Positions 1 through 37,966 of a DNA stretch of 37,966 nucleotides are shown piece by piece (position 1 is the first letter of the stretch; every line of letters starts with the position of its first letter). The position numbers and the translations under genes were made by a program. The stretch lies in NCBI GenBank assembly GCA_015231605.1, contig JADGBG010000007.1:1-37966 (forward strand), read 5' to 3'. The notes under the pieces were generated by a model, which ran no database searches, was not told the origin of the DNA, and worked only from the letters and a program-made list of their open reading frames with translations. Origin of the DNA: Alphaproteobacteria bacterium. Lineage in GTDB: Bacteria > Pseudomonadota > Alphaproteobacteria > Rhodospirillales > Magnetovibrionaceae.

Positions 1-222
1 GACGCGCAGCAACCCCAGCCGCCGGCTCCGCCGCCCCCAGCGCCTCAACCGCCACGCATGCCCCCGCTGGGCAGCACGCCGCCCGCGACGCCGCCATCCA
101 TGCACAAAACGCCGCCCAAGGGTGTCGTGCTCAACGGTCAAAACCTGACCGCCGAGGAATTGCAGACAACCAACGCCGCCTCGCAAAACGACCTGTTGAG
201 CGCCCTTCTCGGGAAAAAATAG
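1..222 (+). CDS. C-terminal end of a proline-rich protein of unknown function (5' end outside window)
   Basis: Frame 1 is open from the first base to a TAG at 220-222 and gives 73 residues. The first half is very rich in Pro, Gln and Ala, with runs such as PPAPPPPAPQPP, and looks like a disordered linker. It is followed by a short, more ordered tail with NGQNLTAEELQ and ending DLLSALLGKK. The coding frame is supported by the lack of stops and by high third-position G+C. Nothing here identifies a family. Proline-rich linkers occur in TonB-like, secretion and cell-envelope proteins, but I see no diagnostic motif. The gene runs towards the convergent ClpC-like gene, with about 100 bases between them. 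Confidence 0.6.
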   Translation, partial: DAQQPQPPAPPPPAPQPPRMPPLGSTPPATPPSMHKTPPKGVVLNGQNLTAEELQTTNAASQNDLLSALLGKK

Positions 223-243
223 CGTTCACGCCGGGACATCAAC

Positions 244-268
244 GGCCCGCGACCACTTGGTTGCGGCC
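244..268. terminator. Imperfect stem-loop between convergent genes
   Basis: GGCCCGCGACCA, a two-base loop and TGGTTGCGGCC form a stem of about eleven pairs with one G-T wobble and one bulged C. It lies in the gap between the proline-rich gene ending at 222 and the ClpC-like gene ending at 321. There is no good T-tract on either side, so it could be a weak terminator or a 3'-end protecting hairpin. The convergent position is the main argument. Confidence 0.3.
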
Positions 269-320
269 TTCCGGCTTGGCTTGGCATCGCATCGATCCCC
301 GTAGCCAGCCTGGCGCAGGG

Positions 321-2783
321 TCATGAGGATTTCTCCACCACCGCAGTCCCCGTGACATCGAAGACCACCTCGCGTCCCGAGAGCGACACCCGGACCCGGC
401 AATTATCGGGGCATTCGGCGTGCACGATCTTCATGGCGAGCGGATTTTCGATCTGACGCTCCACTTCGCGGCGCAATGGGCGCGCGCCATAGACCGGGTC
501 GAAGCCGTCCTCGGCCAATTTTTCGATGACCGCGCCGTCGACGTCGAGAACCACGCCCCGCCCCATCATCCGTTCGGCCAACTCGTCGACGAACATGGAG
601 GCGATGGTGCGCACGTGCTCGCGCTCCAGGTAATGAAACACGATGATGTCATCCAGCCTGTTGAGAAATTCGGGTTTGAAGAATTTCTTCACCTCGTGCA
701 TCACCAGGCTTTGCGCCTCTTCGTAGTCCGGCGTCTCGGACGTGATGAAGCCGATGGGCCGCTTGTCGGGCGATAAGGTTTCGGTCCCCAAATTCGACGT
801 GCCGATCAGGATGGTGTTGCGAAACGACACCGTTCGGCCCTGGGCGTCGGTAAGGCGTCCCTCGTCGAGGATTTGCAACAGCATGTTGAAAACATCCGGA
901 TGGGCCTTTTCGACCTCGTCCAGCAGCACCACGGTGTAGGGCGAGCGGCGCACCCGTTCGGTCAATTGGCCGCCTTCGCCGTAACCGATGTAACCGGGCG
1001 GCGCGCCGATCAGCTTGGAAACCTCGTGGCGTTCCATGTATTCCGACATGTCGATGCGCACGATACGGGTTTCATCGTCCAGCAGGAACGCGGCCAGGGC
1101 CTTTGCCAGTTCGGTCTTGCCCACGCCCGTCGGCCCCAGGAACAGGAACGAGCCGATCGGCCGCTTGGCGGACGTGATCCCCGCGCGGTTGCGGCGGATG
1201 GCGTTGGCGACGGCGGTGACGGCGTTTTCCTGGCCGACGATGCGTTTGTGCAGTTCGTCTTCCATGCGCGCCAGCTTTTCGGATTCCGTTTCCACCATGC
1301 GCGCGACCGGAATGCCGGTCCACTTCGCCACCACCTCGGCGATGTCCTGGGCGGTGACCACGGCCTCTTCCTCGCCCCGATCCCCCCGCCAACGGGCGCG
1401 GGCGCCCCGGATTTTTTCGTCCAGTTGCAGGATCTCCATTTGCAGCCGTGCGGCTTCTTCGAAGTTCTGAACGTTGAAGGCCTCGGTCTTTTCCCGGTTG
1501 AGTTTTTGATGCAGCCGTTCCAGACGGCCCACGTCATGAGGAATGGAACTGACCCGCAGGTGCTTGCGCGATCCCGCCTCGTCGATCAGGTCGACGGCCT
1601 TGTCGGGCAGCTTGCGGTCGCTCAGGTAGCGTTCCGAGAGCCGCGCCGCCGCATCGAAGGCTTCAGACAGGTATTTGATTTTATGATGTTTTTCATAGCG
1701 AGGCGCGATGCCCTTGAGAATCTCGATGGTGTCGTCCAGGCTCGGCTCGCGCACCAATATGGGATGAAACCGGCGTTCCAACGCCTTGTCGGCCTCGACG
1801 TACTTGCGGTATTCGTCCAACGTGTCCGCGCCGATCACCTGTAGATCGCCGTGCGCCAGGGCGGCTTTCAAAAGACTGGGCGCGTCGATGCCCCCCGCTC
1901 CCGCGCCGGCCCCCACCACGGTGTGCAATTCGTCGATGAACAAAATCACCTGCCCGCGCGCCTCGATCACCGCGTCGCGCACGGATTTGAGCCGTTGTTC
2001 GAATTCGCCGCGCATGCTGGCCCCGGCGACGATTTCGCCCATGTCCAGCGATAGGACCTTCTTGTTCAACAGTGTATCCGGCACGTCGGCGTTGACGATG
2101 CGTTGCGCAAGGCCTTCGACGATCACGGTCTTGCCCACGCCGGGCTCGCCGATCAGCACGGGATTGTTCTTCTTGCGCCTGGAAAGCGTCTGGATGATCG
2201 ACTGGATTTCCTCTTCGCGCCCGATCACGGGATCCAGTTCGCCGTTGTGCGCCATTTCGGTCAGGTCCTTGGTGTAGACCTTGAGCGCGTCTTCCTTGGT
2301 TTCGGCGTCCTGGGCCTGAAGCGTGCGCCCCGCGCGCAGTTCCTTCAGCGCGTCGCGGGCCTGCCCCTGGGTGACGCCGGTTTCCTTGAGCAACGGCGCG
2401 GTCATGCCGGCCTTGTCGTCGAACATGGCGATCAGCAACGTGCCGGTGCCGATGAACGCGTCGCCCAACGCCTTGGCCTCGGCCAGGGCGGTCTTGAACA
2501 GGTCCTCGACCTCCTGGGCCATGACGATCTGGGCGTTTTTCACCGGCGGGGTGGACTGGTGGCGCTGCTGGATCTTGCCGATCAACAGGCCGATGGCGTC
2601 ATCGGGGTCCGGCAGCAGCTTTTCGAAGATCCTGTAGGCTTCGGTGTCGGGCTGGGACAGCAACGCCATCAACAGGAAATCGGACGTGAGCACGTTCTGG
2701 CGCATGCCCGCCAGAACGCTCACGGCCGTTTCGATGGTCTCCACGACTTTCTGGGTGCTTTGCTGAACGTATTTTCGGAACAT
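321..2783 (-). CDS. ClpC-like AAA+ unfoldase (Clp/Hsp100 ATPase with UVR-type middle domain)
   Basis: Two-ring AAA+ protein unfoldase, 820 aa from the ATG at 2783. An in-frame GTG at 2813 would add ten residues. I prefer the ATG because [14 protein letters not shown] lines up with the usual start of the Clp N-domain and an AGG lies a few bases upstream. Order, numbered from the GTG: Clp N-domain (about 12-155); first ATPase module with GEPGVGKT (about 223) and Walker [10 protein letters not shown] (about 291); a short middle domain with a UVR-like helix [12 protein letters not shown] (about 450); second module with GPTGVGKTE (about 560) and [12 protein letters not shown] (about 628). A short UVR middle domain, not the long ClpB coiled coil, points to ClpC. 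IGF at about 687-689 sits where ClpC and ClpX carry their ClpP-docking loop, so partnership with ClpP is inferred. Oddity: GADTLDEYR in module 1, where the family usually has GATTLDEYR. No clpP or adaptor gene is nearby. Confidence 0.85.
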
Positions 2784-2852
2784 CGCGGACCTCGCACGCG
2801 GTTTCCGTGTCACATCCTATCATAAAACGGATTCGGGTGGTATTGAAGCGTT

Positions 2853-3566
2853 TCACAATCCGTCCAGGGTCGCCGCCAGGTCACCACCGGCGGCGATGGC
2901 GATTTTGGCTTCGATCAACCGCACCTGACCGGCCGCGCGCGCCAAGGCGACTTCCGCCGCCGTCATGGCGCGCATGAAATCGCCGATGGGAACCGTCCGG
3001 TCGGCGTCGTAGCGGTCCTGGGCATCCAACAGATTCAGGCGCTCCTCACCCCAAGCCGCCTTGGCCGTCTGCAAGGCCGCCCACGCGGCATCCCGCTCGG
3101 CCGACAGCGCGGGGGGCGTCCCGGCGGGCGCGTCCGGAAAGGTTTCCGGGGCCTCGGGCGCGACGGCCAGGGCGTCGGCGAAGGGAATGCCGGTCATGGC
3201 CTTCAACTTGGCGCGAAGCTGCTGGTTTTCGCCAATGACGCCGTCGCGTTCCGCCGCCACCGCCATCGCTTGATTTTCCAGCTCGGCCATAACGTCGGGG
3301 TTCGATCCGGCCTCGCGGGCGTTCATGATGGCGAACATGGAACCGGTACGGCGTTCGTCCATGTGTTGGACTTCCAGTTCCGAGGCATGAAGCGCGTAAT
3401 AGACCGTCAGCGCGTCGAGCACGGATTGCGGGGCCGCGCCGGACATGGCGCGGGCGAGTTCCGCGTCGGTCTTTGGCGATTGCGCCTGGGCGCCACCGGC
3501 GAACAGCGCGGCCAAGGCCAATGAGGTCACGGCGTAGATCCGGATCATCCAAAATGATTTCAACAT
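2853..3566 (-). CDS. Exported TolC-like alpha-hairpin protein, half family length
   Basis: Secreted protein of 237 aa from the ATG at 3566, which has GAGGG about eight bases upstream. A longer upstream reading lacks a ribosome site and would put 19 residues ahead of the signal peptide. MLKSFWMIRIYAVTSLALAA ending GGAQAQ is a clear Sec signal peptide. The mature part is long Ala-rich helices in two repeats: about 60-120 with AMTGIPFADAL, and about 155-230 with DRYDADRTVPIGDFMRA followed by AEVALARAAGQVRLIEAKI. The G-x-P after a long helix and the R-Y-D-A-x-R-T-V-P-I-x-D-F turn resemble the helical hairpins of TolC-type outer-membrane factors. The beta-barrel strands and the second half of a normal TolC (over 400 aa) are missing. 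It lies 10 bases behind the thioredoxin-fold gene, apparently last in a unit headed by a copper chaperone. Function is unproven; a degenerate efflux component or a periplasmic structural protein is possible. Confidence 0.6.
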   Translation of the reverse strand: MLKSFWMIRIYAVTSLALAALFAGGAQAQSPKTDAELARAMSGAAPQSVLDALTVYYALHASELEVQHMDERRTGSMFAIMNAREAGSNPDVMAELENQAMAVAAERDGVIGENQQLRAKLKAMTGIPFADALAVAPEAPETFPDAPAGTPPALSAERDAAWAALQTAKAAWGEERLNLLDAQDRYDADRTVPIGDFMRAMTAAEVALARAAGQVRLIEAKIAIAAGGDLAATLDGL

Positions 3567-3576
3567 ATTACAGCCC

Positions 3577-4095
3577 TCACTTTCCAGCGCGCACGAAATC
3601 CAGGAAGGTCGTGCCGTCCGCATAGGCGGCGGTGGCGACGTACCGACCGGCGGCCATGAACACGCCCGGTTCCTGGTATCCGGTCAGACGCAGGACATCC
3701 TTGCCGTCCTTGTCGAAATACACGAACAACGGCGTCGCGCGGGCGCGCATCGCGTTGGCGTATTCCTTTTCCGTGGTGGCTTCGCCGCCATGGGACACTA
3801 CGTCCAGGTCGCCCTTGATGTTCAGCTCCAGCATCACGAACGACGGCGTATACAGCGCCCCCACATCGGGGTTGGGAAAGACGCGCTTGTGCATCTTGGC
3901 GCAATACGGACAACCGTTCTGCCCGAACATGACGAACAGGGTTTTGCCATCCTCGGCCGCGGCGGCGATTTCAGCGGGCAGGTCGTAATCGATGGGTTCG
4001 ATAATGAAGTCGACCGCGCGCGCCGGTTGGGCAATCCCCAGCCCGGAGAAAAGAAGGGCCGCCGCCACGACGACGCGACCAATGAAGCTGTTCAT
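3577..4095 (-). CDS. Exported thioredoxin-fold protein (SoxW/DsbC-like, CPYC)
   Basis: Periplasmic thioredoxin-like protein of 172 aa. The start at 4095 (MNSFIGRVVV) is chosen over the ATG two codons upstream at 4101 because AGGGGAG then has normal spacing. MNSFIGRVVVAAALLFSGLG plus IAQPARA is a signal peptide. The mature part has the thioredoxin beta strand FVMFGQNGCPYCAKMHKRVF, with the redox pair in CPYC, and the conserved cis-proline region RATPLFVYFDKDGKDVLRL. Long inserts around NPDVGALYTPSFVMLELNIKG are typical of the thioredoxin_2/SoxW group that reduces periplasmic partners. It sits between a CopZ-like chaperone and a TolC-like protein, so a role in keeping copper-handling cysteines reduced is plausible. 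The fold and redox motif are seen; the substrate is a guess. Confidence 0.8.
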   Translation of the reverse strand: MNSFIGRVVVAAALLFSGLGIAQPARAVDFIIEPIDYDLPAEIAAAAEDGKTLFVMFGQNGCPYCAKMHKRVFPNPDVGALYTPSFVMLELNIKGDLDVVSHGGEATTEKEYANAMRARATPLFVYFDKDGKDVLRLTGYQEPGVFMAAGRYVATAAYADGTTFLDFVRAGK

Positions 4096-4136
4096 GGACA
4101 TTCTCCCCTTGTCACCGTTCCCCACGAACGGAATGC

Positions 4137-4340
4137 CTAGCCGGCACGGCCCTGAAATTCGAACCCGGCGGCCTCGACGGCACGTCGCACCTGGACGTCG
4201 TCGGCGCCGCTCACGGTGACGGTCTTGGCGGCCAGATCGACCTGGACCTCCGCGCCGGCGGACGCCTCCTTGATGGCGTTGGTGACGGAATTCGCGCATC
4301 CGCCACACGACATGCCGATAACTTTGTAAGTCGTGCTCAT
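4137..4340 (-). CDS. copZ: CopZ-like heavy-metal-associated (HMA) copper chaperone
   Basis: Small cytosolic metal chaperone of 67 aa, a single HMA domain. The start at 4340 (MSTTYKVIGMSCGGC) has GAGAGG eight bases upstream; the longer upstream reading has no support. The metal site is GMSCGGC, with two cysteines that bind Cu(I) in this family, and the beta-alpha-beta-beta-alpha-beta pattern is complete (VQVDLAAKTVTVSG, then VRRAVEAAGFEF). There is no signal peptide, which separates it from MerP. CopZ-type proteins carry Cu(I) to P1B-ATPases such as CopA, and a copA gene lies about 2.3 kb away on the same strand. It heads the unit continuing into the thioredoxin-fold and TolC-like genes (41-base and 10-base gaps). 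The exact metal cannot be read from sequence; copper is the most common. Confidence 0.85.
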   Translation of the reverse strand: MSTTYKVIGMSCGGCANSVTNAIKEASAGAEVQVDLAAKTVTVSGADDVQVRRAVEAAGFEFQGRAG

Positions 4341-4371
4341 GACGATCCTCTCGAGTGTTGACGAGTTCCCT

Positions 4372-4402
4372 ATCCTAACGCCCCCCGCGGCCTGCCCGTC
4401 AA
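4372..4402 (-). promoter_or_regulatory. Candidate promoter of the copZ unit with a 19-bp spacer
   Basis: On the minus strand TTGACG (4402-4397) and TAGGAT (4377-4372) are separated by 19 bp, and transcription would begin about 25 bases before the copZ ATG. A 19-20 bp spacer is characteristic of promoters activated by MerR-family regulators such as CueR. The spacer contains a CCGCGG palindrome, but I do not see the classic CCTTCC...GGAAGG dyad. The boxes match the consensus 5/6 and 4/6. Confidence 0.35.
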
Positions 4403-4478
4403 TGGCAATGTTGATCTTTTCCCGGCGCGACACAACATGGTGTATGCTAGTAGATGTATCGCGAGTGAGGATGGTCCC

Positions 4479-5192
4479 ATGTCAGACGTCACGGGCTCAT
4501 CGCCCGCCTCCATCGCCGCGTCCGTGCAAACTCTGCGTACGCTGTCCACGTCGTCCCCGACCACGGGCGATGGGTACAGGGCGGCCCTGCCCGCGTTCCT
4601 GACGGACGGCGTCAGTCCATACGATTACGCCGTCGTCCCCACCGACAAGGCCAGGGCGTTCCTGACCGCCGCCGTATTCATGGGCGACACCATTACGGGC
4701 ATGCTGCAAGGGCTGGTCAAAGCCGCCGAGGTCGCCGCGTCCTCGCTGACCAAAACGGACGCCAACATCTACGTGGCGTACGGAACCCGCATCAGCGTCG
4801 GAAACATTTCCGCGGACATCAAGCGCACCCTGGAGCGCATCGACGAACTGGTGGAAAACAGCGCCGTGGGCGGGGCCAATCTGTTGTCCAGCGCGTCTCC
4901 CACCATCTCGTTGCGCACCACCCTGCACGGGGGAGAAATCAAGCTGTCGCCCCAGCCGCTGGACACGGCGGGGCTGAACCTTCAAGGCATGGACCTGCAC
5001 AAGTCCGGAGGGACGCAGGAGGCGGTCGCCCTGCTGCGCGCCGCCGTGCGGATCGCGGAACAGCGCACCGAAGGACTGCGCCTGTTGGACGGGGCGATCA
5101 ACGGAACCTCGCCGTTCACCAGCAAGCTCGCGTCCCTACAGGCCACGGGGGCGTCCGAACTCCGGGGGCTGCTGGTGAACCTGTTCGCCTAA
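4479..5192 (+). CDS. Flagellin-like protein of unknown function
   Basis: 237 aa from the ATG at 4479, with GTGAGG eight bases upstream; an earlier in-frame ATG at 4437 lacks a ribosome site. No signal peptide or membrane segment. The layout resembles flagellin: an N-terminal helical part (about 55-135) ending RTLERIDELVENSAVGGANL, close to the flagellin pattern of a long helix followed by FNGxNLL; a short variable middle; and a C-terminal part GLNLQGMDL followed by a helix AVALLRAAVRIAEQRTEGLR that mirrors the flagellin C-terminal helix. The match is distant and the usual N-terminal SLxAxRxL helix is not obvious. It stands alone, without flagellar genes, and ends in a 4-base convergent overlap with the deacetylase gene. 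It could be a diverged flagellin-fold filament or cap protein; I would not assign a function. Confidence 0.6.
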   Translation: MSDVTGSSPASIAASVQTLRTLSTSSPTTGDGYRAALPAFLTDGVSPYDYAVVPTDKARAFLTAAVFMGDTITGMLQGLVKAAEVAASSLTKTDANIYVAYGTRISVGNISADIKRTLERIDELVENSAVGGANLLSSASPTISLRTTLHGGEIKLSPQPLDTAGLNLQGMDLHKSGGTQEAVALLRAAVRIAEQRTEGLRLLDGAINGTSPFTSKLASLQATGASELRGLLVNLFA

Positions 5193-6370
5193 CCGTGGTA
5201 TCCGGAGATGGATTGCGTGCTTTTTTGCAGCCGCGAACGCATCACGGCGCTGATGGGAACGACGTGGACGCCGCGCGCGCGGGCCTCGACCATCCAGGTC
5301 TTGAGCACTTCGATGGTGGCGTCGCGCGGATGGCCGATGGCGATGGCGTAACCGTGCTTGCGCGCCAACGTTTCCGCCGCGTCCAGTTGCTTGAGCACCT
5401 CGTCCGGGTCGTTGACGTTGTCCAGAAACACGTTGCGTTCCAGCGCCGCAAGGCCCAGGTCCCGCGCCACCTTCGGGCCGACGGTCTTGCTCGACGTGCG
5501 GCTGTCCAGGAACATCAGGCCGCGCTTTTGGATCTCCTCCAACACCACGCGCATGGCGCGGGCGTCCTCGGTGAAGCGGCTGCCCATGTGGTTGTTGACG
5601 CCGACGAATCCGTCGAACCGGTCCATTCCCCAGTTGGCGAGGGTACGCAACTCGCCGTCCGGCATGCTCGACATCAGCACGTTGGGGCCCGGATCGATGG
5701 CTCCGTTGCCGGGTTCCATGGACATGTGCAGGAACAACTCGTGCCCGCTTTCGCGCGCCGCGCGGGATTGTTCGGGCAAATCTTCGGCATAGGTCATGAA
5801 AGACAGTGTCAACGGTCCCGGCACGTCTTCCCACATGCGCCGGGATCGTGCGCGGTCCACGCCCATGTCGTCGATGACCACGGCGACCATCGGCGCGTCC
5901 CCGGCCCCGCTTTCGGCGGGCAAGGCATTGGCCAGCCATGCCGGGTCTTGGGTCCGTTCGACCAGGCCGTCCAAGGTATCATGTTCGATGGCCGCGATTT
6001 GCGCGGCATTTGGCAAAGGCGCGGGCTCGTGCACGGTTTCGTGCTCGTGCACCATTTCCTCATAGGCCGGCCGTTCCGGTTCGCCGTGCGCGTTGGGGTC
6101 GGCCAGGATCACCCCCCGCTCGTCCGCGGTTTGCTGGATCACCACGGGACCGGACGGCTTCGCCGCGCCGCGCCCATGGCCGAACAGCGTTTCCGCGCCC
6201 CAATAGCCGACGCCCATGGCGAGACCCAGCACGGCGCCGAACGCCAGCACCCCGGCCACGGGAAAGCCCCCCGCACTGCCCCACACATGCCAGCCCAAAC
6301 GACGGCGCGCCTCGTGCTTGGCGGCGGTGCGCTTGGCGTGCGTGCGGGAATGATCACTCTTTCGTGACAT
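5189..6370 (-). CDS. Divergent polysaccharide deacetylase family protein (YibQ-type)
   Basis: 393 aa from the ATG at 6370, with AAGGAAGG about six bases upstream. A basic N-terminus (about 1-25) precedes one membrane anchor, FPVAGVLAFGAVLGLAMGVG, then a low-complexity linker rich in Glu, His and Pro, then the catalytic-like domain from about 165. That domain contains VAVVIDDMGVD, HLxMEPGN-like and NNHMGSRFT segments and AIGHPRDATIEVL, the marks of the divergent polysaccharide deacetylase (DUF610/YibQ) family with a carbohydrate esterase 4-like barrel. Such proteins are anchored in the inner membrane facing the periplasm. In many alphaproteobacteria a relative sits beside the carboxy-terminal protease gene ctpA, but here it stands alone. 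Its true substrate is not established. Confidence 0.85.
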   Translation of the reverse strand: MSRKSDHSRTHAKRTAAKHEARRRLGWHVWGSAGGFPVAGVLAFGAVLGLAMGVGYWGAETLFGHGRGAAKPSGPVVIQQTADERGVILADPNAHGEPERPAYEEMVHEHETVHEPAPLPNAAQIAAIEHDTLDGLVERTQDPAWLANALPAESGAGDAPMVAVVIDDMGVDRARSRRMWEDVPGPLTLSFMTYAEDLPEQSRAARESGHELFLHMSMEPGNGAIDPGPNVLMSSMPDGELRTLANWGMDRFDGFVGVNNHMGSRFTEDARAMRVVLEEIQKRGLMFLDSRTSSKTVGPKVARDLGLAALERNVFLDNVNDPDEVLKQLDAAETLARKHGYAIAIGHPRDATIEVLKTWMVEARARGVHVVPISAVMRSRLQKSTQSISGYHG

Positions 6371-6470
6371 GAAGGGCCTTCCTTGGGCGGGCGGGACTCG
6401 GTTTTTTAGAATTCACGGGAATGGGAACGCCGTCAACGCCATCGGTTGCGGTCGAGGATAACAAGAAGAC

Positions 6471-6600
6471 ATGAACGATTTATTGGTTTGGTCGGTCGCG
6501 TTCGAAACCGGAAACCCGATGGTTGACCACGAACACAAAGCCCTGCTCCAACTCCCCCACCTCGGGATGCGGGCCGCCGTTCACGGACAGAAACGTCAGC
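6471..6600 (+). pseudogene. 5' remnant of a bacteriohemerythrin gene, truncated at the copA end
   Basis: From the ATG at 6471 the translation begins MNDLLVWSVAFETGNPMVD and continues EHKALLQL. The pattern W-x(5)-ETGNP-x-VDxEHKxL is the start of bacteriohemerythrins, including the first iron-ligand histidine of the EHK motif. Similarity fades over the next 15 residues (MRAAVHG may be the last recognisable piece). From about 6600 the frame only runs antisense to the end of copA and stops at 6743 without the remaining iron ligands (HFxxEE, HxxxH). A whole bacteriohemerythrin is about 130-200 aa, so at most a third is present. A short translated peptide is possible, but an iron-binding protein is not. 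Confidence 0.6.
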
Positions 6601-9022
6601 GCCGGACGCCCGCGCGGCCCTTCCAGCGTTTCAACAGCAACGAGTTGGTCACCACCGACACGCTGCTCATGGCCATGGCCGCGCCGGCCACGGCGGGGCT
6701 CAGAACGCCGCCCGCCGCGAGCGGCAGCGCGATCAGGTTGTAGATAAAGGCCCAAAACAGGTTCTGGCGGATCTTCGCCACCGTGGCGCGCGACACGTCC
6801 AGGGCGTCGGCCACCAGTTCCGGCTGGCCGCGCATCAGGGTGATGCCCGCCGTCTGCATCGCCACGTCCGCGCCCGCGCCCATGGCGATGCCGATGTCCG
6901 CCTTGGCCAATGCCGGGGCGTCGTTGACGCCGTCGCCCACCATGGCGACCACATGGCCACGGCCTTGCAAGCGCTCGACCTCGGCCAGCTTCCCTTCGGG
7001 CAGGACTTCCGCCAACACGTCCTCCACCCCCAGGCGCTTGGCCAGGGCGTTCGCGGTGCGGGTATTGTCGCCCGTCAGAATGACGGTTTGCAGCTTCATC
7101 GCCTTGAGCCCGTCGATCGCCGCCCTGGCGGTGGGCTTTTCCACGTCGCCGATGGCGATGAAGCCCAGAAGCGTGCGATCCTTCGCCACCCATACGACGC
7201 TGGCCCCGGACGTTTCATGGATCTGCGCCGTGGCCTCGTAAGCGTCGGTGTTGATGTCGGCTTCGAGACGCATCATCAAACGATTGCCGATCATCACCCG
7301 CGCGCCGTCCACGACGCCGCGCACGCCCTTGCCGGTCAGGGCCTGGAACTCGGTCACGGGGGACGGGGCCAGGCCTTCCTCGGCGGCGCGCTTCAACACG
7401 GCCTTGGCCAGGATGTGTTCGCTGCCTTGTTGGACACTGGCGGCGAGCGCCAGGATCTCATGGCCGTCGGCGATGTCCTCGATGGCGTAGACGTCCACCA
7501 CCCGGGGACGCCCCTCGGTCAGGGTGCCGGTCTTGTCGAAGATCACGGTGTCGACGGCGCGGGCGCGCTCCAGGGCGGCCGCGTCCTTGATCAGGATGCC
7601 GTGGCGCGCCGCCACGCCGGTGCCGACCATGATCGCGGTCGGCGTGGCGAGCCCGAGCGCGCACGGACAGGCGATCACCAGCACGGTCACGGCGTTGATC
7701 AGTCCCACTTCCCATCCCGCGCCGGCCAGCCACCAGCCGCCCCAGGTCGCCAGCGCGATCAACACCACCACCGGCACGAACACGGCCGCGATGCGATCCA
7801 CCAGCCGCTGCACCGGGGCCTTGGAGGCCTGGGCGTCCCGGATCATGCGGATGATCCCGGCCAGCGTGCTGTCCTGGCCCGCGCGGGTGACGCGCACCTT
7901 GACGAAACCGCCGCCGTTGATGGCCCCGCCCGTCACCTCACCGTCCACGTCCTTGGAAACCGGCAGACTTTCGCCCGTCAGCAGGCTTTCATCCATCTGG
8001 GTCCGCCCCTCGACCACCACGCCGTCGGCGGCGGCGCGCTCGCCCGGGCGAATGGCGATCACGTCGCCTGACTTCAGGGCGCCGGCCGGAATTTCCACCT
8101 CGGAACCGTCCGCCGTCACCACGCGCGCGACGTCAGGGCGCAGTTTCATCAGCGCGCGGATCGCCCCGGTGGTGCCCCGCTTGGCCCGGCTTTCCAAAAA
8201 CCGGCCGAACAGGATCAGGGTGACCACCGTGGCCGCGGCCTCGAAATACAAATGGCCGCCGTCGAACATGACCACGCGCCATGCGCTCAAGCCCCAGGCC
8301 GACACCGTGCCCAGCACCACCAACAGGTCCATGTTTCCACTGCCGGCCAGCAAGGCCCGGAACGCCGGACCGTAGAACCGCGCCCCTGCGACGAATTGCA
8401 CCGCGCTGGCGAGCAGCAACTGCCCCACCGGCCCCGGCGTCCAGCCCAGGTCGATCCCCGTCATAGCGATGGCCATGTGCCGCCACAAGGGAATGGTGAA
8501 CGCCACGGCGAACAGCAGATTCACCAAGTCCGCGTTGAGCCGCGCGCGATCCTTTTCGTCCTCAAGCGCGCCGAATTCCTGGGTGTTGTCGAGAACAGTG
8601 GCCTTGAAGCCGGCCCGTTCCACCGCACGCACCAGATCGGCCGCCCCCGCGACGCCGGTCGTGACGCTGGCGGTCTCGCTGGCCAGGTTGACACGGGCGG
8701 CCGTGACGCCGGGAACCTTGGTCAGCGCCGTTTCCACCCGCGCCGAACACGACGCGCAGGTCATGCCGCCGATGGTCAGGGCGATGGTGCGTTGCGGAAC
8801 CGTGAAACCGGTCTTTTCGATGGCGGCCTTGATGGCGGCGGCGTCCAGCTTGGTCCCATCGAACGTAACGTCCGCCGTTTCCGCCGCCAGATTGACGACG
8901 GCGCCGTCCACGCCTTCGATCTTCGCCAATTGGCGTTCGATCCGGGCGGAACACGACGCGCAGGTCATGCCTTCGACCGGCAAGGTGATGCGCGTGAGGA
9001 TCGCTGCGGACGTCTGAACCAT
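6596..9022 (-). CDS. copA: Cu(+)-exporting P1B-type ATPase
   Basis: Inner-membrane copper pump of 808 aa that moves Cu(I) from cytosol to periplasm. Two N-terminal HMA domains each carry GMTCASC (18-24 and 86-92). Membrane helices follow from about 165; the transport site is CPC (452-454). The actuator has LTGES (348-352). The phosphorylation loop is DKTGT (496-500), followed by TGDN and GDGVNDAP (696-703). C-terminal YN and MSSVSVVTNS segments complete the Cu(I) site of CopA pumps. One oddity: the nucleotide-domain motif usually written SEHP reads SEHI (534-537). The last residues (GRAGVRR) extend past the usual LLLKRW end and lie in sequence shared with the hemerythrin remnant. ATG at 9022; a CueR-like promoter lies at 9102-9131, divergent from trpG. 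The CopZ-like gene nearby is the expected copper donor. Confidence 0.96.
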   Translation of the reverse strand: MVQTSAAILTRITLPVEGMTCASCSARIERQLAKIEGVDGAVVNLAAETADVTFDGTKLDAAAIKAAIEKTGFTVPQRTIALTIGGMTCASCSARVETALTKVPGVTAARVNLASETASVTTGVAGAADLVRAVERAGFKATVLDNTQEFGALEDEKDRARLNADLVNLLFAVAFTIPLWRHMAIAMTGIDLGWTPGPVGQLLLASAVQFVAGARFYGPAFRALLAGSGNMDLLVVLGTVSAWGLSAWRVVMFDGGHLYFEAAATVVTLILFGRFLESRAKRGTTGAIRALMKLRPDVARVVTADGSEVEIPAGALKSGDVIAIRPGERAAADGVVVEGRTQMDESLLTGESLPVSKDVDGEVTGGAINGGGFVKVRVTRAGQDSTLAGIIRMIRDAQASKAPVQRLVDRIAAVFVPVVVLIALATWGGWWLAGAGWEVGLINAVTVLVIACPCALGLATPTAIMVGTGVAARHGILIKDAAALERARAVDTVIFDKTGTLTEGRPRVVDVYAIEDIADGHEILALAASVQQGSEHILAKAVLKRAAEEGLAPSPVTEFQALTGKGVRGVVDGARVMIGNRLMMRLEADINTDAYEATAQIHETSGASVVWVAKDRTLLGFIAIGDVEKPTARAAIDGLKAMKLQTVILTGDNTRTANALAKRLGVEDVLAEVLPEGKLAEVERLQGRGHVVAMVGDGVNDAPALAKADIGIAMGAGADVAMQTAGITLMRGQPELVADALDVSRATVAKIRQNLFWAFIYNLIALPLAAGGVLSPAVAGAAMAMSSVSVVTNSLLLKRWKGRAGVRR

Positions 9023-9101
9023 GGGGTGCGTTTTCCTGGCAATGGGCGCGGCCCCTGTTTTGCTTGACGGGACGACGCCGGGGGGGGCATTCTTGGCCCG
9101 G

Positions 9102-9131
9102 ACTCTAGGTTCTTTCCCCTGGAAAATACAA
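9102..9131 (-). promoter_or_regulatory. MerR/CueR-like promoter and operator for copA
   Basis: On the minus strand TTGTAT (9131-9126) and TAGAGT (9107-9102) are 18 bp apart. The spacer contains a perfect dyad TTTCC-3-GGAAA next to the -35 box and then AACC. CueR-type promoters have an overlong spacer with a TTCC...GGAA dyad and often CCTAxxxT at the -10, which this resembles, although the half-sites are closer together than usual. The site is about 80 bases upstream of the copA ATG and on the opposite side from trpG. No merR/cueR gene lies in the window. Confidence 0.5.
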
Positions 9132-9173
9132 GCCTCATATGCTCATCACCTTGCCGTTTATCAAGGCCCAACC

Positions 9174-9761
9174 ATGTTCCTGCTCATCGACAACTACGAC
9201 AGCTTCACCTACAACCTGTTGCATTTCCTGGGCGAAATGGGCGCGGAGGTGAAGGTCGTTCGCAACGACGCCATCAGCGCCGAAGACGCCGTCTTCGGCG
9301 GCTACGAGGGCATCGTGCTGTCCCCCGGACCGTGCGATCCGGACCAAGCGGGGATTTGTCTCGACGTGGTGGGCAAGGCCCCCGACGACCTGCCCATCTT
9401 CGGCGTATGCCTGGGCCATCAGACCATCGGCCAGCATTTCGGCGGTCGCGTCGTGCGCAGCCCCGAGCCCATGCACGGCAAGGTATCCGAGATCACCCAC
9501 ACCGGCCGCGGCGTGTTCCGGGGCATTCCGTCCCCCATCACATGCACCCGCTATCATTCGCTGATGGTGGCGCGCGAAGGCCTGCCCGACTGCCTGGAAA
9601 TCACCGCCGAAAGCGCCGACGGCGTGATTCAGGGCCTGATGCACAAGACCCGGCCGGTTTTCGGCGTGCAGTTCCATCCCGAAAGCATCGCGTCCCAGCA
9701 CGGCCACGACATCATCAGGAACTTCATCGATATCGCCAGAAACAGAAAGATCGCCGCATGA
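9174..9761 (+). CDS. trpG: Anthranilate/aminodeoxychorismate synthase glutamine amidotransferase subunit
   Basis: Glutaminase subunit of 195 aa that feeds ammonia to TrpE (or PabB) for anthranilate synthesis from chorismate. The start at 9174 gives [20 protein letters not shown], the universal beginning of TrpG/PabA; a longer upstream reading covers the copA promoter and is unlikely. Class I amidotransferase triad: Cys in GVCLGHQ, and His and Glu in FGVQFHPES. The oxyanion loop is SPGPCDP. The stop overlaps the trpD start (ATGA), indicating coupling. No trpE lies upstream; copA occupies that side, so the synthase subunit must be encoded elsewhere. Like E. coli PabA, it may serve both tryptophan and folate synthesis. 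Confidence 0.96.
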
Positions 9762-10819
9762 ACGACACGCCCACCGCCCTCAAACCCATCCTCAACCAAG
9801 TCGCCGACGGCAAGGCGCTGTCCCAGGCGGAGGCCGAAAACGCCTTCAACATCATCATGTCCGGCGACGCCACCACGGCGCAGATCGCGGGCTTTTTGAT
9901 GGCGTTGCGCGTGCGCGGCGAGACGGTGGACGAGATCACCGGCGCGGTGAAGACCATGCGCGACAAGATGACCCGCATCGAAGCGCCGCATGACGCCATC
10001 GACATCGTCGGCACGGGCGGCGACGCGTCGGGCACGTACAACATTTCCACCGGCGCCGCCATCGTCACGGCGGCCTGCGGCGTGCCGGTCGCCAAACACG
10101 GCAACCGCGCGCTTTCCAGCAAGTCGGGCACGGCGGACGTGCTGGGCGCGCTGGGCGTCAAGCTGGACTGCGACATGGAACTGGTGAAGCGCGCCATCTG
10201 GGAAGCCAAGATCGGCTTCCTGCTGGCGCCCCGCCATCATGCCGCCATGCGCTTCGTCATGCCCGCGCGCATCGAAATGGGCGTGCGCACCATTTTCAAC
10301 CTGTTGGGACCGCTGTCCAACCCCGCGGGCGTCAAGCGCCAGCTGACCGGCGCGTTCTCGCGCGCGTGGATCGAACCGATGGCCAGGACGCTGGGCAACC
10401 TGGGCACGGACATGGCGTGGGTGGTGCACGGCTCCGACGGGCTCGACGAAATCACCACCACCGGCCCCACCTACGTGGCGCAGATCAAGGACGGCCAGCT
10501 CACCACCTTCGACATCACGCCCGAGGACGCGGGCCTGCCGTTCGCCAAGCCAGAAGACCTGAAGGGCGGCACGCCGGAACACAACGCCGACGCCATGCGC
10601 GCCATGCTGACGGGCGCGCCGGGCGCGTTCCGCGATTGCGTGGTGTTGAACAGCGCCGCCGCGCTGCTGGTGGCGGGCAAGGTCGGCGACCTCAAGGAAG
10701 GCGCGGCCACGGCCAAGGCCGCCATCGACGGCGGACACGCGCTCGATACCCTGGAACAGTTGATCAACATCACCAATTTCGACGGCGACGCCGTGCTGAC
10801 CGACGAAGTGGGCGGCTGA
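9758..10819 (+). CDS. trpD: Anthranilate phosphoribosyltransferase
   Basis: 353 aa enzyme joining anthranilate to PRPP, the second step of tryptophan synthesis. The diphosphate-binding loop [17 protein letters not shown] (about residue 85) and the [21 protein letters not shown] segment (about 112-132) are intact, as is the anthranilate-site Arg region in [17 protein letters not shown]. Length is normal for the family. It starts within the stop of trpG (ATGA) and ends within the start of trpC (TGATG), so trpG-trpD-trpC form a tight coupled unit. Confidence 0.97.
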
Positions 10820-11616
10820 TGGACATCCTCGACGAAATCAACGCCTACAAACGCAGCGTGATCTCGGCCGCCAAGGCCAAAAAGTCGCTGGCCGACGTCG
10901 AAAACCTTGCGCTCCAGGCCCCGGGAACGCGGGGCTTCATCAAATCCCTGAAAAAGGCCGTCTCCGAGGGCCGCTATGGCCTCATCGCGGAAATCAAGAA
11001 AGCCTCGCCGTCCAAGGGGCTGATCCGGGCCGATTTCAATCCGCCCGCCCTCGCCCGCGCCTATCAGAAAGGCGGGGCGTCGTGCCTGTCGGTACTGACC
11101 GACGAAAAATATTTCCAGGGCGCGGACGCATATCTGGTGGCGGCGCGGAACGCGGTCTCCCTGCCCGTTCTGCGCAAGGATTTCATGCTGGATCCCTACC
11201 AGGTGATCGAGGCGCGCGCGCTGGGCGCGGACTGCATCTTGCTGATCATGGCGTCGCTTTCCGACGATCAGGCGGCGGAACTGGAAGCCACCGCCCGCGA
11301 ATTCGACATGGACGTTCTGGTGGAGGTCCACGACGCCCCGGAAATGACCCGCGCGCTGAAGCTCAAGACCGAGCTCATCGGCGTCAACAACCGCAACCTC
11401 AAAACCATGAAGACCGACATCGCCACCACCGAGGCGCTGGCCGGAATGGTCGACGCCGGACGCATGCTGGTGTCGGAAAGCGGGCTGAATTCCGCCGCCG
11501 ACCTGGCGCGCATGGCCAAGGCCGGGGCGCAATGCTTCCTGATCGGCGAAAGCCTGATGCGCCAAGACGACGTCGAGGCCGCCACCCGCGCGATCCTGGA
11601 AAAGCCCCATGACTGA
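10819..11616 (+). CDS. trpC: Indole-3-glycerol phosphate synthase
   Basis: 265 aa (beta/alpha)8-barrel enzyme closing the indole ring from CdRP. Seen motifs: [14 protein letters not shown] with the catalytic Lys, [28 protein letters not shown] with the catalytic Glu, [13 protein letters not shown] and VSESGLN near the phosphate site. The ATG overlaps the trpD stop (TGATG) and the 3' end overlaps the moaC start by 8 bases. It is monofunctional, with no fused TrpF domain, as usual in alphaproteobacteria. Confidence 0.97.
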
Positions 11617-12085
11617 CTTCACCCACATCGACGCCGACGGCAACGCCCGCATGGTCGACGTCGGCGCCAAGGCCGAGACGGAACGCACCGCCACGGCCAA
11701 GGGTTCCGTCCTGATGGCCCCGGAAACGCTGACCAAGATCCAAGAGCGCGGTTTCAAGAAAGGCGACGTGCTGTCGGTGGCGCAGCTGGCGGGCATCATG
11801 GGGGCCAAACGCACGCCGGACCTCATTCCGCTGTGCCATCCCTTGATGCTGACCAGCGTGAAGGTGGAGTTGTCTTGTGATCCGGCGCGCAACGCCGTGG
11901 ACATCGAGGCCACCTGCAAGCTCGCCGGCAAGACCGGGGTGGAGATGGAGGCGCTCACCGCCGTGTCCGTCGCCGCGCTCACCGTCTATGACATGTGCAA
12001 GGCGGTGGACAAGGCCATGCGCATCACCGACGTGCGCCTCACCCACAAGGCCGGCGGCAAGTCCGGCGAATTCAAGGCAGACTAG
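11609..12085 (+). CDS. moaC: Cyclic pyranopterin monophosphate synthase
   Basis: 158 aa enzyme of molybdenum cofactor synthesis; with MoaA it converts GTP to cyclic pyranopterin monophosphate. Conserved elements: [11 protein letters not shown], the substrate site [14 protein letters not shown], and [25 protein letters not shown], which holds the catalytic Asp, followed by a Lys. Length is normal. The start lies inside the end of trpC (8-base overlap) and moeA follows 9 bases after the stop, so molybdenum-cofactor genes appear to be read from the tryptophan operon, a common alphaproteobacterial arrangement. Confidence 0.97.
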
Positions 12086-12094
12086 GAAGTCCCC

Positions 12095-13309
12095 ATGATC
12101 CCCTTTGCCGAAGCGCTCGACACCGTTTTGTCCGGAATGAAGACCGTGTGTTCGGAACAGGTGGCGTTGCCCGACGCCTTGGGCCGGGTGTTGGCGCGCG
12201 ACGTCTTGGCGCGCATCACCCAGCCGTGGGCGGACGTGTCGTCGATGGACGGCTATGCGCTCAAGGCCGGGGACATCGCGGAGTGCCCGGTCACGCTGGA
12301 AGTGGTGGGCGAAAGCGCCGCGGGCGGGTGTTATGACGGCGAGCTGACGACCGGTCAGGCGGTGCGCATCTTCACCGGCGCGCCCGTGCCCAAGGGCGCG
12401 GACTGCGTGGTGATGCAGGAAAACACGTTGCGCGGCGACTTGACCGTGGAAATCCAGAAATCCGCGCCCGAAGGCAATTTCATCCGCCGCGCGGGTCAGG
12501 ACTTCAAAAACGGCGAAGGTCTTCTCAAGGCCGGGCGCATCCTGACGGCGCGCGACCTGGGGCTGGCGGCGGCGGCCAACGTGCCGTGGCTGATGGTGCG
12601 CCGGAAACCCCGCGTCGCGGTGATCGCCACCGGCGACGAGGTCGTGATGCCCGGCGACGGGCTGGGCGCAAACCAGATCCTGTCGTCCAATTCGGTGATG
12701 CTGGTGGCGTTCCTCAAGGCCGCCGGGGCCGAGCCGATGGATTTGGGCATCGCGCGCGACGACCACATTTCCCTCAAACGGATCATGGATTCCGCGCCCC
12801 AGGCCGACCTGGTGGTCACCATCGGCGGGGCCAGCGTGGGCGATTACGACCTGGTGAACCAGGTGCTGAACGAACAAGGCGTGGACCTGGGCTTCTACAA
12901 GGTCGCCATGCGCCCCGGAAAGCCGTTGATTTTCGGCACGCTGAACGGCACGCCGGTATTGGGCCTGCCCGGCAACCCGGTGTCCGCGGGGGTGACCGGT
13001 GCGCTGTTCATCCGCCCCGCCATCGACGCCATGCTGGGCCTGCCCCGCGACGAGGGCCCGCTGATGACCGCCATTCTGGGCGTCGGGCTCAAGGAAAACG
13101 ACGAACGCCAGGACTACCTGCGCGCGACGCTGACCACCGACGAGGACGGCAACCGCGTCGCCATGCCGTTTCCCAAGCAGGACAGCGCGCTCCTCGCCCG
13201 CTTCGCCGAGGCCGACTGTCTGGTGATCCGCCCGCCCCACGCCCCCGCCGCCATGTTCGGGGATAAGGTGCAGATCATCCTCCTGCGTCAGGGGCGAATG
13301 TCTCTTTAG
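12095..13309 (+). CDS. moeA: Molybdopterin molybdenumtransferase
   Basis: 404 aa enzyme that inserts molybdate into adenylylated molybdopterin. Motifs: SSMDGYAL in domain I, TGAPVPKGADCVVMQE, ATGDEVVMPGDGL, TIGGASVGDYDLV in the MPT-binding domain and GLPGNPVSAGV near the active site. The four-domain length is normal. The ATG at 12095 has AGGAAG six bases upstream. Last gene of the trpGDC-moaC-moeA run; a 9-bp stem-loop lies seven bases past its stop and a strong terminator about 140 bases later. Confidence 0.97.
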   Translation: MIPFAEALDTVLSGMKTVCSEQVALPDALGRVLARDVLARITQPWADVSSMDGYALKAGDIAECPVTLEVVGESAAGGCYDGELTTGQAVRIFTGAPVPKGADCVVMQENTLRGDLTVEIQKSAPEGNFIRRAGQDFKNGEGLLKAGRILTARDLGLAAAANVPWLMVRRKPRVAVIATGDEVVMPGDGLGANQILSSNSVMLVAFLKAAGAEPMDLGIARDDHISLKRIMDSAPQADLVVTIGGASVGDYDLVNQVLNEQGVDLGFYKVAMRPGKPLIFGTLNGTPVLGLPGNPVSAGVTGALFIRPAIDAMLGLPRDEGPLMTAILGVGLKENDERQDYLRATLTTDEDGNRVAMPFPKQDSALLARFAEADCLVIRPPHAPAAMFGDKVQIILLRQGRMSL

Positions 13310-13315
13310 AGTATC

Positions 13316-13337
13316 CGTGCGTCAAATATGACGCACG
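13316..13337. repeat. Perfect 9-bp inverted repeat just after moeA
   Basis: CGTGCGTCA, loop AATA, TGACGCACG starts seven bases after the moeA stop. The stem is perfect but no T-run follows on the plus strand (ATGCCCTAAAG), so it is more likely a transcript-end stabilising hairpin or a protein-binding palindrome than an intrinsic terminator. Confidence 0.5.
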
Positions 13338-13359
13338 ATGCCCTAAAGAATTTTGTTTG

Positions 13360-13423
13360 CCCTCGCCGGGCGCCGCCTCCGGCGGCTTGGCCGCTCGCTC
13401 AATGCTCACTGTAGCGGCGCGCC
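13360..13423. repeat. GC-rich palindromic (REP-like) intergenic element
   Basis: Two nested stems are packed into about 60 bases: GCCGCC-TCC-GGCGGC (13372-13386), then GCCGCT (13390-13395) pairing with AGCGGC (13413-13418), ending in the palindrome GGCGCGCC (13416-13423). No reading frame crosses it convincingly. The composition and twin hairpins resemble dispersed intergenic repeats, but copy number cannot be judged from one window. Confidence 0.35.
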
Positions 13424-13449
13424 TCTTCACCCCCGTTTTCCATCCTTAA

Positions 13450-13483
13450 ACCGCCCTGCTTTTTTGATTAGGGCGGTGTTTTT
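13450..13483 (+). terminator. Intrinsic terminator of the trp-moa-moe operon
   Basis: ACCGCCCT, a 12-base loop and AGGGCGGT form a perfect 8-bp stem followed directly by GTTTTTC. This is a textbook rho-independent terminator in plus-strand orientation. It lies about 140 bases past moeA, the only upstream plus-strand gene it could serve. Confidence 0.85.
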
Positions 13484-13659
13484 CAGGAATTGATCGAAAT
13501 CCGCCGCATGTTCCGCGCAGAAAAATTCACCCGTACCCGTTGAAATTCCTCATATTAAACGAGAACCCGCGCGAACGGGGCGGCCTCGAAGATTTCTTCA
13601 AATGTCGGAAAACCCTGCTTTTCATCAAATTTTCGGATATTTCGTCTATAATTTTGCTC

Positions 13660-13688
13660 AAAAATGCCAGTTTTCTAAAAAACGGCAT
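13660..13688 (-). terminator. Intrinsic terminator of the lipoprotein gene
   Basis: Read on the minus strand: ATGCC GTTTT, loop TTAG, AAAAC T GGCAT, then TTTT. The stem has ten pairs with one bulged T. It lies 30 bases beyond the stop of the lipoprotein gene (13719). The surrounding stretch 13484-13718 is clearly richer in A+T than the rest of the window and holds no other gene that I can support. Confidence 0.65.
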
Positions 13689-13718
13689 ACGAACGGCAAC
13701 CACTCAAAAAAATAGGCG

Positions 13719-14129
13719 TTATTGTTTGATCTCAATTTTCGGCACGGTCTCGATCATCGAGGTATTCAGAAGCAGCAGTTCGTTTTGCGATAGGTTCCGG
13801 CCCTTGTAGAAGATGATCTTCGCCTTGACCCGGCGTTCGGCGTCCTTGCGCGCCGCCGGTGGAAAGTCGTAGGTGCATTTGAGGTATCCGACCTCGAATT
13901 CCTCGTATTTGGGCGGGTATTCGAATCGGACCTGCGCCACGCGTTCGTCCTTCACGACCCAGTCCTTGGCCTGGATGATGGTGATCTCCCCGATGTCCTT
14001 GGTGAGATGCGCGGCCGCCGCCATGCAGTGGCGAACCTCAAGATCCTCGGCGTTCTTGGACGTTTCACCACCGCACGAACCCAGGAAAAACAAGGCCATG
14101 ACGACCGGTATGACCATGTGCGTTTTCAT
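13719..14129 (-). CDS. Putative small lipoprotein, unknown function
   Basis: 136 aa from the ATG at 14129. MKTHMVIPVVMALFFLGSCG is a lipoprotein signal peptide with lipobox LGSC; the mature protein would start at that Cys and be anchored in an envelope membrane. Asp or Ser retention signals cannot be judged because GGE follows the Cys. The rest is a compact alpha/beta-looking domain with two more cysteines (HCMAAAAHL and LKCTYDF) that could form a disulphide. I do not recognise the family. A longer in-frame reading up to 14483 is antisense to lexA and is not credible. The gene is divergent from lexA across about 190 bases, so the SOS box there might influence it. It has its own terminator. 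Confidence 0.65.
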   Translation of the reverse strand: MKTHMVIPVVMALFFLGSCGGETSKNAEDLEVRHCMAAAAHLTKDIGEITIIQAKDWVVKDERVAQVRFEYPPKYEEFEVGYLKCTYDFPPAARKDAERRVKAKIIFYKGRNLSQNELLLLNTSMIETVPKIEIKQ

Positions 14130-14192
14130 CCTTCCATTATGCCCCTCCCCTTGGTCCGTTCCAAGTCTTGAGCTTGTCTTCGTTCGGAACGC

Positions 14193-14221
14193 TTGACAGA
14201 CGCGCGGAACCAAAATAGAAC
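14193..14221 (+). promoter_or_regulatory. lexA promoter with LexA (SOS) box over the -10
   Basis: TTGACA (14193-14198), 17 bp, then TAGAAC (14216-14221) form a good sigma-70 promoter. GAAC-CAAAATA-GAAC (14207-14221) is an exact match to the alphaproteobacterial LexA site GAAC-N7-GAAC (reverse of GTTC-N7-GTTC) and covers the -10 box, as expected for autorepression. A one-mismatch second site, GTTT-N7-GTTC, lies at 14233-14247 near the predicted start of transcription. Confidence 0.8.
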
Positions 14222-14322
14222 ATCCATATGGTGTTTTTGTTTTGTTCCACGCACGACATCTGGAATGAAACGACCGCCAAAGAAAATGACGACGGCCAGT
14301 GAGGATGCGACGAGGTGACGCC

Positions 14323-15039
14323 ATGTTGACCAAGAAACAATACGATCTTCTGCTTTTGATCGACAAACGTATTCGCGACACCGGCGTCCCTCCATCGTTC
14401 GAGGAAATGAAGGAAGCCGTCGGCCTGAAATCCAAGTCCGGCATCCACCGCCTGATCAGCGGGTTGGAGGAACGCGGCTTCATCCGCCGCCTGCCTCACC
14501 GCGCCCGCGCGCTGGAAGTCCTCAAGATGCCGGAAAACATCGAACGCGTTCGCACACAGGCCGCGCCGCCCGCTCCTCCCCCGAGCCAGGCCCCGGCCAA
14601 CGTCATCCGCGGATCGTTCGGATCCAAGCCGACCCACGCGGTCAGCACTCCGGACCACGCGGTGGAACTGCCGATGCTGGGCCGCATCGCCGCCGGCACC
14701 CCGATCGAGGCGATCTCCGATCCGTCGTCCTACATCGACGTGCCGCTGGGCCTGCTCGGCACGGGCGAGCACTATTGCCTGGAAATCGACGGGGATTCCA
14801 TGATCGACGCGGGGATTTTGGACGGCGACACGGTGATCATCCAGAAGACCGACCGCGCGGACAACGGCGCCATCGTCGTGGCCTTGGTGGACAACGAGGA
14901 AGCGACGCTCAAATACCTGCACAAAAAGGGCGACAAGGTGGCCCTGGAACCCGCCAACAAGGCCTACGAAACCCGCATCTTCGGCCCCGACCGGGTGCGG
15001 GTGCAGGGACGGCTCGTGGGCCTGCTGCGCAAATACTGA
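14323..15039 (+). CDS. lexA: SOS response repressor / autoprotease
   Basis: 238 aa repressor of DNA-damage genes. Winged helix-turn-helix (1-65) with [20 protein letters not shown] as recognition region; a Pro/Ala-rich linker (about 80-105); peptidase S24 domain with cleavage site Ala-Gly in GRIAAGTP, nucleophile Ser in GDSMIDAG and base Lys in ATLKYL. RecA filaments trigger self-cleavage. Start chosen at 14323 ([14 protein letters not shown]), the usual alphaproteobacterial beginning; an upstream ATG eight codons earlier has no support. An exact SOS box sits in the promoter. Confidence 0.97.
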
Positions 15040-15085
15040 GTCCTGCGGGGCGGAGGGCCGTAGACGGGCTTTTCTGCTTTGTTCT

Positions 15086-16369
15086 TTATTTTTCCGCCGG
15101 TTGCTCTGGCTTTTTCTTGGGGCGGTTAAGGTAAGGCGCCAGCCCGTCGTCGAGCATTTCGGACTTGGCGATGAGGCTGCGGACATCCTTTGCCGCGGAG
15201 CCCAATTTCAACATTTCCTGTAGCTTGGCGACGACGCCGCGAATGACCAGGACGCCCATCGGCTGGCTCAATTCCACCTCGATGAATTCGCGTCCCAAGC
15301 GATCCCACAGTCCGTGCAGCATGCTGACGCGCATTTCGAAGTCGATCGGGGACATCGCCTCGATGGCTTCGGATCCGAGGAACGGCAGGTAGCGACGGAT
15401 GGCCTCGATTTCCTGATTGCTCCATTTTCCCACTTCCTCGACCACGGACGGGGTGGCGCCGAGCAGCAATTGAAAATCCTTGCCCATGGCGTCCTTCACC
15501 TGGGAGATGCGGGTCACGTATTTCTTTTTCTTGCCTTCGGGGTCGGCCTTGTCCTCGATTTCCTTCATGGCCCAGGTCCCGAAGGCGCGGAACACGGCGG
15601 GATCCCTGACCGACAGGATTTCCGGTCCGAGCGCGGTGATCTTGGCGCTGTGATCCAACCCCTCGACCACGGCCTGGAGGAATTCGGGTGACAGATTGAC
15701 GATTTCCGGAAAACTGTTGCCGAGCGCGACGCGCAACGGGCGCAGGAACGTCACCGGCTGGCAGGCATGCAGGGTGTCGAGGAACGCCTTGTCTTTTTTC
15801 AGCAACGAGTCCAGGCGGCCCCGCAGTCCCTTGTGCAGCTCCAGGATGGACAGCGGATCGAATCGGATCAGTTGGCGCACCTTGGACAGATCGGACGCCT
15901 TGCGCACCTTCATGGCGCGCAGCTCTTCGTCGACGCGCTTTTCCTTTTGCGGCGGGGCGTCGGCCATGATGTGTTCCAAGGCTTTCTGGATGAAGTGGTC
16001 CTTGGCTTCATCGACGCTCATGCCGCAGCACCCGACGGAACCGCGGGTCACGGCCTTGCCGGCGGCGTCCTTGAATTCGATGAGTTTTTCACGAACGGCG
16101 ATGTCAAAAAGCGTCAACCCCCATTCGATGGCGGCGTCGTCCTGTTCAATTTCGGACAACGACCGCCCCCTCAGGCGCGGCTTGATGGTTTTGTTCGATT
16201 TGGCGTACAGCCCTTCCAACTTGACCAGCAGGGGCAGGATCAGCGTGTCAACGGTGCGCCGCAACCGGATTTTTTGCAGAAAAGCGACCTTGTTCCAAAG
16301 CGCGGGGATCTCCCACGGGCGCGCGCCCGTGGAAGGCGTGATGACCACACTTTTGCGCTTTCCGGCCAT
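15086..16369 (-). CDS. Conserved-looking protein of unknown function, 427 aa
   Basis: 427 aa from the ATG at 16369, with GGTGGGA upstream. No signal peptide or membrane segment. It is largely helical and charged, with a very basic start (MAGKRKS) and end (NRPKKKPEQPAEK). A Cys pair occurs in GSVGCCGMS at about 110. The middle repeats a pattern of long helices (LRQLIRFDPLSILELHKGLR-like, LGPEILSVRDPAVFRAFGTW). Coding is supported by normal codon use across the whole length and no competing frame. I recognise no family, catalytic motif or nucleotide-binding loop. It lies 90 bases behind comEC on the same strand and converges on lexA, a spot where lexA and comEC are direct neighbours in related genomes, so it looks like a lineage-specific insertion. 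A structural or regulatory cytosolic protein is the most that can be said. Confidence 0.6.
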   Translation of the reverse strand: MAGKRKSVVITPSTGARPWEIPALWNKVAFLQKIRLRRTVDTLILPLLVKLEGLYAKSNKTIKPRLRGRSLSEIEQDDAAIEWGLTLFDIAVREKLIEFKDAAGKAVTRGSVGCCGMSVDEAKDHFIQKALEHIMADAPPQKEKRVDEELRAMKVRKASDLSKVRQLIRFDPLSILELHKGLRGRLDSLLKKDKAFLDTLHACQPVTFLRPLRVALGNSFPEIVNLSPEFLQAVVEGLDHSAKITALGPEILSVRDPAVFRAFGTWAMKEIEDKADPEGKKKKYVTRISQVKDAMGKDFQLLLGATPSVVEEVGKWSNQEIEAIRRYLPFLGSEAIEAMSPIDFEMRVSMLHGLWDRLGREFIEVELSQPMGVLVIRGVVAKLQEMLKLGSAAKDVRSLIAKSEMLDDGLAPYLNRPKKKPEQPAEK

Positions 16370-16459
16370 GTCTGCGTCCCACCAATCGTCCTTGGCCTTC
16401 CCGGTTGCGGGTAACCTAGCACCCTAATCGCCCGCAGGTCCAGCGGTGGCGGAGCCAAA

Positions 16460-18526
16460 TTATCGGGATCGCCCCGCCACCCACGGGCGCAGGCCCCGAT
16501 CCTGGGCCACGGTTTCCACGCGCACCCCGCCGCCGGGTCCGAACCACAGCGCATGGGTTCCCCATCGGCGCAGATCGTCCGCGCCGATGAAGAGCGGCGC
16601 GGCGCACCCCTGAACATCCTTCGCCATGGCCTCGCCCGCCACCACCACGTCGGCGGTCGAACAGTCCTCGTCCAGGGCCTCCAGCGCCGTGGCGAAGGCC
16701 ACCGCCCGACCCGCACCGCGCCACACGCACCCCAAGGCGTCGCAGCGCACGCCGTCCCGACCCGCGTCGAGCGCCCAACGCTCCCCCGCGCCGCCCTGCC
16801 CGGCGCGGCGCAGCCACACGTCGCGTTCGAACCTGCCGGATTGCAGCGTGGAAAAGACGTACCGCCCGTCCGCCCCGCGCACGGCGGCAAGCCTGCCGCC
16901 ATCGTGCACCAGCACGTCGGGCGGCGTCACGGTCCAGGCGCTGGCGAGTCCCAACGCGGCCATCGGCGCCCCCCACGCCCGGAGCCCGCCGCGCCACAAC
17001 GCCGCCCACACGCCGCCGAACGCCACAAGCGACAAGCCCCACGCCGGAAAGGCCGCCACCATGCCCACCGCGCCCGGCCAAGACGACACGGCCCGCGCCG
17101 TCGCCAAAACCACGTCGACCCCCCATCCCATGGGCGCCAGGGCCACCCCTTCCACCCCCAGCGGCATCAGGGCGTAGGCCAAAACCGCCCACGGCATGAT
17201 CCACAAGGCCGTCACCGGCACCGCCACCATGTTGGCCGCCAGACCATAAAGCGCCACGGAATTGAAATGATGCGCCGCGAACACGCCCGTCGCCACCCCC
17301 GCCACCGCCGTGGTCAACGCCACGCCGAGGACGTAACGGGCAAGCCTTGCCCCCCACCCGTCGCCCCGCGCGGCAAGCCAGCCCCGCGCGCGCAAAGCCT
17401 CATACACCGCGACCAACGCCACAACGGCGGCGAACGACATCTGGAAGCTGGCCCCCAGCAGGCTTTCCGGCGACACCACCAAGATCGCCACCGCCGCCCA
17501 CGCCACCAAGCGCATGGAAATGGCCTGGCGGTCCGCGACCACGGCCGTCAGCACCAACGCCGCCATCAAAAACGCGCGCTGGGTGGGCACCGTCGCGCCC
17601 GCCGCCAGGGCGTAGGCGAAGGCCCCGGCGATGGCCGCCACGGCCGCCGCCTTTTTGACCGGAAACCGCAGAGCCAAGGGCGGGACCAAAGCGCCCAGGG
17701 CGCGCACGGCGAAAAACACGATCCCCGCGACCAACCCCACATGCAGGCCGGAAATGGCCAAAAGATGCGCGAGGCCGCTGGCGCGCATGGCCTCCAGGAC
17801 GTCTTCGGGGATCGCGCCGCGCTCGCCCATCATCAGGGCGGCGGTGACGGCCCCGGTTTCGCCCGCTTCATGGCGCAGGATCCGTTCCGAAATGGCCGTC
17901 CGACCGCGTTCCCAGGCGAAGGCGAGACTGTCGGCCCCGGCGTCGGGGGCGCCGCCCACCACCGTCGGCGCGCCATAGGCGAAGCCGACGCCTCCCAGAC
18001 CCTGAAAATAGGACTGGCGCTGAAAATCGAAGGCGCCGGGCATGGCGGGCGGTGGCGGCGGGCTCAGTTCGGCGCGGACCTCCAACCAGTCGCCGGGCCG
18101 AACATCGGGTTCGGTTCCGTAAAGCGCGACGCGCACGGCGCGGGGAACGCGATCCGGCGACAGGCGCGGGATGGTCAGACGCTCCAACGTCACCCGGCGG
18201 CCGCGCTCCGTCGGCTCGACCCGCGCAACCTGGCCGGTGACCGTCACCGGCCCGATTTCACGGTCCAGAACCGGCGCGGCCAACCACCAGGTGCGCGCGC
18301 CGGCCAGAGCGAAGCCCACGGCCAGCGTCGTCACCGCCACGGCGCCCAGAAAGGCCAGGGTCCGGCCCCGCGCCGCCGCACGCCATGCAATCCCGGCAAA
18401 CACCGCCGCCCCCACCCAGCCGGACCACAGCGGCGGCTCGATGCACAGGGCGAAATACACTCCGATCCCCACCCCCAGCATCACCGGCAGCCACAACGGC
18501 CAACGCTCGCGCTGGGCCTCCAACAT
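16460..18526 (-). CDS. comEC: ComEC/Rec2-family membrane protein
   Basis: 688 aa from the ATG at 18526 (MLEAQRERWPLWLPV). The frame stays open to an ATG at 18688, and homology with relatives may begin a few residues before 18526, so the start is uncertain; no good ribosome site is seen at 18526. N-terminal membrane helices, then a DUF4131-like soluble domain (about 75-190), then the competence domain of many helices with HLLAISGLHVGLVAG and GATVPTQRAFLMAALVL, the signature of the ComEC channel. The C-terminal 150 residues correspond in position to the metallo-beta-lactamase-like domain but show no HxHxDH metal motif, as in many alphaproteobacterial ComECs. The family takes up single-stranded DNA across the inner membrane. 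No other competence genes are nearby. Confidence 0.88.
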   Translation of the reverse strand: MLEAQRERWPLWLPVMLGVGIGVYFALCIEPPLWSGWVGAAVFAGIAWRAAARGRTLAFLGAVAVTTLAVGFALAGARTWWLAAPVLDREIGPVTVTGQVARVEPTERGRRVTLERLTIPRLSPDRVPRAVRVALYGTEPDVRPGDWLEVRAELSPPPPPAMPGAFDFQRQSYFQGLGGVGFAYGAPTVVGGAPDAGADSLAFAWERGRTAISERILRHEAGETGAVTAALMMGERGAIPEDVLEAMRASGLAHLLAISGLHVGLVAGIVFFAVRALGALVPPLALRFPVKKAAAVAAIAGAFAYALAAGATVPTQRAFLMAALVLTAVVADRQAISMRLVAWAAVAILVVSPESLLGASFQMSFAAVVALVAVYEALRARGWLAARGDGWGARLARYVLGVALTTAVAGVATGVFAAHHFNSVALYGLAANMVAVPVTALWIMPWAVLAYALMPLGVEGVALAPMGWGVDVVLATARAVSSWPGAVGMVAAFPAWGLSLVAFGGVWAALWRGGLRAWGAPMAALGLASAWTVTPPDVLVHDGGRLAAVRGADGRYVFSTLQSGRFERDVWLRRAGQGGAGERWALDAGRDGVRCDALGCVWRGAGRAVAFATALEALDEDCSTADVVVAGEAMAKDVQGCAAPLFIGADDLRRWGTHALWFGPGGGVRVETVAQDRGLRPWVAGRSR

Positions 18527-18748
18527 GGAGGTCAACGCCACGCCAAGACCACGCGCATTCGAGACGATGGAAAACGAGGGCAGGATTTTTCTGTCCTTTC
18601 CGGCGAAATTTGCGTATGAATCCAATGCGGTTTTGTCTCCATACCCATGGGCCGGGGACGGAAACGTCGGGAATGCGCCAAACAACAAACCGCCAAGGCG
18701 GCGTATTCAGCTTACACGAAATCGAATAGGAAAGCATAAGCGGCAATC

Positions 18749-20149
18749 ATGACGGTCGTCACACGTTTCGCGCCCTCCCCCACGGGCTACCTTCACATCG
18801 GCGGCGCGCGCACCGCTCTGTTCAACTACCTTTACGCCAAGCACACGGGCGGCAAGTTCCTGCTGCGCATCGAGGACACGGACCGTGCCCGCTCCACGCC
18901 GGAAGCCGTGGAAGCCATTCAGAACGGGCTTAAATGGCTGGGTCTGGATTGGGACGGCGACGCCGTCAGCCAGTTCGACAACGCCCCCCGTCACGCCGAG
19001 GTCGCGCGCCATTTGTTGAGCATGGGGCGCGCCTACAAGTGCACCTGCACGCCCGAGGAACTGGAAGCCATGCGCGAACAGGCCAAGGCCGAAGGCCGGC
19101 CGATGCGCTATGACGGACGCTGCCGCGACAAAGACCACCACCCCGCCGAAGGCGCCTACGTGGTGCGGCTCAAGGCCGAACATGGGGGCGACACCGTCAT
19201 CCACGACGTCATCCAGGGCGAGGTCCGGGTCTCCAACCAGGAAATCGACGATTTCGTGCTGCTGCGCAGCGACGGCACCCCGACCTACATGCTGGCGGTG
19301 GTGGTGGACGACCACGACATGGGCGTGAACTACGTGTTCCGCGGCGACGATCACCTGACCAACGCGTTCCGCCAGATGCAGATCTACGACGCCATGGACT
19401 GGCAACGCCCGACCTTCGCGCACATGCCCCTGCTGCACGGCGCGGACGGCAAGAAGCTGTCCAAGCGCCACGGCGCGCTGGGTGTCGAGGGCTATCGCGA
19501 TCTGGGCCTTTTGCCCGAAGCCATCAACAACTACCTCCTGCGGCTGGGCTGGGGACATGGCGACGACGAAATCATTTCCCGCGAACAGGCCATCGAATGG
19601 TTCGATGCCAAGGACGTGGGCCGCGCCGCCGCGCGTTTCGACGCGGATAAGCTGGCGCACATCAACGCGCACTACATGCGCGAGGCCGATGACGGGCGCC
19701 TGCTGGACATCATCTGGCCGATGGTGAGCGCGGCGCTCGGCGCGGACATGGCCGAGGGCGGCCGCGAACGCATTCTGACGGGCATGCCGGGGCTCAAGGA
19801 TCGCGCAAAGAATACCGTGGAACTTGCTGAAAGCGCGCAATTTTACGCAAGGAAACGTCCCATCCCCTTGAACGATCAGGCGAATAAGCTGCTGGGTGAA
19901 GAAGGCATGGCGGTATTGCGCCAGTTCCGTGATATATTGGCCGACGCACACGACTGGTCGGCCGCCCCCCTTCAGGACGCGGCCAAGGCCTTCGCCGAAC
20001 AGGCGGGTCTGAAGCTGGGCAAGGTGGCGCAGCCGTTGCGCGCGGCGCTCACCGGGTCCAACGTCTCGCCGGGGATTTTCGAGGTGATGGAAATCCTGGG
20101 CCGGGACGAAAGCCTGGGACGTCTGGACGACGCCTTGTCGGCTGGCTGA
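18749..20149 (+). CDS. gltX: Glutamyl-tRNA synthetase
   Basis: 466 aa class I synthetase charging tRNA-Glu. The HIGH-type motif is in [17 protein letters not shown] (HIGG at 16-19) and the KMSKS-type motif is KKLSKRHGA at about 237. A glutamate-recognition segment and an anticodon-binding C-terminal helix bundle follow, and the length matches the bacterial enzyme. Alphaproteobacteria often have two copies with different tRNA specificity; the local order lexA-comEC-gltX-gltA is the conserved locus of one of them. Starts 60 bases from the longest possible comEC reading, divergently. Confidence 0.96.
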
Positions 20150-20224
20150 CCGAACCGACCGATCGCTTCTGCCCCCCACGGGCGCAACGAAGGGCGACGG
20201 ACAAGAGAGTGAAGAGGACTGTCC

Positions 20225-21535
20225 ATGAAGAACAAGATCGCGGATCACACATTCACCCTGACCAACAACGCCACCGGGGAAAGCTGGGAGCTTCCCGTGC
20301 TGAGCGGGACCGTCGGACCGGACGTGATCGATATTCGCAAACTGTACGCGGACACGGGTCATTTCACCTACGACCCGGGCTACACCTCCACCGGCAGCTG
20401 CCAGTCCGACATCACCTACATCGACGGGGACAAGGGCGAACTCCTGTATCGGGGCTACCGCATCGAAGAACTGGCGGTGAATTCCGATTATTTGGAAACC
20501 TGCTACATCCTGATCTACGGCGATCTGCCGACCCAGGAACAGCTGGACACGTTCCGCCGCCGCATCACCTACCACACCATGCTGCATGAACAGCTTCTGT
20601 CGTTCTATCGCGGGTTCCGCCGCGACAGCCACCCCATGGCCATCATGGTGGGCGTGGTGGGCGCGCTGTCGGCGTTCTATCACGACTCACTGGACATCAC
20701 GAACCCCAAGCACCGCTTCATCGCGTCGACGCGTCTCATCGCCAAGATGCCGACCATCGCCGCCAACGCGTACCGCTATTCGCTGGGCATGCCGTTCGTG
20801 TACCCGCGCAACGACCTCACCTACGCGGAAAACTTCCTGTACATGATGTTTTCCAACCCATGCGAGGAATACAAGGTCAACCCGGTGCTCACCCGCGCCA
20901 TGGACCGCATCCTGATCCTGCACGCTGACCACGAACAGAACGCGTCCACGTCCACGGTGCGCATCGCCGGCTCTTCGGGCGCGAACCCGTTCGCCTGCAT
21001 CGCCGCCGGCATCGCGTGCCTGTGGGGACCGGCGCACGGCGGCGCGAACGAAGCCGTGCTCACCATGCTGGAAGAAATCGGCACCAAGGACCGCATTCCC
21101 GAATTCATCGCACGCGCCAAGGACAAGAACGATCCGTTCCGCCTCATGGGCTTTGGCCACCGGGTCTACAAGAACTTCGACCCGCGCGCCCGCGTCATGC
21201 ACCAAACGGCGCGCGAAGTCTTCGAGGAATTGGGCGTCACTCACGATCCGCTGCTGGAACTGGCGGTGGAGCTGGAAAAGATCGCCCTGGAAGATCCGTA
21301 CTTCGTGGAAAAGAAGCTCTATCCCAACGTGGATTTCTATTCGGGCATCATCTTCCGCGCCATGGGCATTCCCACATCCATGTTCACGGTGCTGTTCGCC
21401 ATGGCGCGCACGGTGGGCTGGGTCGCGCAGTGGAACGAAATGATCGAGGATCCGCAGCAAAAAATCGGCCGTCCCCGCCAGCTGTACACGGGGCACCCCG
21501 AACGGATCTACGAACCCATCGAAAACCGGGGCTGA
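20225..21535 (+). CDS. gltA: Citrate synthase
   Basis: 436 aa type II (hexameric, Gram-negative) citrate synthase condensing acetyl-CoA and oxaloacetate. Catalytic His in [10 protein letters not shown], second His in [10 protein letters not shown] and Asp in YPNVDFYSG are present, with the substrate Arg in [10 protein letters not shown]. The N-terminal beta domain seen in NADH-sensitive enzymes is present ([14 protein letters not shown]). AAGAGG lies eight bases before the ATG. It follows gltX by 75 bases and is closed by a strong terminator at 21551. Confidence 0.97.
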
Positions 21536-21550
21536 TCCCTCATTCTCAGT

Positions 21551-21590
21551 ACGAAACGGCGGCTCCTCGGGGAGCCGCCGTTTCGTGTTT
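21551..21590 (+). terminator. Strong stem-loop terminator after gltA
   Basis: ACGAAACGGCGGCTCC and GGAGCCGCCGTTTCGT pair perfectly over 16 bp around a TCGG loop, and GTTTGTC follows. It begins 15 bases past the gltA stop and separates gltA from the convergent TSUP gene ending at 21609. The T-tract is modest, but the stem is exceptionally stable. Confidence 0.85.
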
Positions 21591-21608
21591 GTCAAAGCCG
21601 TTGGAAGA

Positions 21609-22709
21609 TCAGGCCTGGCTCGGCTCCGCGGCTGCGGCCGCCGCAGCCGCTTCAGCCTCGGCCTTGGCGCGTTTGTCCTCGGCCATGCCCTTGACCAACG
21701 CCACCAGGATCGACACCGCGCCCGTCAACAGCGCCAGGGCCAGCAGGCCGAAACTGATGTTGGACAGCAATTCGCTGGTGGCGGCCGGCAGCTTTTCAAT
21801 CAGATCAAGGTTGGAGAGATACACAGGAACCTTGAAGAAGCGGCTGACCAACACGATCAGCATGATGGTCGCCATGATCAACTTGACCACCCAATCCTTG
21901 ACATAGGTGGTGCCGATGGCGCCGATCTGCACGCCGAACAGGGAACCTGCCAGGATGATCATCGCCAGGCGAATGTCGACATAGCCGTCCCAGGCGTACA
22001 GCAAGCTGCCGCCCGCGCCCATGACGAAGGCCACCACCAATTCCGTCGCCGTGGCCATGATGGCCGGCACGCCCAGCACGTAGATCATGGCCGGAACGCC
22101 GATGAAGCCGCCCACCGCGATGCTTGCTGCCAACAGGCCCGTGGCGAAGCCGAGCGGCGCGATGAAGAGGACCGACACTTTTTTACCCTTCAATGACTTG
22201 AAACTCATCATGGTGCCGGGAATGTTGATGGACTGGACGATCTTGGCCAGCTTCGGGGTCTTGTGCTCCGTTTCCGTGTCGCCTTCCTTGCGGCTTTTCA
22301 GGGCGTCGCGCAGGACGAACCCGCCGACGATCGCCAAAACGACCACGAAAATCGCGGAAACGTACAGGTTGGTGCCGCTATCGCCGAACTGTTCGCGAAT
22401 GCTCGTCATGAAGCCCTTGCCGACGATGACGCCGAGTTCGGCGAACACGCCCATCATGACCCCCATCTTGACGTCCACCTGGCCGTATTTGGCGCGTTTG
22501 ATGGAACCCACCAGCGCCTTGGGAAACTTGTGCGCCATGTTGCTGGCCACCGCGACGATGGCCGGCGCGCCCAGGCTCATCATGGCCGGGGTCAGAACGA
22601 ACGCGCCGCCGGAACCGATGAAGCCGCTGACCATGCCGCCGATGAAACCGACGATGAACAGCAACGCCACCATGCCCGGGGTCAGATCAAGGAAGGTGAT
22701 GGCTTCCAT
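21609..22709 (-). CDS. TSUP-family (TauE/SafE) anion transporter
   Basis: 366 aa inner-membrane protein with about eight hydrophobic segments. The two TSUP repeat halves are visible: FIGGMVSGFIGSGGAFVLTPAM near the start and ASIAVGGFIGVPAMIYVLGV after the central loop, each with the G-x-x-x-G-x-G type helix break of the family. A soluble loop (about 145-180) separates the halves, and the C-terminus is a long Ala/Glu tail. ATG at 22709 with AAGGAG eight bases upstream. TSUP proteins export or import sulfite, sulfonates and related organic anions; the substrate cannot be read here. It is last in a three-gene unit with a Usp protein and a small membrane protein, facing a LysR regulator. Confidence 0.9.
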   Translation of the reverse strand: MEAITFLDLTPGMVALLFIVGFIGGMVSGFIGSGGAFVLTPAMMSLGAPAIVAVASNMAHKFPKALVGSIKRAKYGQVDVKMGVMMGVFAELGVIVGKGFMTSIREQFGDSGTNLYVSAIFVVVLAIVGGFVLRDALKSRKEGDTETEHKTPKLAKIVQSINIPGTMMSFKSLKGKKVSVLFIAPLGFATGLLAASIAVGGFIGVPAMIYVLGVPAIMATATELVVAFVMGAGGSLLYAWDGYVDIRLAMIILAGSLFGVQIGAIGTTYVKDWVVKLIMATIMLIVLVSRFFKVPVYLSNLDLIEKLPAATSELLSNISFGLLALALLTGAVSILVALVKGMAEDKRAKAEAEAAAAAAAAEPSQA

Positions 22710-22889
22710 GGGTACTCTCCTTCGCGGCGGGTTAACGCATCCGCCTTATCCTGCTTGCGTCCGGCGCGCCCTGAAACAGGGAGCCGAAATATGCAAAAGT
22801 CCTGCCCGCCCGAAGCCACGGACGGCGGTTGGCGATCTCAAACGGGGTAGCACGGGGTGCGCCAAGGCGCGCCCGCGCCGCGCGGGGCC

Positions 22890-23738
22890 CTAGCCGCCGC
22901 GCGCGATCAGGACCGGAACTTCGGCCTGATTGATGACGCGTTCGGCCTTGGAGCCGAACAGCATCCGGCCAATGCCGGTGCGACCGAAGTTGCCAAGCAC
23001 GATCAGACCGGCTTGGCGGTCCTTGGCCGCGTCGACGATGGCTTCGTCCGCGATCCCTTCGTTGACCATGCCGCGCGCCTGCACGCCCTGCCCGTCGAGG
23101 AATTCAAGCACGCGATCAACAATGGGCTGGGCTTCGTTTTGGCGGCGTTCGCTGTGCGACGGCACCTTGACCGACAGCACCGTCAACGGCGCCCTGCCGG
23201 TCTTCGCCAACTCGCCCGCGACCACGGCGGCCATGTCACTGAAGCGCGAACCGTCGGTGGCGACCAGGATCGAGGTCCACATGTCACAGGTTTCCGGCAC
23301 GACGAGCACCGAGCACGGCGCGTAACCGATCACCTTGGCGGTGGCGTCGCCCAGCATCAGGCGCGCCAAGCCGCGACGGCCACGACGGCCCATCACGATG
23401 ATGTCGACGCCCAGGTCCTTGGCGGCTTCCACGATCACTTCGTAGGGATCATCGCCGGCGCGCACCTCGACCGAGGTGTCGATGCCGGCGCGTTCGACGA
23501 CCTCTTCGAAGTTTTCCAGGCCGTGGTTCAGCTTCTTCACCGCCGCGTTTTCCACGCTGGGCCCCATGAAACCGGTTTCACCAGGCTTGGCGATGGCGGA
23601 AAGGATGTAGAGATGCGCATCGTGTTCGGCGCACAGTTTGATGGCCACGCGTTCGGCACCGCTGCTCCATTCCGAACCGTCGGTGGCCAACAACACTTTT
23701 TCGAAACGTCCGATCGGTGATAATTGATTGTCGTTCAA
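22890..23738 (-). CDS. Tandem universal stress protein (two UspA domains)
   Basis: 282 aa, two Usp domains in one chain. Domain 1 begins FEKVLLATDGSEWS; its nucleotide loop reads GRRGRRGLARLMLGD, with Asp where ATP-binding Usps have Ser or Thr. Domain 2 begins WTSILVATDGSRFS and has the full GNFGRTGIGRMLFGS loop, so it probably binds ATP. The start is taken as TTG at 23738 because GAGGGGGG lies seven bases upstream; the next in-frame TTG upstream at 23762 is unsupported. No membrane segment. Domain-paired Usps are often encoded beside the transporter they regulate; here the TSUP gene follows by 180 bases and a small membrane protein precedes by about 40. Confidence 0.88.
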   Translation of the reverse strand: MNDNQLSPIGRFEKVLLATDGSEWSSGAERVAIKLCAEHDAHLYILSAIAKPGETGFMGPSVENAAVKKLNHGLENFEEVVERAGIDTSVEVRAGDDPYEVIVEAAKDLGVDIIVMGRRGRRGLARLMLGDATAKVIGYAPCSVLVVPETCDMWTSILVATDGSRFSDMAAVVAGELAKTGRAPLTVLSVKVPSHSERRQNEAQPIVDRVLEFLDGQGVQARGMVNEGIADEAIVDAAKDRQAGLIVLGNFGRTGIGRMLFGSKAERVINQAEVPVLIARGG

Positions 23739-23779
23739 GGCGTTACCCCCCTCAGAAAGCAAGACTGCCGATGATCATA

Positions 23780-24097
23780 TCAGCGCTTCGCCTTCAATCC
23801 CAGCGCTTCCCAGAAGCGGTCGGTGAACAAGCCGTGAACGATGGAGAACAGGAACGCCAGACCGATCGGCACCAGGAAATAGGTCCTGTCGCCTTGGTTG
23901 GTCATTTCCCCCATGTGTCGGATGTCGCCGTTGAAGTGATATAGGCCGTAATACAAGGCCGCGCTCATCAGGCCATAGATCATGGCGGAGCGAGTCGCCT
24001 TGCGGATCGCCAACATTCGGCGCAGGCTGAAGCGGCGCTTGGCGGTGGTTCCGGTGGCGACGTTGGCGTCAACATGCGAGACCATGGTGGCGGTCAT
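23780..24097 (-). CDS. Small two-helix membrane protein of the TSUP/Usp unit
   Basis: 105 aa from the ATG at 24097, with AGGAGAG upstream. A basic N-terminal third (KRRFSLRRMLAIRKATR) is followed by two membrane segments, SAMIYGLMSAALYYGLYHF and YFLVPIGLAFLFSIVHGLF, with a short polar loop (NGDIRHMGEMTNQGDRT) and a basic end. By the positive-inside rule both ends would be cytoplasmic. The gene is first in the unit reading into the Usp and TSUP genes and is divergent from lysR. I do not know a named family. An accessory subunit of the transporter is a fair inference from position only. Confidence 0.65.
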   Translation of the reverse strand: MTATMVSHVDANVATGTTAKRRFSLRRMLAIRKATRSAMIYGLMSAALYYGLYHFNGDIRHMGEMTNQGDRTYFLVPIGLAFLFSIVHGLFTDRFWEALGLKAKR

Positions 24098-24267
24098 CCT
24101 TCTCTCCTGTTCACCGTATGTATGCGACGCCCCATTCCCCGCAGGAATTGGCGAAATGCACATCGAATGCAGCGGTGTCTTGTCGGGTGGCGGTCGGTCA
24201 GAAAAGACCAATAAAACCCTGCTTATCTCCCCCAAGGTCGCACGGATTATTGTAAATATCAGCTCTC

Positions 24268-24310
24268 TTGGCCAATGATTTATTTTATTCTAATATTCCC
24301 AAATGGAATA
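24268..24310 (+). promoter_or_regulatory. lysR promoter and overlapping LysR-type dyad at the start codon
   Basis: TTGGCC (24268-24273), 17 bp, TAATAT (24291-24296) form a plausible promoter whose start point would fall at or next to the ATG at 24303. TATTCC-CAAAT-GGAATA (24294-24310) is a perfect 6-bp inverted repeat that contains the T-N11-A core of LysR sites and spans the start codon. No ribosome-binding sequence precedes the ATG. Another partial dyad, ATAA-N8-TTAT, lies upstream near 24210. The arrangement suggests autoregulation and a leaderless message. Confidence 0.4.
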
Positions 24311-25205
24311 CAGGAACCTTCCGGACATTCGGGGTTGGGCGGCCCTGCGCGCGGTGGTGGAACGCGGCGGCGTTTCGGCCGCGGCCCAAGCGTTGGGTGT
24401 CGGCCAACCCGCCGTCACCAAGCGGATCAAGACGCTTGAGGAATGTTACGGCCTGCCTTTAACCGTGCGCCACGGCGGCGTGCTGCGTTTGACCGAGGCG
24501 GGAGAAAAGGTCTACCTTCTGGCCGTACAGACGCTGGAACGCCAGTTTACGCTGCGCAATGAATTGAAATACCTGGCGCACGGTCACACCACCTTGCACC
24601 TTGACGTCACCATGGCCATCGGCGAACACTTTCTTCCCCGTTTTCTGCTTCGCTTCGCCGAAAGATTTCCCCAGTACCGCGTGGATTCCCGACTGGCCTA
24701 CAGTCGCCAGATCTTCGCCAACCTGGCGAACGGCGTGGCGGATCTGGCGCTGCTGGAACGCGCGCCGGACCATCCGGACATTCTGGTGCAGAAGTGGATG
24801 GACGACGAACTTCTGCTGGTGTGCGGCCCCCATCACCCGCTGGCGCATGAAGAAATCATCCCGCCATCCATGCTGATGGATCTGCGCTACGTGTTGCGCG
24901 AGCCCGGATCCGCCCCACGCATGGATCTGGACGAAGCGCTGCGGCGCCTCGGCTACGGTGATCTCGATATCGTCCTGGAAGTGGGCTCCACCGACGCCCT
25001 TGTCGACATGTTGCGCCGTGGCCCGCACGTCAGTTTCCTGCCCCGCTTCGCGGTGATCGACGAAATCGCGGCGGGACGTCTGCACCACGTCAAGGTCAGC
25101 GGGTTTCACATCCTGCGCACCCTTTGGATCGCCCGTCACCGGGACTGCATCGACCACCCCGTGGCCGATGCCTTCATATCCATCGTCCGGGAAGTCGATG
25201 GTTGA
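24303..25205 (+). CDS. LysR-family transcriptional regulator
   Basis: 300 aa. N-terminal winged helix-turn-helix (about 6-65) with WAALRAVVERGGVSAAAQAL and GVGQPAVTKRIKTLEECYGL, the LysR DNA-binding signature. A linker helix (QTLERQFTLRNELKYLAHG) leads to the periplasmic-binding-like effector domain (about 95-295). Length is normal. Divergently transcribed from the small membrane protein-Usp-TSUP unit across a 205-base gap, so regulation of that unit is the simplest inference. The effector is unknown; an organic or sulfur anion would fit a TSUP partner. The start at 24303 has no ribosome site. Its stop is seven bases from the end of the convergent kinase remnant. Confidence 0.92.
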   Translation: MEYRNLPDIRGWAALRAVVERGGVSAAAQALGVGQPAVTKRIKTLEECYGLPLTVRHGGVLRLTEAGEKVYLLAVQTLERQFTLRNELKYLAHGHTTLHLDVTMAIGEHFLPRFLLRFAERFPQYRVDSRLAYSRQIFANLANGVADLALLERAPDHPDILVQKWMDDELLLVCGPHHPLAHEEIIPPSMLMDLRYVLREPGSAPRMDLDEALRRLGYGDLDIVLEVGSTDALVDMLRRGPHVSFLPRFAVIDEIAAGRLHHVKVSGFHILRTLWIARHRDCIDHPVADAFISIVREVDG

Positions 25206-25211
25206 CCGTCA

Positions 25212-25398
25212 TCAATGAACCGAGGCGCCAGCACCGGGGTCAATGGGAAGCTTGACGGCAAACGTAGCCCCCAGCCCTTCGCGACTGATCACGGACAATG
25301 CCCCATGGTGCAGGTTGACCAGCTGGGCCTTGCCGCGCAGGTCCCGTCCGCGCAATAGACGACACCGACATCCAGGCTATCCAGTATGGACTGGTGGC
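25212..25398 (-). pseudogene. Remnant of a PAS-type sensor histidine kinase
   Basis: On the minus strand two pieces of a sensor kinase survive in different frames. At about 25398-25330 the translation HQSILDSLDVGVVYCADG looks like the start of a PAS domain. At about 25331-25212 another frame reads GKAQLVNLHHGALSVISREG and LGATFAVKLPID before a TGA, which is the usual end of a HATPase_c domain (LVxLHxGxxxVxSxxGxGxTFxxxLP). The HisKA domain and most of the ATPase domain are missing, so the gene has lost its middle and its frame. It lies directly behind the hybrid kinase gene. Confidence 0.55.
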
Positions 25399-25400
25399 CT

Positions 25401-27002
25401 TCAACGTCCCTGGAGATCCCCCAACACCTCTTTCAGGACGGAGAGGATCTCATTGACGGAAAACGGCTTGGTAATGTATTTGCGAAACCCGGACTGCATC
25501 CCCCGTTCGACATCCTGGGCCATGGCGTTGGCGGTCAGGGCGTAGACGGGAATGTCCCGGGTCTGCTGGTTTTCCTTGAGCTTCTCGAGGACCTCATAGC
25601 CCGTCATGCCGGGCAAGTTGATGTCGAGAAAAATCAGATCGGGCTTATCGTTCACCGCCATGTCGATGCCCGTCAGGGGCTCCATGGCGGAAATCATGGT
25701 GACGCCACCCATCCGTTGCAGCAGCATTTCCATGAGCTTGAGGTTGGCGGGGTTGTCTTCGATGTACAAAACCACGCCCTTGCCCTTCTTGGCCCCGGCG
25801 TCCTTTTGCGCCACGGCCAGGGTGCCTTGCGCCCTTGCATCGTCCAATGCGATCTTGCGCTCGGAACGGGGCATTTCCACCTGGAACGTGCTGCCCTGCC
25901 CGACTTCACTTTCCACGCCGATGCGCCCCCCCATGCGCTCCACCAACTGTTTGGTGATGGTCAGACCGATGCCGGTGCCCTCGATCTCCGAATGTTCGGC
26001 GTCCAACCGGTTGAATGGCTCGAACAGGGCATCCAGCTGATCCGCGGACACGCCCCGTCCGGTGTCGGAAACGGACAGGCGCTGCATCGCGCCGGGGGAC
26101 ATCGGCGCGCTGATGGTGACGGCCCCGTTTACACGGTTGTATTTGACCGCATTGGACAAAAGGTTGAGGAGGACCTGCTTGAAACGGACCCGATCCACCC
26201 GGATGGACGATGCCGAGGATACGCTGGCGTCGACATGGATCTGTATGCCGCCCCGCTCCGCCAGCCCCTTGAGCAAGGTGACACAATCGCTGACGATTTC
26301 ACCCGGCGCGACATCTTCGAAAACGAGGTCCACCTTGCCGGCCTCGATCTTGGCCAGGTCCAAGACCTGGTTGATCAGTTCCAGAAGGTGCTGACCACCG
26401 CTCATGATGTGCTCGACGCTGGCGCGCTGCCCTTCGCTCAAGGGCTCCTTGGGGTTGAATTCCAGCATCTGACCGAAGCCCAGGATGGCGTTCAACGGGG
26501 TGCGCAACTCATGGCTCATGGACGACAGGAAGTCGGATTTCTTTTGGTTGGCTTCCTCGGCGGCCCGCACGGCGACCTTCAACGCCCGGTTCGCCTGGAT
26601 GTTTTCCAGCATCCTGGTCAGACGCAGCTTCATGATGGGCCAGTGAATGGGTTTGGAAACGTAATCGCTCGCCCCAACATTCAAGGCCTTGTCGACGGAC
26701 TCGTCGTCCAGCAGAACCGTCACCATGAGGATCGGGACGTCCTGCCCATGGACCAGTCCCCGAATGGCCTGACACACCTGGAACCCGTCAAGGCCCGGCA
26801 TTTGTCCGTCCAACGAAACCAAGTCCGGCGCATGGTCCCGAAACATCTTGAGAGCGGCATGACCGTTATCGGCGACGATCACCCGACACCCCATCTTTTC
26901 CAGAAAGGAACTCAGCGTTTTGACAAACAACGGCTCGTCGTCCGCCACGAGAACCAGCGGCTGCTTATCCTGGTTGCCGTCATTGGAATCGGATTGCGTC
27001 AT
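25401..27002 (-). CDS. Soluble hybrid histidine kinase (REC-HisKA-HATPase-REC)
   Basis: 533 aa with no membrane segment. Domain order: receiver 1 (about 15-130) with acidic pair D21-D22, phosphoacceptor D65 (LVSLDGQMPG) and Lys in VSKPI; a short coiled linker; HisKA with H164 in MSHELRTPLNA; HATPase_c (about 270-380) with N box LLNLLSNAVKYN, G boxes DTGRGV and GTGIGLTIT; receiver 2 (about 408-525) with D460 (LIFLDINLPGMTG) and Lys in ITKPF. A receiver at the front suggests that another kinase feeds it; a receiver at the end suggests transfer on to a response regulator or phosphotransfer protein. No partner lies nearby. Signal and output are unknown. Confidence 0.92.
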   Translation of the reverse strand: MTQSDSNDGNQDKQPLVLVADDEPLFVKTLSSFLEKMGCRVIVADNGHAALKMFRDHAPDLVSLDGQMPGLDGFQVCQAIRGLVHGQDVPILMVTVLLDDESVDKALNVGASDYVSKPIHWPIMKLRLTRMLENIQANRALKVAVRAAEEANQKKSDFLSSMSHELRTPLNAILGFGQMLEFNPKEPLSEGQRASVEHIMSGGQHLLELINQVLDLAKIEAGKVDLVFEDVAPGEIVSDCVTLLKGLAERGGIQIHVDASVSSASSIRVDRVRFKQVLLNLLSNAVKYNRVNGAVTISAPMSPGAMQRLSVSDTGRGVSADQLDALFEPFNRLDAEHSEIEGTGIGLTITKQLVERMGGRIGVESEVGQGSTFQVEMPRSERKIALDDARAQGTLAVAQKDAGAKKGKGVVLYIEDNPANLKLMEMLLQRMGGVTMISAMEPLTGIDMAVNDKPDLIFLDINLPGMTGYEVLEKLKENQQTRDIPVYALTANAMAQDVERGMQSGFRKYITKPFSVNEILSVLKEVLGDLQGR

Positions 27003-27086
27003 TCGCCTGCCTGCACAGTCATGAGAACCAACCTCACGCGGAATACAGGGATATTCCCGATGTCCGTGCGTTGCAAGTTAAAACCG

Positions 27087-27488
27087 TTATGCGCGTTCAA
27101 TGAGCTCGATCTTATACCCATCTGGGTCCTGAAGAAAGGCGATGACGGTCGTTCCATGCTTCATGGGCCCCGGCTTTCGGGTGATGACGACACCTTGACG
27201 CTCCATCTCCTCGCAGACGGCGTAGATGTCCGGCACGGCGACGGCAAGGTGCCCGAACCCACCGCCCAGCGCGTAAGGTTCCGTTTGGTCCCAGTTGTGG
27301 GTGAGTTCGATCACCGTATGATCCGTTTCCGCCCCGTATCCCAGGAACGCCAAGGTGAACCGCCCCTCGGGATAATCCTTGCGGCGCAACACCTTCATGC
27401 CCAAGTGGCGGGTGTAGAAATCGATCGACGCATCCAGTTCGAGCACTCGGATCATGGTGTGGAGCAAGCGGAATTCGGCATCGCTCAT
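27087..27488 (-). CDS. gloA: Lactoylglutathione lyase (glyoxalase I)
   Basis: 133 aa glyoxalase I converting the methylglyoxal-glutathione hemithioacetal to S-lactoylglutathione. Metal ligands His (RLLHTMIRV), Glu (TVIELTHNW), His (FGHLAVAV) and Glu (YKIELIE) are all present. The short form without the extra loops is typical of Ni/Co-dependent bacterial enzymes. The start overlaps the lpxB stop (ATGA), so it is coupled to lipid A synthesis genes; this pairing is unrelated by pathway. A small dyad GGAATA-6-TATTCC (27040-27057) lies past its 3' end. Confidence 0.95.
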   Translation of the reverse strand: MSDAEFRLLHTMIRVLELDASIDFYTRHLGMKVLRRKDYPEGRFTLAFLGYGAETDHTVIELTHNWDQTEPYALGGGFGHLAVAVPDIYAVCEEMERQGVVITRKPGPMKHGTTVIAFLQDPDGYKIELIERA

Positions 27489-28669
27489 GGCATTTTTCCC
27501 TTCTTCATGACACTCAACACGACATCGGCCGCCCGTTCGCCCGGCGCCACGCCGTCCGGTTCGAAGTGCGCCAGGGCCTCGCGCGCGCCCTCCAACTGAC
27601 GCAGGCGCGCGCCGGCGTCGCCCAACAGGCGCGCCAATTCCCGGGCCAGGTTATCCGGGGTGCAGTCATCCTGGATATATTCCGGGATGGCCTCGCGTCC
27701 CAAAACGATGTTCAGCAGGTTGGCGAACGGCGTTTTGATCAACCATTTCCCGATCACGCCCGTCAACGCGTTGACGCGGTATGCGATCGCGTGCGCCACG
27801 CCCGCCATCGCCAGCTCCAAGGTCACGGTGCCGCTGGCCGCGAGCGCGCAGGTGGCGGCGGCGAAGGCGTCGTGTTTTTCCTCCGCCCCGACCACGGCCA
27901 CGGCGATCGGCCAGGAGCGGGTATCGGCGCGGATCCGTTCCCGCAAGTGATCGACGGCCGGAATGGCGACGCGAAGACCCGGAAATTGCGCCATCAAACG
28001 GGCCACCGTGTCGCCGAACACCGGCAGAAGACGGGAAACCTCGCCCGTCCGGCTTCCGGGCAGGAGCAGAAGCAAGGGCGCGTCGGCCGGTACGCCATGG
28101 CGGGACCGAAAGGCCTCGCCATCACCGTGGGCGAAACCGGCGCTGACCACCGGATGGCCGACAAAGGTCGCATCCAGGCCCTCGCGATGGAAATAGGGCG
28201 GTTCGAACGGCAACAGGCACAGCAGATGATCCAGAAATTTGGCCACCTTGGCCGCGCGTCCGGGACGCCATGCCCAGACGCTTGGGGCCACATAATGGAC
28301 CACGGGCGCGGCGCCGCCGGCGGCGCGGAGCTTTTTGACGACGCGGAAACAGAAGTCCGGCGCGTCGATGGTGACCACCACGTCGGGCTGGACGCGCAGA
28401 ATCTCGTCGGCCGTCTCCTGCATCCGGCGCAACAGCAACGGCAAACGCGGCAGCACCTCGAACACGCCCATCACCGCCAGATCGGTCATGGGGAAGAGAC
28501 TCCTCTCCAGACCCGCCGCCAGCATTTTTGGACCGCCGATCCCGGCGAAGCGAACGCCGCCGTCCGTCTTGGCGAGAAGCCCCGCCATCAGGCTGGCGCC
28601 CAAGGCGTCACCCGAATGTTCGCCCACGACAAGAAACACCAGGGGCGCGCCGCCTGCATCATCGTTCAT
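27485..28669 (-). CDS. lpxB: Lipid-A-disaccharide synthase
   Basis: 394 aa glycosyltransferase (GT19) joining lipid X to UDP-2,3-diacylglucosamine. Motifs: LVVGEHSGDALGASLM (near the usual GExSGD), FAGIGGPKM, IDAPDFCFRV, HYVAPSVWAWRPGRA, VGHPVV, LLPGSRTGEV and the C-terminal AASGTVTLELAMAGV. Start at 28669 overlaps the lpxI stop by ATGA; a much longer upstream reading is antisense noise. Its end overlaps gloA. Confidence 0.97.
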   Translation of the reverse strand: MNDDAGGAPLVFLVVGEHSGDALGASLMAGLLAKTDGGVRFAGIGGPKMLAAGLERSLFPMTDLAVMGVFEVLPRLPLLLRRMQETADEILRVQPDVVVTIDAPDFCFRVVKKLRAAGGAAPVVHYVAPSVWAWRPGRAAKVAKFLDHLLCLLPFEPPYFHREGLDATFVGHPVVSAGFAHGDGEAFRSRHGVPADAPLLLLLPGSRTGEVSRLLPVFGDTVARLMAQFPGLRVAIPAVDHLRERIRADTRSWPIAVAVVGAEEKHDAFAAATCALAASGTVTLELAMAGVAHAIAYRVNALTGVIGKWLIKTPFANLLNIVLGREAIPEYIQDDCTPDNLARELARLLGDAGARLRQLEGAREALAHFEPDGVAPGERAADVVLSVMKKGKMP

Positions 28670-29481
28670 ATCTTCACCCCCGCAACGAACAGCCCCAGGC
28701 CGTCGGCGGCGCGAACGATCTCGTCTCGCCCAACGGTCAGGCTGGCCCCGGCCTCGACGACGATCCCCTTCAAACCGGCCGCGTGCGCATTCTCCACCGT
28801 GACGCGCCCGATGGTCGGCAAATCCGCGCGCCGGTCCTGGCCGGGTTTGCACATCTTGGCGAGCACGCCGCCATGGGCGGCGCCGCTGGCGGCCAAGCGC
28901 TTGAGCATGGCGTCCGTCCCGTCTGGCCCTTCGGTCGCCACCACCCGGCCCTCCAACGCGACGGCGGCTTGGCCCCGGTCCTCGGCTCCCAGATCCAACG
29001 CGGCCCGGCAGGCGACGTCCATGTCGGCGCGCGCCCGCGCGTCGGGCGCGGCGCGGCCCAGCACACCTTCGGGCGTGAGGAGTTCGGGCATCACCTCGTG
29101 GACGCCCACCATGCGAAACCCTTCGGTCCGTTCCAGGTGGTTCATGATGGCGCGCAATAGCCCGTCGTCCCCCCGGTTGAACACACCGCCGGCCAGGATT
29201 TTCATGGCCTTCGCGTCGGGCATGAGACCGGCCAGGGAAGGACGGCGGATGCGCCCGGCCATCACCAGTTCGCCGACGCCATGATCCTTGAGCGCACGGA
29301 TCGTCGATCCCGCGGCGCCCAGCCGCATCCAGGCGTGATCGACACCCTGGACGGTTTCGGGATCGCATTGGTCCTTGAAGGCGACGACGAAAACCTCGCG
29401 CCCCGAACGGCGACAGGCGTCGAGGATCAGGCGGGGCAATTCCCCCCCGCCGGCCAGCAGTCCCAGTCTAGGCCGCATCAT
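28666..29481 (-). CDS. lpxI: UDP-2,3-diacylglucosamine pyrophosphatase (LpxI type)
   Basis: 271 aa. It hydrolyses UDP-2,3-diacylglucosamine to lipid X, the step done by LpxH in E. coli. LpxI (DUF1009) is the form found in Caulobacter and many other alphaproteobacteria. Seen: LGLLAGGGELPRLI at the N-terminus, the MAGRIRRPSL segment, LGAEDRGQAAV and ADLPTIGRVTVENA with GLKGIVVEAG at the end, all typical of the family. Two adjacent start codons at 29481 and 29478; it overlaps lpxA by 14 bases and lpxB by 4. Confidence 0.95.
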   Translation of the reverse strand: MMRPRLGLLAGGGELPRLILDACRRSGREVFVVAFKDQCDPETVQGVDHAWMRLGAAGSTIRALKDHGVGELVMAGRIRRPSLAGLMPDAKAMKILAGGVFNRGDDGLLRAIMNHLERTEGFRMVGVHEVMPELLTPEGVLGRAAPDARARADMDVACRAALDLGAEDRGQAAVALEGRVVATEGPDGTDAMLKRLAASGAAHGGVLAKMCKPGQDRRADLPTIGRVTVENAHAAGLKGIVVEAGASLTVGRDEIVRAADGLGLFVAGVKI

Positions 29482-30268
29482 CCAGTTTCGGCTGGCACAC
29501 CCGGCGCGAGCTGTCGGCGCGGATGAACTCGACGATGTCCATCACCGGCTCAATGCCGTTGAACATTTCCGCCACGTCGGCCAGCCGTTCGGCCATGGTG
29601 CCTTCCTGCGCGAACAGCAGACGGTAGGCGTTGCGCATGGCGTGGATGGTGTCGCGATCGAAGCCGCGGCGCTTCAATCCCACCAGATTGAGACCGGACA
29701 AGTGCGCGCGGTTGCCGGTGACGGTGGCATACGGAATGACGTCGTTTTCCACCCCGGTCATGCCGCCGATCATGGCGTGCTTGCCAATGCGCACGAACTG
29801 GTGAACGGCGCTAAGCCCGCCGACGATGGCGAACTCCCCGACCTCCACATGGCCGGCCAGCGTGGCGTTGTTGACCAGGATCACGTTGTCGGACACCTGG
29901 CAATCATGGGCGACGTGCGCGCCCACCATGAACAGGCAGTTGTCGCCCACCTTGGTCAGCAGGCCGCCGCCCTCGGTGCCGGGGTTCATGGTGACGTGTT
30001 CACGAATGACGGTGTTGCAGCCGATTTCCAAGCGCGACGCTTCGCCATGGAATTTGAGGTCCTGGGGCTGCGATCCGATGGACGCGAAGGGAAACACCCG
30101 CGTTCCCGCGCCGATGGACGTGTCGCCGGCCACCACGACGTGGCTGTCCAGGCGCACGCCGTCGCCCAGGCGAACGGCCGCGCCAACGACGCAAAACGGT
30201 CCAATGGCGACATTTTCGCCCAATTGCGCCCCATCTTCGATGATGGCCGTGGGATGGATCATGGTCAT
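29468..30268 (-). CDS. lpxA: UDP-N-acetylglucosamine O-acyltransferase
   Basis: 266 aa left-handed beta-helix acyltransferase starting lipid A synthesis with an acyl-ACP donor. Hexapeptide repeats run from the N-terminus (IHPTAIIEDGAQLG, VAIGPFCVVG); the catalytic His lies in FMVGAHVAHDC; the C-terminal helical region (RRGFDRDTIHAMRNAYRLLF) is typical. Start at 30268, with a second ATG two codons in. Overlaps lpxI by 14 bases; fabZ is 94 bases upstream. Confidence 0.97.
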   Translation of the reverse strand: MTMIHPTAIIEDGAQLGENVAIGPFCVVGAAVRLGDGVRLDSHVVVAGDTSIGAGTRVFPFASIGSQPQDLKFHGEASRLEIGCNTVIREHVTMNPGTEGGGLLTKVGDNCLFMVGAHVAHDCQVSDNVILVNNATLAGHVEVGEFAIVGGLSAVHQFVRIGKHAMIGGMTGVENDVIPYATVTGNRAHLSGLNLVGLKRRGFDRDTIHAMRNAYRLLFAQEGTMAERLADVAEMFNGIEPVMDIVEFIRADSSRRVCQPKLDDAA

Positions 30269-30362
30269 GTTGTCCCCAAACTTTGCCGGAACCGGTAATC
30301 AGTCTTACACGCCCGCCCTTCGGTCCGGCCAATCAAACTCGATTACGAATTGTTTCCGCCGC

Positions 30363-30812
30363 TTAGCGGTCGACGATCATGGCCGAGAAGGTGGCCTCGG
30401 ACACCACGGTGTCGCCGACCTTGGCTTGGCCCGTGAATTTGTAAACGTTGCGCTTGGAACGCTGCAACTGAACGTGCAATTCCAGGATCGACCCCGGCAA
30501 TACGGGCTTGCGAAAACGCGCGTCGTCCACGGTCATGAAATAGACGAGCTTGCCTTCCGCTTCCGGCCCCAGGGTCGCCACGACCAGGACGCCGGCGGTC
30601 TGCGCCATCGCCTCGACGATCAACACGCCCGGCATGATCGGATGTCCGGGGAAATGGCCACGGAAAAAGTCTTCTTCGCCGGTGACGGTCTTGACGCCCA
30701 CGCAGGTTTCGCCGTGAACGATGTCGCGCACCTCGTCGATCAACAAAAACGGATCGCGGTGCGGGATCATGTCCTTGATGCGATCGACGTTCAAAAACGT
30801 TTCGGAACTCAC
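30363..30812 (-). CDS. fabZ: 3-hydroxyacyl-[acyl-carrier-protein] dehydratase
   Basis: 149 aa hotdog-fold dehydratase of fatty acid elongation. [13 protein letters not shown], the catalytic His in [16 protein letters not shown] and the Glu in [10 protein letters not shown] are present. The start is GTG at 30812, which overlaps the lpxD stop (GTGA) and has GGGGG about eight bases upstream; a longer in-frame reading through lpxD is not credible. Co-location with lpxA and lpxD links acyl-chain supply with lipid A acylation. Confidence 0.96.
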
Positions 30813-31840
30813 GTATCTGCCCCCTTCTTCGTTTTCGCCCTGGCGAGATGCCCCAAGGCGGCCAACTGTCTCCAATATTCCTTCGCGGGCTGCGCCGGCG
30901 AGCCGACGACGGTCTGCCCCGGCTCCACGTCGCGCATGAGACCGCTTTGCGCCGCAATGCGCGCGCCATCGCCGATGTTGAGGTGTCCGGCCGAACCAAC
31001 CTGACCGCCCATCATGACATAATTGCCGATTTTGGTGCTTCCCGACAATCCCGACTGCGCGGCGAAAAGGCAGCCGGAACCGATTTCGACGTTGTGGCCG
31101 ATCTGAACCAGATTGTCGATTTTGGTGCCCGTGCGTATGACGGTGTCCGGCCCCGCGCCGCGGTCGATGCAGGCGTTCGCCCCGATATCGACGTCGTCTC
31201 CGATGACGACGCGGCCCAGTTGAGGAACTTTCAGGTGACGCGCGCCCGGCGCAAACCCGAACCCGTCCTGGCCGATGCGGACGCCGGGATGAAACACGCA
31301 ATCCTTGCCGATCACGGCGAACTGAATGGTGACGTTCGGACCGATCCTACAGCCGTCGCCGATAACGACGCCCGGACCGATGGTGGAATTGGATCCGATC
31401 CAGCAGTCGGCGCCGATTTCCGCCCCCTCCCCGATCACCGCGCCCGCGTCGACTTGACACCCCGCGCCGAGAACGGCGCCGTCGGCGACCACCGCCGCGG
31501 CGTGAACGCCGGGCGTGAGGCCACCCTGAGGATAATACGCCTGCGCCACGCGGGCGTAACCGCCGTAGGGGTCTTCCGTCACCAACAGCGCCATGCCGCC
31601 CGGCGCCTGATCGGCGAAGCGGGACGAGACGATGCACGCGCCAGCGGCGCTCGTGCGGAAGGCGTCGGCATAGGCCTTGTTGTCGAGAAAGCTCACCTGC
31701 CCCTGGGTGGCGGCATGCAGGGGCGCGACATCATCGAACACCGCATCCGCGTCGCCGGAACGGATTTCCGCCCCGGCGATTTCGGCGAGTTCCTTAAGGG
31801 TAAACGGGCCTGACCTGCGAAAAAACCTGGGATCCGCCAT
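30809..31840 (-). CDS. lpxD: UDP-3-O-(3-hydroxyacyl)glucosamine N-acyltransferase
   Basis: 343 aa trimeric acyltransferase adding the second acyl chain in lipid A synthesis. An N-terminal uridine-binding domain (FTLKELAEIAGAEI, VSFLDNKAYADAF) precedes a left-handed beta-helix of hexapeptide repeats; the catalytic His lies in VQIGHNVEIG. GRVVIGDDVDIGANACIDRG is characteristic of LpxD. The ATG at 31840 has GGGGGA upstream. Overlaps fabZ by 4 bases. Confidence 0.97.
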   Translation of the reverse strand: MADPRFFRRSGPFTLKELAEIAGAEIRSGDADAVFDDVAPLHAATQGQVSFLDNKAYADAFRTSAAGACIVSSRFADQAPGGMALLVTEDPYGGYARVAQAYYPQGGLTPGVHAAAVVADGAVLGAGCQVDAGAVIGEGAEIGADCWIGSNSTIGPGVVIGDGCRIGPNVTIQFAVIGKDCVFHPGVRIGQDGFGFAPGARHLKVPQLGRVVIGDDVDIGANACIDRGAGPDTVIRTGTKIDNLVQIGHNVEIGSGCLFAAQSGLSGSTKIGNYVMMGGQVGSAGHLNIGDGARIAAQSGLMRDVEPGQTVVGSPAQPAKEYWRQLAALGHLARAKTKKGADT

Positions 31841-31852
31841 CTCGATCCCCCG

Positions 31853-32449
31853 TCACTTGGACGGATCGGCGACGGTCACGGTCGGCAACCGCTTATCCAG
31901 GTCCTCCAACACGATTTTGCTGATGTCCAGTTGCGGGTCCGAAATGACGATCTGGGACTTCTGGAACACGACGGTGATGCCGTTCAATTTAACGACGTTC
32001 GTCACGGCCTCGCCGAAAGCCTTTTGCACCTTGGAGGTGGCGTCGACGCGGACTTTGTTCAGCTTGATGTTGCTTTCCTGGGCCATCTTTTGCAGGGCGA
32101 CGCGGCGTTGCTGAAGATTTTTGCGCTCTTCCGCCAACACCTCCGGCGCCTGAACCGTGGTCTTGCGGGCCAGCGCTTCGTCGGCCTTCTTCAGGTCCTC
32201 GATCTCCTTGTCGATCTTGGTCTGAAGATTGCTTTGATGCTTCGCCATCTGATCATGGATGGTCTTCATGGCCTTGGCGTTGGAAAAAACGCCATCGACA
32301 TCCAACACCGCCATGAACACGCCCTGGGCCTGCGCCGGAGCGGCCGCGTCCTTGGCGGCCTCCTGGGCATGCGCCGTATTGGCGATCACACTGGCGGCAA
32401 TGGCGAACGCAGCCAATGAAGTCTTCACGATACTGTTGATCAAAGCCAT
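31853..32449 (-). CDS. skp: OmpH/Skp-family periplasmic chaperone
   Basis: 198 aa. MALINSIVKTSLAAFAIAAS with cleavage near AHAQ is a signal peptide; the mature protein holds the Skp pattern: short beta strand FMAVLDVDGVF, a long coiled-coil hairpin (about 60-150, KEIEDLKKADEAL to RVALQKMAQESN) and a C-terminal strand VVFQKSQIVIS. Trimeric Skp holds unfolded outer-membrane proteins on the way to BamA, whose gene is 10 bases upstream. AGGAG directly abuts the ATG, which is unusually close, so a slightly downstream TTG start cannot be excluded. Confidence 0.92.
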   Translation of the reverse strand: MALINSIVKTSLAAFAIAASVIANTAHAQEAAKDAAAPAQAQGVFMAVLDVDGVFSNAKAMKTIHDQMAKHQSNLQTKIDKEIEDLKKADEALARKTTVQAPEVLAEERKNLQQRRVALQKMAQESNIKLNKVRVDATSKVQKAFGEAVTNVVKLNGITVVFQKSQIVISDPQLDISKIVLEDLDKRLPTVTVADPSK

Positions 32450-32459
32450 CTCCTGGGGG

Positions 32460-34739
32460 TTAGAAAGTGGTGCCGAAGTTGACGCGCATCATTTCGGTCT
32501 GGTCATAGTTTTCCTTCATCAGGGCTTGACCAAAATCGAGGCTGATGGGGCCCATCGGGGACACCCACGTCACCCCCACGCCGGCGGACGCGCGCAGGGA
32601 TCCGTCGTCCCGAATATTCGTCGAAGAGGGATTGACCGTCATCAGGCTGCCCACGTCAGAGAACACCTTGCCGGAAATCCCGAGTTCCTTGGGCAGGCCG
32701 AGCGGAACCGTCAGTTCCACGCCGCCTTCGTAGATGAATTCGCCGCCCAGTGCGTCACGCGTGCTGCTGTCGCGCGGACCGATGCCGGCGTCGGCGAAGC
32801 CGCGCAGGTTGTCGCCGCCGGAGAAGAAGCGGTCGAGCAGACCGACATCCTCGCCGATGCCGTAAATCACGCCCGTACCGCCACGCACGGAAGCCACCCA
32901 GCCATCAGAAATCTTGTGATAGTACTTGCCGTTCACGAAGGTCCGCACATATTGGGAATCCCCGCCAAAACCGGCCAAGTCGTTCATCATGCGCGCGACG
33001 TACCCTTCCGACGGATTGATTTTGCTGTTGCGGCGGTCATAGGTCAGGACGTGGCCGACTTCCGACAGAATCTTTTCGCCCGCCTGGTTGCGGATGTAGA
33101 GCGACGCACGGGGATCGACGTTGGTGACGGAGGCTTGCTTGATCGTGTAGCGCCAAGCCTGAGACAAATGGCTCGTGATGGGGTAGCCCATGCGCAGGTT
33201 CAAGCCCGTCGCCTTCGCGTCGTACGAACTGGAAGACTGGTTGTCCGTATCGGTGTGGTACACGTCGAAACCGGCTGCGAGTTCACGGGACAGGAAATAC
33301 GGTTCCGTGAAGCCAAGATTGATCTGGCTTTGGCGCTGCGACAGCCGCAAACTGAGACCCAATTCCTGTCCGCGTCCCAAAAGGTTCCGTTCCTTGACGC
33401 CGACTTCCATCAAGGCGCCCGTGGAAGTCGAATAGCCCGCGCCAAGCGACAGCGAACCGGTCGATTTTTCTTCGACGTCGACGTTGATGACGACCTTGTC
33501 GGGCGCGGAGCCCGGGGCCTGATCGAGGGACACCTTCTCGAAGAAGTCCAAATCCTCGACGCGGGTGCGCGACCGGCGCAGTTTGGAGGCGTTGAAGGCA
33601 TCCCCCTCCACGAGGCGGAATTCGCGTCGAACCACTTCGTCCATGGTACGCACGTTGCCGGTGACGTTGATGCGCTCGACGAACACGCGAGGGCCTTCCT
33701 CGACCTCGAAGGCGATGTCGATGACCCCGGCTTCGGAATCGCGCGTGACCTTCGGACGCACATCAACGAAGGCGTATCCCAGCGTGCCTACGGCCTCGGT
33801 CAATTCTTCAATAGTATCATCGATTTGTTCGGAATCGTACCACTCGCCGCTGACGATATCCATCTTATCGCGGATATCGTCCACATTGAGGTCTCGGAGG
33901 TTGGCGTTGAGCGTGATGTCGCCGTAGCGATACCGCTTTCCTTCCTCGAGGGTGAAGGTGATGAAAAACTGTTTGCGGTCCGGCGTCAGTTCGACCACGG
34001 ACGACAGCACCTGGAAATCGGCGTACCCGTTGCGCAGATAGAACCGGCGCAGCAGTTCGCGATCGAAGGTGATCCGGTCGGGATCGTAGGTGTCGTCCGA
34101 AGTCAGGAAGCGATACCAGCGCGTTTCCTTGGTGCGGATTTCATCCAGAAGATCGTCGTCTTCGAAGACCTTGTTGCCGATGACGCGGATGTTCTGCACC
34201 TCGGTCAGTTCGCCTTCGTCCACTTCGAACACCAAGTCGACGCGGTTTTGCGGCAACTGGATGATCTTCGGCTCGACGACGACGGAGAAACGGCCGCTCT
34301 TCTGATACAGGGTCTGGATACGGTTGACGTCGCTCTGAACCTTGGTGCGGGTGTAGATCACGCGCGGCTTGAGCGAGATTTCCGTCATCAGCTCCTCGTC
34401 GTCGAGGCGTTTGTTGCCTTCGAACGCAATGCGGTTGATGACCGGGTTTTCGACCACCGTCACGACCAGCGCATCCCCCTCGCGGCGCAAGTTGACGTCG
34501 GCGAAAAGTCCCGTGGAAAACAGGGACTTCAAGGATCTGTCGATGCGCATCGGATCGAACGTGTCGCCTTCCCGGACCAGCAGGTAGGAACGAACCGTTT
34601 CCGCTTCGATGCGGGCCACGCCCTCGACCGTGATGGAGCGAATCATATCCGCGGATTGCGCGCGCGCGGGCGACGGGTCCACCAGAACCGCGACGCCCAT
34701 GGCGACAACGAGCATGAAAACGGTCAACGTGCGTCGCAC
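32460..34739 (-). CDS. bamA: Outer membrane protein assembly factor
   Basis: 759 aa from GTG at 34739, where AAGGGGGG lies five bases upstream and translation begins with a perfect signal peptide (MRRTLTVFMLVVAMGVAV... ARAQ). ATGs at 34760 and 34808 are possible but lack spacing. Five POTRA repeats span about 30-420 (IRSITVEGVARIEAETV, INRIAFEGNKRLDDEEL, VQNIRVIGNKVFEDDDL, RYRYGDITLNANL, VERINVTGNVRTMDEVV), followed by the Omp85 beta barrel with FFSGGDNLRGFADAGIGPRD and ending in aromatic Phe. It folds and inserts outer-membrane barrels. Confidence 0.97.
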   Translation of the reverse strand: MRRTLTVFMLVVAMGVAVLVDPSPARAQSADMIRSITVEGVARIEAETVRSYLLVREGDTFDPMRIDRSLKSLFSTGLFADVNLRREGDALVVTVVENPVINRIAFEGNKRLDDEELMTEISLKPRVIYTRTKVQSDVNRIQTLYQKSGRFSVVVEPKIIQLPQNRVDLVFEVDEGELTEVQNIRVIGNKVFEDDDLLDEIRTKETRWYRFLTSDDTYDPDRITFDRELLRRFYLRNGYADFQVLSSVVELTPDRKQFFITFTLEEGKRYRYGDITLNANLRDLNVDDIRDKMDIVSGEWYDSEQIDDTIEELTEAVGTLGYAFVDVRPKVTRDSEAGVIDIAFEVEEGPRVFVERINVTGNVRTMDEVVRREFRLVEGDAFNASKLRRSRTRVEDLDFFEKVSLDQAPGSAPDKVVINVDVEEKSTGSLSLGAGYSTSTGALMEVGVKERNLLGRGQELGLSLRLSQRQSQINLGFTEPYFLSRELAAGFDVYHTDTDNQSSSSYDAKATGLNLRMGYPITSHLSQAWRYTIKQASVTNVDPRASLYIRNQAGEKILSEVGHVLTYDRRNSKINPSEGYVARMMNDLAGFGGDSQYVRTFVNGKYYHKISDGWVASVRGGTGVIYGIGEDVGLLDRFFSGGDNLRGFADAGIGPRDSSTRDALGGEFIYEGGVELTVPLGLPKELGISGKVFSDVGSLMTVNPSSTNIRDDGSLRASAGVGVTWVSPMGPISLDFGQALMKENYDQTEMMRVNFGTTF

Positions 34740-34855
34740 GGCATCCCCCCTTGCGATCATTGCGATCCTACGATCCACCAACGTCCCAGACATCCCATTC
34801 ACCCACACAACGACGCCCAGCGCCAGGGAATCATGAAGTCAGGGCAGGGTCAAGA

Positions 34856-35971
34856 CTAACCCCACCCCAAAACTATGCGTTCCAGGTCGTTCCAGGTCGC
34901 GAAGACCATGAGCAGCAATACCAGAACCAACCCGAAACGGAAACCGTATTCTTGAACCCGTTCGCTCAACGGCTTGCCGCGCAAGGCTTCCGCGGCGTAG
35001 AAAACCAAATGCCCCCCATCCAGAACCGGGATGGGGAACAGATTGATCAGCCCCAAATTGATGGACAAAATCGCCAGGAAGCGCAGCACGCCGATCATTC
35101 CGGCTTGCGCGGCCTCGCCGGAATACTGGGCGATGGATATGACGCCGCCCAATTCCTTGGCGCTCCGCTCGCCCGAAACCATGTCCCCCAAGCCGGACAG
35201 GATGTTCGCGGTGAAGAGATAGGTCTGCTCCACCGCCATGCCCAAGCCCTTGACGATACCGATCTCCTCGGTGCGGACATGCTCAAGGCTGGGCCGCACG
35301 CCCAACAGCCCCTTCCCCTCGCCCGTCTGCTCATCGACCATGGAACGCGGCGTCGCCCGAATGACGATGACGGCTCCGTCGCGTTCGACCTCGAACGCCA
35401 ATTCGACGCCCGCGTTGACCGACACGATATCGTGCAATTCGCTGAACAACTCGACCGGTTGGGCGTCAATGGCGGTGATCAGGTCCCCGGACCGGAAGCC
35501 GGACGCCTCGGCGGCGCTGCCTTCGATCACCTCGCCCACGGCGGACAGAACGTGCGGCACGCCGTAAAGCGTGTTGACCGTCCAGAACATGAGGACCGCG
35601 AACAGGAAGTTCGCAATGGGACCGGCGGAAACGATGGCCGCGCGCTGGCGCAAGGGTTTGTGGTGGAAGGAAACCTTCTTCTCTTCCTCGGTCATGGGGC
35701 GGTCTTCGGCATCGTCGACGCCGGTGATCATGTCGCCTTCGCCGAACATTTTGACGTAGCCGCCCAGGGGGACGATGCTGAAGCACCATCGAGTGCCGTG
35801 CTTGTCGTTGAAGCCCCAAAGTTCCTTGCCGAAACCGATGGAGAACACCTCCACCTTCACGCCGGAACGGCGCGCGACAAGGAAATGGCCCAATTCGTGA
35901 ACAAACACGAGAACCGTGAGGACCAGAAGAAAGGCGGCGGTTACGCCGAGGGGATGAGAGAAAAATTCCAT
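34856..35971 (-). CDS. rseP: RseP-family site-2 intramembrane zinc protease
   Basis: 371 aa membrane protease that cleaves anti-sigma factors in the envelope stress response. HELGH at residues 25-29 holds the zinc ligands and catalytic Glu; the third ligand lies in NLFPIPVLDGGHL near the C-terminus. One clear PDZ domain (about 150-230, EASGFRSGDLITAIDAQPVE) where E. coli has two. Four membrane segments. Starts at 35971 in an AT-rich gap (35972-36014) that could hold a promoter (TAGAAT -10-like box on the minus strand), and ends 116 bases before the bamA start. Confidence 0.96.
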   Translation of the reverse strand: MEFFSHPLGVTAAFLLVLTVLVFVHELGHFLVARRSGVKVEVFSIGFGKELWGFNDKHGTRWCFSIVPLGGYVKMFGEGDMITGVDDAEDRPMTEEEKKVSFHHKPLRQRAAIVSAGPIANFLFAVLMFWTVNTLYGVPHVLSAVGEVIEGSAAEASGFRSGDLITAIDAQPVELFSELHDIVSVNAGVELAFEVERDGAVIVIRATPRSMVDEQTGEGKGLLGVRPSLEHVRTEEIGIVKGLGMAVEQTYLFTANILSGLGDMVSGERSAKELGGVISIAQYSGEAAQAGMIGVLRFLAILSINLGLINLFPIPVLDGGHLVFYAAEALRGKPLSERVQEYGFRFGLVLVLLLMVFATWNDLERIVLGWG

Positions 35972-36014
35972 GACTGCAACACGCTAAACGGTGATTCTAA
36001 ATTTTTTAATAATT

Positions 36015-37214
36015 TTACGAACGCGCGATCAAGAGTTCCGCGCGGACTCGCGCGTCCGCGTCGATGGCGAACACGTCATCCAGGCTGCCCAACGCCCCCA
36101 CGGGGCCGTCCTCCAACACCCGTTCCACCGTGCGCGCGATATCCAGAAAGCCGATGCGTCCCTCCAGGAACGCCGCCACGCAAACCTCGTTGGCGGCGTT
36201 GAGCACCGTCGGGGCCCCGCCCCCGGCGATCAGGCTTTCCCGCGCAAGGCGCAGCGCGGGGAAGCGGACCGTGTCCGGGGCCTCGAACGTCAGCGTGCCG
36301 ATGTCGGCCAGCGACAGCGGCTGCGATGGCGCGGGCATGCGCTTGGGCCACGCCAGGGCATAGGCGATGGGCGTGCGCATGTCGGGCGAACCCAGTTGCG
36401 CCAGAACCGAACCGTCCACGTAGGACACCATGGAATGGATCACCGACTGCGGATGAACCAAAATTTCGATATCCGGTTCGTCGACCGGGAACAGATGAAA
36501 GGCCTCGATCAGTTCCAGGCCCTTGTTCATCATGGTGGCGCTGTCCACGCTGATCTTCGCGCCCATGGACCAGTTGGGGTGGGCCACGGCCTGCGCGGGC
36601 GTCATGGCCGCCATTTCGTCCAGGGACTTTTCGCGGAACGGCCCCCCCGACGCGGTGAGCGTGACCTTGGACACGGCGTCGGCGCGGTCGAATTCGAAAA
36701 CCTGGAAGATGGCGCTGTGCTCGGAGTCCACGGGGATCAGGGTCGCGCGCCCCTGCTCCACCTCGCGGGTCATCACCGCGCCCGCGCTCACCAGCGTTTC
36801 CTTGTTGGCCAGCGCCACCAGCGCGCCGCGCCGTACGGCCGCCAGTGTGGGGCGCAACCCCGCCGTGCCGACGATGGACGCCACCACGATGTCGCCCCCC
36901 GGCCGGGCGGCGGCGTCGATCACGGCCTGATCGCCCGCAGCCGCCTCGACGGAGGTGCCGGCCAACAGGTCCTTCAACTGGCCGTACAGGCCTTCATCCG
37001 CGACCACCGCCAGCTTGGCGCCCAGATCGATGGCCTGTTTGGCGAGAAGTTCGACGTTGCGGTTTCCGGTCAATGCTTCGACGCGAAACGCACCACGGTT
37101 GCGTTCCAGCAGATCGACGGTGCTGCAACCGATGGATCCGGTCGAACCCAGGACCGTGACGCCGCGCGGCGCGCCCGTCCCCGCCAGGAGATGTGGAGAC
37201 TCTATGCCAGCCAT
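36015..37214 (-). CDS. dxr: 1-deoxy-D-xylulose 5-phosphate reductoisomerase
   Basis: 399 aa enzyme making MEP from DXP with NADPH, the committed step of the non-mevalonate isoprenoid pathway. Nucleotide loop VLGSTGSIGCSTVDLL; metal and substrate site LIPVDSEHSAIFQ; TASGGPFREKS and WSMGAKISVDSATMMNKGLELIEA flexible-loop and phosphate motifs. The ATG at 37214 lies within the cdsA stop region (13-base overlap). Isoprenoid product feeds undecaprenyl synthesis by the neighbouring uppS. Confidence 0.97.
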   Translation of the reverse strand: MAGIESPHLLAGTGAPRGVTVLGSTGSIGCSTVDLLERNRGAFRVEALTGNRNVELLAKQAIDLGAKLAVVADEGLYGQLKDLLAGTSVEAAAGDQAVIDAAARPGGDIVVASIVGTAGLRPTLAAVRRGALVALANKETLVSAGAVMTREVEQGRATLIPVDSEHSAIFQVFEFDRADAVSKVTLTASGGPFREKSLDEMAAMTPAQAVAHPNWSMGAKISVDSATMMNKGLELIEAFHLFPVDEPDIEILVHPQSVIHSMVSYVDGSVLAQLGSPDMRTPIAYALAWPKRMPAPSQPLSLADIGTLTFEAPDTVRFPALRLARESLIAGGGAPTVLNAANEVCVAAFLEGRIGFLDIARTVERVLEDGPVGALGSLDDVFAIDADARVRAELLIARS

Positions 37215-37897
37215 GCCAAAACGTTGCCCTGCAATGCCATATTCATCAAGACCACCCCGATCGCCGCCGCGACCAGCCCATCGACCCGATCGAACACGCC
37301 GCCGTGGCCGGGGATGATGGCCCCGCTGTCCTTGACGCCGAAACGGCGCTTGACCCAGCTTTCGAAGAGATCGCCCACTTGGCTGACCACGCCGGTGGCG
37401 GCGCTGAACACCGCCACGCCGAGACCCGCGCCGTCGGCCATGACGAACACCACCGCCCACCCCCCGACGGCGGACAACGCCGTTCCGCCGAGAAAACCGG
37501 ACCAGGTCTTGTTGGGGCTGATGGCCGGGGCAAGCTTCGGCCCGCCAATGGATTTGCCGAACACGTATCCCCCCGTGTCCGCGCCCCACACCACCGCGAC
37601 CAGCCAGAACAGCACCGTCAAGCCCCACGCCTGATCCTGGCGCAGCACCCACAAGGCCGCGCAGGACGCCGCCACATAGACGGCCCCGAACGCCACCCAG
37701 GCCAAACGGCCCTGGACCATTTTGGTCCATTCCAAGACCAAAAGAACCCCTAACACGCTCAAGAGACCAAGATACACCCAACCGCCGACGGCGATGGCCG
37801 CCAGCACCAGAGGCGCCAGCACGACGGCGGACAGAACCCTCAGTTTCAGGGTGTTATCGGATTTTTCAGACACCGACCGCACCGTATCTGCGTTCAC
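37202..37897 (-). CDS. cdsA: Phosphatidate cytidylyltransferase
   Basis: 231 aa inner-membrane enzyme forming CDP-diacylglycerol. The family signature is complete: VVWGADTGGYVFGKSIGG, SPNKTWSGFLGG, and near the end QVGDLFESWVKRRFGVKDSG followed by IIPGHGGVFDRVDGL. Several hydrophobic helices. It is a little shorter than the usual 260-280 aa. The start is uncertain: GTG at 37897 is the longest, but GTGs five and eight codons later also fit, and all lie inside the uppS end; no ribosome site stands out. Overlaps dxr by 13 bases. Confidence 0.93.
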   Translation of the reverse strand: MNADTVRSVSEKSDNTLKLRVLSAVVLAPLVLAAIAVGGWVYLGLLSVLGVLLVLEWTKMVQGRLAWVAFGAVYVAASCAALWVLRQDQAWGLTVLFWLVAVVWGADTGGYVFGKSIGGPKLAPAISPNKTWSGFLGGTALSAVGGWAVVFVMADGAGLGVAVFSAATGVVSQVGDLFESWVKRRFGVKDSGAIIPGHGGVFDRVDGLVAAAIGVVLMNMALQGNVLAWLA

Positions 37898-37966
37898 GGG
37901 ATTTGAAAACGTCCAGGGCGGCCTGGAATTCCTTGTCCGTGAAATCGGGCCACAAGGTTTCGGTGA
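37866..37966 (-). CDS. uppS: C-terminal end of undecaprenyl diphosphate synthase (5' end outside window)
   Basis: Reading from the right edge, the minus strand gives TETLWPDFTDKEFQAALDVF and then KSRERRYGAV before a TGA at 37866-37868. LWPDF and the RERR(Y/F)G tail are the conserved C-terminus of UppS, which makes the C55 carrier lipid for peptidoglycan and O-antigen. The stop lies about 30 bases inside the longest cdsA reading, consistent with coupling. Confidence 0.85.
   Translation of the reverse strand, partial: TETLWPDFTDKEFQAALDVFKSRERRYGAVGV

Follow-up and report, generated by a model that had tools for sequence, protein, structure and literature searches.

A Gram-negative lineage was found to keep genes derived from an outer-membrane factor (OMF) without the β-barrel, a form that by the tree arose at least twice, and a thioredoxin gene stood beside each of them in every locus examined. 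OMFs are known as outer-membrane conduits. One such pair was located behind copZ in a copper gene cluster of the window, i.e., the whole stretch of DNA analyzed (37,966 nucleotides), which belongs to a genome (G000) of 3.18 Mb that is 99% complete. At the level of sequence comparison, the gene order, the operators in the relatives, the homology, the loss of the membrane part, the purifying selection and the constant pairing of thioredoxin and OMF are well defined.

Gene content and conservation of the cluster

Three closely spaced genes of the window, all on the minus strand, encoded first the HMA protein, then the thioredoxin and last the TolC-like protein, with stop-to-next-start gaps of 41 and 10 bases, and the three-gene unit described in the initial annotation was thereby confirmed. 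The deacetylase gene and copA were found upstream of this trio and in the same direction. The features were as follows:

4372..4402, minus strand: putative decayed CueR-type promoter (TTGACG, 19-bp spacer, TAGGAT; 11 of 18 consensus positions)
4137..4340, minus strand: copZ-like HMA copper chaperone, 67 aa (GMSCGGC; Pfam HMA, 52.2 bits, cut-off 24.8)
3577..4095, minus strand: exported thioredoxin-fold protein, 172 aa, with CPYC and cis-Pro TP (Pfam Thioredoxin_2, 73 bits, cut-off 27)
2853..3566, minus strand: TolC-like barrel-less OMF derivative, 237 aa, here termed half-OMF (hhalign, AlphaFold2 and structural match)
4476-5192, plus strand: unnamed protein between copZ and the deacetylase gene (no Pfam or NCBIfam match)
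5189..6370, minus strand: divergent polysaccharide deacetylase (Pfam PF04748, 247 bits)
6596..9022, minus strand: copA, copper P1B-type ATPase with two HMA domains (NCBIfam TIGR01511, 578 bits, cut-off 397; Pfam)

The HMA protein had the features of a CopZ chaperone, namely a single HMA domain with MxCxxC (GMSCGGC) and a cytosolic location as judged by eye. Its best NCBIfam match was CopZ_AFE_1862 at 46.4 bits, under the equivalog cut-off of 85. The thioredoxin domain covered residues 46–146 of the 172 aa, and Pfam detected no second domain in this protein. Its CPYC and cis-Pro TP were invariant in all nine aligned sequences, and its structure model was too poor for use (mean pLDDT 48.6). Signal peptides, also assigned by eye, were present on the thioredoxin and the TolC-like protein and absent from the HMA protein. 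The initial annotation had spoken of a periplasmic module; this describes only two of the three products, because copZ encodes a cytosolic protein.

The half-OMF was searched for in 60 genomes, 18 of the window's family and 42 others. Twelve of the 18 family genomes contained it, one of them (G004, 178 residues) as a copy truncated by its contig, and the 42 genomes outside the family gave none. Genome G022 outside the family and G001 and G008 within it gave a match only through a longer OMF, and four of the six family genomes without the half-OMF are 59–86% complete. In a profile search, matches of any kind came from 24 genomes among 317 in the order and from 3 among 385 in a sample of the class (the window's genome is included in both); those outside the family were longer OMFs, or fragments of a longer OMF in the case of G127. 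Eight half-OMF loci belonged to named genomes, comprising four Magnetovibrio (including M. blakemorei MV-1) and four Rhodospirillaceae or Thalassospiraceae bins. The family is presumably that of Magnetovibrio, since four of these eight loci bear that name.

The thioredoxin gene was directly upstream of the half-OMF gene in all 12 loci, and an HMA gene was upstream of the thioredoxin gene in all of them as well; a DUF3995 gene was inserted between the latter two in locus L031. The gaps between thioredoxin and OMF, taken from alignment ends, ranged from 8 to 34 bases, with 96 in G004, where the OMF match begins inside the gene. The co-occurrence of the three genes was therefore conserved at every half-OMF locus (12/12), unconserved neighbors being found at none, and this gene order ruled out chance neighbors.

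The deacetylase gene was located upstream of copZ in 12 of 12 clusters with the trio and in four of four without it. The copA gene was found in 10 of the 11 trio-cluster contigs that reach its place, and none was there in L034. Four family genomes (G005, G008, G011, and G001) kept copA, cueR, the deacetylase gene, the operator box and copZ, and no thioredoxin or OMF match was detected behind copZ. These four clusters ending at copZ suggested that the thioredoxin and half-OMF pair is an optional add-on to an existing CueR cluster, acquired on one or more occasions or else lost repeatedly.

CueR and the operator upstream of copZ

CueR (NCBIfam TIGR02044) scored over the cut-off in 11 of the 18 family genomes, and the window's genome had no match to this model. 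By tblastn, cueR was detected in 12 of the 16 clusters, eight with the trio (of 11 trio clusters that could be scored) and four without it. In all 11 cueR clusters where copA was present, cueR was situated between copA and the deacetylase gene.

In 12 of the 16 clusters, the window being counted in the 16, an operator of the form TTGACCTTCC-N8-GAAGG-N-TTA was recognized upstream of copZ, with 16–18 of its 18 positions matching (all 18 in G003, which also has cueR); eight of the 12 trio clusters had this CueR-type box just upstream of copZ. Such scores were reached by 0 of 300 single-base shuffles in each of those 12 upstream regions, where the shuffles preserve base composition only and the consensus was composed after inspecting the sequences. 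The box was found in 11 of the 12 clusters with cueR (the exception is L036) and in none of the three without it, i.e., the window, G006, and G015, which agreed with 11, 10, and 13 of the 18 positions, respectively. For the weak box of G015, one in 300 shuffles did equally well, and the site may be a vestige. Locus L037 (G007) carried the box on a contig too short for scoring cueR, and its genome (90% complete) had no CueR match. As it comes from few and related genomes, the association of cueR and box is suggestive rather than a test.

A genome-wide scan with a wider pattern detected 39 boxes in 13 of the 18 genomes, and the reversed control gave 0 of 18. Among these boxes, those before copZ and copA in the examined clusters were inspected, and CueR-type operators were also observed before copA in several relatives. 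The wider pattern replaced an earlier, too strict one, which matched in two of 18 genomes and once in the reversed control (G003). In the genome-wide scan, no box was found in the window's genome, G006, G015, G014, or G016.

In the window, no operator box was present anywhere even when up to three mismatches were allowed, and the dyad CCTTCC..GGAAGG of the relatives was absent from the promoter. A sigma-70 scan restricted to spacers of 16–18 found no promoter, and the match TTGACG-19-TAGGAT was equaled by 23 of 300 single-base shuffles. Position 4402, at which the unit of the initial annotation ended, is the 5' edge of this match. Weak by itself, the match gains meaning from the clear CueR box that precedes copZ in 12 of the 15 other clusters. 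We infer that it is most likely the decayed remainder of a CueR promoter in a genome from which cueR has disappeared. The long-spacer promoter suggested by the initial annotation thus corresponded to a MerR-type promoter with a 19-bp spacer in the relatives, but the copy in the window was decayed (11/18) and weak when taken alone.

The window cluster shared copA and the CopZ-like gene with CueR-type clusters but contained neither cueR nor the operator. The link to copper was weakest in the window's genome, because the operator was decayed and no CueR was found, and G006 and G015 were alike in this respect. The relation to copper that had been proposed initially was supported by the conserved copper-linked cluster, which included an HMA gene in all 12 loci, but in the window's genome it was not accompanied by a detectable cueR or operator.

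The TolC-like protein and the sister module

The half-OMF had no Pfam match (including OEP) and no NCBIfam match. Its hhalign comparison with the intact paralogous OMF gave a probability of 99.0 (E = 8.4e-18), and the alignment omitted residues 1–117 and ~100 mid residues of the intact OMF. These omitted stretches contained both strand hairpins, as located by alignment with Escherichia coli TolC. The half-OMF profile compared directly with E. coli TolC alone gave nothing (probability 0.1, E = 0.57), and a PDB sequence search with it found no TolC; the link to TolC therefore rests on the intact paralog together with the structure.

The AlphaFold2 model of the half-OMF, built from eight sequences, had a mean pLDDT of 88.5 and consisted of four long helices (46–85, 90–125, 152–189, and 194–225) with zero strands. 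Foldseek ranked OMFs first, and no match was below E = 0.001 (best 0.011, probability 1.00). In VIA-align, the best PDB match was open TolC (9tg4_A; Z 18.0, rmsd 2.6 Å, 204 residues), and the first 29 rows were OMFs (Z ≥ 9.4), followed by a row with Z 7.2; a Z below ~13 may mean little for helical models, and the best 15 rows exceeded that value. Profile and structure comparison thus supported the TolC-like assignment of the initial annotation, and no unrelated family emerged.

The available text of one review describes two coiled coils below the equatorial domain of TolC, formed by H3/H4 and H7/H8, as the adaptor interface (PMC8277102). According to the model, the half-OMF is a TolC cut near the equator, with the barrel and most of the upper cylinder gone and the lower coiled coils of both repeats kept. 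It possessed the H3/H4 and H7/H8 hairpins of OMFs, and the transmembrane β-hairpins of the two OEP repeats were not found. The size given in the initial annotation ("half-size") was correct, but the part lost is not a single repeat; it comprises both β-hairpins and most of the upper helices. The picture of half a channel was abandoned, as the all-helical model predicted a soluble protein instead.

A sister module was recognized on contig C73 of the window's genome and at 16 other loci. It combined a homologous thioredoxin with an intact OMF of ~460 aa and an adaptor of 170 aa that contains a lipoyl-like stretch. The OMF was intact in 14 of these 17 loci and reduced in three, and no copA or HMA match was detected in the eight sister loci tested. 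Across both types, the thioredoxin adjoined the OMF in 29 of 29 loci (12/12 half-OMF and 17/17 sister; one of the thioredoxins is truncated where its contig stops), and the loci had been chosen via the OMF and not via the thioredoxin. Locus L132 (G127), with the OMF split across two contigs, was left out of the tables. Since the sister pair had no copA or HMA match beside it in these eight loci, the basic job of the pair need not concern copper.

The strand motifs, whose patterns were composed after inspecting the sequences, were observed in 14 of 14 intact OMFs, in 0 of 3 reduced sister OMFs and in 0 of 12 half-OMFs. The reduced OMFs in G001 and G029 (340-residue frames) had no strand hairpins; that of G067 had none either and seemingly kept part of the first strand.

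In the OMF tree (222 shared columns; the short G004 half-OMF left out), the 11 half-OMFs formed one clade (100/100). The reduced OMFs of G001 and G029 formed a pair (100/98) nested inside the intact OMFs (83/84), and that of G067 was placed apart with weak support. The reduced label needed three changes on this tree, and well-supported branches forced at least two; by this phylogeny the reduced forms would have arisen at least twice. In the thioredoxin tree, the copper-cluster and sister sets were split at 100/97, and within the sister set G029 paired with G067 (96/81) and not with G001. Because the two trees disagree on the sister set, long-branch attraction may account for the pairing of G001 and G029 in the OMF tree. 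Both trees placed the copper-cluster copies in one clade, as expected if the pair moved together. When rooted, the half-OMF clade fell outside the sister OMFs of the order; this may be an artifact of its long branch, and no age of the duplication is claimed here.

Possible role of the pair and comparison with known systems

We tentatively propose, at a confidence a little short of even, that the trio is a periplasmic thiol-redox unit for copper stress, in which the thioredoxin works with a coiled-coil scaffold derived from TolC; the biochemistry of this unit is putative. The ancestor would have been a CueR-type copper cluster (copA, cueR, polysaccharide deacetylase, and copZ), which is still present in most relatives, and the exported thioredoxin and an OMF derivative minus the β-barrel and most of the upper α-barrel would have been added behind copZ. 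In the relatives, copper excess would switch on copZ, the thioredoxin and the OMF derivative together, presumably as one transcript. CopZ would pass Cu(I) to CopA, and CopA would move it into the periplasm. There, the thioredoxin might reduce or reshuffle wrong disulfides induced by copper, or hold Cu(I) on its CPYC cysteines. The OMF derivative would act as an oligomeric, possibly trimeric, coiled-coil scaffold in contact with the thioredoxin. All 11 half-OMFs and all 14 intact OMFs compared contained the motif LHxS close to where the first kept helix starts, and several residues of the second hairpin were also common to both. The half-OMF had no conserved Cys, which speaks against this reading. 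As the thioredoxin is the constant partner, the LHxSE end of the half-OMF may be the part that holds it.

An alternative is that the half-OMF docks on a periplasmic adaptor, such as the 170-aa protein of the sister module, so that an efflux conduit would be blocked, opened or extended and the thioredoxin would play a secondary part. The kept H3/H4 and H7/H8 coiled coils correspond to the adaptor interface of TolC in the available text of PMC8277102, and the two best structural matches (9tg4_A and 5ng5_C) are TolC within assembled AcrAB pumps. With a mean majority share of 0.69, the second tip also ranks with the most conserved segments, but the first tip is poorly conserved (0.49), no sister-type adaptor gene was present in any of the 12 half-OMF stretches, and the ever-present partner is the thioredoxin. 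We consider this explanation unlikely.

Somewhat less likely still is copper delivery, in which the thioredoxin and its scaffold would pass the copper exported by CopA to cuproenzymes (e.g., cbb3 oxidase) in a manner similar to TlpA, ScoI, and PcuC. The cluster combines a pump of the CopA type with a chaperone and a periplasmic CxxC thioredoxin, and the reduction of copper chaperones by TlpA-type proteins has precedents in Alphaproteobacteria. However, CueR boxes were present upstream of copZ in the relatives, and CueR marks the response to copper excess, not an assembly pathway.

It is very improbable that the half-OMF is a functionless, decaying fragment of a duplicated OMF gene. It is indeed a truncated paralog, the window protein is only 35–50% identical to its relatives, and the frame in G002 ends two residues before the others. 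However, the frame was open throughout the domain in the 11 loci that no contig end truncates, 32 columns were invariant among 10 sequences, the fold was predicted confidently, and a parallel reduction was seen in three other loci. Between G007 and G010, dN and dS were 0.173 and 0.935 (NG86) or 0.168 and 1.011 (YN00), i.e., dN/dS of about 0.17–0.19; G013 and G010 gave 0.283 and 1.658 (NG86), and G015 and G006 were saturated (dS 5.5). These sequence comparisons indicate that the half-OMF is under purifying selection, and the dN/dS together with the single clade (100/100) ruled out a pseudogene. Finally, despite its clear OMF homology, a channel component in the outer membrane has a negligible probability, and an ordinary channel subunit was ruled out, as the model has no β-strand and neither strand motif of the 14 intact OMFs is present.

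The redox unit proposed above would extend a CueR-type copper response by two periplasmic proteins, as a candidate for keeping periplasmic thiols in order under copper. A wider and slightly more tentative suggestion is that, in a group of Alphaproteobacteria, the entrance half of a TolC-type channel was repeatedly freed from the membrane as a soluble periplasmic coiled-coil platform for a dedicated thioredoxin, and that one such pair then came under CueR control. If this is true, the lower half of TolC is a self-standing module for which the membrane barrel is dispensable. The loci make it testable what the periplasmic half of TolC does without a channel and what role the thioredoxin–OMF–adaptor module plays.

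A literature search, with subscription papers mostly beyond its reach, returned no barrel-less OMF in a Gram-negative bacterium, no thioredoxin–OMF module and no copper unit of this kind, and the accessible parts of PMC10141476 and PMC13082787 do not mention the trio. Compared with OMFs such as TolC, OprM, and CusC (Pfam OEP, PF02321), the half-OMF shares the lower coiled-coil half with its two repeats, in sequence as well as in fold, but it lacks both β-hairpins, most of the upper α-cylinder and the Pfam OEP match, and it is not predicted to enter the membrane. The nearest likeness is found in the TolC-like proteins of monoderm Firmicutes (C. difficile), which are TolC relatives with a reduced barrel outside the usual outer-membrane setting (PMC8809574). 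As far as the available text of that study describes them, part of the β-barrel domain is missing, a modeled hydrophilic barrel domain remains, and an S-layer setting with tripartite pump genes was proposed (PMC8809574). In contrast, the half-OMF is alphaproteobacterial, has no barrel hairpin at all, and stands beside thioredoxin and copper genes.

ScsC is also a periplasmic thioredoxin-fold protein of the copper response in which oligomerization by helices matters (PMC8900818; PMC5524982, both as far as their accessible text goes). That of Proteus mirabilis is an isomerase whose activity is abolished by removal of the trimerization domain (accessible text of PMC5524982), and that of Caulobacter is a trimer that binds Cu(I) (accessible text of PMC8900818). 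In ScsC, so far as described there, the N-terminal trimerization helices are in the same chain, whereas here Pfam recognized the thioredoxin domain only and the putative helical partner is a separate protein derived from TolC. As a guess at the mechanism, a trimeric scaffold supplied by another protein might do for a single-domain thioredoxin what the trimerization domain does for ScsC. The Scs operon (scsABCD) carries scsB and scsD beside scsC; the conserved neighbors observed here are copA, cueR, the deacetylase gene and copZ.

The sister module shares the homologous thioredoxin–OMF pair, with reduced OMFs in 3 of its 17 loci, but differs in its mini adaptor, in the absence of copA or HMA matches (eight loci tested) and in an OMF that is mostly intact (14/17). 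The CueR regulon and cue-cop systems (copA, cueR, and copZ) have copA and copZ in common with the window and, in the relatives, also CueR and operators before copZ; the cluster described here additionally has the deacetylase, the exported thioredoxin and the barrel-less OMF derivative, and in the window's genome no cueR or operator was detected. The initial annotation had set the unit apart from the textbook cop, cus, and cue operons. This was apt for the unusual thioredoxin–OMF pair, but the core in the relatives (copA, cueR, and copZ) is the known CueR-type set. Thus, the copper core was already known, and the thioredoxin with a barrel-less OMF beside it is new within the literature searched.

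Genes upstream of copZ

window 5189-6370: divergent polysaccharide deacetylase (PF04748)
window 6371-6595: gap between copA and the deacetylase, the site of cueR in relatives
window 4476-5192, plus strand: protein resembling a flagellin on visual inspection, in divergent orientation to copZ

The deacetylase was found upstream of copZ in all 16 copper clusters examined, including that of the window, and it adjoined cueR in each of the 12 clusters that possessed this gene. The gap between copA and the deacetylase in the window comprised only 225 bases, and neither cueR nor a CueR operator was found in the clusters of the window's genome (G000) and of genomes G006 and G015. In the cluster of genome G003 (at L034:9983-10176), a CueR box stood upstream of cueR, and within this cluster there was no copA match ahead of cueR. 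The divergent protein beside copZ had no match in Pfam or NCBIfam; tblastn matched it in four of the 11 related trio clusters (L030, L032, L033, and, weakly, L038).

Genes downstream of the half-OMF

window 321-2813, minus strand: Clp-type AAA+ ATPase
L036:452-1210, L037:1876-2526, and L039:4746-5387: second thioredoxin-like protein, CWTC or CKSC

The ATPase started 39 bases past the half-OMF; the related trio clusters held nothing that matched it. It scored under the NCBIfam cut-off for all 18 families listed, the best being ClpB (978 vs. 1232). In three genomes (loci L036, L037, and L039), the half-OMF was followed by the second thioredoxin-like protein.

The sister module

L041:7303-9653 (contig C73 of G000), with 16 further loci: thioredoxin, OMF, and 170-aa adaptor
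L046:8037-9059, L048:3276-4298, and L125 (genome G067): sister-module OMFs without beta-hairpins

The adaptor of the sister module contained a lipoyl-like stretch, and the OMF was intact in 14 of the 17 loci. Where the beta-hairpins were lost (L046, L048, and L125), the thioredoxin and the adaptor were retained in place.
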